64,000 nucleotides of DNA from Dillenia suffruticosa (lineage: Eukaryota > Streptophyta > Magnoliopsida > Dilleniales > Dilleniaceae). The stretch spans positions 2,123,001-2,187,000 of the forward strand of contig JAVTVX010000027.1 of the NCBI GenBank assembly GCA_033439265.1. The letters run 5' to 3'. Below, piece by piece: positions 1-64,000 of the stretch (positions are counted from its first letter, which is position 1; each line of letters begins with the position of its first letter). The notes beneath the pieces were generated by a model. That model did no database searches and was not told the origin of the DNA. It worked only from the letters and a program-made list of their open reading frames with translations. A program made the position numbers and the translations under genes.

Positions 1-602
1 GATTGGCATTTTTAGATGAGAAAATGTTGGAAGATTATTTGATACATTGGTTTGGAAGAAGTCCTGTTATTCTTTTTTTTTTTTTTTTTTTTTTCTAGTT
101 TTTGCAATAAAATATGTAAATTTTCTGAAATGCTCGCATGACAAGTTAATTTGTTATAAAAAAGGGGATTTCTAGAGAGGTTATAACTTTAAGCTTAGAA
201 ATATTGATTTATTCCAAAGAGATTACGGTAAAATATTAGTATTATAAAATCTTATATATTAGCGTTCAATTTGTATTAATTTTATTGATTATTTCATTTT
301 TTTAATAAAATTGTGCCATCTCTATATGCGCAATAATATATTTTATATATATATATATAACCCACTGAGTTATAATTTAATTGATATCATTTTTTCTTCT
401 TCTTGAAAATGTATTGAGATCGGGACTTTCTTGAACCAAATATATATATATATATATAACAAAATAATAAATTTAAAGTCAAACTGATTCAAAAAAAATA
501 ACATATCATTGAAATTTTATTAAGCTAATAAGAGGAGATCATGATCTCAATCTTGAATTTTGTAGTCTCTTTCTCTCCTGTACCATAAAAGTCAAAAGGA
601 AA

Positions 603-790
603 TCAACGGATAGTCAGTTTAGTAAAATAGGATGGTAAGTATCTTAATTAAGTATTGAATTCAAAATTTCAAAATGAAAAATACTAGATTGGAAAGCCGC
701 CCTCTAATAGGACTTCTGTAAATACTCAAATCAAATTAATCGAAATATAATCTGAATACCGATAGTAAGTTAAAAAAAAAAAAAAAAAAA
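603..790 (+). repeat. tRNA-derived SINE-like copy (family S1)
   Basis: The body matches other copies in this window, in order: a 'TTCAAAATTT.AAAA' block, a GCCGCCCTCTAATAGGACT block, then 'ACTCAAATCAAATTAATC' and 'ATAATCTGAATACC', followed by an 18-base poly-A. The less decayed copies at about 19.9 and 21.2 kb carry a recognisable RNA polymerase III B box, which is why this is called SINE-like. The ends are approximate. Confidence 0.55.
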
Positions 791-1656
791 CACAAAAGGG
801 AAACTCTTTGACGCCACTTGGGAATTCATGTCAAAATAAATCTCAACCAGAACTAAAAGGATAAAATTGGTGTCTGATGCTTCAAAGTCATGGCATTTGG
901 TTCAATAGGGTATAAATACCAAAATCATGGGATATTCCCTTTGATCGCCATTGCTCAATTAACGTACCACGGGAACCAAGTTGGCATTATTGATACATTT
1001 TGCTTAAAATCCAATTCTAAAGCATCCAATCCTTTTCAAATTATTTCATAAAATAAGTGACATGTTTACGTCCAACCTTTTCTTTTTCTTTTTTCTTTTT
1101 CCTTTTCCTTTGTTGTGTCAATATCGTCTCAACAACATAAGGATTTTATCTTCTTCCTCCATTTGTTCGAGCATTTATTCTTGGAATATCATATGACAAT
1201 AATTGAAATATTATCTCCACAATTTTATAGCAGCTTGGAATGGATAATAATGTCGATATGGTCTTCACATTTTTTTTTATCTTTCTTAAAAACATAGTAT
1301 TACTCAAAAAAAAAAAAATGTTTGTCTGAATTAACAATTATTACTATTATTATTATTCAAACAACCCAAATAGCCCTCGTAAGCTTGAGAGCAAACCACA
1401 TCAATTTAGGAGTTATTTAATAGGAAGTACAACATCTGTGACTTAAAATTAAGATGAGATCAGTAAAGGTTTAGTAAAACTTTTAATATAATAATTTTTT
1501 TAATTTTTTTTAATAGAAAATTTTGTAAAATTTTATACTTTCATATTATAAATAAAAAAAATAAATTGAGAATTTGAGTTTTTTAATTATCACCTCAACA
1601 CTTTTAGCATAAAAGAAAGTATGATTGTGAATCGAAATAGCATCCCTTAAGTTAAA

Positions 1657-1832
1657 TCCTAATGATTCATCGCTTAAATTAAAATATTACAATAATTTGA
1701 ATTACAAATAAAGAAATATAAAAATAAAAAAGTCAAAAATGCTCAATGTCACATCAATTATTGATATATTTTAATCACAATATTTTTTAATAATTAATTT
1801 AACTTTGATATATAATATTTCATACTATCTCC
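1657..1832 (+). repeat. unclassified dispersed repeat R1, copy 1
   Basis: Shares an ordered series of blocks with 2189-2380 (same strand) and 28030-28245 (opposite strand): TAATGATTCAT, TTAAAATATTACAATAATTT, GAAATATAAAAATAAAAA, ATTGATATATT and TTTTTTAATAATTAATTTAA. No coding potential, clear terminal repeat or target duplication was found. It could be a SINE, a MITE or an LTR fragment. Confidence 0.5.
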
Positions 1833-2188
1833 TTAAACATAATACGGTATAATGAAAATCATTTGATTTTAAAAAATATGAAAAAAAAAAAATTTTGATA
1901 AAAGTAACGACAGAAGGCTTTCAAAAGAACTTCAATAAATAACGCTAAAGAGGTCTTGAAATTATTGTAGAGATTTGAATGACCATTGCAAAGATTTCTA
2001 ATGACGCGTGAGATGATTTTTGGAATTTTGATTCTTATGTGTACGTTCATTTCTAATAATAAAACCATTTCATGTATAACAAATGGTTAATAGATGATCT
2101 AATGAATAGCAATGAAGAATCTAAATAGAGAACCTAATCTCTTTTGCAAAGAGAACTCCGATACTGTGTTGAAGATGGAAAACTCAAC

Positions 2189-2380
2189 TCTAATGATTCA
2201 TTACTTTAATTAAAATATTACAATAATTTAAATTTATAAAAAAATTTCATTATTACAAATATAGAAATATAAAAATAAAAAAGATAAATGTATTCAAAAT
2301 TAAATCGATTATTGATATATTCTGATTTTAATATTTTTTAATAATTAATTTAATTTAGATATATAATATTTTTTAACACC
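2189..2380 (+). repeat. unclassified dispersed repeat R1, copy 2
   Basis: Second direct copy of R1, about 530 bases from copy 1, with the same block order. It has an extra short stretch after the ATTACAATAATTT block that is also seen in the minus-strand copy at 28 kb, so copy 1 probably carries a deletion there. Confidence 0.5.
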
Positions 2381-3453
2381 ATTAACTAGATTCTTATCCT
2401 GTTTAAGGTAAGCAATTGTATGAGAAATGGAATTAGAAAATAAACTCCATGAATGATGAGAGAAGTGCAAATTCAAAGAAGGTGGGGGAAGAAGGAACAA
2501 AGAGAAAGTAAACCCCGTCTATCACACAATTGCATCCACATACATAACACTAGGCGAGCATTAAATTTAGGGAAGGAGGGTAAAAGTGACCCACTCAAAA
2601 TCTTTTTTTTTTTTTTTAATTTTTGAAAAAACCAACTAAGAATTACTCAAAATTGAAAAGGGTTAGGAAGAATGAAATGAACAAAGACAGAGCAACATCC
2701 ACTCCCATCACATAATTACATCCACATTCATGAAACTTGGCCAGCATTAAATTCGGGGGAAGATCCATTAATTTAAATTATTACCATTACCCTGCCCTAA
2801 AATGTTTGCATTAGCAAGGTTGGCATCTCCATGGCCATCCATACAATGAACAAACTTTAATTCTATCCACAAAATCCTATACGAAAAAAATACCATAAAT
2901 ACCGGCAATTTGCTTCTCATGTGTGTCTCATGTTTATCTTGATCTATTTTTAAAAAATATAAAAACATTAATCAAAATGAGAAAATATAAAATAATTTTA
3001 AATTAATAATTTATCAACTTTCTTTATTATAATATTATCCCATAGCATAGCACAACAACCGTGTCCTACGAATTTTGGGTTGGCAAGATCACAAATCATT
3101 AGAGGCTATCGGGGATGGCAACACTTGCGTCCTTCTAGGTGAAGGTCTTTTTGGACATTCAGCCCATTCGCACCTCTGCCGTCCCAAAATTTTACTTGGT
3201 GCAGTCACCAACCAAAAAGGAAAACAAATTTAAAAGAAAAAAACAAAAAAAAAGAGCCATATGAAATTATCGCGAGAAAAAATCCAATTTATCGGATATG
3301 AATGCAGCATATGTGGCGACACGTTTGCGTTAACGCATCCTCGTCCCGTCCGAGGTCGATGCCCAAACTCCGTTACGTCTAAATACTAAGGAAAATCTGA
3401 TTTATCAAATTACTCACAACGTTGGAAAATAATTTTTATTGGTCCAACGCATT

Positions 3454-3461
3454 CCACGTGG
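3454..3461. promoter_or_regulatory. palindromic G-box CCACGTGG
   Basis: A perfect CCACGTGG palindrome lies about 960 bases upstream of the MCU start codon. G-boxes of this form bind plant bZIP and bHLH factors. A role at this distance is inference; a six-base core occurs often by chance. Confidence 0.2.
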
Positions 3462-4048
3462 TAAACATGTTAGTCCATGTCATCCATCTACCCGCACCTT
3501 ACCTTAACACGCCCTTTCTGTGTTTGGTCAACACAAAGATTGCTATTTTTAATTTTATTAAAAATTTTGCTTCGATCAGGGGACGCGGAAGAGAATCATT
3601 TTTAACCCCGAGAAAGTTATTTTATAAAAAATTTTAAATATTATTTATCCGTTAAAATTTATTTTAAAAATTATAATTTTAAATATACATTAAGTCTTAA
3701 TTATATATATATATATATAATTTTTAATTTTGTCTAATATATATTTAATTATTTTAAAATAATTAAATGACTATTAGTAGTATCTTAAAAGTTTTACTAA
3801 TCATAAATATTTTCATTCAACTAAAGATAAAATTTAATTTAAAATATTAACATAAAACTTTTTTGTTATATCAAACTAATATAAGGAGATAATATAAGAC
3901 TTGAATTCCTACTATTGATTATAAAATATATATATATATATTTACTTTCAAGAATAAGTAAATTAAAGAAGATTTAATGTTTATTTTATTTTATTTTATT
4001 TATTTTTGGGAATGATATGGGACGGTGCGGACCATGAATGAGGCCCGA

Positions 4049-4054
4049 CACGTG
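4049..4054. promoter_or_regulatory. G-box/ABRE-like CACGTG upstream of MCU
   Basis: CACGTG in the context GACACGTGTA lies about 365 bases upstream of the chosen MCU start. The surrounding 4020-4250 segment is much richer in G+C than the flanking DNA, as expected for a proximal promoter, and contains MYB-like CAGTTA and TAACAG words. The assignment rests on position and motif only. Confidence 0.35.
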
Positions 4055-4417
4055 TAGGGTGATTAACGAATCTAAGGGTAAGGGATTTTTAGTCCCGTGA
4101 AAGTTGGGTGCACAAGAAGTTTCGTGACACCATTATATTTTTCTCGGGCCGTAGATCTTACGTTAGATGCCGAAACTCTAAACGCGAATATTCGGTTTAA
4201 ACGAAGGGCTCTAAGCAGTTATCGTCCCCTAACAGCCTTAGTTGTAACGCTTTTTTCTCCATCTCGCGATATTTTGATATAATTTTCTCTTCGTAATATT
4301 TTCGTCCTCATCCTATGGACCCATTTAAAGCCCTCTCCAAGCACCTCCAGTTCCCATTGCTATCTTTTGTTTCTCTCTCTAGAGTTTATTTCTCTCGCAA
4401 CAATTCTCTCGCTAAAA

Positions 4418-6684
4418 ATGGCGTTCAAGCAGCGAACCCTAGCCCAACGTTTGATCAACATTTCCAAAATGTCGATCAACCCAACCTTAACAAACTGCCG
4501 CATTTCCAATCCTTCGACCATCAAAACCTTAATCCCTCCCAACCCCTCGGGTAATCAGTCTTTTAACCCGGATCTCGACCCGGGAGATTCCGGGTTCTTC
4601 CGCCGGTTTCTCCAGTCCAGAGCCATTTTCCAGTCTGCCAAAAACTCTCCCGCTGGAGTCAAATCCATTTTTTTCGGTGAAAATCTCGTCCAGAAAATCA
4701 AATCCTTCGACATTGCCAAAGAACGTATCCGATTGGATGGCTTAGCTCCTCCCTCTCCTCCGCCGTCCACGGTGGAGAATACGACGGTGGAGGGATTTTC
4801 CATCCAGGATATGAGGAAGGTGCTGAAAGTTGCGCAATTGGAAATGTTGAAGCAAAAGCTGAGATTAAACCCGAAAAGTAGGGTCACTTATTCAGAGTTC
4901 GTAGAGCTTTGCTCTGAAGGGTCTCCGGAACCGGGTTCGGGTCTCAAGCACGCCAAGATGCTGGATGAAACCGGGTCGGTCATTGTCTTGGGAGATTCCG
5001 TGTATCTTCGACCAAATGAGGTAATAATTTTTTTTCCCATCATTCTATTTTTGTTTTTTGAAATCTATTTTTTACTATTTTTGTGGTGAATATTGGGAAA
5101 ATAGTGGAGAAATGGTCTTTGTTTCTCAAATTTTGAAATTCTTTTGAGACTACCGAAAACTAATAAATGCTTTATGATTTTTTTTTCTATTTTTGGAACA
5201 GGAAAGTGTTACGGGCCAGATCTAAAACGTGTATTAAGGGGGTTCAAGTTTGCTCTTTTGTAGATGACAAAAACACCAACCCCTCAAATTTTCCTGCCGT
5301 GACAAATCCTTTTCAAGTCTGAAAATGAAACCCTTTTTCTTAAAAAAAAAAAAAAGGTTTTTATCTTGGGTTGAGAAAATTTCCCAGTATTGGCAAATAT
5401 TTCACATTTGGATTATTATTTTCTAGGACATATTTTCAAAATTAAATATATAAAAGTTCCTCTTCTTTCAAGGGGAAACGGTCTTTGCTTGGTCCGTTGT
5501 GGGGTTGTTAATGGGATCATCAAAAAATATAGAGAAGAGGAAAAAAAATTTATGCGAGAGAGAGAGGGAGGGAGAGCTAACTTTAAAGATACGTGGTACA
5601 CGAATTTGCGCGACTAGAATTTTGGCATAGGGACCACTAGGGTCGGTTGGAGTTGTATGGAACCAACGCGTACGTTGTTTGACCAATTGGTTTTCCTGAC
5701 TACTTGTTGAGAATGTTTTTTTTTTGAAATAATTTCTCTTACTAACATAAGAGTCCAGTTGCAGACTCCAATTTGATTTCTTCTTTCGTGTCTGCCAAGC
5801 TGATCATAATATCTGGAATATATCTGTTTTTGCTAATAGATGATTCATGATTTTTTGAAGATCTTGTTTATATGCTATTTTGAGAGCCCCAAAAAAGCAG
5901 GGCATATGGTCTTCATAATTTGTTCCTTTCTTTCTTTTTTGAGGACAACCTAACTTTAGTATTAGTAACGTTTTTGGGTTTTCTTTTTCTTTTTCTTTTT
6001 GAAAAATAATGTATCTTGATTTGTAGTTTTATTTTTAAGTATTTAAAAAAAAAAACTCTTTTTTTTTTTTGGTTCTTAAGTGAGAATTTTGAGTCTTGAA
6101 GTGGGAACAACTATAAAATTATTTAATTAATGACCAACATAGTGTACAAAGTCGGTGGGGGTGAGCCATAGTTACCCAAAAGTTCTTTACATTTTTGGTT
6201 ACAGGTAGCGAAAGCAATGGAGGCTCTACTACCAAAGAAAACAAGTCCAAATGATCCAAGAAGAAAAGAATTGGAGGAATTGGAGAATCAAAAGGCGACG
6301 ATCGACAAGAAGGCAGAGACCTTGGTGCGGCGTGAGCTATGGGGTGGTCTTGCCTACCTTATAGTTCAAACCGCAGGGTTCATGAGGCTCACATTTTGGG
6401 ACCTATCATGGGATGTTATGGAGCCAATTTGCTTTTATGTGACCTCGATCTATTTCATGGCTTGCTATGCATTTTTCCTAAGGACCTCTAAAGAGCCATC
6501 TTTTGAGGGCTTTTTTCAAAGTAGGTTCAAGACCAAGCAAGAAAAGCTCATGAGGATCAACAATTTTGATGTGGAAAGGTACACTGAGCTAAGGAGGGTT
6601 TTTGGACATGAGTATACCGATTTTGGCTCTCACTCTGGCACGACGATGATAAAGGATTCGGAGAAACTTCATTTCTTTAACTAG
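4418..6684 (+). CDS. MCU: mitochondrial calcium uniporter (MCU family), 2 exons
   Basis: Pore-forming subunit of the inner-membrane calcium uniporter, which carries Ca2+ into the matrix. Exon 1 is 4418-5020 (201 codons), the intron 5021-6204 (GT-AG, phase 0) and exon 2 6205-6684; together 360 aa, usual for plant MCUs. Residues 1 to about 60 are rich in Arg, Ser and Asn with few acidic residues, like a mitochondrial presequence. A soluble domain and a coiled-coil stretch (about 219-243) follow. Transmembrane segment 1 (about 246-265) leads to the pore signature WDVMEP (270-275), whose Asp271 and Glu274 form the Ca2+ selectivity filter, then segment 2 (about 274-292). The chosen ATG has A at -3 and G at +4. 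An in-frame ATG at 4367 would add 17 residues, and an out-of-frame ATG at 4315 opens a 79-codon frame across the start. The paralogue number within the plant MCU family cannot be told. The 3' flank holds a G13 run at 6801-6813. Confidence 0.95.
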
Positions 6685-6979
6685 CTTGCCATTTGCAATG
6701 GATATGGTTTGTTTCGGTTCTCGCTCTGAGCTCTAAGACGACGAAGACAGAGACTGCAGAGAAGATTCATTTCTTTCTTGTTAGCCATTGATACACAAAA
6801 GGGGGGGGGGGGGAATAAGTGCACCTTATTGTTGAATGCTCAAAGAAGTCATGAGATTAGGAAATTGAAGTTTGTAACAAAAGAGGAAAAAAAAAAACAT
6901 CCTTACATGGTTGATTAGGTTCTAAATATTTTTAGTGGCGGCTCCTTGTAAACAATTTGAGAGACTTTTTAGTTCATTT

Positions 6980-6984
6980 TTAAC
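6980..6984. repeat. target-site duplication TTAAC, left copy
   Basis: TTAAC abuts the left LTR and is matched exactly by TTAAC at 13944-13948 after the right LTR. This is the 5-bp duplication expected from an LTR-retrotransposon integrase and fixes both element ends. Confidence 0.9.
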
Positions 6985-7465
6985 TGTTGGATTTAATCGC
7001 GCATGCGGAAGCGAGAAATTAAATGGATCGGAATTTTTGGGATAAATACCTCGATAGGGCGGTCTCCAAAATTCACCGTGTCGCGATATCCCTCGAACGG
7101 ATCGCACGGTCGGATGGTGATCACGCAATCGAACCACCACCTTAAATCCACGACGCCTCAAGCCTCGAGTTCGGTGAATCGTCTGACGATGGGAGATTTT
7201 CCTACGCGAAAATCTCCATCCCTCTCTCTATTTTCTCTCTCTAGAGAAGTGCAGAACCCTAGTCACCATAATCTCCTTCTCATGGCTGCTCTCCACACAC
7301 AAGGTAGGAATCACTTTCTCAAATTGAATCAAGAGAATAATGCCATTAGGGTTAAGTTTTGGGAGTTACCCAAAATGCATGGTTAATATTGGTAAGTAAT
7401 AATGAGAGTCACCCCATTATCTCATTCTTACCAAAATGCCCCACAATGGGCATAAATAACCTACA
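6985..7465 (-). repeat. left LTR (3' LTR of the copia element)
   Basis: 481 bp, aligning without gaps to 13463-13943 with four substitutions: near the TG end, in the ACCTTAAATCC/ACCTCAAATCC word, in CTAGTCACC/CTAGCCACC, and in GAGTCACC/GAGTTACC. The ends are TGTTGG and CCTACA. A 127-codon open frame on the plus strand recurs identically in both LTRs and is not a gene. Confidence 0.95.
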
Positions 7466-7476
7466 TCTCCCACTTG
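7466..7476 (-). other. polypurine tract of the copia element
   Basis: Read on the minus strand this is CAAGTGGGAGA, directly before the TGTAGG start of the 3' LTR. It is a typical copia plus-strand primer site and supports the minus orientation. Confidence 0.85.
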
Positions 7477-8600
7477 CACATTAGGGCATTTCACTTCCGT
7501 CAATCACAAGATCGTAACTCATGCGATCTGTCACATCACCCTACTGGACTTTCATACTGGATTGGGCGTCGTGCGACCGGCGAGTACACCTGCAAGCAAA
7601 GACTTCTCGATACACCTGTTAGGATGATCGAGTAGTCACTGTTAGTATAAAAATAACTCGCTATACCCCAGACTCAATACATTTACATCCATCGAGCCAC
7701 CTTCCTCATCGAAAGTGATCCCCAATCAATTTGCTCGACTATGTATTCATTATTATGTTTGAATCCCAACATGGATTAACATAATAGGTCGACCTATGAA
7801 TACATGACAATGATGTAATGTCTATTGGCCTTCCTTTTCCCAAACTCGAATCTATCGGTCTCAATTCAGCTGCTTTCCTAGACCTGCCCCTTAGACCTCA
7901 ATTTATCTTCCGGGCCATAGGTAAACAGACTAAAGTAGCAACACTGAACCAAAACTTCTAGAGACAGCCGAAAGTAATAAGGGTATAAGAGATCCCACAC
8001 AATGGATCTCAGGTCTCACACAGTGGGAACGGGGATCAAGATCAAACTATCGTCTCAAATAATAGCTCCCACTGTCCCATGGTCGTCTCATCACACGTGG
8101 TATGAAACACGTGCCACAGTGTTATTCCCCCATCTCTCAAATGGCATATGTCAGATTTCTCTAACACTGTACAGGTACGGGACTCAGTCCACACATAAGA
8201 CTTTACCCAGAGATCTCAGAGAGAGCATCTCAGAGACAATATCACAAATCGCAGGTGATATCTGAGATCTCATACCTGGCTGCTTACAGGCAACATGGAT
8301 GTGGGTATTTCCATGGCGGTCATATCGCATATGACCTCATCCTGAACACATATCAGGGCGACTTATGTTCTAGTAGGGCTACTCTCAAAGCCTCTTACGA
8401 CTAGAATCCGTCTCATCTCCGCTCACTCAGAGTCGGAGGTGGTCACTCGTGTGAGAGAGTCGACCATGCCTGCCTGACACATCTTTTATCACAAAATCAC
8501 AATATATGACAACAAATGATGCATAAAATAAATATGTGACTCAATAATGCATACATGTCATATATTAAAATAAGCATCTAAAACAGTACATAAGGAGAAA
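7477..8600 (-). other. copia 3' untranslated internal region
   Basis: About 1.1 kb between the last recognisable RNase H codons and the polypurine tract. No domain could be recognised in any frame. It may be 3' untranslated sequence of the element or coding sequence too decayed to read. Confidence 0.5.
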
Positions 8601-8621
8601 TGTTAAAGTACACTAAACCCA

Positions 8622-8820
8622 ATGATTCCTTATCTCACAAAGGAATCTCTCACAATGGGTTTTCTGAAGATATCAGCTCTCATGTTGTATTTCAAGGTGT
8701 ACTTAGATGTCACAATACCCTTCTCGGTAATATCTCTCATAGTGGTCTTCGGTATTAATGTGGCTTTACTATTATACTTAGGGTCTCATTTGTTGACAGT
8801 GTCGGTCTGATTATCACAAT
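8622..8820 (-). pseudogene. copia RNase H C-terminal remnant
   Basis: Minus-strand translation starts YCDNQ, a form of the copia RNase H 'CDN' motif, and continues to an ADIFRKPI stretch that corresponds to the conserved ADIFTK/ADPLTK motif near the Pol C-terminus. A stop interrupts it after the CDNQ region and another follows the ADIFRKPI block. RNase H would degrade the RNA of RNA-DNA hybrids during reverse transcription; this copy cannot be functional. Confidence 0.6.
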
Positions 8821-9708
8821 AATCATCACTGACCTCCCACTATCTGTCACAACCTCTAAGTCTTCCAGAAAATTTCTGAAGCCAACCATTCTCATGAACT
8901 GTAATTGAACATACTACTAGCTCAGTCTCTATCGTAAATAGAGATATACAGGTTCTCTTCTTACTGCTCTAAGAAGATAAAACCTTTTGCGTTTATTCAG
9001 ATCACTACTCCCAGTCAGTATCTGAAACTCAACCACAAAACGCAAATCACCTCTTCCGTAACACATGGAGAGCTCTGCAGTTCAAATGAGATATTTCAGA
9101 ATCCTTTTTCACTGCTCTACAGTGATCCCTTCTAGGATTCTATTAATACCTACTCACCAGATCGACCATTAAATAAACGTCTGGTTATGTATGCCTCATC
9201 GCATACATCAAATTGTATATCACACGTGTATACCTCATCGCATACACTAGAAATGTATTTTGCACTGGAATAAGGGATTCTGCTCATCTCCCTTATTTCT
9301 TTATAAATTCAAGGGCATGTGTCAAGATTTAGGTCTTTTTATCTTTAGCGATTAGAGTATCTTTTAGGTTGTGTTCGTTATTCTCGAAATGCTTAAGAAT
9401 CTACCTGATGTAAAACTCTTGTTAAAGAATCAACACCATTCTTAAGCGATCCCTATGGATCCAAAATCTGAGAATGAACTAAAACCTCATAACCATGTTA
9501 CAATGGTCATTGGATACTCTCTGTTGTTCCCAGCCAACAGAATGTCACCTACATATTCGAACATGCTCATAAAGGAGTCATCGGGACGTATCAGATATAT
9601 GCAATGATCCTAATCGATCATTACAAAACCATAAGATATCACCTTCTCGTGAAATCTCAAGCGCCGCTGTCTAGATGATGGCTTAAGGTCGTATTATGAT
9701 TTCTAAAA

Positions 9709-9900
9709 TCAATAGACCTTATCCACCTGATCTACTAGAACGAACCCAAAGGGATGCTCCATGTAGATCACCTCATCTAGACTTCCACTACGAAAGCGGT
9801 CTTTACGTCCTTGTGACGTGACTCTTGATCTATGTTCGTGACAATCGCTGAAAGATAAACGGATTGAGATAAATTGGACTATGACTCCTCGATAGTCCAC
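9709..9900 (-). pseudogene. copia reverse transcriptase remnant
   Basis: The minus-strand frame contains SLDEVIYMEHPFGFV followed by DQ and KVY. This is the copia RT segment in which a 'G.L.E.IYM.QP.GF' block precedes a K-V-Y/C motif. The residues just upstream are altered relative to the family and the reading frame closes at both ends. Upstream and downstream RT motifs are lost in stops. Confidence 0.75.
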
Positions 9901-10801
9901 CCCTCAGTCCAAGTGTAACCCTTGGTTACTAGACGGGTTCTTTATCTCTTCATCAATCCGTTAACCTTTATCTTGACTTTGAGAATCTACTTGTTCCCAA
10001 TAGTCATTCCGCCCTCAGGCTAATCAACTAGATCCCAGACCCCGTTGATTTTCATCAATTCATTCTCTTTATTTATGGCCTTCAATAAACGGTATTTTGC
10101 ATCTTTTGCAAAACTCTCGAGAGCCTCTTGAACCGTTTTAGATTTTTTTTCATCCTCTAGAATCGCAACGAGGGTCTCACCCTCAATCGAGAAACAACGT
10201 TTAAATACGCATTCTCGATACTCTTAGGAGGAGAGAAAAATCTTTACCTCTTGATGGATCGCTCCCACTGAGATCAAGATCCGTAGTGGATTCTTGTATC
10301 CCGCCGCTAGGCTCCCCGAGCCACTAGGCTCATCCATCGCATAAAGGGTAAGGTTCTAATTGATTTCACCTCTCTTAGGGAAATCATTCTCAAGAAATAT
10401 AGTATTACGAGACTCAGTCTCGATTATAGTGCCGTTCGTGTTCGCCTAGGAACACATATTTTCTCGCGGGTCTAACTCACCGTGTGAATGCGAGAAATTG
10501 TGGCACAACCCCATAACCTCAAGTGGCTAAGGTCAGGCTGCCTCCCTGTCCAAAGCTCAATGGGGAACTGACTACTAGTCAGTAGTCTCGTAATACTCTT
10601 ATTGAAACAGAGTCCCATGTGTAGTTTAGACGAATACTTGCGTTCTCGCTCGGTTCCAAGAGTCTAATTGACTTTCAATCTTGCTTATGAACCTCCTGAA
10701 GCAGTTTAATGCCTCAGACTGATGCGAGATCAGATAGATGAACCGAAACGCACGTAAGCGTCTATAAGCATCATATTTTTACACAACTCCATTTCCGGCT
10801 C

Positions 10802-10984
10802 TCATGCTAATGAGACCACAATAAAAAAGAAAGACATAATAGTTAACTGCAATGGAGTCCCAGCTCTCATTGCATCGCCAAATGGTTTTCTCGTCATTTT
10901 GCCGACTAGGCAAAACTCACATACGGGTAACTCGAATCTGGTTAGCGGGTCCAATAAACCTCTCGCTACTAACCGATTCATCAT
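10802..10984 (-). pseudogene. copia gag-pre-integrase remnant
   Basis: The minus-strand frame holds RLVARGLLDPL and CEFCLVGKMTRKPF. These match the gag-pre-integrase domain, whose C..C..GK pair is part of the zinc-binding region ahead of the integrase core. The frame ends at a stop soon after, and no intact D,D,E integrase catalytic triad was found downstream. Confidence 0.8.
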
Positions 10985-11614
10985 CTCTTACCCCATGTGT
11001 CTAAGTCTACTATGTCATTCATTTACATCATCATCTACGCAATCAGATGTAAAGTCAATAGTAGAACTACTAAAAAACCATTAGAAAGAGTAATACCCAA
11101 TGCATACATTTCATCATGGATTAAAACCAAAATATTTCAGAAAATTGTCGTATTAAAAACAATGATATAATTTCACGCATATCGTAGTCAATTTTAGACA
11201 ATGTACTAAATTGTAGATCCGTCGAATGTCTACAATATTGAGGACGTCATAGCAAGTGTCGTTTCCTCTGACAACAACAAATGCTTTGTCCTTAACGTAA
11301 ATCCTCCAAACTTAAGGATTTACCTGACGGAACTATATTTACGCACTCCTGTCTCGAGTTACGTGGTCGGTTGCTCCTGATTTCAAAGGAGAGAAATCAG
11401 TGAACATTATAGTGAATGAGACAAATCTCAAACCACGTAAAGAAGAAGAATATTAATTTCTGCTCGTCACACTCACGAGCGAAATGACCAAATCTACCTC
11501 AAGCGTAGCAATTTCTTTGGTCTAATCAAATTCCTTCTTCTTGCGTTCTTGTACCTCATTGTCGGTTTTCTCGGATGATTTTCATTACCTAGATCTCGAG
11601 TCTCGTTCGACTGC

Positions 11615-11960
11615 TTATGCTATTGGCTTAGCGCCGGGAAAGTCCTTACTCGACTCCTCTGAATAAGCATGACTCGAGTGTGGCCTACACGCCTCTAGGT
11701 GCTCCTCATCGAGCTCACAATATGTATTCACGTCAACGAAAGTACAAATACTTTCGTCAAATGTGAGATAGGATTTCACGGTTTCCCGTGAATCAGGTAA
11801 AAACTGAATCACATCCAGTACCTAAATTCCATCCGAAATTTACTCGTCCGTATATATTAACTCGGTGATCATACTCGCCATTTGTTTCATTGTATGATTA
11901 ACCCTTTTCTTCTGCATCCTCACATAGGAGCCGAAGAAAGCAACACTATGCTCTTATGGG
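11615..11960 (-). pseudogene. copia Gag remnant
   Basis: Minus-strand translation shows MKQMASMITEL, then after stops IQFLPDSRETVKSYLTFDESI and ELDEEHLEA. These follow the plant copia Gag pattern of a 'SLPDSWE..K..LTH.E.I.TFDD' core and an acidic E-E-E-A helix. The core Trp is replaced and in-frame stops break the frame. No intact CCHC zinc knuckle was seen after it. Confidence 0.7.
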
Positions 11961-12420
11961 ACGAGTCAAACCGACATGTCCATAGAATATGACTCGAAAA
12001 ACGAGATTAAGTTATCGTGTATGCCACTGTAAGTATTGCCCTAACTTGGCAAATCTTTTATATCCGTTAGATTTTGCCTCTCGAGAATAAACTGAATCTA
12101 CTGATAAAATCTCGCAGATCATATCATTCAGTTTACTCTCCTTGCAAAAATTTACAAAAATTTAATACGACATTTTTCAACGTATTAAGAGAGATATTTG
12201 TGACTTAGAGATGCTTATTATCACATTTTTGTACGCCCTACGAATTATCAAGACCAAAATGACTTGAGTACAACCCCAAAGCGAGCGTATGAGTCAACGG
12301 ACACCATACACCACAACTTGGAATCGCATCTTACCATTTGGATTGTGATTCGGCACACAAAAACCCACAAAAAGTCACATTTATGGATATAGGACCCCCC
12401 AAAAATTGAAAAAATTCAAT

Positions 12421-12930
12421 TTTGAGCGACTTCACGCGCCACCCGGGGGCCCACACGCGCCGCCGCTCGCCGGCGGTGCACTCCACGCGCCGCCGCGCGC
12501 CTCCACGCGCCGGCGGTGGGCCTCTACGCGCTGCCACGCGCCTCCACGCGCTGGCAGCAGTTAGGCTCACGCGCCAGACGCGCGGCGCGGCTCAGACGCG
12601 CTGCCACGCGCCAGGGCCGGCTCGGCTCACGCGCGCCCCAGTCGCGGCGCGCGGCTCACGCGCTGTCACGCGCTGAGCCGCGTTGAGCCGGGTTTTGACC
12701 GGGTTGGTCAACGGGGGTCAGGGTTGACCCGTTGACCCGGTCAACGGTCCGACCCTACCCGGTCGAGTCGGTGGCGGGTCGGTCCGGGTCAGGGTCCGAC
12801 CCGGCCGCTGACCCCCTGCCTGTTCACGCGCCAGTGTGGCGCGTGTACTACACGCGCCAGTCAGACGCGCCTTCTGGCGCGTGTGTCTCACGCGCCCGCG
12901 GGTCGGGGTCGGGTCTTCTTCGCCCGACGG
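12421..12930 (-). repeat. G+C-rich CACGCGCC-repeat block in the copia leader
   Basis: About 500 bp of very high G+C, built from irregular repeats of CACGCGCC and CCACGCGCY words and, nearer 12.75 kb, GACCCGG/GGGTCGG words. It lies in the element's untranslated leader between the primer-binding site and gag. The open frames in it are by-products of composition, since stop codons are rare in such sequence. The rest of the window is A/T-rich, so the block stands out sharply. Confidence 0.85.
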
Positions 12931-13449
12931 GTCCTGCGACGGGTTTTTCGACCCGTTTTCTGGAAAACACCAATCCGGCTGTTTTTTCTTGCATTTTTTC
13001 GACTGGGAAATATTTGTAGGTATCCTCCAAACATCCTACACTCGATTTTAGGAGGATTCAATCCCAAAAATTCTGGAAATCAACCACCCCAGTCGCGGCC
13101 CTCCGCGGCCATTCGGAAATCCCAGTTTCCGGCACCCAAAACTCACAATAAAAGACATAAAACAATAGATCTAGATGCAAGGAACACATTTATAATTTTT
13201 TCATGCATCGATCCGCCCTCTAAGGCCACAGATCTAAGGGTTTTATGTCCGTAGGGTCGCAAACTTCGACCGGACATTTCATGGCCCAAACATGCTCGGA
13301 AAATTAAACAAAAATTAGTTTTGTAATCCTTGGGCCATGGGTATTCCTACGGTGTTCTCGGATTCACGAAACTCATCCGTGATCCGGACCCCAAAATTTT
13401 AAACCCCAAAAAAATAATTCCGAAAATTATTAAATTAAATCCAACCACT

Positions 13450-13461
13450 GCTCTGATACCA
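13450..13461 (-). other. primer-binding site for initiator Met-tRNA
   Basis: On the minus strand the sequence is TGGTATCAGAGC, one base inside the 5' LTR. It is the standard copia primer-binding site, complementary to the 3' end of initiator methionine tRNA. Confidence 0.95.
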
Positions 13462-13462
13462 A

Positions 13463-13943
13463 TGTTGGAATTAATCGCGCATGCGGAAGCGAGAAATTAA
13501 ATGGATCGGAATTTTTGGGATAAATACCTCGATAGGGCGGTCTCCAAAATTCACCGTGTCGCGATATCCCTCGAACGGATCGCACGGTCGGATGGTGATC
13601 ACGCAATCGAACCACCACCTCAAATCCACGACGCCTCAAGCCTCGAGTTCGGTGAATCGTCTGACGATGGGAGATTTTCCTACGCGAAAATCTCCATCCC
13701 TCTCTCTATTTTCTCTCTCTAGAGAAGTGCAGAACCCTAGCCACCATAATCTCCTTCTCATGGCTGCTCTCCACACACAAGGTAGGAATCACTTTCTCAA
13801 ATTGAATCAAGAGAATAATGCCATTAGGGTTAAGTTTTGGGAGTTACCCAAAATGCATGGTTAATATTGGTAAGTAATAATGAGAGTTACCCCATTATCT
13901 CATTCTTACCAAAATGCCCCACAATGGGCATAAATAACCTACA
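13463..13943 (-). repeat. right LTR (5' LTR of the copia element)
   Basis: 481 bp, 99.2% identical to 6985-7465 with no gaps. This LTR would carry the element's promoter. It is followed by the right TTAAC target duplication at 13944-13948. Confidence 0.95.
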
Positions 13944-15755
13944 TTAACCATTAAAAATACACAACTTCATGATCATAAATTGATGTCGAAATTAAGTGAT
14001 TGGTATGAAAACTATTCTATGATTGCTATTCTATTAGTATATTATATAAAGGAGGGAGGTGGGGGGGGGGGGGGGAGAGAGAGAGTTTAAAATTTTGTAT
14101 TTGTATATAACATACCTTATGCTTTTTGGTATTTGTATAGTATTAACATATTTCTAAATTATGCTTTTTGGTTTTTTTTTTTTTTTTGGTTTTCTTATTC
14201 TTACGTAGCTTTTTTTTAGATCATGGTATTCCTTGAAATATATTTTCGGAAAATAGGAAATTCATTTTATAAAATTTTCTGCCTATGGAAATATTTTGTT
14301 TTCCATTATTCGGAAGGTTATTCCATTGGGTTCTCTTTTCTTACGAACTTTGAAAAAAATATATATCATTCAAGATATTTATCTCGCTTTTCCTTCACTT
14401 TTAGGAATTATTTTCCTAAATTTAATAGATTTTATGGAAATAAATAAATATAGTAAAATTTTGTTATTATTGTTTTATTTTCATCTTAAAAATTTTTGGC
14501 AATCGAACACAACTTAGGGCTATTACAATTATTTTTTCTTGAGGTACCCGTGGTTACTCAACCTTTTGACTAAGGACTCGAATTTGACTCGTAATTTGGA
14601 CACGTAGCAAGCTACATTGGGAGACTCCTCATCCTCTGAAGGGAGATCTCCAAATGGGTCGGTTTGGATTAATTGGAATGAAGTCTCAAACATTGGGAGA
14701 TCGTGGAACTGTCCCATGTAGACAAAAAAAATTATTTTCCTTGAGGTGTCAAATAATTTCTAGAATATTGTTTTACTATTTTTAAGTTCTAACTTCCATT
14801 TTGCTGGAATTCCAAAAAAGAAAAAGAAAAAAAGAAATTCATCTTAATGATCAATTTTTGGCAGCCACTTCAAATATAGAAAAGGGGTCATGGCCAGCAA
14901 GCATTTCTTATAATTATTTGCCAATAAACTTTCAACTCTCATTCCCCATTCAAAGGTTTGCAAAGACAATGTGTCACGTAACTCGTTAAATGTTGTTTGG
15001 GCATTTTAGTTATGCTGCCATGAATTTTCAAAAAAAGAAAATTATAAATACTTTTTCCTTTTTATTATATTTTTAGAATAAATCATCGTCATTCATTAAT
15101 AATTTTAACTAAATCTGGTTTAAATCAAGTTAAATTCTAAAAAAATAAAATTCTATTGATTTTTATTTTTATTATACACAAAATTAAAATTTAAAAATTT
15201 ATTTAAAAAGTTCGGATACACACAAGGATGTACAACCGGATCGGCAAACCGACCATGTCGTACCATACGAACCGAAAATAGTTTGGTTTCACATGAAATT
15301 CGCGCAATCTAGCTTTATTCTATGTTACTTGTTTAAAATGAGATTCATGAACCAACGTCTAAAATGTGAATTCCTGAAATTTGTCTGAATTTAGTAATTC
15401 CTTTAATTATTCTAAACATTCTTGCCTTCGCCGACCATAATGAAATTCATGCTCGAATTCAAGATTTCAACGACCCATTAATGTGCAATTTGCTATTAGT
15501 TTCTCAATTCAAGTTCTACAGACTAAAACTAGAATTACTAAAAATATTAAATTATTAAAGCGATTAAAATTTAATATAATAATTTTTTTTTGCGCAACAA
15601 ATTTAACACCAGTTTTTATTTACGGCCGAGATTAAAAATTTATATCAAGCGAATGAATATACATTTAAAATTATATTTTAAAAATGAATACAGTAATTTA
15701 TTAAAAAATAACAAGTTTTTAAAATTATAATTTGTAAAAATATATTATATATAAA

Positions 15756-15809
15756 ATCCAGGGTGACTTGTTACAAATTATATATAATTTGTAACAAGTC
15801 ACCCTGGAT
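15756..15809. repeat. perfect 54-bp palindrome without spacer
   Basis: Two 27-base arms, the left one starting ATCCAGGGTGACTTGTTAC, are exact reverse complements and meet at a central TA with no loop. Pairing stops at the next base on either side (A at 15755, G at 15810). The flanks are (TA)-rich on the left and poly-T on the right. No second copy was noticed in the window. Confidence 0.95.
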
Positions 15810-16684
15810 GTGATATATTTTTTTTTTCTTTTTTTGAGGTTTGATCATCGATAAAATCATATTATTCGAAATTGGTCAAATTGCCCATTAAAGATATCTT
15901 TGCTTTTGGCGCGCCATTTCATTGATAGCTTGCCATCGCCATACCTTAAATGTGGGTGAGCTGGGAAATATCTGTTTCTGATGGGGCCTGGAGAGGGCCT
16001 ATGCCTATGACTCCTTTTTTTTTTGTTTTTGTGAAACATGCCTATGACTCCATTAGTAGTGAAAATTGAGGGAAAAAGTTTTTTTGAGGTTACAACCATG
16101 TGAAGTGTACTCATTTGACATCGTGTCTCCTTCCTACTAAACTCCCCTGAGTGCAATCATCGGATCGGATCGGCTTGATTATAAATTTTAAATTCGAGAT
16201 ATAAAAATAAAAAAGTAGAATTTAAAAAAATCAATGTCATAAAAAGTCTCACAATAATTAATCTAGATTAATTGAAGCAATCCAGACAAATAAAAACCCA
16301 AAAAAAAAAAATCATATCTCCTTTCTTATTTCACCCGAATCTCTTTCATAATGCTAAGAGAGATTTTCCTCATTTAATACTACCACCAAGAAATCTTAAT
16401 GCTCCTTTTCATGATGAAGCAACAAAGTTTAGAAATCCAAGCATTCTTGGTGAGATACAACATAGAAATGGTTGACATCAATTGGGATTAGTTCGGCCTC
16501 AATTCAAGTAAATTTTGTTCTGTTCATTTTTTACTGAATTTTTTTTAAATTAAATTTGGTTCATACAGAACCCACATGAACGATGTGATTTGATTCATGA
16601 AATCATATGCATCAATATAATTAAAATTTTTAGACTAGATTCGCAAACTAAAAATAATAAAAATTCAAATATAAAATAAGATAA

Positions 16685-16825
16685 GATAACCATCAGTGAT
16701 CTTAAAATCGCGGGTTCAACTATGTTTGCTAAAAATGTAAGGAGAAGGCTGCAAACGTATATGTTCACCCTTCTCCTACCCCCACACTAAGTCAGACAGT
16801 ACTTTGTGCACCGAGTGAACCCTTT
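16685..16825 (+). repeat. decayed Au-like tRNA-derived SINE
   Basis: Contains CGCGGGTTCAACT, a tRNA B-box-like word, then GTAAGGAGAAGGCTGC, CACCCTTCTCCTACCCC and TTTGTGCACCGAGTGAACCCTTT. This is the block order of the widespread plant Au-type SINE, which has GGTAAGGCTGC, CCTTCCCCGGACCC, and GTGCACCGGG followed by CCCTTT. The match is from memory of the family and the boundaries are approximate. Confidence 0.6.
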
Positions 16826-19800
16826 AACCATTCATTATTAAAAATTAATATAATTAATATATATATAAATAATTCAATATCACAAGAAAACACTTTTAAA
16901 GTAAAATAAACTCAATTAATTTTATTACCTATTACACATTAAATTACAATATATATCTCAATCCGGACTCACTTATATTTAAGAAAAAGAATCTAGCCAA
17001 TGTATTATTGGTTTATAAATTTGACTCGTTGAGTTAATTGTTAAATCGAATTATGATTTGCTGATAAATTTGGTCATGTGGTAATGGGTCCTTCTTTCGA
17101 TCAATTTTTTTTTTTTTAAACTTGACCGACTTATATTTGGATTATATTAGGTTTGAATTCCATGGGATCATTTACGGGTTCTTTGGATCAATTTATTTTT
17201 TTTTGTTATACTGAAATTTAAATATGAAATTATCGGATTAAGAAAGAAAGATTGTAATCACTAAACTGTCCTCTTGGGAACTTCTTGGACCAATTTATGA
17301 CAATCAACATTTTTTGTCCACTTTGAAGAGAGTCAAAGGTCTATCATGTCGCGTTCTACATGTGTGCGAACTTTGTACTTGAAATAAAATAATAAAATTT
17401 TTCTCAAAGTTGTGTCACAAGATGTGTATATCTAACCCAACATTTTTGGGACTGCACATTTTGCACGTAGGAATAATACGAGAAGACATCAATCCTGACC
17501 GTAGGACCACAAGCGGACAGCCATAAATTAGGGTCATTCAAGATTTTCAAACTTGGTTAAATTTTACAGGGGAAAACATGACCTAGGACAGGGCCTACAC
17601 TCTTAACTAGGACACCTTCCTCTCTTCGTGTTCACTATATCCCTGTTATTATCTACAATAAGGTTTGCTATACCGAGGATAGAGCTAGACTGCCAAGAAA
17701 GACATCAAAAACGTTATCTCTTGCACATGCATGCGTGTGTTCTTGTTTTTTTATGTTCATAAAGCTACACATTACTATTTACAGGGTGTCGGCAATGGCT
17801 TTGGAAATTGTTGTGTACACACTTCTTTTGAAAACCCATATTTTAGTATTATCCTTCCTTAATTTACTGAGGGATTGTTAATGTCCTTTTCATATACATA
17901 CATATATATATATTTAAAAAATAAGTTGCCACGAAACTTTAGATTTGGTTAAGATCAATATAATCGTGTGAGTAATAATATTAAAAAAATCAAATGAATC
18001 GTTATACTATATAGCTGAATTTTATAAAGTTATTTTAATATATTTTAATCTTTTTATTTAATTTAAAATTATTCAAATTTGATCATTTTTAATTTTTCAC
18101 TAATATAAAATTTTATACTATTTAATTTTTAATTAATATTATCCTTATTATTATTTTGTTGGGAAAATGGGGTCAATAGATTATTTTTAATCAAAAATAA
18201 TTATTTTTATTGCCCAACTCTAATTCAGATTTAATTCATACACTGTTTCAAGGTATGTCGGGGTGGATGATACTGTTTCATATAAATAATGTCTAAATTC
18301 CAACCACTAATATATTGAAAACCCAAAACGATTAACCCAATTAATTAATTTTATTAATTAGGTTTAAAAATAATCTATGTTGGTAATAAAATGGGGAGTT
18401 AGAATCGAAATATTTATTTTTCTTGAACTCCTTACATTTTTAACTAAAATAAATATTTTTCTCAAAAAATAAAGAATTTGGAAAATAATGTTAAATTTTT
18501 ATATAAAGGGCATTAAAATTATCGTTTATTATCAATAATATCGATAATTTTTATATTAAAATTTCTTTCTAAACTTAATTATCTCTTAGCTTCACTTTGG
18601 AAAGGGTGTGATTTATTTATATGTATTTATCATTTATCTAAAAAAAATTATTAATATCTCCATTGTTTTCTTTAACGTCAAAAGGATGATTCATTAAATT
18701 GAATGAATTTCTTTTCTTTTATTTTTCATTTATCTAAAATTCTAATCCTTCTAAAAAATTATAATAATTTTAAAATACTTACGTCTCAAAACTCTTTATA
18801 ACTAAAAATAAATAAATATTAATTTTAGGTGCTATCACTTTTTTTTTTTCTTTTTCTTTTTTTGAATCCTTCATCCACTATTCTTCCAACAAAGGCATAT
18901 CTTTCTTTTTCCCCTTTGTTTCTACGTACATGGAAGTTGCCCATTCGATGAGAGTGGGCTAAGCAAAGGCGTATAAGCTTTACATTTACAGATTGGAGTA
19001 CTTGATGAAAGTTGTCATGCCAATTATATGAGCACAAGATGGTGATTCGTTTCATTTTCTTTATCAGCTGTTTTGGATGCTTTTCTTATGAAACAAAGCT
19101 CCCTGCGCTTTGCACTGTCTCTCATATTCATTGATTTATTTAATAAATTAGTGTTTTATGTTGCCGAGAAACATCACACTCTATCTGAATGATGTTACTT
19201 ATAAGTTAAGATTAGATAAAATTAAAATTAGTAGAGCTTTTATTAGAAAAATTCATCAAATATAATGATAATTTTTATTTTAATTAAACAATATTGTAAA
19301 TAAAAATAAAATAAAATGAGTTAACCAAATACGAATAAGCTGGCTCACATTCAAGAGGTTGAAAGGCGACAAATACTTTTAAACAAATGTGCATTAAAAG
19401 GTCAAATTCGTGTTTCATATGCAAATCTCTGCTAAGACTAAATTGAGTTCATTCCGGGACCCTTCAATGAGCTATTTTGAACGCTTCTTCCCCGGTGCTT
19501 TTAAAATCTAACCCATAAACAATTTGGTTAATTTATCGATTTATTAATTTATTCGTCAAACTTGTATTATTATGATATTATATATATAATTTATATATTA
19601 TATATTTTAAAACAAAATAAAATTTATATATTTTTATAAAAAAATAAATTTATTCTATCAACAACACATGAAAAAAAAAATGAATGAAATGGGAAAAGTC
19701 ACATATATCTTTTTTTTTTCTGGATCGATTTGAATAGATCACCGATTTTATTAATTTTTAATAATTTTGATTTGATTTGATTTCATTCGATTTAATAGTA

Positions 19801-19874
19801 AAAATCGAACCAATCAAACTGATTAAAATCAGTAGATCCGATCTGATTTTAAAAACACTACTCTTCCCCCTCAA

Positions 19875-20050
19875 ACAAAAAGATGCACCGACCCTTTGTT
19901 GATGTAGTAGGAAGGACACTAGCACTTTACATCAAGAATCGGGGTTTGAATCTTGGTAATGATAAAAACGACGTTGGGGGAGCTCCCTCCATATTGGAAT
20001 CCAACAGCAGCTCAGTCGAGATTAGTTGGAGTAAAGTTTTGGATACGTGG
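19875..20050 (+). repeat. tRNA-derived SINE, family S1 (least decayed copy)
   Basis: The head has GATGTAGTAGGAAGG (A-box-like) and GGGGTTTGAATCTTGG (B-box-like) about 30 bases apart. The body has GGGGGAGCTCCCTCC, GGAATCCAACAGCAGCTC, GATTAGTTGGAGTA and GTTTTGGATAC. The same body blocks recur in the other S1 copies, usually with G and C replaced by A and T. A 100-codon open frame overlapping this region is treated as chance. Confidence 0.6.
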
Positions 20051-20278
20051 CGATAAATCCAGGGACAAACAAAAACAAGAAGATGCGAGACGCAATTGCC
20101 ATACATGCCTAATAAAGAGTTATCACAACTGCCCTTTGGTGAGTCTCAAGGGCCGGGAAAAAATTCCTGTAAGGCCGAAAGCCTTTTGGTGGCGCATTTT
20201 TGTTCTTATCTCCATGTGTGATGCTCGTGCTCATGCGATGACTAATAAAGTATGAGTTTGTGTTTGTTCTTTAAGGTC

Positions 20279-20284
<6 letters not shown>

Positions 20285-20322
<38 letters not shown>
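20285..20322. repeat. (AG)n microsatellite
   Basis: About 19 perfect AG repeats; no gene adjoins it. Confidence 0.95.
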
Positions 20323-20324
<2 letters not shown>

Positions 20325-21174
20325 TATTGACATTTCCCGGTTAGTATTGAAAGAGTTAGAAGATTATAGGATTAATCACATGTTTATTGAAATTATTGGG
20401 CCAATATATTAATCTATTTGGAAAAAAAGATCAATACAATACATGTCATGCTAAGACTCTTTTTAGATCAGGACTACCGCAACAATTGATTTTAAAAATA
20501 ATTGATATACCTAACAATGATTTTGCAAAACCATATCAATTGTACAAGTCACAATGCCGAAGTCAAGATCAGATTTTAATTTCAATAAAAAATATTAAAG
20601 AAAGTTATTTTCATGGAAAAAATTAATTTTTTTTTTCTTTTGTAAAATTATATGTTTTCTATAAATTTCTTTTTATTCTTATCATAAAATAAAATTAAGA
20701 TAAGATAAGATAAATCGAAACTATTAAAGATGAAAATGTTTAGTACATTGATCAAGTTGAACCGATTAAGGAATCGATTCCTCGGATAATTCCTTGTCGT
20801 ACAAACAAATGCCAGCCTAGAATGGTTGTCTAAACTTCCATAGATTTTTATTTGTCCACCAAATTTACGAATATTTAAAGTACAATTTTTTTCTTTTTCT
20901 AATTGTGTGGTAAAGGGTTTTTGATTTTTAGTCGACAGTTTATTTTTCGAGTCAATATACTGAGTTTAACGAATTATGAAGAAATTTTTTCCTATAAACT
21001 CATAGCAATTTTAAACTCAAAATCTCGGTACTTAGTAAAAACTTGATGAGTGCTTCCAATGATTTAATCTGAACTAAGAGATGTGATATCAATAAAAAAA
21101 AAAGAACAAAATGTAATTTTCCAATTTAAAATATTTTAAATATGAAAGCATATTTGGACATTCTTCACCGACAC

Positions 21175-21305
21175 ACAGTTGGTCTAGTGACTATGGGTTC
21201 GAAACTTGGATATAAGAAGGATTACTTTAGAAGAGCTCTTCTGAAATTAGACCTACTAATACTTGAACAGAATTAATCAAACTCTGGATATCGAGCAGGT
21301 GATAA
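21175..21305 (+). repeat. tRNA-derived SINE, family S1
   Basis: The head TTGGTCTAGTGACTATGGGTTCGAAACTTGG includes an A-box-like TCTAGTG and a clear B box, GGGTTCGAAAC. The body follows with GAAGAGCTCTTCTGAAATTAG, AATTAATCA and CTCTGGATATC, the S1 block order. The head is short, so the A box may be deleted in part. Confidence 0.6.
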
Positions 21306-23011
21306 AATATATATATTGGGCATTCTTCTATTTGGACCCCTTCCTCTCAAAGTGATTTGGGCTTGAATAAGACCAATGTCTCTCACCTCACCCAGATGGG
21401 CTGGCTTAGCTTTGGACTCCAGATCAGGCCACAGAATTTGGTTGATTCAAATCAAATTATCATTTTGGGCAATCAACAAGTATCATATTTTGAAGTCCTT
21501 GGATCTCAATGGCTCAACATCTTGATCTGCTTCACCTATAGGTTCTCTTCCTCATGCTCGGGGAGTATTTGGGTGCATCCTAAGTGCGTCTAGCCCATAA
21601 ATAGTTATTTGTGAAAAATTTTAACTTTTCTTTTTTTTTTTTTGGGTACAGATTTTAACTTTTCAATTATTAAAGTTTTATATTATTGACAAATTTAAGG
21701 AATTTTATAGCGAAATTTTTAGTTTATTATACAAAACCATATTTTTACTACTTCGCTCTAATTAATAAATGTGAGGTGAAAAAAAGTATTTTCAATTACA
21801 ACCTTTTTTTAATATATTCATTGATATTAAGGTTAACCCAAAGAACTCATTTCTCGATTTAAAAAAAAAAAAAGAAAAAGTTTCTATTTCTCTACGAAAA
21901 TATAAAAGATCGTTATTCGCAATTGTATAATTTCTTTTCCCTAAAGGAAAGTTGTTAGTATAGTTATTTTTCTTAAAAAAAAAAAAATTGTATGAAAAAA
22001 TCGCCGCAGTAAAATATTCAAGTTAATTCTCAATGATTACGCGTTTTGCTAACGTAAATTAACATTGTACGAGGAAATGATGACTCCTCCCGCCGTCACA
22101 CTTGACAATCACATGATTCCCACTATTTTAGATTTTTTTTTTTCTTTTTTCTCAACTTGGTGGCCGGTCTGTGGGTCTTCCTATTGACCTTTGACTTCGA
22201 CCCCTACCCATAACCGACCTTTCACATATTTGTAACGGAAATTTATAATTTATTTTTTTTTTTTGCAATTTTTGAATTTTATTGTTTTTATTATTTAGTA
22301 CAAATTTACGATATACATACAAAAAAGCTCTTTGAATAATTTTAACATATTTTAATTTGACTCAACTTATTTATATTCTATTTTATTTTATTGGAACATT
22401 TTGAATTAAAGTAAAAAAATTTAATAAAGTAGAATTTTGTGAGTAAAAGTTAATTTTTTTAATTAAACTATATTAATCATTTTTCAATAATCAAATTTTT
22501 ATTAAAAAACTAAGGATAAGATATAGGCAAAAGCTTTACTTGACTCTACAGCTCAAAAAATATTATGGGAAGGAGGGGAAGGAGGTGGATTATTATATTG
22601 AATTCGACCCATTTATTCTTCGACTTATTTGTAATTTTAATTATTTTATGAAATTATATAATTGGAATATAAAGAACTTGAAATGGTATTTTTTTTAATA
22701 AAAGGAAAAATGAAAGGATGTTTGATTAAACGGAATAAGAATCGAGAATCAAATTTAAATCCATATAAATCGGTTAAATTAGTAGAATAAAAATTGAGAT
22801 TTGAGAATAGAGCCAAGGTTTATGAAACAACGATAACAAATTGAGTATTAATTTCAATATTTGATATTGGTCATTCGAGGGATAAATTTGAAAAATATAA
22901 AAAAACGAATGAATGAAAAAAAAAAGTATATATATATATATATAAAAATAAAATAAAATGAAATGAAAAGAAAGAGAAAAAGAAAAATAGATAAATAAAT
23001 CAATAGAAAAA

Positions 23012-23850
23012 AATCTAAAATATATTAGTTTAATTTGTACGGATTCTGTTACGTCATTTATTTCTATCCAAAACCATTTTCTTTTCTAAACCCTTAATTT
23101 TCATATTTTTACGGATAACTTGTATTCAAATTTTTAACGATATATCTCTACGTTTTACTAAATCTCTTATATTTAAGTTATCAATCTTTCTAATCGGTGT
23201 ATTTTTGGGTTTTTTTTGTACATGGCCGAATCACATTATACAACATTCTCTCATATTATCCATAATTGAATTAACTCTTAATTTATTATGAATTTTTTCA
23301 TTTCTAATTCTATTTTGTCTAGTTTTTCCATATATCTATTTAAATATTTTCATTTCTGTTACAATTATCTTTTATTTTTTTTATTGTTTAATAGTCCAGT
23401 ATTTAGTATCATACAATAGTGTATGTTTAATCGCGATTCTATAGAACTTTTCTTTCAAATGCAATAGTATCGTGCGATCGTAAAAAATTCTGAATATTTT
23501 TCTCCATTTCATCCGATTCACTTGGATTTTATGTTTCACATCTCCATCTATATTGTTATCATTTTGAATAATAGAATCTATATATCTAAATCATTTACTT
23601 TTAGATACATTTTGCTCATTTAATCTGATCGTTTTTTTATCATTCCGATAATTGTCGTTAAATCTATATCTTATATATTCGGTTTTCGATCTATTCAATC
23701 TAAACTCTTTGGTTTCGGTGTAAGTTTTTATAACTCTAGTTTAACACTAATATTTTTTCTAATTTTATCAACTAACACTATATCATCTGCGATAAATATA
23801 TACTATGGTATTTTATTATGGATATTTTTTATGATTTCATTTATTAGATA
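23012..23850 (-). pseudogene. LINE (non-LTR) reverse transcriptase remnant
   Basis: Minus-strand translation gives NEIIKNIHNKIP-stop-YIFIADDIVLVDKIR, which contains the ADD catalytic box of reverse transcriptase. After a frameshift it continues with EFRLNRSKTEYI, DGDVKHKIQVNRMKWRK and KEKFYRIAIKHTLLYDTKYWT, the order seen in the C-terminal part of a common plant LINE ORF2. It ends in a DNMREC...FGHVQKKPKNTPIRK segment. Several conserved Trp codons are now stops (TGG to TAG, TGA or TAA). The 3' end ACTAATATATTTTAGAT also ends the LINE copy at 62.6 kb. Confidence 0.85.
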
Positions 23851-24150
23851 ATTTTTTCAAATCTAATTTTGGTTTTCAAATACGGACCAAACGTCAATTT
23901 TCTTAAAGAAAAATAATTCGCTCGCCCCATTGAGCCTTAACTACTAAACCGCAGCAAAAAAGCATACGATGTTGTCTAAGCTAAAAAAAGTTTATGGAAT
24001 GATTTCCGAATGCGTCTCACCTCTGTAAATGTCATGACTAGTACTACTGTATTCTATATAATAGACAAATATCATAGATACCAAACTTATTATACAGAAT
24101 TTCCAAGTCTTAGTCCAATTGCAAACAAGGCGACCCTTAATGATTTTTTG

Positions 24151-24151
<1 letters not shown>

Positions 24152-24179
<28 letters not shown>
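24152..24179. repeat. (CT)n microsatellite
   Basis: About 14 CT repeats in gene-poor DNA. Confidence 0.95.
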
Positions 24180-24181
<2 letters not shown>

Positions 24182-25149
24182 GCACAACGGGTCGTGCTCT
24201 TCTAGCTTCACCAACGGATGAAAAGTTTTCTTGCTGGTGTTGTCACACTCCTGTCTTCCACAAAGAATTAAGGTCAAGAGATTTTAATATATCATATTTA
24301 AATTCATATTTATCTAATACATATTAATATTTTTAATTAAAATTAAAAAATTGGAAAAAAAATGTAAAATTATAATAATAGAACTCAGTATTTTATTAAG
24401 AAGAATAAATTTATTTTTATATTAATAATTTTTATACCAAAATTTTCCTTAATTTTTTGAATGGTAAAGCACTCCTGCTACCGTTTGTCACCATTATTGA
24501 TTTGGCGGGTTCTGCGGTGTTGAATGGACCACCCAACTTTCTTGACAAGACATCCGAATATTCCTCGCTAAGGGAAGCTTGATCCTGTGGTGTGTAATTA
24601 GATCCTCCCACGTTCGATTTGACAAATCAACCAAGTACAATGCTATAGAAGGGAAAAAAAATCTCCGACATCCATCGCATCTCTTCATACCCTAATTTCA
24701 ATTAATTTAACACAAAAATATATCTAAAGTTCAATTTTTATTTGATACACATAATTTATAGGGTTTTGCAGGGACGAACAAAGGGTTATTTGATGTACAT
24801 AATAAGGAGAGGCCACAATGTCAAATGTTTGTTCGGACTTCAGGAAATAAAAATCTTTGTGAAGATCAAAAGGCTTTAAGTAGGTATAATACCAACCTTG
24901 CCTTTCCTTGCGAGCCATCATTTATGGTTTTCTATTCCCACAAAACCGGAGCTACCAAACTCCCATTCAGACATAATTCCAGCTGCCCCCACTAGGACAC
25001 TGAGATTAAAATGAGTAACATATTACTTAATTAGCAAAACGAAAATAAAAAATGAGGAACAATATATATTTTTTTTAATAATGGGAGTGTGGATAATGCA
25101 GGAACCAGATTGTAGTGATGCATCAAATTCTAATGGGGTTAGAATGATT

Positions 25150-25321
25150 GCCACTCTCATGGGATTGTGTATTAGATCTTTTAATAAAATTTTAGATTCA
25201 AAATTTAAAAATAAAAAAAATTATACTGAGAAATCACCTCTTAAATAGAGTTCTCATAAATACTTAAATCAGATTAGTCAGAATATGATTTCAAATACTA
25301 ATTATCTTAAAAAAAAAAAAT
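25150..25321 (+). repeat. tRNA-derived SINE-like copy, family S1
   Basis: Body blocks in order: AGATTCAAAATTTAAAAATA, GAAATCACCTCTTAAATAGAG, ACTTAAATCAGATTAGTCAG, AATATGATTTCAAATACTAA, then a poly-A of 12. It lies about 600 bases from the 3' end of the ELO gene. Confidence 0.6.
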
Positions 25322-25919
25322 CAGAATAACTATTTGGAATTCGGCTTACACTAACCTGGTCTATTTGGAACTTTTGTAACTTGATTACCGAACTCTTAAT
25401 TTTAGTATAAACTATAAACTCTGTTTATTAAGCAATTTCCTCATCCTAATTATATCAAATCAGTAGACGTCAAATACGAAATTTAGGTTTGCACAATGTA
25501 AACATAGAATCTTGAGGGTTAGCAAGTAATCCATATAAAGGGGAAATGTAATTTGTCGTTCCTTAATTTAAAATACTTGAAGCCTCCTATTATAAGGGGT
25601 GTTCCCATTTAATTTCCACCAAGGAAATAATAGACCATCAATTTTTATAAAACCCTTGAAGCAGAAGGAACATGAACTCAAAACCAGCAAAGGGAAGAGA
25701 AGAAATGAAAATAAGTGTACTATAATCCTGTCTCCTCCTAAAGGAGGAAGATGAACTCACCTAGAATTTGTTGTTTCTTCTTGACACCCTCTTCAAAACC
25801 ATGTACAAAGATGACATTATTTTCACCAAACTAGGCAAAATGCTTTTTTTATTAGGATCAAATGATGAATAGCACAGCTCAAAACCAACCCACCAACTAT
25901 TCGGAAGATATCCATTTCG

Positions 25920-26792
25920 TCATTGATGCTTTATAGACTTGGACATACCATCATCTTCAACAAGAGGAGCAGCTCTGCTTTTGCTCTTCTTCATCTGCAT
26001 CTTCTTCACATAGAAATTCAAGAAAAGCAACAAGATGACACAATTGAGGACCGAATTGAAAACCCATGCACCAATTCCATTGCATCCACCTTTCAACAAA
26101 TGCAACAACAGCACCCCAATGTGACAAGCCAAATTGCACCCCAACAACACTACTTGCCCAACCACTACTATGGGAAAACACGAACCGGGCAACCCGACTT
26201 GGATCCAGAACCGGTACCCGTAAACCACGAAATACACAAAACTGGCCGACAATATTGCCAACACTTGAAACGACTGAGAGAACTGGAGCCACAGGAAAGA
26301 CATGCACGTCAGCATCGACTGGTTAAACAGTTGGAAAAACGTTAATTTGCGGAGTTTAAGGATGGTGAAAAAGGTCCGACCCATGTGGAGGAAACGGGTC
26401 AGGTAGAATACGTATGACCAAAAGAAGACCCGACCCGACGGGCGGGTACCCAGAGGGAAGCAAAAGTACCATTGGAGAGGGGTTTTGGAACGGCGCCAGA
26501 ACCACCGGGTGTCGCGGATTTCGGCGGCGGAGGAGACGAGTATTCCCGCGAAGATGGTGGCGGAGAGGAGAGAGAGGAGGAGGGAGTGGACGGCAGGGAT
26601 TGGACCGAGAGGAATCGGGCGACGGAGGCGGAGGAGAGAGAGAGAGAGGTGGAGGAAGAGGGAGAAAGAGAGGTAGAGAGAGATTGACGTGAAAAGGAAT
26701 GACCACGTGGATCCGAATGATTGGGTGTGGTCCCACCGGAATTTTATAATCGACGGATGCTCTGAGAGCCAGTATGTAAGTGTTTGAATCAT
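25920..26792 (-). CDS. ELO/HOS3-like fatty-acid elongase-family protein
   Basis: Single-exon 290-aa integral membrane protein of the GNS1/SUR4 (ELO) family. Members act in the ER on very-long-chain acyl chains; the Arabidopsis relative HOS3 affects stress and ABA responses. Family landmarks seen: LTYWLSEHPSI (5-15), PLGPIPAVHSL (61-71), AAEIRDTRWFWRRSKTPLQW (89-108), PLGTRPSGRVFFWSYVFYLTRFLHM (113-137), VVYGYRFW (189-196) and LKGGCNGIGAWVFNSVLN (233-250). Six or seven hydrophobic segments fit the family. At the place where animal and yeast ELO proteins have their HxxHH box, this protein reads QLFNQ (154-158), so elongase chemistry is doubtful. The C-terminus is basic, then acidic, with no KKXX signal. 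The start is the first ATG; a GA-rich leader lies upstream. The plus-strand frames across this gene are shadows. Confidence 0.92.
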   Translation of the reverse strand: MIQTLTYWLSEHPSIIKFRWDHTQSFGSTWSFLFTSISLYLSFSLFLHLSLSLLRLRRPIPLGPIPAVHSLLLSLLSATIFAGILVSSAAEIRDTRWFWRRSKTPLQWYFCFPLGTRPSGRVFFWSYVFYLTRFLHMGRTFFTILKLRKLTFFQLFNQSMLTCMSFLWLQFSQSFQVLAILSASFVYFVVYGYRFWIQVGLPGSCFPIVVVGQVVLLGCNLACHIGVLLLHLLKGGCNGIGAWVFNSVLNCVILLLFLNFYVKKMQMKKSKSRAAPLVEDDGMSKSIKHQ

Positions 26793-26875
26793 TTTCAGCT
26801 TGATCTGATTTCTGGTCTTCTTGTAGAATCAACGACTAGTCTTCATGATGCTTCAATTGGGTTTTTGAGATATAT

Positions 26876-27180
26876 AGAAAGAGAGAGAGAGAGAGAGAAG
26901 AGAGATTGGGATTTCTGGCGATGGGTATTTGATTTAAAGGAATAGAATTGAGATGAATGTTTGAGGAAATGACGGGATTCCTTTCTTCCTTGAAAAGAAA
27001 TTGAGTAAATTTAGAGGGAGAGACATAGAGAGAGATTGTGATCATACGCCGATGATGAGTATTTGATAGAAATGAGGGGAATTTTAATGGGTCTTCGGAG
27101 TATTGATGATATTTTGTATTTTTCAGACAAAAGGAGAGGATTTAGTGAGAGAGAGAGAGAGGAGAGAGAGAAGAGGAGGA
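26876..27180 (-). promoter_or_regulatory. GA-rich leader and promoter region of the ELO gene
   Basis: Upstream of the minus-strand start, GA-rich tracts occur at about 26878-26902 (interrupted) and 27147-27176. On the coding strand these read as CT repeats, typical of plant 5' leaders and of GAGA/BPC-factor binding sites. No clear TATA box was chosen, so the transcription start is unknown. Confidence 0.4.
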
Positions 27181-27484
27181 AGGAAGCAATGGCGGTTCAT
27201 GTATGAGAAGACGGGGCAAGCATTTTGACAAAAACCATACAAAATGGGCAAAATGGAAAAGAGAATTGAAAGTTGAGACGTGGAAGATCTTGATTAGCCA
27301 AAGAGTTTTAAATGGTGAAATTCGTGAGGTACTTGATAACATTACTAAAAATCTTGCCAGATACAACGCTACTGAATTCATTCAAATGGAAAATTGCACA
27401 AAAATATTTTTATACATAATACACGTATATATTATGTATATCAGGTATCTTGGAATATAAGGGGAAAAAACAAGAGCAAGAACA

Positions 27485-27485
<1 letters not shown>

Positions 27486-27558
<73 letters not shown>
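27486..27558. repeat. (AG)n microsatellite with two interruptions
   Basis: About 73 bases of AG repeats broken by two AAAG units near the left end. Confidence 0.95.
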
Positions 27559-27559
<1 letters not shown>

Positions 27560-27560
<1 letters not shown>

Positions 27561-30500
27561 GCTAGTATTATTTCTATTCTTAGGTACGTCGTTACATTGA
27601 TTTTTCATTGACCAACCAAGTGAACCCTTTCTTTATGAAATTATTTCTAAGTTATTTATAAAACAATTTAAGAAATAATTTATTTTGGGATGGGGAATTT
27701 GGACTTCCTAAGAATTTTTAATATGTATATCTACATGATTTTTTATGATTTCAACGTATTTTACATTTTTCAATTTATCTTTATTTTATTTTATTATTCT
27801 TGTAACATTTATGCTATTAAATTGAAATTTTTTAAGGAAAATTAAATTTTGTGTATCTAGAAGAAAGACAAAGAAAAGAAAAGAAAAATAAATTTACCAT
27901 TTTATCACCATTTGCTAGTTATACAAAATATTCTAAAACCTTTTATTGATCAAGAAATTTTTTAAAGGTTCATTCATATACTGTAATGTGACAAATTCAT
28001 TGGTATTTGGCTATTATAAATTTAATCTCATATTAAAAAATATCACGTATCAAAATCAAATTAATTATTAAATAATAATATATATCAGAATAAATCAATA
28101 ATTGATTTGATTTTCAGAATATTTAACTTCTTTTTATTTTTATATTTTCATATTTGTAATAATAGTTTTTTTTTTATATAATCCAATATATTATAATATT
28201 TTGTTAGAAATAATTGATTATAAAAATATCAGAGTCACATTCAAATTTCTCATATAGCTCATATTTAACCATCTTTACATGAATTTAGTCGAATCTTAAA
28301 TCTATTACAACTAACTAGAATTCAATCTCTTGTGCGAAATATCAAATGTTAGTACCAATGTCTAAATAATTTAATTAACAAAAGTTTTTAATACATCATC
28401 AAGAGATTTCAAGTTCAAATCAAGTTTGCATTAAGATTGAGAAAACTTATAAGAAAGAGAATATTGAATTGGCCTTGTGTATCATTAAATAGCATTTGAT
28501 GAAAAAAAAATGAAAAAAAAATTAGCTGGGTTTGTTTGAAAAATCTCCACATATCTTAACTTACTTTAATTTTACTTTGTTTTATTTTAATTATGGTATT
28601 TCGATTAAAAATTAAAATTTTTAATAAAAAAGTTACAAGCAAAAATCTTTTTATTTTTTATTTTTTATTTTTTATAATTACAAGGCCGGGTAGCTTTGTA
28701 AGCTTGGTTTCGAGCAATCCAATTTTGTCGGTGGCAAGTCATACGTTGGAGTTGTCCTAAAATTTGATACCATTAATAACTCGCGGTGGCCATATGTTGT
28801 TGCATTTTGCTCCTGAGGTAGATATTTGGAGAGATGATCTTTCACGACCCCCACCAACTCTCTCCTTTATTCATATGAAAACAACGTGCTTCACAATTTT
28901 TTTTTTTTATATATTGAATAGATAAAATACAATAAAATATATATTTAAAATTATAATTTTTTGAAAAATAATAAAATTTAAAATTATTTATATAAATTTT
29001 ATTTTAAAAAGTTAAGGGGCGGTTGTAGATATATGAATAATATTTGGTGATGATAAAAAAAAAAAAAAAAGAGATATTCGGGTCATATTCATATCTATAT
29101 CTATGTCACATCATTTGTTTTAATAATAATGTTTATTTTTGCCGGGTCGGTTTGTCTCGACCTTTTAATTAATGGAAAAATAAAACGGGTGGTTTAAATT
29201 AACGTGACGGCGCGGGTGCGGCGAAAAAATTAGGTGAAAAGGCATTTGAACTGCACCACCACACATGCAAATGCATTTTCTTACAATTTTAACAGAGACC
29301 TTAGTTTTATTATAGTACTTGAAGATTAAGATTTTTTTTTGAGGTTTAGTTGGTTCAATTATTAGATATCGATATTTTTTAAATATAATTTTAGATTTAA
29401 ATATAATGTATAAAAAATATTATCAGAAGGATTTATAGAGATCAATATGGTTTAAATTAAATTTAATTAAATTTAATATACTTATATGATATTAGTGATT
29501 TATGAAAAAAAAATTCCCCACAGCAACAACGAATGATGAGTGTTTTATAATTTACTAATCAATACATGCACACCCCACATGGATAATATTAAAAATATAA
29601 AAATTTAAGATATTTGTAAGAAGAGAATGGCATTTCCTCCTAGACCTGCCAACCTAGTGCCTAACAGAGCCAGATTTGAGCTCCTACGTTTCCAAGGAAA
29701 GTGGGATTTCACTCCCACTGGGCTTTATTTTTTTATTTTTTATAATATAAAAAATTTAAATTCAAAATCAATAAAATAAAAAAATAGTTATATTAATTGA
29801 TTTATAACTTATTTATCAACACTTCAATTGACTTTGTATTCATTAAAGTTATTAACTCAAACTTACAATAATAATTTATAGATTAAATATATTTTGAATC
29901 GTTTTAGTGAGATTCAAATTATATTTATTATACCTTGGTAAGGACCCTTACAATAATCTTTAGGTGTATAGGTGTCCCTCCTCCGCTCTTTGCCGTGAAA
30001 AAAATAAATAAATAGAGAAGCGAAGAAGTTAAGAAAGATGTTTTTCATTTTATTCTCGAATACTATAAACATGCTTTTATGGACCTAACGGCAATATTTT
30101 TTGACAATTTGGTCTGTCCAAATTCATCATTGACAAATTTTTGTTTTACCTGCAGACGTCACTTCCTGTGTCATAGGATTAAGAGTAATGATGAAGACTA
30201 GACTAAGTTCAATTAAGATTGGTTAATGGCCGGCATGTTCCATATGAATTTATAACCTTCAATCTCATGTCCAAATGTCATCATCTTGTTAGAATTTCAA
30301 TTCGACAATGCAAATCATCTTCTCATTATAGAGTTCCCTTTTTCTAGAGACTCATCCATGACCAAGAATCGCATATAGTATAACTGTTATAGAAACTGTT
30401 GCAAAAGCAACATGGAACTCGAAGACAGCCTCAAGTGAAGAGCCAGTTATACCATTCGATCTGATGATTAGAAACAAAAAATGAGTTCAAACCCTTAACC

Positions 30501-30700
30501 TCATATTAAGTCAAATGAAAGAGTTCTTAGTACAACTCGACCTCATGAGTCTAGCAAGCAGAGGGACAACAACTTGAACCCTTAACCTCAACTAAGAAAA
30601 AGGAGCCCCAATAGGCGAGTATCACTCGACCCAACCAGTCCAATGGCAATTCCTCTTCTTTGCAATGGCTGAAGCATTGGACAGTCAAAAAAGCGAAGGC
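27560..30700. other. A/T-rich intergenic region
   Basis: No gene recognised. It holds R1 repeat copy 3, poly-T and poly-A runs, and near 30.45-30.56 kb (minus strand) two GAGGTTAAGGGTT-containing words about 90 bases apart that resemble decayed tRNA B boxes. The rest is featureless to the eye. Confidence 0.55.
28030..28245 (-). repeat. unclassified dispersed repeat R1, copy 3
   Basis: On the minus strand the blocks run ATTACAAATATGAAAATATA, AAAATAAAAA, ATCAATTATTGATTTATTCTG, TTTAATAATTAATTTGATTT and GATATTTTTTAATA, the same order as the copies at 1657 and 2189. Confidence 0.5.
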
Positions 30701-30904
30701 ATAAACCAGCTCTTATGCAACCGACAGTGCCTCTTCACTATCAGGGACTACAATGTCAAGCATCATCATTGGCTTGCACTTACCAGGGACCTTTGCACCT
30801 GCCTGCACACACGCCACTACAGCCGGAGCCTTACCATAGAATCTCTTAAGCTTCCCACTCAAAGGAGGCCCTTCAGGATCTCCAATATGCCATATATAAT
30901 TTGA

Positions 30905-30954
30905 TGGAAACACTTCATCTGCCGTTGCTTGGAAACACTTCATCTACCGTTGCA
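30905..30954. repeat. 25-bp tandem duplication in the APO pseudogene
   Basis: Units 30905-30929 and 30930-30954 share TGGAAACACTTCATCT-CCGTTGC and differ at one internal base and at the last base. The unit encodes ATVDEVFPS on the minus strand, so the duplication repeats those codons in a shifted frame. Confidence 0.95.
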
Positions 30955-31238
30955 TCCTGCCAACCGTGTTTTCCATATCTCCACTGGTGCTTGAATTCTC
31001 CGCAGAGTTTAGCATTGTGACCCCATGACCCCACATGAACCTCTGAGCAATATCTACAGGCCTTCACAGTGTATTTCTTCATCAACTTTGTCACTCCTCG
31101 TCTGTCTCATATGCATCCATAGTTTCCTGAGCCATCATTGGAACATCTGAGGCTAAAGGAGGTTGATATCTTTCAATTGTTGTATTAGTATCGAGATCCA
31201 CATGAAAGGAACTTTGTTCTCCAGGATGATATGATTTG

Positions 31239-31319
31239 CGTCCCCAAATAGACAGCTCAGTGGTCACAACCCCCTACCAAACCCTTGATCTAGGGTTTAA
31301 ATCTCGTGTAACCAAAAAA
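31239..31319 (+). mobile_element. short tRNA-derived SINE with 13-bp target duplication
   Basis: An 81-base insert containing AGCTCAGTGGTCAC (tRNA A-box-like) and AGGGTTTAAATCTCG (B-box-like), ending in CC plus an A7 tail. It is flanked by ATGATATGATTTG at 31226-31238 and again at 31320-31332. Poly-A plus a 13-bp duplication is the signature of LINE-machinery retroposition. It interrupts the linker between the two zinc repeats of the APO pseudogene, in the antisense orientation. Confidence 0.85.
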
Positions 31320-32419
31320 ATGATATGATTTGGGCTCCTCGACATATATCCACCATGGTCAATCACTTTCTTGCCAAGCATCCAAATAGGTTCAGTTCTC
31401 TGGCGTGAAGGATATCCAGGTAAATCAACACCAGCTTGAATACACAGCTACACCACAGCTGGAATTGTATCATGGTTAAACTGAGTCTCATGCTTGACCC
31501 GCCGGCCAAAAGGGTCGAACATATGGTATGATTCGATAGGGATAAGGACATCATTTGGAACCCTTGACCCATGAGTGGAAACTCCGACACTCCACGCTAT
31601 TTGGACCCGTGCAGTCCTGAATGCTGTGACCAGTCTGAGCCACATGAACCTCAAGGCAGGCACTGCAAAACAACCAGAAAGATATCAGTCCACCAGGTCT
31701 TGGCCTAATCAGTGATATTAGTATTCACTTCTAAAACATCTAGGAAACTTTAGAGTAAATGCAAGTTACCTGCATCCATACACCGGAACAAAATGCAAAA
31801 GTAGTGCAAAACCTTTAATCAAGTCCTTCCAAGCATCTAACACTTCATAAGCAACAGGAATCAGTTCATGAACAAGCAGTCTGTTCTTTGGAGGGTCAAC
31901 AGGCTTTTCAATCCGCAACATTGCAAGTTTTTTGTCAGCACTAGCATTCCTAAGGATCATCTTAATTGGCACTGGATAAGGCTGGGCAAGATGGGTAGAA
32001 GATTCACATTTTGGGAATTGCTTCCTCTTTCTTGACTATTATAGATGAACTGGGGGCCCGAAAGTAGAATTCAGGGCGGTCCTTGAAATAGATATGTCGC
32101 CAGTTCGTATATATGCTTTCCTCAACTGCAACAAGCACACAAACTTAAGTTATCACAGCTACCCTAAAGACAGACAAAATCAAAATCCTAACCTAATAAA
32201 CAAATTAATAGCCAACAAGAGGCAGAACACTCTCGAGCGTCTTTTACCATGTGCCCTAATTGCAAATCATAGTTAGGCAATAACTAGAAGCAATAGCGGA
32301 AAAAAACCTGAATAAATTAGTAATGGCAATATTAAGCAGGCCAACAATATGCAGGATTCGCATAACCATTGCAAGAAATGCAAAATGAGCAACGAAGTTC
32401 ACTGGAGTTTTGTACGTAC

Positions 32420-32429
32420 CAATGGCGGA

Positions 32430-32460
<31 letters not shown>

Positions 32461-32876
32461 GGCGCGGGGAGGGGGTTGGGGAAAGAGGGGCGATGCATGC
32501 TAAATATATAATTAAAATTGCATAAAATTACAATTTTGTTAACACAATACCACATAAATTCTTAAAAGAGTACTAATGCAAAATATCATCTAGAAAACCA
32601 TTTTGGTTTTATTATTTTTTAGTGAGAGAGAGAGAGAGAGATGGAAACAAAAGAATGAGTTTGTTATTTATTAGGAAAGAGTAATTGGAGTAGCATTTAG
32701 GGTAAAATTTTGTAAAGTGAAAATAATTAAATAAGATGAAGGCAATTTACATAAAAACACATATTTTTTATTTATTTACTTTTTTTTTTGGGGGGGGGGG
32801 GGAGAGGAATGCACTATGCATATAGACCCCTGCAATTTTTCAAAATTTCAAGTGGCCTTATGTAGATCTGCCCCTG
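32420..32876. mobile_element. hAT-type MITE inside the APO pseudogene intron
   Basis: The left end CAATGGCGGATCCAGA and the reverse complement of the right end, CAGGGGCAGATCTACA, match at 11 of 16 positions and follow the CAG.GGCGGATC pattern of plant hAT termini. The flanking octamers GTACGTAC (32412-32419) and GGATGTAC (32877-32884) match at 6 of 8, consistent with an old 8-bp hAT duplication. The 457-bp interior is non-coding, with poly-T/poly-G runs near both ends and a (GA)n tract. Confidence 0.65.
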
Positions 32877-33245
32877 GGATGTACCAACCTGTATCAAGCT
32901 AATGACAAATTCGAACATTAGAGACATACTGCATGGCAAGTTCAAGCAACAACACTTCATTTTGTTGCTGTTGTAGAGTTTCTTTTAATCAGATAAAACT
33001 CATTTCAGATTTCTTGCAATTGTATATTAGCGCATTACAATGCTCATGGCAGTTGGTCATTATGACAGCACAATCATCTAGCAACTTTTGGAATTTCAAA
33101 GGTTAAGTTTGACGCTGATGGTCTGGAAAGAAGTTCTGAAGAAGCAGAAGCTTCCATTAATTCAGGATAGCTCTAACTCCTGGTCCTATCTTTCAAAAGA
33201 TTTTAATAAAAGTAAGTAAAAGATCAAAGAAACAGGACCGCTAAC

Positions 33246-33316
33246 CTCCAAACCAAGAGGATTTCTTGATACTAAGAAACTATCCTTCTTAAACTCGAAG
33301 ATACCAATGTAAATGC
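33246..33316 (-). other. candidate exon upstream of the APO pseudogene
   Basis: Minus strand: a TTTTTCAG acceptor and a GGAG|GTTAGC donor bound 71 bases with one open frame reading IYIGIFEFKKDSFLVSRNPLG. A second short piece ending GATGATGTAG|GTGAGT at 33388 would join in the same frame. These may be leader or N-terminal exons of the APO gene or of another transcript. No family was recognised. Confidence 0.35.
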
Positions 33317-35468
33317 CTGAAAAATGCAAACCAATAGTTCCAAGTCAAGCACAACAAAATTTTTGCAAATTTAGGAAATGAACTCACCTACATCATCTTT
33401 TTGTCTAGGAACTAATAGTGCCACGTGAAAATTAAATAGAAAGGAAACGTCTTAGACATGGATTCTGTGGAACAGTAAATGAAGCTGGCAACTGCCGAAG
33501 CATTTATCAGGGAAACAAAGAAATAAGTATTGCTTACTTTCACAGGACAACAATTACGATATCTCACAACATAAATGATATCTCACAGCATAAAAGTACT
33601 AGAGTATTCTTGGTTGTCAAGAAGGATATTGAAACAAAATACGGCAAGCATGGTAATCTATCTCAGAGGAACAAAGCTAACACAGCCAGTCTTCATTCTA
33701 ATCGGACCAAGCAACTTATAGTGAGAATAAGAACTAACCTGTCAAACCGCAACAAGCTTATGATCATACACATTCCAGCAAGTGCTTACTGAGATACTAA
33801 AGTCGCTATAAAGCCAACCATATTATCTTCTCCAACTCATTGCAAGTTCTGGAATAAGATTTGGTCCTAAATGGAACTCCCATGAGCATTCAATGTCTAC
33901 AAGTCATCCTCGTGAATCAAAATAAGGATTTGAGGATATAGACTAGCTATGACATAGCTGAAGGAAGCTTAAAGCGTATGGAGCACTCCTGAAAACAAAT
34001 ACTAATGGTTCTCAAGCGAACACAAGGAGTAGTAAAAAGTAGCCGTGCTTTTATGTAGAATTATATTGTCGTCAATGGGAACATTTCTCATTAAGAGGGA
34101 CTCTTATCAAAAGGACCACAAGCATGTACCCCAATTCTATTATAAAATATCTGAAGGAAGATGAGAGACATCCAATCACAAAATATTAATTGGAAAACAC
34201 AAGTTTCGGGAAAATTTTTGAGGCAACTGGAGTGGGGGGAATAGTAGGAAAAGGAAGATATATACTGACAACGTCCAAAAAAACATATACATATCATCTC
34301 ATTCATATATTCCTATCTGAAGCAAAAAAGGATTCAAGAGAATGTCGCTGCACCAACATCTCCATGCTCTAATAGCTTCATCCTCGTGTAGGCAGAAAAA
34401 CTATGAGAAAGATCGGCAAGGAGTGGCCAGCACAAGAAAAATCGAGAAATGTTGGAAGCAACACGGAGATCTTCTCATCCCCAGTACACAAAAGTACATT
34501 TTTGAACATATAATACAATAAGTAGAATTTGAATACAACAGTTGGGCTATTTTATTGTGAACTCTCCTAAAAAAACCCCAAATTTTCAAACAAATTTGTG
34601 CAAGGGATCAACTATTTGCTACATTATTAACAACCTAAAACATGAAACAAAGATGACTAGAGTTATTTGACCATTATATGTTTGGCGCTTTAGTTTGCAA
34701 ATGGAAGTGGCATCAAACTCTCAGGCATTTTCATTAACCACAAAATTATATATGGGCACTTCCACCCTAGAATGACTAGAAATAGTCCGAGAATGACTCA
34801 ATTCTTTGGCCTCGTCATCATTAGAAAGGTGAGTGAACCTTAACCAACTAGTAACTCAAAGGTCAAAATCCCACATTTTCCCTCAACTATATATGATAAC
34901 ATGATGATAATTAAGAGCAACAAAATACAAATGTGTTAAATTCTTTCAATAATGGCATATATCAACTTAAGGGCGTTTTAATTAAAAGGGAGGAAAAAAA
35001 CAATTACTTTCGTTCTGCTGTAATGCTACATGGACCAATGAGTCAAGAGCCAAGTAAACAAAATTGTACATAGCACATCTAAAAAAAAAAAGAAAAAAAA
35101 AATTATAATCATTCAAACTTGAGTAATTTTGAATTGGTCAAAGTACCTTTCAAATCAATCAAAAGAAGTTTTAAAACATGCTCACGTGGATTGGTACATT
35201 GGATTCAATCCATTTGATATTTGATTTATTTGGTCTTTCCAGCATTATTGTAAGTCCTCTAATTTTTCCTCTTTTTTCACTGGACTTGTCAATTACGATA
35301 AAAATATGATATTCCAAACTAAATAAAAGTTCTCCAAAAATACTGTCATTATACTAAAAATTAGAGATTCTACTTAAACTCACCTAAAAGGTTCGTCAAT
35401 TAAATCAAACAATGTATCCAAGAACCAAACAAACGACATCCTAAATTTCAAAGCCAGAACATACTCAC

Positions 35469-35531
35469 CTGTATCTTTCCTAAATACCTAGGCATTATAT
35501 CCCTTCCACTTCTTGAAGCTATCTATGTAGC
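35469..35531 (-). other. candidate leader exon with strong splice sites
   Basis: Minus strand: acceptor TTTATCCAG and donor ATACAG|GTGAGT enclose 63 bases. Stops occur in all frames before an internal ATG (MPRYLGKIQ), so it is either untranslated leader or the first coding exon of the minus-strand gene. Confidence 0.3.
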
Positions 35532-35844
35532 CTGGATAAAGATAATTATTCACTTAATTCCCACATGTATTCTTATCCATAATGATGTCCTTTCAACAAC
35601 AAAGCTGAAAATTTTGGAGAAATAACAGACACCCACAACCCCAACACAAGATAAACCTCAAACATGAAAACTTGATTCCAAAACTCTTCGGTGAATATAT
35701 TCAAGAGAAACACTGGACATAAAGCAGACAAGGTGGATAACTTAAAATTGGATTCTTAAATTAATGGACCTCGAGCTTATAAAGTACAAAGAGAGAGAGA
35801 GAGAGAGAGTGGAGCAGAAAAACCCACAATTAAAGTAATCTTAC

Positions 35845-36033
35845 CTGAGCGTTGAATGGACAGAGGGAGGGAGCAGTAACGGAAGCAGGAAGAGGACTCC
35901 GCGACTTCGTGAGGGAAGCTGAGAGAGATTTGTTATTTTGATTTTGATTTGAGTAGAGATTTTTATCGGGTCGGGCATTAAACGGGTTGACCCGAACCCG
36001 ACCTGGGCCTGTGCCGTCATTTTGAGAGCACAA
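35845..36033 (-). other. candidate first exon of the minus-strand APO locus
   Basis: A G+C-richer segment ending in the strong donor GCTCAG|GTAAGA at 35845. It contains a minus-strand open frame from ATG 36033 and faces the RING gene head to head, as expected of the first exon of the transcript now represented by the APO pseudogene. A (GA)n tract lies at about 35790-35809, in the following intron. Confidence 0.4.
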
Positions 36034-36186
36034 TGTTACCAGAAAAACAGATACACAACATTTGCGTGTAGAACTTCCTCGAACCTTTCACAATGACTTT
36101 CTAAATCCCAATATTTGTATTTTAGCATCTCAAATTGCGCTCTTATTGCTAGAGGTCAATCGTTTCGATTGATTCTCACATCCAAA

Positions 36187-36217
<31 letters not shown>

Positions 36218-36250
36218 CCCCACTACATTTTCGGCCTGCGTTCTTAGATA
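36034..36250. promoter_or_regulatory. probable divergent promoter, APO locus / RING gene
   Basis: The only non-transcribed-looking DNA between the candidate APO first exon (minus strand) and the leader of the RING gene (plus strand) is about 80-200 bases. A (CT)n tract at 36191-36217 lies on the RING side, typical of plant leaders. A shared promoter is inferred from position only. Confidence 0.35.
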
Positions 36251-36486
36251 GATGTGTATGCATATCTATCCTCGTCAAATTCTGTTTCAGATCTGAGGTT
36301 TTTGTTTTTACTTTTACCTCTCTCTTTTTTTCTTGATGTCTTATCATTTTTTTCCATCATCCGTTATTGTAATATGGATCTATCTTTTAAATTTTCGCTC
36401 GATTGAGTATATTAAAAAATTGCATTTTTATTAATTGGGTGCTTTCTGTAAGAGATACAAATTGAAACCCTTCTACGTTTTTGAGT

Positions 36487-36815
36487 AGGGTTTTGTGATT
36501 GAGTCTTGAAAAATTAGGTGTTAAGGGATCTGCTTATGCACATTTCATAGGGAAGCTCTTATTTCTCAGTTTTCTCATCTGGGTATTCACGTAAGATATG
36601 ACATCTTCATATGACTGATTAGGGTTTTGTGTGATTGAATCAGATTTTGAGAAATTAGATGTTTTGGATCTCCTTATGGACATTTGATGGCTGGGATTTC
36701 TTGCTTTTCTATTTTCTCATTTGGGTATTCATATGAGAGGCCAAATTTTTATATGAGGATTGATTGGGGTTTTGTATGATTGAACACAGGTGTGTTGAGA
36801 AATTAGGGTTAGGAA
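36487..36815 (+). repeat. tandem repeat of about 140 bp in the RING-gene leader
   Basis: About 2.4 units begin at 36487, 36621 and 36766, each with AGGGTTTTGT.TGATTGA, then GAGAAATTAG, then GATCT.CTTATG.ACATTT, TTTTCTCAT.TGGGTATTCA and an ATATGA...GATT end. The units are diverged (134 and 145 bases). The last partial unit runs straight into the start codon and contains GAACACAG|GTGTG, which could be a leader-intron acceptor. Confidence 0.8.
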
Positions 36816-37505
36816 ATGCCGAGTGGGTTTGGAGAATCATCAACTAGGGAACCCCAAAGCTCTTCCTGTTCATCAAGTGGTGGCACGAATGATGCCGGTG
36901 ATTTCGAATGCAATATCTGCTTCGAATTGGCTCAGGACCCAATTGTGACTCTTTGTGGTCATCTCTTCTGTTGGCCGTGTCTTTACAAATGGTTGCATCT
37001 TCATTCACGTTCCCAAGAATGCCCAGTTTGTAAAGCTCTTGTACAGGAGGAGAAATTGGTTCCTCTTTATGGTAGAGGCAAGAATTCGACTGACCCACGA
37101 TCAAAATCGATTCCCGGGATAAATATACCGCATCGTCCTGCTGGACAAAGGCCTGAAACAGCTCCTTCGCCTCCTCCTCCACAACCGGGTCAATTTTCGG
37201 ATGGAGGCTTTGGATTCATGGGAGGATTCATGCCAATGGCGAGTGCGAGGTTGGGTAATTTATCTTCGTCTGCTGCATTTGGTGGTTTGTTCCCATCATT
37301 GTTTAATATTCAAGTCCATGGATTTCCTGATGCTACTGTTTATGGGACAACGTCTGGTTTTCCGAATGGATTTTCCAATTCCTTTCATTGGGGTCATGGT
37401 CATACCTACCCACGAACGAGTCTAGGACAGCAAGCTGATTCCACCTTGAAGAACCTCCTTCTTCTTATATTTGTCATAGTGGCACTTTCTTTGATACTGT
37501 TTTGA
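36816..37505 (+). CDS. RNF5/RNF185-type membrane-anchored RING E3 ubiquitin ligase
   Basis: Single-exon 229-aa protein. A Ser-rich N-terminus (about 1-28) precedes a C3HC4 RING finger whose zinc ligands are C32, C35, C47, H49, C52, C55, C69 and C72 (CNICFELAQDPIVTLCGHLF). A Pro- and Gly/Phe-rich linker follows, and a C-terminal hydrophobic anchor (LLLLIFVIVALSLILF, 214-229) ends at the last residue. This layout is that of ER-anchored RNF5/RNF185 and plant RMA-like ligases, which ubiquitinate misfolded or regulated membrane proteins with E2 partners in ER-associated degradation. The length is close to that of Arabidopsis relatives of about 226 aa. The start is the first ATG after the leader repeat. 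The longer frames read in the other phase or strand here are shadows. Confidence 0.93.
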   Translation: MPSGFGESSTREPQSSSCSSSGGTNDAGDFECNICFELAQDPIVTLCGHLFCWPCLYKWLHLHSRSQECPVCKALVQEEKLVPLYGRGKNSTDPRSKSIPGINIPHRPAGQRPETAPSPPPPQPGQFSDGGFGFMGGFMPMASARLGNLSSSAAFGGLFPSLFNIQVHGFPDATVYGTTSGFPNGFSNSFHWGHGHTYPRTSLGQQADSTLKNLLLLIFVIVALSLILF

Positions 37506-39334
37506 ATGATATTTCTTCTTTCTGTTTGACTTGGTTGACCCTTTTCTTGCTAATGCTGTTTTGAATGATTTTTCTTCGTTCTTTGATTCTGTAAATTTGC
37601 AATGCGAGTAGCTACCCTAATGTTTTGTCTGAATGTTGGGTGTATAATGTTTCTGATTGAAAAACGTAAACATGTTTGTCTTCCATTACTGAAGTGTAAG
37701 ATCCCCCCCCCCCAAGGTGCTGATGTGCCATTAGGTACGTTTCTTGGCTGGAATTGCCCATTGCTAAAAGAAATAAACACAGCTGAAGGATTTAAAATCT
37801 GGAATACTTTGATGTAAACTTGTAAAGCACTAGAGTCTGTACATTGCTTAATCATGCATGTCCCAGTCAGGAATGAAAATTTTGCCCTCCAAGAATAGTT
37901 TACCATGTGATTTTCTTTCGCTAACTCCCAACTGAATTGACAGTCTTTGGAATTTCAGTTTTGAGTAGTAATGAAACTAAAAATGCGGGCTGATAAAAGA
38001 TTTTGTATATTTATTTGGAGCAGTATGAGCAATTAGATTTGGGAATTCAAGGGTCTAGTTGCCCTGATCGGATTCCCCCTAATGCAGGGATGCTATTTTC
38101 TGACTTCTATGTAACATTTTTAATTACCCTTTATAGACGTTGAGGATAGGGAACCTGATGCTGGAAAAAGGAAAACCTGCAATTACCGCAAGATGGGGCA
38201 TGAAGGTGGGAACCTGAGTGACCCTGAGGCTTCCCCCAGCACCTCATGTACTTATGACAGTCCCCCCCCCAACCCCCCCACCCCCAATTTTCTTGTAAAC
38301 TTTCTTGGTGGGAAGGTTGAATTTTTTAAGGTGCAAACTACCAAGGCGTAGCTTATATTCAACCTTAAGTACACTAGTTGCCAGAAAAAGGAAGTAGTTG
38401 ATCCGATGATGTGGGGTGTTGTATTATGGTTGATTTTGGTGCTTGAAATTTATTGTTTTTGACTGGAGATCAGGGCTCACATGTGGTGATTTTGAGTTTT
38501 GTTTGGTAATTGACATGGGTTGATGTTAACACTTAGTCTGAAGAAGGGCGGGGGGTGTGATCTTGTACATAGACTTGCAAAATCTCATGTAGAATTATGG
38601 ACAATTTATTGGATGCGTGTCCCTGGCTAATGTCTGTCAATAGATTAATCACAATGACAGATTCAGCTGTTCTAGCTCTTGGTCATGGCAACTCATGTCT
38701 TCTTCTTCCCCTCCACCCTTAAATGTTGTTTCCTTTTCCTCATTTTCTTTTGTTCGTTATTGCACTAGAATTTTGTTTTCTGATCGGCAATAGTGATTGG
38801 GGAGAAAGCTAAGAATTTTAGGAGATCATCAAAATTAGATCTGTCTTTCTCCGGACAAAACAAGCCTGCTATGTCCCAAGATTTGTGAACTCGCCACACC
38901 TCGAGGCTTTGGACATTTTATTATTTTCAATATTAGCACGAAGCTAGTTGATTGCCATAATAAGTATTTCTGTCAATACCCAAAAAAAAAAAAAACTCTT
39001 AGTTATAAGTATTTCTGTTTAGTCATTTTAATAAAAAAGTTATTTTTCAGCACTTTTAATTAAATGTTTAAAATTATTTTAAAATAATTTTTAATAGTTT
39101 TTTTTTTTTCAAATACCAATGCTTGTTATTTTTAAATTGACTTATAAAGTGAGAATTACTTATTCGAAATCGAAGTCAAATATTGAACAACGTTATATTT
39201 ATCGCATTTCACGAGTGGCCATAATGGTCGTGCGGTGAATTTATCCTATGGAGGCCTAAGTTTACTGAAGTCGTCTGCTTTTCTGGTTTTGCAAATTCTT
39301 TTGGGATAAAGTTACTTTTCACGTGATGCATTTT
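37506..39334. other. 3' flank of the RING gene and intergenic DNA
   Basis: The first few hundred bases are probably 3' untranslated sequence. Homopolymer C runs occur at 37703-37713 (C11) and about 38262-38280 (C9 and later C runs). No second gene was recognised; open frames here are 118 codons or fewer and without a domain. Confidence 0.5.
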
Positions 39335-39460
39335 CAAGAATCGAAGTGAAATCTCTTAATTAAAATTTAAATTTAAATTTTGAGAATAAAAATAATTATA
39401 TTTAAAAATCTCTTCCTACAAAGGATTTAATAATAACTCAAATTAGATTAATTCAAACAG
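39335..39460 (+). repeat. tRNA-derived SINE-like copy, family S1 (body only)
   Basis: Blocks: TTAAATTTTGAGAATAAAAA, AAAATCTCTTCCTACAAAGG, then AACTCAAATTAGATTAATTC. The head is missing or unrecognisable. It ends about 165 bases before the foldback element at 39.6 kb. Confidence 0.5.
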
Positions 39461-39625
39461 AAAATGTTCTCTACAGATTTTTTTTTTTTTTTTTTTTGTA
39501 CAATGCCTCTTATAGTGTTCTATGTATATGGCTGTGCCTTGCAAATCACGGACACGGCCGAATAATACCATCAATCCTTGAGGTGGGGCAGGCCACCATA
39601 AGGCAAAGAGCGTGCAAGACCGGTA

Positions 39626-40370
39626 CGAGTAATGTTCTGAATTACACCAAAAAAAAATTTTAAATGACACAGAAAGAAAAATAATTCCGAAAATAATTCC
39701 GAAAATAATTCCGAAAATAATTCATCTTCATCGCGTTTTGAACTCGCGACACCATGTGACAGTACGCGATTGGCTGAAGGCCACGTATCGCGTCTTCAAA
39801 ACATGACAAGTCGCCGCCCACGACGATCCTCTCTGCCTCCCTCGCCCACCCGCCCACGGCGATTTCTCTCCCTCCCTCCCCTGCCCATTGCTCCGCTTCG
39901 CTCCCCCTCCCTCCCCCCGCACCTCTCTCCCTCCCTTCCCCCTCCGCCCGCGGTGCTACAACTCCCTCCCTCCTCCCCCCTGCGGCCCCTCTCTGGCCCC
40001 CTCTCTCCCTCCTCCCCTCTCCCTCCCTCCTCCCCCCGTGGCCCCCTCTCTCCCTCTCCCTGGCCCCCTCTCTCTCACGCGGCCCCCGCGGGTGGAGGGA
40101 GAGAGAGGGGGCCACAGGGAGAGCGGAGCGGAGCAACGGGTGGGGGAGGGAGGGAGAGAGGATCATCGCGGGCGGCGGAAGGAGCGGCCGTCGGGCATTG
40201 CGGGCGGCAGCTTGTTGTGTCTTTAAGACGCGATACGTAACCTTCAGTCAATTACGTGCTGTCACGTGGTGTCGCGGGTTTAAGACGCGATAAAGATAGG
40301 TTATTTTTAAAATTATTTTCCTCTCCGGATCATTTATTTTATTTTTTTTATATAATTCGGAACATTACTC
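39626..40370. mobile_element. foldback transposon 1 with G+C-rich hairpin core
   Basis: The element is essentially one inverted repeat of about 745 bp. The outer ends GAGTAATGTTCTGAATTA (left) and GAGTAATGTTCCGAATTA (right, reverse complement) pair. The pairing continues inward through CGCGACACCA.GTGACAG, GAAGG..ACGTATCGCGTCTT and a pyrimidine-rich left arm facing a purine-rich right arm. The flanks AGACCGGTA (39617-39625) and AGACCGGTC (40371-40379) look like a 9-bp Mutator-type target duplication, but AGACCGGTCT is itself palindromic, so they could instead extend the inverted repeat. No transposase. The long open frames in the core (up to 168 codons) are low-complexity by-products. Confidence 0.85.
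39680..39722. repeat. 12-bp tandem repeat in the left arm of foldback 1
   Basis: ATAATTCCGAAA occurs three times in a row, followed by a partial unit. The opposite arm has only one matching AATTATTTTC stretch, so the repeat expanded in one arm only. Confidence 0.9.
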
Positions 40371-40385
40371 AGACCGGTCTCTCTC

Positions 40386-40428
40386 TTTGATGTAGAGTTT
40401 GTAGAGTTTGTATACTCTATCAAAGGCC
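40386..40428. repeat. small imperfect hairpin beside foldback 1
   Basis: CTTTGATGTAGAGT and ACTCTATCAAAG form arms around a loop containing GTTTGTAGAGTTTGT. It lies just outside the right end of the foldback element and contains a repeated GTAGAGTTT word. Confidence 0.6.
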
Positions 40429-41370
40429 AGGGCGGCATGACAACCCTAAGTAACTGGGTTACATTACAGAGGCAGCCCGAGCGAGCCCCCTACCGATCTC
40501 TTGCCAATATAGAGTGTACTTGCCTATGGTGATTAAAATAAATTTTAGTCTCAATCTATATTCTTAACATGAAAATTAAAAAACAATTAGTTGTTTAATG
40601 AAAGAAGATTAAGAAAGCACCTCTAGAGTGCAAATAGTACACTTTTTGTACCCGTTCGAGACCGACTTTGACTTTGGCTTGCTTTTGATTTTGTCTTCTG
40701 GGATCTTAGGTCTAATAGAAAAAATGAAAATACATAAACAAATAATGAGATAAAAAAAGTTAAGTGTCATCTGAATCACCGAGGATAAGATACAATCATT
40801 GGCGGGCGAGGGAGAGTCAGCTGCTGGACCCAAGACAAAACGCGTTACAGCCTAACTTTGGGTGACCCTCCTGTTTTTTTAGGTGATTTAATTGAAATGA
40901 TAAATTATACTGCAGCTCTTTGTCATGTATTGGGTCCGGAGGACAGGACACCTCCCACTTGCCCTTCAAAATTTTGACTTGCCCTTTCAACTTTGTTCCA
41001 CTAGGACACTGAACCTCTTTGTACCGCAACTTGACTGCTACAAGTTGAATTCAAAAGAAAGACTCTATGGCATGGAATTTGAATCTGGGTCTGTGTCGGC
41101 CCGAATTACAGGCTGTATATGCACAAGATGGGAAAAGCTACTTGCTTCCATGCAGTAGGGTAGGTACCACTGGACATAATTAATTTTTAGTAAGCTGCCG
41201 TACGATAAAAAAATCAAAGATGAAATAAAAAAAAAAGATACATCCAGAAGAGAATACAATATGCATTTAAGATTTTAACGGTAATCCGTACTTAAAGTTA
41301 TAACATTTAAAAAAATCTTAAAATGTAGCCGACCATTCCCTGCTCACCTCCTCCTATATGAGAAATATAT

Positions 41371-41372
<2 letters not shown>

Positions 41373-41417
<45 letters not shown>
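41373..41417. repeat. (TA)n microsatellite
   Basis: About 22 AT/TA units, nearly perfect. Confidence 0.95.
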
Positions 41418-41423
<6 letters not shown>

Positions 41424-41808
41424 CACAAATTTAATTATATTGACACTAATGATAATAGTTATTACAATAATCAACGGTGTTGCCGTGGATATTAGTTTCT
41501 CGAATAAAATCTCGTCTTTAAATTTTATATATGACAAAAATAAATATTAAAAAAATTTTACACTTTAAGAGTCTAACTCAACTTAAATAGGATTTAGTTG
41601 TATTCAATGTGTGAACCAAATACCGATAGTTTATTATTTTGAGTATTATCTTTTAAATAATTTTTTATTTTATTTTATTTTTTAAGATTTTTTGTTGAAT
41701 GAGTTATATGTAATTTGTATTTCATGTTTCTATAAGATTCAAAGTTTATATGTATCTTATATATATTTTTTCTTTATTTCAGACTCTTTACAAAAATACA
41801 AGAAAATC

Positions 41809-41810
<2 letters not shown>

Positions 41811-41835
<25 letters not shown>
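41811..41835. repeat. (TA)n microsatellite
   Basis: About 12 TA units followed by GTATG repeats. Confidence 0.9.
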
Positions 41836-41847
<12 letters not shown>

Positions 41848-42074
41848 ATCCACCCTTTCTTTATCACCGTATCAAATCAGAAATCACTCTGTGCATTAGA
41901 TAAATCCTTGTAAGTGTTTGTGGCGCGGGCCTCATTAGATACTGGGGGCGGAGGACGAGGGCGGGCCACACGATGGAGAGAAATTTCAAATGTGGCAATT
42001 AATATCCTCGCGTGTAAGTTATTTTGGATATTTTTGGCTTATATGAATATTTTTCAAAGTCATGAGTTTAAGGA

Positions 42075-42100
42075 GGAGAGAGAGAGAGAGAGAGAGAGAT
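42075..42100. repeat. (GA)n microsatellite
   Basis: About 13 GA units. Confidence 0.95.
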
Positions 42101-44017
42101 TTGGTGCCATACATAAATATTTTTAATAAATAGACCAATCGTCGTGCTGCCATACAGAGTGATTTGGTGCTCTCCAATAGAGCCGTGAATATGGGTCAAC
42201 CCGGCTTTGCCTCAAAATGAGAGGGTTTGGACCTATTTTTTGACCCGATATCAGAAAAAGGGTTTTATGAGCCGACTTGTATGATATCAACGCAGAGAAA
42301 AGAAAAATAAATAAATAAATAATAGAGGCATCATAAAAAGTCATAATTCTTGCCCTCTTAAAATTATTACTCTCTTATAAATATAACACCAAATACCTCA
42401 ATTTGGTTAATTTTTTTAATTTATTTCTATTTCTATTTTACATCATTTATATTTTAATTAAAAAAGTGTAAAATATTTTAAATTTTATAGACAAAAATCA
42501 ACACTTTTCATAGAAATAATTAAAATTATCATTATATTTATAATATTTTTTTTACATAAAAAATTTCACATAATCTTAATTAAAATCTTAATCCTAGTAT
42601 AATTTTTGAAGAGTAATAATTATACTAAATTCATGTATTATCCGAGTACATAATATACTTAGTTTTGTAATTTATTTTATGGGTTTGATATTTTAAAATT
42701 TTCTTAATATATGATTATCGATTTTATTATTTGTATGTATTGATGGTTGCATATTTGAATAATAATAAATTCAATTTTTATTTTATTTTATTTTATTTAA
42801 ATAGAAAAAAAGACAGACTCTCATGAGGACAAAGCTGAAGTCGCCGCTTTTCGTTGACTTTCTCGTCCCTACTTTATTTTTTGACCCACCCAAAGGCCCC
42901 TAGTGTCGGTGAGGGTATCCCATTTAAAAATCATTAATCTCAAAATAATGAAGTCCCAAACATGGACTTAAAGCAAATATAAAATTAATTAATTAAAAAT
43001 ATACCAGGTGCTGCAAATAAATTAAAAAAAAACCAATATTTTATGTCAAGAAAATAAATAAAAAATACCAAATTATTAACCATTAAAATAGTAATGGCAG
43101 TGATCAATATGTCATGACAATCTATAATCAAAATATTTTTTTATTAAATAAAATAACTTTTTTTTTTTTGGGTACTCCCATGTTGATTGATCGAGTAGCT
43201 ATGATACTAAATATTTCACAAAAACAGACCTTTTTGTGGTAATAAATAAATAATTATAATTATAATTTAAATCAAAAATTTCATAATAAATAAACACACA
43301 TCAAAATAATATTAATGGGTCATTTCACAATCCTTCTGCCCACAAATTAAAAATAAAAATAAAAAAAGATAAAGTTGCTTATTTAAAAATCCTTCTTGAT
43401 ATTAAAGATAGAGTTGCGGGACACTGATGTGAAGCACATGGAATTGCGCATTTAAAAATGCTTTCATAAAGTTGCTTCTCTGAATCTTCATGGGCATGGG
43501 AGGGGCTCACATGCCCTTAAATGATACTCTTGTTAGCTCCTTTCATATTAACCCATTAAGGTCTTTTTCATTTTTTAGTGAAAAGTGAAAGTATAGTTCG
43601 CTAAGTATTCATCGCGCACATTAAAGTCTTTTTCAAGCACACCATTTCCCCTCCCTCTCGAGCATATAAATTTAGATTGGTTTCACATTTATCATCGACA
43701 ATATTTAAGCTTTTTTTTTAAATATCTCTTTTACAGTTTTATATAAATTAAATTATCTGAAATATAAATTGATATATATCGATAGTTATTATACTTCATA
43801 ATTTTTTTAAAATAAAATAATTTTGAATCTTAATAATAATTCTAATTTATTTATCACCCGTGAGAAAAAAAATGTTATTTTCTCATTTATATTGCCTTAA
43901 TTCCCATGGGCTTCCTATTAAACTCAGAAAAAAAAAAAGCTAAATATATAAATTTTTACATTCAGTCGGAATTACAAGTGGAGATGAGTTTTGCTTCCAA
44001 AATTTTGTATTTTCTTT

Positions 44018-44018
44018 C

Positions 44019-44093
<75 letters not shown>
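44018..44093. repeat. compound (TA)n(GA)n microsatellite
   Basis: About six to seven TA units run directly into about 31 uninterrupted GA units, one of the longest perfect GA tracts in the window. Confidence 0.95.
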
Positions 44094-44095
<2 letters not shown>

Positions 44096-44399
44096 TGGCC
44101 TATTTTCACTCGTAATTGAACTGTGAAAGTACAATTATATTGTTACTAAAAATTATGATAAGTTTTCCTTTCTTATTTCATAATAGTAGAAACTTACAAT
44201 CATTTGTAAATTACATATACTAGGAATGGACGTACACTAACCTAATAATCGAGGTCCATGTCGGTGATCATATCTGGCATCATTACTAGCATAGGTGGCA
44301 ACCATTTTTTATTTTCATTTTTGTTTTGGAGTTTAAATCAAAAGTTTACTTTTTATAGGTATGGAAGAGATCTCCGCTTTTTTTTTTTTTTTTCTCTTC

Positions 44400-44480
44400 T
44401 GTGTCTAAAATTATATTTCGATTAATTTAATTCGAGTGTTTACAAAAAAACTCTATTTATGGGTTAATCGAATAATAATT
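44400..44480 (-). repeat. S1 SINE body fragment
   Basis: On the minus strand: AAATAGAGTTTTTTTGTAAAC, ACTCGAATTAAATTAATCG, AAATATAATTTTAGACAC, the 3' half of the S1 body. The 5' half and head are absent. Confidence 0.5.
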
Positions 44481-45994
44481 GTTGGACTATTTTGCGCTTA
44501 GCAATTAATGCAAGTGTTGCAAGGTCACATGGGTAGAGAGAAAAATGTCATTTTATGATCACACTTTTCCCACTACTTCCTAAATTTCATTATCCATTTC
44601 CATCCTTTCCTAGCCATGGCCGGACCTTGTGGCTCATCGAGGTCCCACCCAAAAGCAACGTGTAGCCTTTTGATATTTTTCACTTATATTATTAATTTAT
44701 TATCTTAATTTTTCTTCGGGATATCTAATTAATATAAGCTATTTCTTTTAAGCAAAAATTTTTATAATAACATATCGATAGTTATATTAATCATCACTTT
44801 TTACTCTTTTGACTAACCAAAAAAATGAAATCTTTGTTTCAAAAAAGAAAAAAGAAAAAGCATGAAACTTAGCGTAAGTTTGATTGAAATATAAAATGGG
44901 AAGAAAACGAGAAAAAAAAAAAGTAAACATAGGATGAAATATAAGATTATTTTTGTTTAATTCAGAGTAAAAATAGGAATGGAATAAAAGAGGGGTGAAT
45001 AGCCCTTTCACATAAGGAAAAATTTTCTTTCGTTTATAAATGGATCGAGGTTGAAATAAAAATTTATGGATAAAATTATTATTATTATTTTTTAATTTTA
45101 TATGATTCAAGAAGAATAATATCTATTTTTTCCCTCTCCCTCCGCTTTTCACTCCAATCAAACACGGAAAAATAATATCTATTTTTTTTTCCTTTCATTC
45201 TTATCAATTAAATAGAAAAAAATGTATTTACTTTTGTCGGATAAATTTTCTCCTTTCATTCTTCTTCCTCTTTCACAAATCAAAGTTACCCTCAGATCAA
45301 ATTGGGGTGAGAGAATTGGTGCTTCGGGAGAGATGTGGACACAAAAACCAAACATACATGTGAAATTATTCATACCAAAAATAAATCATGAGAAAATCCA
45401 TATATTCAAGTTAGGGATTGCCCTTTGAGAACTAGTGGTCGTGACCCATAGACTCGCAATGATCATGTTAGGGACTTAGCACAATAAAATGGGTCTACGG
45501 AATTTCCAGAAAATACTATGACAAGAGCTTTGGTTGGGGTTGCATTTAATTTCATTGCACTCGTTTGGGTGCAGAAAAAAGAGGAGAATTAACAAAAGAC
45601 TTTCCAGCTTCAACACCATAGAAATGGTGATTTAAGATATTCTGGGCAATCAAAATTTCACTATTTAAAAAATAATTTTGAAAATCTGAAATAAATAATA
45701 TTTGTCGTAACTATTATTTAATGCCGACTATTATCTATCGATTAGACAGACATGAGAGTTAGAAAATTAAAGGGCCAAAAAGGTTCCAAATGAGCTATGG
45801 TAGTTTTGAAAATGTGTAAAGTTCAGTACCAAAAAAAAAAGAAAATGTGTAAAGTTGAAGAAGAGATTCAATTATGTTTGATGTTATGTTTTTGTTTTCC
45901 AAACCGATGACGTTGAAGCCAAGGTAAGTAAAAGAGGTTGTGTTGGAGCTTTCACCGACACTGATGGCCAAGCGCCAAGAGAAAAGGACTCGGG

Positions 45995-45998
<4 letters not shown>

Positions 45999-46061
<63 letters not shown>
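45999..46061. repeat. (GA)n microsatellite
   Basis: About 31 uninterrupted GA units followed by GGGAGGGAGGG. Confidence 0.95.
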
Positions 46062-46067
<6 letters not shown>

Positions 46068-46876
46068 AGGGTTGTGCATTTAAGTCCATGTAGTTTGAAG
46101 AGTGACAAAGCTTAAATTGATTGGGGTGGTGTGTTGCCCACGCATTAGGCTGATTTCACGGCCCCTTTTGCTCTTTGGTACTTTAATCTCTGCCCCGCCT
46201 AACCCCAAATACCACACATTCACTTCAAAATTTTCACTCTACACATGGTAATATAAAATGACAAAGATCTCTTTCCCTTAAAATCTCAAATTTTAATTTC
46301 TCCAATATAACTAAAAAGAAAAAAAAAAAGAAGCAACCTAGTTCTATCCCTAATGATATGAATATCTTATGTTATAAAATTACCCGTTTTAATTAAAAAA
46401 AATCTTAATTATGATATTATTGATATATATAATTTTCATTTTAACATTACTATTTTTGATTAAAAGGGTTTAACCATGTCGGTCAACCTGATATGGCTTT
46501 TAACTTTTCATAATATGCCCACTTGATAATGTGCCTCATAATTTTGACTTCCCATATTTGAAACCTTGTTTTGAACATGGGATACAAGAAACTTATGAAA
46601 AATGCCATTATTCAACTCTAAAATATTAATTTTGAAACCGTAGGTGTAGAGCAACCTAATTTCAATTAGTGAAATGGTTTGTGGAAACTAATATTTGACT
46701 AAAAGCAATACTAATAACAAACCTTTGTGCTACCATTATTTAAATTCATCCTTAATATTTTAAATGTTACAATTGTTTTTCTAATGGGAGGAACGCGCAT
46801 TTAACATAACAGCCATACCTTTGCCTACTCCTCTTGAAGAAGGAAAGAAAACAAAATCCACAGAATCATTCTATTC

Positions 46877-46883
46877 TATAAAT
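46877..46883 (+). promoter_or_regulatory. candidate TATA box of the GATL gene
   Basis: TATAAAT lies 243 bases before the chosen start codon. With transcription starting about 30 bases downstream, the leader would be about 210 bases and would include the (CT)8 tract at 47101-47116. It is position-based and unproven. Confidence 0.35.
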
Positions 46884-47119
46884 CCTAGAAAACATGAGAT
46901 GGAAGCCCTCAGGAAGAACAGACAAAACAAAATCGAGTCAACAGTAAATTTAGAAAGGTTCCCAGAAATTCCCAAAATGTCTTTTTTTTTATTAAATTCA
47001 GTAAAATAAAATAAAAACCCAACCCCATCACTCCTTGACTTCACTCCCTGGCCTCCCCCTCTTTTATGAAACGAGGAATCAGCCCCAACCCAATACCAAA
47101 CTCTCTCTCTCTCTCTACA

Positions 47120-48247
47120 ATGTTTGTTCATCACCACCATCTCATTATTCTGTCTCTCCTCTCAGCCATCTCCACAGCCATAGCACTGCAACAACAATTC
47201 AATGAAGCGCCACAATTCTACAACTCCCCATCTTGCCCAACAATCCTCCACAACGACGACAACAATGGCAGCGTTAACAGCAACAACAACGTTTGTTCCG
47301 AGGATGCAGTTCACGTGGCAATGACTCTGGACGAACAGTACTTACGTGGCTCACTGGCTGCAGTCTTCTCAATCCTTCAACACTCCACTTGCCCTCAAAA
47401 CATCTACTTTCACTTCATCACCACCAACCCTTCTCTCCAATTTGCTATTTCCAATTCCTTCCCTTATTTGACCTTCCGAGTTTACCCTTTCTCGTATTCC
47501 GCCGCCGAGGCCGTCCGAGGTCACATTTCTACCTCGATCCGATCCGCTCTCGACTGTCCGCTAAATTATGCTCGTAACTACCTTGCAGACATTCTACCTA
47601 CCTGTGTTCGCCGTGTTGTATATCTCGACTCCGACCTCGTACTCGTCGATGACATCCTTAAACTCTCTAAAACTCCACTTGGCGACTCTGTTCTAGCCGC
47701 GCCTGAATACTGTAACGCAAATTTCACATCCTATTTTACGCCGTCTTTTTGGTCCAACCCTACGTTGTCACAAACCTTTGCGGATCGAAATCCGTGTTAT
47801 TTCAACACCGGGGTTATGGTAAGTCAAAGAAAACTCTCTCTTTTTTATTTATTTAACTTAAAATTGAAATTCTTGACTCAGGATATGTTGTTTTATTAGG
47901 TAATTGATCTAGAGAGGTGGAGAGAAGGAGACTACACGACGAAGATCATAGAGTGGATGGAGTTGCAGAAGAGGATGAGGATTTACGCGTTGGGTTCATT
48001 GCCGCCGTTTTTATTGGTGTTCGCTGGAAGAATATCGCCGGTGGATCACCGGTGGAACCAACATGGGCTTGGCGGTGACAATTTTCGTGGGCTTTGTAGA
48101 GATTTGCATCCTGGGCCGGTAAGCTTGTTGCATTGGAGTGGGAAAGGCAAACCTTGGGCTCGGCTTGACTCCAATCGTCCTTGTCCTCTGGATGCTCTTT
48201 GGGCACCTTATGATCTATTGAAGACTCCATTTTCCCTCGAGTCTTAG
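47120..48247 (+). CDS. GATL: GATL-type GT8 glycosyltransferase, 2 exons
   Basis: Galacturonosyltransferase-like protein of family GT8, a Golgi/secretory enzyme class acting in pectin and xylan synthesis in the cell wall. Exon 1 is 47120-47818 (233 codons), the intron 47819-47899 (81 bases, GT-AG, phase 0) and exon 2 47900-48247; 348 aa, close to PARVUS/GATL proteins. An N-terminal hydrophobic stretch (about 8-22) can act as signal peptide or anchor. The GT8 core shows [14 protein letters not shown] (65-78), [13 protein letters not shown] (148-160), the metal-binding DSD in [14 protein letters not shown] (167-179), CYFNTGVM at the junction, [10 protein letters not shown] (267-276), and HWSGKGKPW (311-319), which binds the sugar nucleotide. 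The chosen ATG has A at -3; an in-frame upstream ATG at 47066, in weaker context, would add 18 residues. A (CT)8 tract sits just before the start. The sub-clade and substrate cannot be assigned. Confidence 0.93.
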
Positions 48248-50602
48248 TAGATTAAAATTTACTATTTTATCACACTCACGTAGAGAATTTTCGAGGAAAG
48301 AAAATTCTAAATGATTATTACATCCAACTGTGATAAATAATAATACTTGATAGAGTTTGGGAAGAGGTTGGAGAACAGGGAACTCCGTTTCTGCCTCTGC
48401 TTGTCTCCTCTTTTGAAATTGTAGAGGAAGATGATGAATGAGGAGTAAGTGTAGATTATACGGGTATAGCATATAGTACAGTACAATATGGTTAACTGAT
48501 GTTCTTTTTTATCTACGAGTTTTGAGGTTTCTTTGTTTTGACAATTCCCTAGCAGGTAATTACGGTTGTAAAGGTGAAAACCGAAGAAGGAAATTTGAGT
48601 AATTAATAAAATAAGCTAAATTTAATTTTCTCTTTCAAACTTTTTTGACGTCATTGTGACTTAATTTGTTGAAATGCTGACGTGAATAATAGATCATTTA
48701 TACAAGTGAAAAACATTTTATACCAAGTGTCTGGTAAAGATGGAAACTATTCTATGATAATTTTTTGAAAGCCTTTCATGTGCTTTAGTCTGATGGAAGT
48801 TTTATCTTTCCAAATGTATATTAATATTTAGCCTAACTTTTCTAATAATTGATTCAACTTCTACTTTACTTCTGCGTGACATTTTTAAAACACTATCTAT
48901 CTATTTGTTATCAAGTTCTGTACAAAATTACGAATAACCAATATTCAATAGTGATTTGATGATCGATCTTATGAAAAGTATTGTCAAAAAAGGAAAAAAA
49001 AATGTTGCTTGGTAGTGCAAGGTGGAGAAATTATGTAGAGTTTATTGTCATTTACACCATGAACCCAAAAATAGTAGGTTAATAAGTATAGTTTTATTGA
49101 TTTACTATTTGTATCTGGCTTATAGTGAGTATGGGGCATGGTCTCGTGACTAAGATCATCATGAGGTGAATGTGATCTGCAATCACTGCGGGAAGCATGG
49201 AGAAAAGGCCAAAAAAAAAAAAAACCAAAACAGCACATTGCTTAGTGGGAGGCTTCTTTGTAGTTAAACAAAGAAGCTTTGTTTTGGTCACCCCATCGTA
49301 GCATTACTTTACAATGTTTCAAGACAAAAGCCAAACTAGTAAAATTAAAACGTTAAATAAGTAATCATATCTCTTGTATATTTAATATATTTAGACAGTT
49401 ATGTTATTTTATAATATTTAGTTAAATTTAACGTATTTATTAGATATCAGTGATTTATTTTTAAAAAATAATATTTAAGATATTATAGAAATTTTGAGTT
49501 TACCTCATTTAAAAATTTTTCATGATTATGATCATATCAAACTTTTGAGAATGGATGATCTCAAGGGATGGCTTCTTTGGGGGGAAGAGGGGTTGGATTA
49601 GAGCCAAACCCTTCCCCCATTAAATTGCATCCACTTCGGAGACGAGTAATGATCTCTTTTAACAAAGATGATTTATTATGGCTTTCTCTTCTTCCCAAAA
49701 GCCATTAATTGCAATCCATCTGCGTTCAAAAGAACTTCAGCTTAGACCAATTTAATTTCAGTGTGGACTCTACCTTTGATCAATTTTGACTAGTCCAAAT
49801 AAAAATATTGGATCCTTCGCAACACAATTGATTGCTATCCCTTTGGTGATTGCACTAATTTGTACTTGGGAATAAAGATGCTCTCGTCATAATACAATCA
49901 TGTTGTTCTCTCTCCTTTATTGCTACCATGTGAACAACAACTAAACAAAGGCGAAAGGGTCTGCATAAATCTATCCACTGAACCCTGCCCCAATGCTTTT
50001 CTCAGTTTGATTTGATCATTGTTCACATTCAATTTTAAATTCGAAAATAAAAAAAGAAAGAAAAATCCATGGTATGGAATTTATGATCTAGGAGACACTG
50101 AGTGACAAGGTGGGGGTTCCATTGGTTCATACTCTTCAAAATTCGAATGATGCCTTTCAATTCTCCTGTTCACACCTTTCCGAGTCTAAGTAATGCCCTC
50201 ATCAACCATTTTAAAGAAAAAGAAGAGGTGCTGATTTTGAAGATAAAAAAGTTGTCAATTTATTTGTGTTAACAAATTTGTAATTAGAAATTTTCTTTTA
50301 TTTTCGCATTCTATTTTGAATTTTCAATATTCATTTTAGTTATCACAGTACAGTTACTAAGTGTTGATATTTATGAATGGATAGAATTTAATCTGGCCAT
50401 GATTTTTGTTATTATATTCTTGGGTAGGGACCGGGAGAAATCTAGGGCGCCGAATTCAAATCGGGTATTGTTCAAAATGATACTTTCAGACTACCTAGGA
50501 CAGATCTTTGCCTTGGACAGAGACCTCAATTGCAGATGTCATGGGGTCAACCCATTAAGATAATGGAAAGTTGTTATTAGGACATGGTGGTAAGTAAATA
50601 TC

Positions 50603-50775
50603 AACGGATGATGGTTTAGTGGGAAGTATAACAATTCATTTTATTAAAAATTTGGTTTCGAAATTTGAAAATAGAGAAAACTTTATTGGAAGAGCTTTCT
50701 TCTGAAAAAGGGATCCGACAATAATTCTAAAAAGAATAGTTGTAATATAATTTTGAATATATGTTAATTACCATG
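50603..50775 (+). repeat. tRNA-derived SINE, family S1
   Basis: The head GATGGTTTAGTGGGAAG is A-box-like and TTGGTTTCGAAATTTG is B-box-like. The body has GGAAGAGCTTTCTTCTGAAA, GATCCGACAATAATTC and ATATAATTTTGAATAT. Most other copies retain only part of this. Confidence 0.6.
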
Positions 50776-51585
50776 ATTCAATGGCCCCCAAAAAAATGAA
50801 AATAATGATAAGTCCGCTTTGGAGTCGAAAGCTTCTCCAAGTTTCTATTAAGATCTTATAACATGCAACTCAAGGAAGATCAATGTAACAGAATTAGAGA
50901 TCTAGCATTAGTTTGGGGGCATTTCACTTGAAGTTGACAAAGTTACTTTTTTCCTAAGAAGAAGGGCAATTAAAATATCAAAGTTTGAGCATAATAAGGT
51001 TGAAGAGTAACATGGACATAGGAACAAATGTCTAATTTCCAATCACTTTTTGCTCCCTTTATGTTCAAATTTTTGTAGTCTACTCATTTGCCCCAAAAAT
51101 TAAGGGAATGTGACGTGCAGAGGTTCCTTGACATGGATTTTCCAACCACATCAAAGGAAGGCATACAAAATGGGAGATTTGATTTCTACGCTACCCTTGA
51201 AAGGACAAAGGGCATCCACAACCTTCAAAGTTAGGCCACGCTAAAGTCTTAATCCTATCCTCTAGTTTTGTCCAACTTCTTGTTAATTACTTATTTTTTA
51301 ATTTTTTTTTAATTTTAGAAATATTCGGGTTTTATCTAACTAATTTGATTCGAACACCGTGAGGTATGAAATACTCTGTGCTGGGACTCTCTCTCTTGCT
51401 TGCTTCATTCCTCAGCTTCGTTGGGCCTATAACGCCCAATAGAATGTTGAGTGGCCCAGAATTTCGGCTAGAAATCAGTGCTTTGAACAATTTTTGGGCC
51501 CAGCTTTATAAGAGGCTCCAAACAATAGATGGGCCGACAACGTGGGCATGGTTTCAACCTTTTCTTTTTTCTTTTTTTTTCTTAT

Positions 51586-51749
51586 GAATGATATCCGAAA
51601 TCATATTCCAACTAATTTAATTCAAATATATTTGAACCTTTATTTAGAGACAACTCTCATAATGTTATCTTTTCTATTATTAAGTTTTAAACTCAAAATT
51701 TGATTAAAAAAACATATTATCCTATAAACCAATCATCCGTCAATCAACC
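51586..51749 (-). repeat. tRNA-derived SINE-like copy, family S1
   Basis: On the minus strand: GGATGATTGGTTTATAGG, AATTTTGAGTTTAAAAC, GAGAGTTGTCTCTAAATAAAG, AATTAAATTAGTTGGAATAT, GATTTCGGATATC. The block order is complete, but the A and B boxes have decayed. Confidence 0.6.
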
Positions 51750-52322
51750 TTTTCTAAGTTTGGCACTCTTCCTGGTATGTCCCTTACACCATCGTAGCAC
51801 CCACATCAATTACAAAGCTCTTCCTGACTTCGATCTCCCTTACACCCACTTTAGCAACATTTGACTTCATTTTGTGATATAATATTGTTAGAGATCAACA
51901 AGTCGAGTACCATTTTTTTTCCGGTACTTATAAGTCGAGCACCATCGTAGCTAATCGTAATTGATAGTCTACCTCAACATGCTTATTTATTTATTTATTT
52001 ATTTTTCCTTGATTTAACTATATTTCTCCATTTGGCCCAATTGTTAGAATTTGACTAATATTTTAATTTTTTATCTTCAAATTATAATGTTTTTGATAAA
52101 TTTCCAAATACAACATAGAAAACAAGAAATCACCTGCTCAACTCAAGGGCACACTTAAGAACAAAGCTCACTATCACCACCTATTGTTGTGCACAAAAGT
52201 AGGTTTACTTGCTAAGACACAGGGCCACACAAAATCCGACACCAAAATGGTGCTAATAGTTCTAGTCCGACCTGGGATCTCCAAAATTGTCAAATGTGGT
52301 CAAGGGTCAAGGTGTGCCCAAT

Positions 52323-52628
52323 CTATTCTGCTTCCTTGTAGTCTCCGTGATCATTCCCACTTGCAGCAGTCTCTCGAAAATATCGGTAGTATATGTACTG
52401 CGATATAATCTATTGTCAATGTCAAGGAAATAAAATTGGGAAAGTAATTCAAAAGGCAACTATGCAGACAGTTTTGATATGGAATTCTTGGACAAAGGAT
52501 ACAAATAGATCAAGTGCAACGCAGACCACTGCATCAAGCAACCAAGGCATGTTGGCTTTGATTTTGCTCCACTCTGTGCTTCTCACCACAATACTGCATA
52601 TTCGAAATGATCTTATACCATATAAACA

Positions 52629-52669
<41 letters not shown>

Positions 52670-54974
52670 CCTTCCTACATAGGAGATATTGGCAGTGAGT
52701 GCAAAGATGAACATGAGAGGATTCAATCCCTAAGGAGTCCAAAACCATGATAATCAATAACATAAACAAGCTTTACAGACAATTAGTTAAAGTATTGGTA
52801 CCGCTTTTTTAATTTTTGCTAGCAATGCAAGCATTACCTCCACACTCCCTCTCTTCATCTGGTCAAGAAAATGCAACAAATATTTAGCACCAATATAAAA
52901 CATATAAAAATCAATCAGATACTAACTGAACTTTGTCGGACAACAATGTAAGCACATACTTACATTTAAGCAAATTTGAGGTATTCGGCCACCAATGTAT
53001 ATAAGAGCCATCATCCACCCTAACCATTGTCCAAAGGTGTTGTTCTCAGTGCCCTGCTCCTGCTATGGACCTTACTTCTAAGCACATATTGACACCAAAA
53101 CTACGGCCTCAAACTCAATAAATTGTAGACTTCTAGTTTACTTACATGTAAGATTTTCCTCCCTAGAAGTCCAATACATGCTTCCTTCAATGCATTACTT
53201 TGAAAAGGCAAGCTAGCATATGTAGAAAGAAATGCAGCTGGTCCGGCCTGTAAAACAGTCCATAAAAAACTTAGTAATTCAACATGCCCCTAGTTTCCTA
53301 CAATTGAAGTCCTACAAGGACATTGTCCCATACTGCCTGTCTCCGCCCCACCTGTGAGGGTGCAATGGTATAGAATATAAGGCCCAGAATCTTCAACCGG
53401 GTTGGATCAAGATTCTCTAACATGGTACTAGAGCTAAAGCTCATTTGGTCCTACGTGGATTTTAAAATCTCACATGGTTATTAGGCCTCATGTTTCGTTA
53501 GGCATTTGTGGAGGGGAATGTCAAAGTCGCACACGGATATAATTCCCTCATGGACGGTGTCCCACATCTCCTGCCCACTACTATACCATACATTCTGCAC
53601 AAACATCTTATTTGGCAGCTGATCAACAATGTAATTTAAATTGATCAAGCTTAAGCAGACTGGAATTTAGAGACTGACAGATCTTGGTATTGGCCTGGGG
53701 CGGCTAGTAGATCTCTTGGATGAGGCTTTCGGGTGTTCATCATCTGAGGATGAGTCGGCATCTAGTAAGCTAACCGGAGGACCACTTCGAGACGTCCTTA
53801 GATATGATCCAAATGTTGGAGTATTGCTTCCTGCCAAAGACCTTGCTGACCTGGATTTGCATTACATGGTACAAATATGCAATTTGTCTTAGGTAAATGA
53901 ATCAATTCATCCAAAATAGCTCTGTAAATCAATGTGGTAGAATATGAGAATCCCATATAGGTTCGTGATTGCTTACGTGTAGTAGAAGTCTCTAGGAGGA
54001 GATGCTTTGAGAGGACCACTTGGTATGGGTATGCCAGAGTCTGTTGATTTTGTTTTCAGAGGTTCCTTATGTTCCTCAACCTGCAAAGCAGAGACGTCCT
54101 CAATCCTCTTCTACCTAGATTTATCAATGCATTCTTCACATGTAAAAAAAACCTACCCCCTAGCTTTGAATCCTTAAAGGTTATTTTGAATCAGTAAAAT
54201 TTTATAATTTAATCATAGTATTAAGTAATTGTAGAATGAAAGACTTGCCTCTTGACTAAGATTTGTCTGTCGGTTTTTCCACCATTTACCGATGTGATCA
54301 TAGTATACGCTCTGAAACACTAGCACTATAGTGGTAGTCGTGTAAAGCTGAGAACACAAGGGACAAACTTAAATAGAGCAACTAAACCAATATATCGCAA
54401 TGAAAGATCAAACCCAAAAAATTAAAAAAAAAAAAAAAAGATGTATGTGAGTGTTAGAGATGGGAATGCAGGTCTTTACCAGGGCAGTATAGTACTGAGT
54501 AGGCAGCTGCAACCAGAACATAACAATATAAGATTTTTTTTTTTCTGTTTTTCTTCTTGTGGAGTTGATTAATTTAGAGTGTTGAAGCACTCACCGTGGC
54601 TGGTTCAAGTAAGCAACCCACCAAATTGAAGATGTCACTGCATTTTGAGTGAAAACCCAGAAAAGGAAAAATGAAAATTAAGACCTTTATATTGCAAAAT
54701 TAAAAGGGGGGGGGGGGAGAAGTTTACAGAGGTTGAATGAAGGAAAAGAGGTACCCGAGAACCCAAGTGAGAAGAAAGGCAAGCGAGACACCGTGACCAG
54801 ATTTAGCTCGGAAGTTGGTGATAATCTGAGGGATCTCTGCAACTCCCCAACACACTAAACTTATAAGCCCAAGTCCAAATGACATGTCATCTCTAAGATT
54901 GCAAAGGCAGTCGTTGAAGAACTTCTCTACCCATCTCACACATGGCTTTCTCTCTCTTGAACAATATGATAACT

Positions 54975-54978
<4 letters not shown>
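52323..54978 (-). CDS. PQ-loop vacuolar amino-acid transporter (YPQ-like), 12 exons
   Basis: Seven-helix membrane protein of the PQ-loop family, related to yeast YPQ1 and animal PQLC2, which move cationic amino acids across the vacuolar/lysosomal membrane. Coding exons on the minus strand: 54978-54755, 54637-54595, 54506-54480, 54347-54249, 54080-53977, 53850-53679, 53247-53146, 53062-52964, 52858-52838, 52729-52671, 52593-52503, 52409-52323. They join in frame to 1128 bases (375 aa plus TAG). The two PQ motifs are AEIPQI (47-52, P50/Q51) and GRIPQI (282-287, P285/Q286); a conserved GSVEGLNPLMFIFAL block (294-308) follows. A Ser-rich cytosolic loop (about 122-225, with DSSSDDEHP) lies between the halves. 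All introns are GT-AG except intron 4, which has a GC donor. Exons 3 and 9 are only 27 and 21 bases. A (GA)n tract abuts the start codon. The transport role is from family knowledge. Confidence 0.93.
52632..52665. repeat. (AG)n microsatellite at a splice donor
   Basis: On the gene's strand the intron-10 donor GTAATCTCTCT leads straight into the CT repeat; the tract begins about 5 bases inside the intron of the PQ-loop gene. Length changes here could affect the donor context. Confidence 0.9.
53330..53600. repeat. probable TE fragment in intron 6 of the PQ-loop gene
   Basis: Unlike the rest of the intron, this segment is moderately G+C-rich, with ACATGGTACTAGAGC, reminiscent of the plant LTR-element 'ATGGTATCAGAGC' primer-site region, and CTCACATGG/CCTCATGTTTCG words. 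It explains the large size of intron 6 (431 bases). The class of element is not settled. Confidence 0.35.

Positions 54979-55008
<30 letters not shown>
54979..55008 (-). promoter_or_regulatory. (GA)n leader tract abutting the PQ-loop start codon
   Basis: About 15 CT units on the plus strand, read as GA on the coding strand, end exactly at the ATG. It therefore lies in the 5' untranslated leader and sets the start context (GAGAG-ATG). Confidence 0.85.
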
Positions 55009-55011
<3 letters not shown>

Positions 55012-58000
55012 AATTGAGGATTGTGGGAGAGGAGAGCTTAATATAAGGTAATTCCCTTGTAGCCGCCTATAAAATTTCTTTTACGTAAATTGCTTTGTTT
55101 TTTTCCCTAAAGCTGGCAGAAAGAAAATTAAGAGAAACATGAAGAGGGCATATTCTTCACGATTCTTTAATGCATTCCTGGAATGTATTAGACAACAAAA
55201 TGGGACTCCATTCTACTGCCAGTCTGCCATGTTCAACCCCCTAGCCTAGCACCTAACGAGTCATGGTGGCCATGGGAAAATGACTTCTAGGAGTCTCCAA
55301 ATCTGTCACATCCAAAACCATTTTAAATGTGTCTCTTACTTGTTGTCTAGAATATATCTTATCCATTCACGTCTGAATTCTAACAAAACAAACAAAAAGA
55401 TTTTAATATAATAATTTATATTTAAAAATTGTAATAAACTTGGATTTATCCAAAGGGCAGGAAGGAAAAGCAGCCGCATCCTTTTAAGAATCGATAAAAG
55501 CATTCGATTTGGGTTCTTACCACTTCCTTCCATAGTCAATTTTGGAAGCGATTAGGAAAAATCCCAAAGTTTGTCTTATTAAAATTAAAGCCCCATTACA
55601 ATTTGTGTCGTGCGATTGAGTCCTTTTTGATCCAATCAGAAATATTAGCAAATTCTGGAGGGCGTGACCTGCTCGTCAGTGACATGATTGAAACCGGGTT
55701 TCTGCACAATAATGTCTGCCACCTGAGCAAGAGATAATACTAAGAAAAGAAAGAAAAAAGTGTTCTTTCTTTTTATTATTATTTTTGGCTGTATTACAAC
55801 AATTTTAGTGGATGAAAACGATGATGATGGTAAAGATAATATTTTTTTTCTCATCTTTCTAGTTGTCAAGTGGTCGCAAAAGGTTCTGAACAAGTGACAA
55901 ATCAGATAATTAAAATAAATTAATTACTTTGATTTACAATTAATAATTAATATTATATCACTTTGGATGCTATCGGAATACACTCTGTGATGACTAAATT
56001 TGAATTTTTTGGCGACATGGCTGGTGGGGTTTATAATTATGATTGGAATTGTATAACATAATTTTATTTTTTGTTTAAAGATAATTTAAACTATGTGATA
56101 GTAGGTCTGACTCTTTTTATATTCAAATTCTTTTAACTCTCCCATCACTAGAAAATAAAATATCATCAACTTTAGAGATAAAAAAATATATAAAATTTAA
56201 TTTTTTTAGATAGAAAAACTTAAAATCATTGTATTATTGTATTCAGATATTTTTTTATAAAAAAAAATTAATATGTTTAGTTTTAAAAAAGAGAAAAATT
56301 AAAGTTGGTAAAGAGAGAATATAAATTAATTTTTTTTTGTAAGACAAGATTAATTTGTTTAATTATATAGAGAGAAAAATTAATATTGATTTTGTAGAGA
56401 GAGAAAATTTAAAATAATGAGTTTGAAGAGATAAAATGTGAATTAATGTGATTTATAGAGAGAGAAAATGAATGAATTTAGTTCTAAAGAAAGAAAATTT
56501 AAAATCAATATATTTATAAAACTAAGGTTTATAAATATAAATTTTGATGGGAGATGAACAGGTCAAAGTTCAAATGTTCAATGAACGAAGGGTTCCAAGT
56601 GAGTTTCAATTTCAATCCCCTGAGCTGAACCTGTCCGCATTAGGGTTCCAGGTTCGTGGACTAAGCCTGCAAATCTCTCTATTTTTGTTTTGTGCTATGC
56701 TAGCTTACTTTGCTAAATTTACACTTTTAGATTCCTATCAGCCATGTTATCTTTGCCCTATTTCGTGTATGAGCTCTACAGCCTACCGGGTTTGATCAAA
56801 ATCAAAGGGCAAAAAAAATTAATCATCTATTTTAAATTTAAAATTTTAAAATAAAAAAAAAATTATATAAAAATAGTCATTCTCAAATAGGATTCTCATA
56901 GACACTCAAATTAAATTAATCAGAATATAGTTTTGGATATCAATAATAGGCAGAAAAAATTCTGATCAGTGATTGGTTAGAAAAATTCATATCTATTAAA
57001 CCATAATCACTTATTAATATCTGATTACAATAACAAATTAAATGTCTTATCATAACAATTACTTGCGAGGATAAATATATTTTTAAAAAAAGAAAAATAA
57101 CTTTGTGGTTGTCGTGATCATTATGGGACGTGGACCGTGAAACAAAGTTGACGCCGCATGTTGACACATAGAAAGTAACGTGGCAGCAAATGAGAAGATG
57201 AATCCTACGACCTTGACACGGCGACGATGCGCTACATGAGATTTGCTCGAAAACAATGTTGGCGGATAAGGATTCATTTTTTATTCCCATTGCTTCCATT
57301 TTCTCCTCTCTCACGTTTTCCATCATTATCTTTTCAACCATCCAATTAAAATTACTTTTTACAAGCAAGACTTCACCTTAGCAAAGAGAGGCCAATGGAG
57401 CATAAATGCAAGGGCTTTTTTTATTATAAAATATTTTTTCTAATGTTATAATTTTACTAAAATATTAAAAAAATGAGATATATTTTTAAATTTTGAATTA
57501 TATTTTTGATAAAATATTTTTTAATTAATATTCTTACTTCTTACTAATGAGTTATAGCCAACTTTATTTAATGGGATAAAAATTTAATTATTGTTATTGT
57601 TGTATTATTTTTATGTTTTGTTTTAAAATTTAACTCGGTTCAATTTTCTTTATAATTGTAACATAATTTTGTATATTTAGATCACCGTAAAAAATTTTAA
57701 TTATTTTTCTCTTTAGGTCTCCATGTGAACCATGGTCAAACCTATGTACGTGCAGGCACGATATTGATTGTCTTAGATTCTTTTCCTTCGTGTTGCCATT
57801 TAATTAAAATCTTAAATGTTTGTGGATTTTCTAATTTTTTCCCCAAATTTCTTGATGCAGTTGAGGTGTGCACGAGGCCGACTAGTAGTAGAGCTCGGGC
57901 TGAAGACGTTGGACCAGCATCACCATGTTCAATGTTGCACTTCTAAAGTGTTGCCTTTTGAGCTGTGATTCATTGGCGAGCCTAAAAAATATTGTGCTTA

Positions 58001-58515
58001 GGATGAAGAATTTACAAACATTATTGTAAACATATTTACTGATTATATAACATCTAGTTTAAATTATAATTACCATTTAAAGATAAATCATTAAATTTGG
58101 AGTGAAAATCGTAATTTCTTGACAACATCTAGATCTCTAAAAATATGGTTGATGGTGGAGAGTTGAGGATGCAGTGGTATATGTAATATGGGCAAGGGTA
58201 ATATTAGTTTTCATTAATTTCAGATAAGACCACAAACCATCAGCCAAGCAAGTAGGGTGGGTGTAGTTAACCCCGCTGACATAACTGCTCTACTCATCAT
58301 TCTTGAAGCCCATTGGTAGACATGAGCTAAGATCAAGTGGTCAAGTGCCCAATCTTCCTTTGGTGCGGAACCAAGGTTCGTGACATGTTTTAGCAGACGA
58401 TTCCTTATGTTTGCATACTTTTGATGAAAGGCCATATCGTCCCACGTCATTCTATGAAATTATGGTGATTGCTGCCCATAACGTATAGCGACAGTCCCAA
58501 AGATAAAATGCTTCT
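55009..58515. other. A/T-rich intergenic region
   Basis: No gene recognised. A 142-codon minus-strand frame at 56940-57368 and a 76-codon frame at 58220-58450 show no known domain. One S1 SINE copy is listed separately, and a G12 run at 54706-54717 lies just upstream in intron 1 of the PQ-loop gene. Confidence 0.5.
56810..56955 (+). repeat. tRNA-derived SINE-like copy, family S1
   Basis: Body blocks: TTTAAAATTTTAAAATAAAA, AGTCATTCTCAAATAGGATTC, ACTCAAATTAAATTAATCAG, AATATAGTTTTGGATATC. The head is decayed. Confidence 0.55.
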
Positions 58516-58524
58516 ACTTCGGTG

Positions 58525-59546
58525 GGGTTTTGTACCGAAATAACTAAAAAAAATAAAAATTTTTAAAATAACTCAAACGAAAAAATATTTCCGTTTCTAA
58601 CCCATATTTATCAAAAGTTGAAGACGCGACACCCCGCAACATACTGTGTAGCGTTTACAACCCACGATATACTGTATCGCGTTTTCAACCAGTGACAAAG
58701 TCTAGAGAGAGAGGAATCCGCGGGGGAGGAAGAGAGAGGGGAGGAGAGCGGCAAAGAAAGGTGGGGGGTGGAGGGGGGAGGGGGGAGGACCGCGGCGGGG
58801 TGCGGAGGGGGGAGGGAGAGAGACAGAGGGGAGGGCCGCAGAGGGAGGAGGGAGGGAGAGACAGAGGGGAGGGCGGCAGGGGGTCCATCGGGAGAGGAAA
58901 AGAGAAAAAGGGGAGGAGTGCGGCGGGGGGAGGAGGGAGAATGAGAGAAAGATGGGAGGGGCGCGGTGGGGTGCGGAGGGAGGAGGGAGAGAGAGAGAGA
59001 GAGGGAAGGGCCATGGGGGGCGGAGGGGGAGGGAGAGAGGTCGCCGCGCTCCTCCTTTGTCTCTCCCTCCCTCCCCACGCGAATCCCCTGCCGCCTTCCC
59101 CTCTTTCTCTCCCTCCCTCCCCCCTCCGCCTCCCCGCGGCCCTCCTCCCTCTCTCTCTCCCTCCCTCCCCCCTCCGCACTCCGCCGCGCTCCTCCCCTCT
59201 TTCTCTCTGTCCCTCCCCCGACGGACCCCCCGCAGCCCTCCCCTCTTTCTCTCCCTCCCTCCCCCCCTCTCTCTCCCTCCCCCCTCTGCACCCCGCCGCG
59301 ATCCTCCCCTCTCTCTCCTTCCTCCTGCCGCCCTCCTCCCTCCCCATCCGCCCCCCGCCGCTCTCCTCCCCTCTCTCTCTCCCTACCCCGCGGACTCTTC
59401 TCTCTCTCTAGACTTTGTCGCGGGTTGAAAACGCGACACAGTGTGTCACGTTTCAACTCCCGACAAATATGAGTTAGAAACGAAAATATTTTTACTTTTG
59501 GGTTATTTTAAAAAAAAATTTTTTGAGTTATTTCGGAACAAAACTC
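58525..59546. mobile_element. foldback transposon 2 with G+C-rich hairpin core
   Basis: A 1022-bp element made of two inverted arms that meet near 59.04 kb. Ends: GGGTTTTGTACCGAAATAAC on the left and, reverse-complemented, GAGTTTTGTTCCGAAATAAC on the right. Pairing runs on through TTTCGTTTCTAAC.CATATTT, ATCGCGTTTTCAACC, GACAAAGTCTAGAGAGAG and CCGCGGGG into a purine-rich left and pyrimidine-rich right arm. Flanks ACTTCGGTG (58516-58524) and GCTTCATTG (59547-59555) agree at 6 of 9, consistent with an old Mutator-type duplication. No transposase; open frames up to 281 codons in the core are compositional. Its ends and inner modules resemble the element at 39.6 kb. Confidence 0.88.
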
Positions 59547-59644
59547 GCTTCATTGTCTCTTAATGCGAACGCAACTTTGTATTTATTTATTGTTCTTTTC
59601 TTACCTAGATCAACCAATATTTTGAATAATATAACCCAAACTGC

Positions 59645-59825
59645 TGTAGAATATTTTTTAAAAAGAAAATTATGTTCTGATTAATCTGACCAAAATTATT
59701 GTTGGACTTTCTTTAAAGGGAAAACTTTCTTCTAATATAGTTTTTTTCATTTGTAAGATTTGAACTCGAGTTTTAATTAAAAAATTTAACATTTTGTTCA
59801 CCAGACCAATTATCCATCAATCGAA
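59645..59825 (-). repeat. tRNA-derived SINE, family S1
   Basis: On the minus strand: GATAATTGGTCTGGTGAAC (A-box-like), ACTCGAGTTCAAATCTTAC (B-box-like), TAGAAGAAAGTTTTCCCTTT, AAGTCCAACAATAATTTTGG and CAGATTAATCAGAACATAAT. It is one of the more complete copies. It lies 99 bases from the right end of foldback 2. Confidence 0.65.
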
Positions 59826-60104
59826 TGCAAGTTTGTTCCGGTCTGTTCCATGGAAACAAATCAATCTTTTTTTGAGTGAATTTTTTCTTATTTTATGTTG
59901 TGAAATTTGAAATCTAAGTTGCTAGAGAATGTAAATTTTAGACACCAATTTGACTTTATGAATTAGTGACATAATCTATGTAATTTGACAATCAGCATAC
60001 GAATGTTATATGTGATCAAATTTTATGAATTATTAAAGGTCGTTTTTATATCTTTAAATATTTAATATTTAGAAAAAAATTTGAAATTTGATTTTTATAT
60101 CGAA

Positions 60105-60185
60105 ACCTCTATCTTGGCCAAGTGGTATCATGAGCTCATTTCTCAATGGTGAACAAAATTTGAGTTCCTATGATAGTATAATTTT
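60105..60185 (+). repeat. tRNA-like SINE head, possibly family S1
   Basis: CTTGGCCAAGTGGTATCATGAG resembles a tRNA A-box region, and AAAATTTGAGTTCCTATGATAG a decayed B box about 45 bases later. The S1 body is not clear beyond it. Confidence 0.35.
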
Positions 60186-60569
60186 TCTTTTTTCTTATGA
60201 ACAGTATTATATGTTTTTGTAGATTACAAAAAATATATTGAGTGATCAATAGCTATATAAGATTGATTTCAAATTTTTTAAATAAAACAGATTTTAAAAT
60301 TTTTGAATAAAATTTAAGATTTAAAATTAAAAATATTAAGTTCACTCTAATTCCAAATACAACTTGACAAATGTAAAATATAAAGAATTGAAAGTTTGGG
60401 GTTAAATTGAAATTAACAACAAATTCAAAATAACCTGAAATTTTGAATTAAATTGAAATTAACAATGTGCATAAAAAAACCAATGCCGTAGTTTAATTTT
60501 GAATCAAAAAAATTGGAAACAGAGAAGCATAAAAAAAAATAGAAACAAAAATTCAATTTACCTTAATTT

Positions 60570-60779
60570 TGTGGTTATTTGTTTCAAACCCTAAATTTTC
60601 CTTTTCAGATTAATTTCTCTGTGCCTGTGTCTCTGTCTCTGCCTCTGTATCTCTGTCTCTATCTCTGTCTCTTTCTCTCGTTTAATTCTATTCTCTATCC
60701 CTCCGTAATTTTTGAAACCCTTTATAGTCTGTGTTTCTTTATCAGATTAATTCTATTCTTTCTCGGATCAATTTACCTT

Positions 60780-60823
<44 letters not shown>

Positions 60824-61035
60824 AAGGCTGAGCAACAAGGTAAAACAAACCCTCTCTAATCTGTGGTTATTGGTTTTTGGTTTGAAACCCTCTCTAATCA
60901 CTTTTTAACTCTCTCTCGCTCCCCTGTTTAAAGGCTGACAATAACACCTCTCGTAATTATTGGATTCTGATTCTGTCAAACCCTAATTTTCTTTGATAAT
61001 CAATGATTCTACTCTCTCTCTCTCTCTCTCTCTAG
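60570..61035 (+). promoter_or_regulatory. CT-rich leader-like region
   Basis: Contains a degenerate TCTCTG repeat at about 60610-60680 and perfect (CT)n tracts at 60783-60818 and 61012-61033, with 'CAAACCCT' words between. Such runs are typical of plant 5' leaders, as seen at the other genes in this window. It would fit a plus-strand gene starting here, but no coding start was settled. Confidence 0.3.
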
Positions 61036-62406
61036 GTTTTCTATTGTTTTAGGGTTCTAATGTCCACCATTAATTAATCTCTTAATTATTTTCAGATGTT
61101 CTGAAATAATCTTTAAATGTGTGTTGTTTACAGTTTTGTTTCCCTGCCTTCTGATTAGGAACATTCAGCCCTAGTCAACTTTTGTTGCCCTGACTTACTG
61201 GGTTACAAGAATGGGTAACCATCTCACTTGACTTCTTCTTTTTCTTCTCTTATTTGTTTTTTTCTTTTTTGCCTATTGTGTTGATCTTCTTGCTGTCTGA
61301 TAGTTGAGTTTGTTGCAGATTCAAGCAATGGCGTGAGGTTCCCATCCTACGTGGTAACGACGAAAGTGCCACAGACAGGGAAAAGGAAATAGGTTCTGCA
61401 GTTGCTAAGTACCACTTGTTTGCTCTTTCACAATTTTGATTCCACCTTCAGGATTTTTACTAGCTAAATTAGCTAACACCAGTTAGTTATTCTTGTTTAG
61501 CTACTTGTGTTTTAATCAGGGTAATAAGTTTTTGGCAGGAGTTGACCCAACGCATATGATCGTCTCTCTTGCACCTATTAAAAAGTGAGGTTTTCATGAA
61601 AATGATTCAACTACTTCTGGACTCCCAAAAAAGAATGAGGTTATTGTATGGCTTAGATTGATTCATTGCCAGGTAAGCAGGTTTTATTGCTGTATTCATT
61701 TCACCTCCAGTTTCAAGTTCCCACATTCTTTTTTTCCCAGTTTCCCTATTTCTGTAGAGACAACTTTATGAAGCAATTTGAAAAGTGAACTGGTTTTTTC
61801 TGCTTTTGATGGCTCACCTGGCAGCACTAAAGGTACAATTCTTGCATTGATACTGCTATTCTTTCCTGGATAACTGCTTATATGTCATGTTGAGTGGTAA
61901 AGCGATGTTATTATTACTTGGCTTTTGCGAGGTTTTATTCCAGGATGTATGGGTTAGATCAAGGAATGCTGCTCGCAGGGATGACACTGTCTGGATCTTA
62001 GAGTTATGTTTAGACTTATAAACATGTCCTGAAAATATTTTGGGCTTAAACTTGTATTGGTCTCTCTCCTTCATCTATTCATTCCATTCTTTTCATTGAA
62101 CCTAATGCCTACTTTGCTTCTATTTATCATGGGAATTACCACTCTAGTTAAGAATATTAAAGGAATTCGGAATTTTAATATGTTTCATTTTTCTAATATC
62201 TTGTTGATTGTAAGATGTTCATCTTGACTTGATTTTTGAAATGGTTGACCATTGCCTGCAAAAGCATTCTTGTGTACATGTGCTTGTATGGTTTTGTGTT
62301 TAACATGATACAGTTGGTTGTTAGATGTTCTAGATTGCTTTCGTGTGTCCTATAGAGATAATGAATTGTCTTTTTCTTTTGGTTGATATTAAAAAAAATA
62401 TTTGTA

Positions 62407-62640
62407 AAGAATACTAAAAAACGCACCGATTAGGAGAATCGAGAATTTAAATATAAGAAATCTAATAAAATATTAAAACAAATCGTTGAAGACTTGGATG
62501 CAAGTTATCCATAAAAACATGATAGTTAAGAATTTAGACGAGAAGATGACATTAGATAAGAATAAGTGATATAGAAGAATTCTCACAAATTAAACTAACA
62601 TATTTTAGATATATATATATATTTTTTTCTTTCTTTTTTT
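62407..62640 (+). pseudogene. LINE 3' tail remnant
   Basis: The plus-strand frame reads NAPIRRIENLNIRNLIK, a stop, SLKTWMQVIHKNMIVKNLDEK, MTLDKNK, a stop, then YRRI. It parallels the 3' end of the LINE remnant at 23 kb (NTPIRKIDNLNIRDLVK...). Both end with ACAAATTAAACTAA.ATATTTTAGAT followed by an A/T-rich tail. It interrupts the exon-like region. Confidence 0.8.
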
Positions 62641-63529
62641 TTTGTATTTATTTATTTATTTTAATCATTTTCAAATTTGTGTCTCAAATGATCTTCCCTA
62701 AATGTCAGGATTAAAACTCAAAATTTGTTGTTTGTTATTTGTTGTTTTATGTTATCATTCATTTCTCTTGACAAAAAGAGCTGCTCAGTATGTGCTTGAC
62801 AGGTTGGACAATGCTAAATCAGGAAGAATGCGATGTTGCAGAAAAACTTGCAATGCACGTAGCATATGCCCATGAGCCGTGCGGGTGAGTGAGGATGATT
62901 AATTTTTTCTGAAATGCTAGTTTTGTTATTTTTTAACATTGGATATAAGTTATCTAATCTGGCATACATGATAACTTATTTCGAGAGGAGGCATAGCGTG
63001 CTCATCTTTTCTCATTTCCAAAATCCATATAATTGCATTGACTAATTTGCTGACATAAATAACTTTGCAAACCATGTAGTTAGCAGGACAGTTGTTGGGA
63101 ATTTCTTGATAAGTTTGTGCTTTTGGAAGTCAACTCAATTGAAACCTTTCCTGCGATGAAATTTAAACACTTCTCACTACCCTCTTTTGATTGGAAAGAT
63201 ATGTTAATATGGGTCCCTCACATCAGGACCCATTCTGTTCTTTGCCCTGTGATCAAGTCTGCGTTGACAAACTGGTAAACTACGTTGACAATCTGATCAA
63301 GTTTGCCTAATTGGGTGATGTGGCATGGTGCTGAAGGTTTGAAGGACTTGGGTGCAAGGGATTCACTGATTCTGGGCAATATTTGCGACTCCCAAGAAGC
63401 ACCTCCCTGTAGGATGTGGATAACTCATGGTATAGTGGCTGGAATATAGAGAGACAGTCTTTTCTCGGTAGAAACCGCTGTGGGGAAAGCCATCGCTATC
63501 ATTGCTCTGGGGCAACATCTGAGGAAGTC

Positions 63530-63646
63530 AATTTTGGCACATGCGCTGCACACATCAACAAAAGCGTTTTTTTATTTTTTTTCCCCGGGGGGGTGGGGGG
63601 AGGGGGGAATTTTGGCACATGCGCTACACACATCAACAAAAGCGTT
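63530..63646. repeat. 39-bp direct duplication around a poly-T/poly-G run
   Basis: AATTTTGGCACATGCGCT.CACACATCAACAAAAGCGTT occurs at 63530-63568 and at 63608-63646 with one mismatch. The 39 bases between are a T-rich run followed by CCCCG and G runs. Both copies are in the same orientation. Confidence 0.9.
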
Positions 63647-64000
63647 AATTTGTTTTCTTCTTTTTTTTTGGATGGGGGAGTTTACGGTGAGGGCTGTGGA
63701 ACATTGCCTCCGGCAACACATCCTAATTTATTTTTACCCATAGCACATGTTACAAAAGGGCGTCCACTTTGCTCCAAAGCTTCTCACGCTGACTACTGGG
63801 CAAAGACCTTTAGTTATTGCTGCTACCGACTCATGATATGCTCCTGAACTCGCAGCATCCATGACCATAGTTATCTTGTTCTAAGACTACCTCCCTCACT
63901 CATGCATTCCTCCTTTTGGACTTCTCCTCTTTGGTGGCCCAATTTTCATTGCACCTTTTGAATGATTTGTTGACCTATATCTGATCTAGGAAGTGTAGAA

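Follow-up and report, generated by a model that had tools for sequence, protein, structure and literature searches.

Known foldback Mutator-like elements

Foldback Mutator-like elements (MULEs) with modular ends are already known. As far as the available text of the respective papers goes, they comprise MuTAnT, FARE, Muta1 and Tm1, and the plant mobile domain (PMD) is likewise known in MULEs. MuTAnT of Medicago truncatula is a foldback MULE of typically 200-300 bp which targets TA microsatellites and has a Jittery-like transposase (PMC4486113, accessible part). Muta1 of Aedes aegypti is a MULE classed as a foldback TE, with a long terminal inverted repeat (TIR), subterminal repeats and 8-9 bp duplications, and many of its derivatives moved in trans in yeast (PMC5225508, accessible part). 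In the PMD-C MULEs of several grasses and Amborella, the PMD is fused to the transposase (PMC5418596, accessible part).

The window, the whole stretch of 64,000 nucleotides analysed here, is C27:2123001-2187000 of the 596-Mb Dillenia suffruticosa assembly (37 contigs). It contains two elements, E1 and E2. We consider it likely that E2 is a non-autonomous foldback-type MULE belonging to a scheme with two kinds of halves, in which the mixed alpha-beta form would be parental and the foldbacks would be copies of one half. Read inward from the end, alpha halves are pyrimidine-rich and beta halves purine-rich.

Like MuTAnT, the present elements are foldback MULE derivatives with modular TIRs and a related autonomous MULE; the duplications of MuTAnT measure 9 nt. 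The alpha and beta halves and the GA/CT core found here are, however, not mentioned for MuTAnT in the accessible part of PMC4486113. FARE of Arabidopsis, known to us through its description in the same text, is also a plant foldback with long palindromic ends and is now classed among the MULEs. Unlike the E2 family, Muta1 is an animal element with 12-bp tandem repeats in place of 23-bp palindromes; it further differs in its 504-aa transposase, and the PMD is not mentioned in the available sections of PMC5225508. Tm1 of root-knot nematodes shares composite foldback-like TIRs, 9-bp duplications and the presence of both MITE-like and transposase-bearing members, but differs in its 13-15 bp tandem repeats, its Phantom-type transposase and its animal host (PMC3169594, accessible part). 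MULEs with multiple long TIRs are comparable in that rearranged MULE ends still transpose, although their extra TIRs are mostly tandem and the available text of PMC3310237 reports no inverted half-dimers. The probable partners of E2 resemble PMD-C MULEs in combining a MULE transposase with the PMD. Here, in contrast, the PMD lies in separate downstream frames, and foldback derivatives go unmentioned in the accessible part of PMC5418596. We found no description of alpha/beta half-dimers or of these 23-bp palindromes in the open-licence literature searched.

Structure of E2

The features of E2 are as follows, without strand unless + or - is given:

58525..59546: E2, 1022 bp, beta-beta foldback MULE derivative without transposase
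58516..58524: left flank, presumably half of a degraded target duplication, ACTTCGGTG, matching the right flank at 6/9 on visual comparison; weak by itself
59547..59555: right flank, presumably the other half of this duplication, GCTTCATTG, on visual comparison; weak by itself
58525..58544, +: left terminal repeat, GGGTTTTGTACCGAAATAAC
59527..59546, -: right terminal repeat, GAGTTTTGTTCCGAAATAAC, read inward on the - strand
58609..58631: outermost palindromic module of the left arm, differing from the pattern at 4 positions
58647..58669: palindromic module, left arm, no. 2
58675..58697: palindromic module, left arm, no. 3, TATCGCGTTTTCAACCAGTGACA
58703..59040, +: left core arm, purine-rich (GA) when read inward; outer bound approximate
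59041..59396, -: matching core arm, pyrimidine-rich on +, purine-rich when read inward; outer bound approximate
59416..59438: palindromic module, right arm, an exact match to TGTCGYG-N9-CRCGACA
59444..59465: module, right arm, outer, 1 base short; motif match at 59451-59465, the rest by eye

The sequence-only reading had described E2 as a 1022-bp inverted repeat with defined ends, CGCG modules and GA/CT-rich arms, and this description holds, with arms that surpass dinucleotide shuffles. The outer 180-bp arms align with a score of 136 against a maximum of -4 in 300 such shuffles. The core, a low-complexity GA/CT-rich tandem repeat which switches between purine and pyrimidine at element position 517, also pairs beyond composition (score 270, largest dinucleotide-shuffle null 178). 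The arms are nevertheless imperfect, with 85% identity over 130 bp. E2 itself is old and lacks a gene of its own.

Elsewhere in the window, identical 129-aa frames lie at 6997-7386 and 13475-13864, 6478 bp apart, and may represent a pair of LTRs belonging to a single retrotransposon. A small snap-back repeat at 15738-15827 consists of two 45-bp inverted arms, 87% complementary and without spacer. The tRNA scan of the window found none.

Comparison with E1

The second element has the following features, none of them stranded:

39627..40370: E1, 744 bp, alpha-alpha foldback relative of E2
39617..39626: left target duplication, AGACCGGTAC, 8/10
40371..40380: right target duplication, AGACCGGTCT, 8/10
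39729..39751: palindromic module, left outer
39786..39808: palindromic module, left inner; spacing to the left outer one 57 bp
40213..40235: palindromic module, right inner
40270..40292: palindromic module, right outer; spacing to the right inner one 57 bp

The outer arms of E1 pair with a score of 128 (largest null in dinucleotide shuffles 24) at 82% identity over 130 bp. Its core is lopsided, and the pairing score of -76 merely equals that of the best shuffle, -76. At window positions 39678-39723, in the left arm, a 12-bp unit, AAAATAATTCCG, is perfectly repeated 3.8 times; it resembles the terminal word.

E1 and E2 share their plan and their type of terminal repeat. Their assignment to one family had been proposed from the ends, the A/T segment and the CGCG modules, in all of which the two agree. 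The alignment suggested at that stage bears the proposal out: over the terminal 150 bp, each of the four end pairings is better than all 1000 dinucleotide shuffles. At shorter lengths some pairings are weak; that of the two left ends, for example, is equalled by 41 of 1000 shuffles at 18 bp and by 47 of 1000 at 40 bp. An 18-bp end motif (up to 3 mismatches) has 8 matches in the window where 0.73 are expected, namely the four E1 and E2 ends, three overlapping internal 12-bp repeats of E1 and a site at 62001. Chance or composition as an explanation is rejected by the motif count, the 150-bp alignment and the arm-pairing shuffles. Both cores are tandem-repeat-like, with opposite polarity.

Relatives, ends and target duplications

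As a genome query, E2 gave 802 first-look candidates, with 136 matching pieces among the 40 scored; E1 gave 623, with 158 matching pieces among the 40 scored. A 22-bp end pattern occurs at 63 genome sites with up to 2 mismatches (reversed control 0), and a looser pattern at 184 sites when matched exactly (control 2). The consensus end of the related elements is GAGTnnTGTwCsGAwwTAA. Filtering on paired ends and on a flanking duplication yields 35 distinct relatives, whose duplications measure 8-11 bp; the set derives from loci L001-L089, several of them overlapping, and contains only pairs above a duplication score, so that it does not represent a rate. The duplications are exact in 23 of these 35 (13 of 9 bp and 10 of 10 bp), and a control with mispaired flanks gave 3 passes in 1190 combinations. 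L071 and L072, a near-copy, share flanks, which leaves 34 of the 35 elements independent. E1 (8/10) and E2 (6/9) themselves fall below the cut-off of this set.

Long TIRs combined with duplications of 9-10 bp are the signature of MULEs. The same is stated in the accessible part of PMC5225508. In the present family, the terminal inverted repeats exceed about 100 bp, the target duplications of the relatives measure about 8-11 bp, mostly 9 (8/10 in E1 and only 6/9 in E2), and autonomous relatives with a PF10551 transposase carry the same kind of ends. Since the relatives have 9-10 bp duplications, E1 and E2 are assigned to the non-autonomous Mutator-like foldback elements, and we regard this assignment as strong. 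Ends of the PIF/Harbinger or hAT type were set aside on the duplication sizes of these superfamilies, the duplications here being 9-10 bp.

Among foldback (FB-type) elements nearly all of the element consists of two inverted arms. This is so in E2, whereas in E1 it applies to the outer arms only, the core being lopsided. Repeat modules lie inside the arms. Beside the bound for MITEs (below about 800 bp, without coding sequence, in high copy number), E1 measures 744 bp and E2 1022 bp.

Two relatives deserve separate mention. In L039, two ends separated by 6818 bp were considered as those of an autonomous element and rejected, the frames between them looking like Ty3/gypsy by eye; at L039:1041-7858, E2-type ends enclose this Ty3/gypsy-like retrotransposon (by eye), which we take to be nested within a foldback element. 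L026:1129-1450 is a shorter derivative of 322 bp with the same ends and four TGTCGTGACTTGAAGTCACGACA-type modules, near the L091 type described below.

Palindromic modules

Near each end, at a distance of about 80-140 bp, are 23-bp quasi-palindromes of the pattern TGTCGYG-N9-CRCGACA. Allowing up to 3 mismatches, at least one module is present in 64 of 68 halves and at least two in 47 of 68, for a pattern derived from the same elements in which it was counted. Among shuffled halves, a mean of 0.54 and at most 3 contain a module, and none contains two. The spacing is phased: 28 bp in all 34 pairs of beta halves, and 57 bp in 11 of 13 pairs of alpha halves, the remaining two being 52 and 54 bp. 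L072 was left out of the module count and spacing and kept in the duplication set and the half trees.

With up to 1 mismatch, TGTCGYGNNTTSAANNCRCGACA occurs at 2897 sites in the genome (control 0). The first 50 listed come from contigs C1, C2 and C4 only and are not independent of each other. At the three free position pairs, 41, 39 and 31 of these 50 sites are complementary, against shuffled means of 24.8, 18.1 and 17.7. Across the 32 different sequences among them, complementary pairs number 23, 23 and 16, values equalled by 36, 0 and 54 of 2000 shuffles, respectively. The two sides of the palindrome thus tend to change together, most clearly for one position pair.

Two kinds of halves

Foldbacks consist of two halves of one kind, and mixed elements of one of each. 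By half type, 35 elements comprise 24 beta-beta, 5 alpha-alpha and 6 alpha-beta, in a sample drawn with E2 and E1 as queries (33 of the 35 duplication-filtered relatives plus E1 and E2). The right half of E1, whose measured purine fraction is 0.48 in a lopsided core, was labelled alpha by hand. L026 and L028, with another module type, were left out of the half trees.

The two labels are also distinguished by the terminal sequence. In a tree of the first 130 bp, which exclude the core, they part in one change (support 91/90), and at 180 bp a single branch divides them (97/93); in either tree, 0 of 500 label shuffles are as low. The beta halves of L056 and L060 sit nearer the alpha side. When autonomous ends are added, alpha stays a single group (100/99) and beta encloses the autonomous ends. 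Within one element, the arms of beta foldbacks have an identity of 0.846 against 0.804 between elements, and those of alpha foldbacks 0.839 against 0.799. Arms of the same foldback are barely more alike than arms of different ones; the duplication is therefore old, or happened once or a few times.

The mixed elements L041 (10/10), L046 (9/9) and L060 (9/9) have their own duplications. With L046 as query, 881 candidates were found, and the pieces of the 40 scored form 40 clusters. Fifteen are alpha-beta, a share biased toward the type of the query; five are alpha-alpha, including E1, five beta-beta, one is beta-beta with an extra alpha end and 14 have a single recognisable end. E2 is not among these 40 clusters. 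Five further alpha-beta copies have duplications of 8/9 (two), 7/10, 6/10 and none. For L095, L096, L097 and L099, the half labels follow from how each half is oriented relative to the L046 query.

Probable autonomous partners

The sequence-only reading had proposed a search for an autonomous MULE, and the genome does contain MULEs with related ends. The PF10551 search gave 737 candidates, of which 150 were scored and listed; 15 of the 150 listed matches each sit in a frame of exactly 870 aa, 11 of these 15 being equal in score. One 870-aa frame belongs to an 8117-bp element at C24:932695-940811, with the target duplication GCAAATCGCC (10/10) and the ends GAGTGATGTACC and GAGAAATGTACC. It contains the MULE, MuDR DNA-binding and SWIM domains above cut-off, and a PMD frame of 293.6 bits accompanies it. 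The element, represented by loci L100, L094, L090 and L093, looks intact and carries tandem TTCCGCG-N9-CGCGGAA palindromes at both ends besides the 23-bp modules. The L091 element (6297 bp, duplication CTTTACTCA, 9/9) has an 858-aa frame with MULE and SWIM domains above cut-off and the MuDR DNA-binding domain slightly below it, and PMD matches in two frames. The L092 element (6328 bp, duplication 10/10) has broken frames, and one of its ends is identical over 19 bp to the commonest E2-type end. Modules in L091 and L092 are of the TGTCGTGACTTCAAGTCACGACA type, those of the C24 element are TGTCGCGGGTTGAACCCGCGACA.

None of the six autonomous ends falls with alpha; each is placed on the beta side. 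In a tree of 84 termini, from which L098 was left out, both C24 ends fall inside a group of 14 rows, 12 of them beta halves (100/99), and the four L091 and L092 ends form a separate long branch on the beta side. Against E2-type halves the C24 ends reach best scores of 120 and 123, the null maxima being 37 and 42 under the weak control of 100 mononucleotide shuffles. Judged by sequence, these MULEs of 6.3-8.1 kb, with transposase and PMD frames, related ends and 23-bp modules, are the probable autonomous partners of the family. No autonomous source of alpha turned up among the ends of the three delimited MULEs. Read inward, L091 and L092 show a mild pyrimidine excess at the transposase-proximal end (purine fraction 0.39 and 0.34, against 0.51 and 0.49 at the opposite end), and in the C24 element a CT-rich stretch follows the modules. 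This gives no more than a hint that the pyrimidine-rich tract of alpha-beta elements may derive from a 5′ leader.

Origin of the foldbacks

We propose that the transposase of the MULE-PMD group recognizes the ends and modules of E2-like elements, which would then move in trans by cut and paste. The parental form would be alpha-beta: a MULE derivative in which a pyrimidine-rich tract spans the middle. Copying of one of its halves as an inverted duplication would have produced foldbacks, which then spread; template switching or hairpin-capped repair might, as a guess, account for the copying step. E1 and E2 types would accordingly be homodimers of opposite halves of one asymmetric derivative, and the direction would run from alpha-beta to foldback. 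A more specific version is possible, and we hold it tentatively: one asymmetric derivative would have given both homodimers by a regular half-copy step and not by capture, and the ends would be read through phased 23-bp palindromes (28-bp period, sides changing together), so that symmetry, or a hairpin extruded from the DNA, might matter to the transposase no less than a fixed word.

The alpha-beta form could instead be secondary, arising by recombination of two existing foldback families or from two nearby copies transposed as a composite. We find this rather doubtful. Alpha-alpha and beta-beta elements are each common, the latter the more so (24 of 35, in a sample drawn with E2 and E1 queries), and the beta halves of alpha-beta elements mostly form small tree groups of their own, all of which agrees with a secondary origin. 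Yet L041, L046 and L060 combine their own duplications with a continuous pyrimidine-rich tract, and 15 of 40 clusters from the L046 query are alpha-beta, a count biased toward the query type.

The sequence-only reading saw one family with interchangeable hairpin cores; in this model a single end type exchanges its cores freely, and GA/CT simple-sequence hairpins would have been captured independently. That the cores of E1 and E2 differ is confirmed, including the polarity of these tandem-repeat-like tracts, and MULE derivatives with heterogeneous interiors are known from Muta1 (PMC5225508, accessible part). Free interchange itself is unlikely and was not upheld: in the 35 elements examined, core polarity goes with the type of the terminal half. 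It tracks the sequence of the outer 130 bp, no label shuffle out of 500 being as low, and the module spacing. Moreover, clusters of all three types, alpha-alpha, beta-beta and alpha-beta, come up with the alpha-beta query, each named end facing outward.

That E1 and E2 represent unrelated MULE families whose likeness comes from convergence and A/T content is highly improbable. Some of their short-end pairings are weak, and alpha and beta halves have a mean identity of 0.747 (end-free alignment), but 0 of 1000 shuffles match the 150-bp comparison in any of the four pairings, the modules are common to both and mixed alpha-beta elements occur. The idea that the host keeps the hairpin for making small RNAs or microRNAs has equally little to commend it, for although the whole of E2 pairs end to end as RNA (-733.5 kcal/mol, without shuffle control), the Rfam scan of the window yields no family at gathering score and transposition explains the many copies with target duplications.

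Implications

How foldback transposons form is poorly settled. With both putative homodimers, the asymmetric form and intact-looking MULE-PMD elements sharing ends in one genome, the direction and the mechanism of this process would become testable. The 23-bp palindromes provide a concrete candidate binding site for the MULE-PMD transposase.
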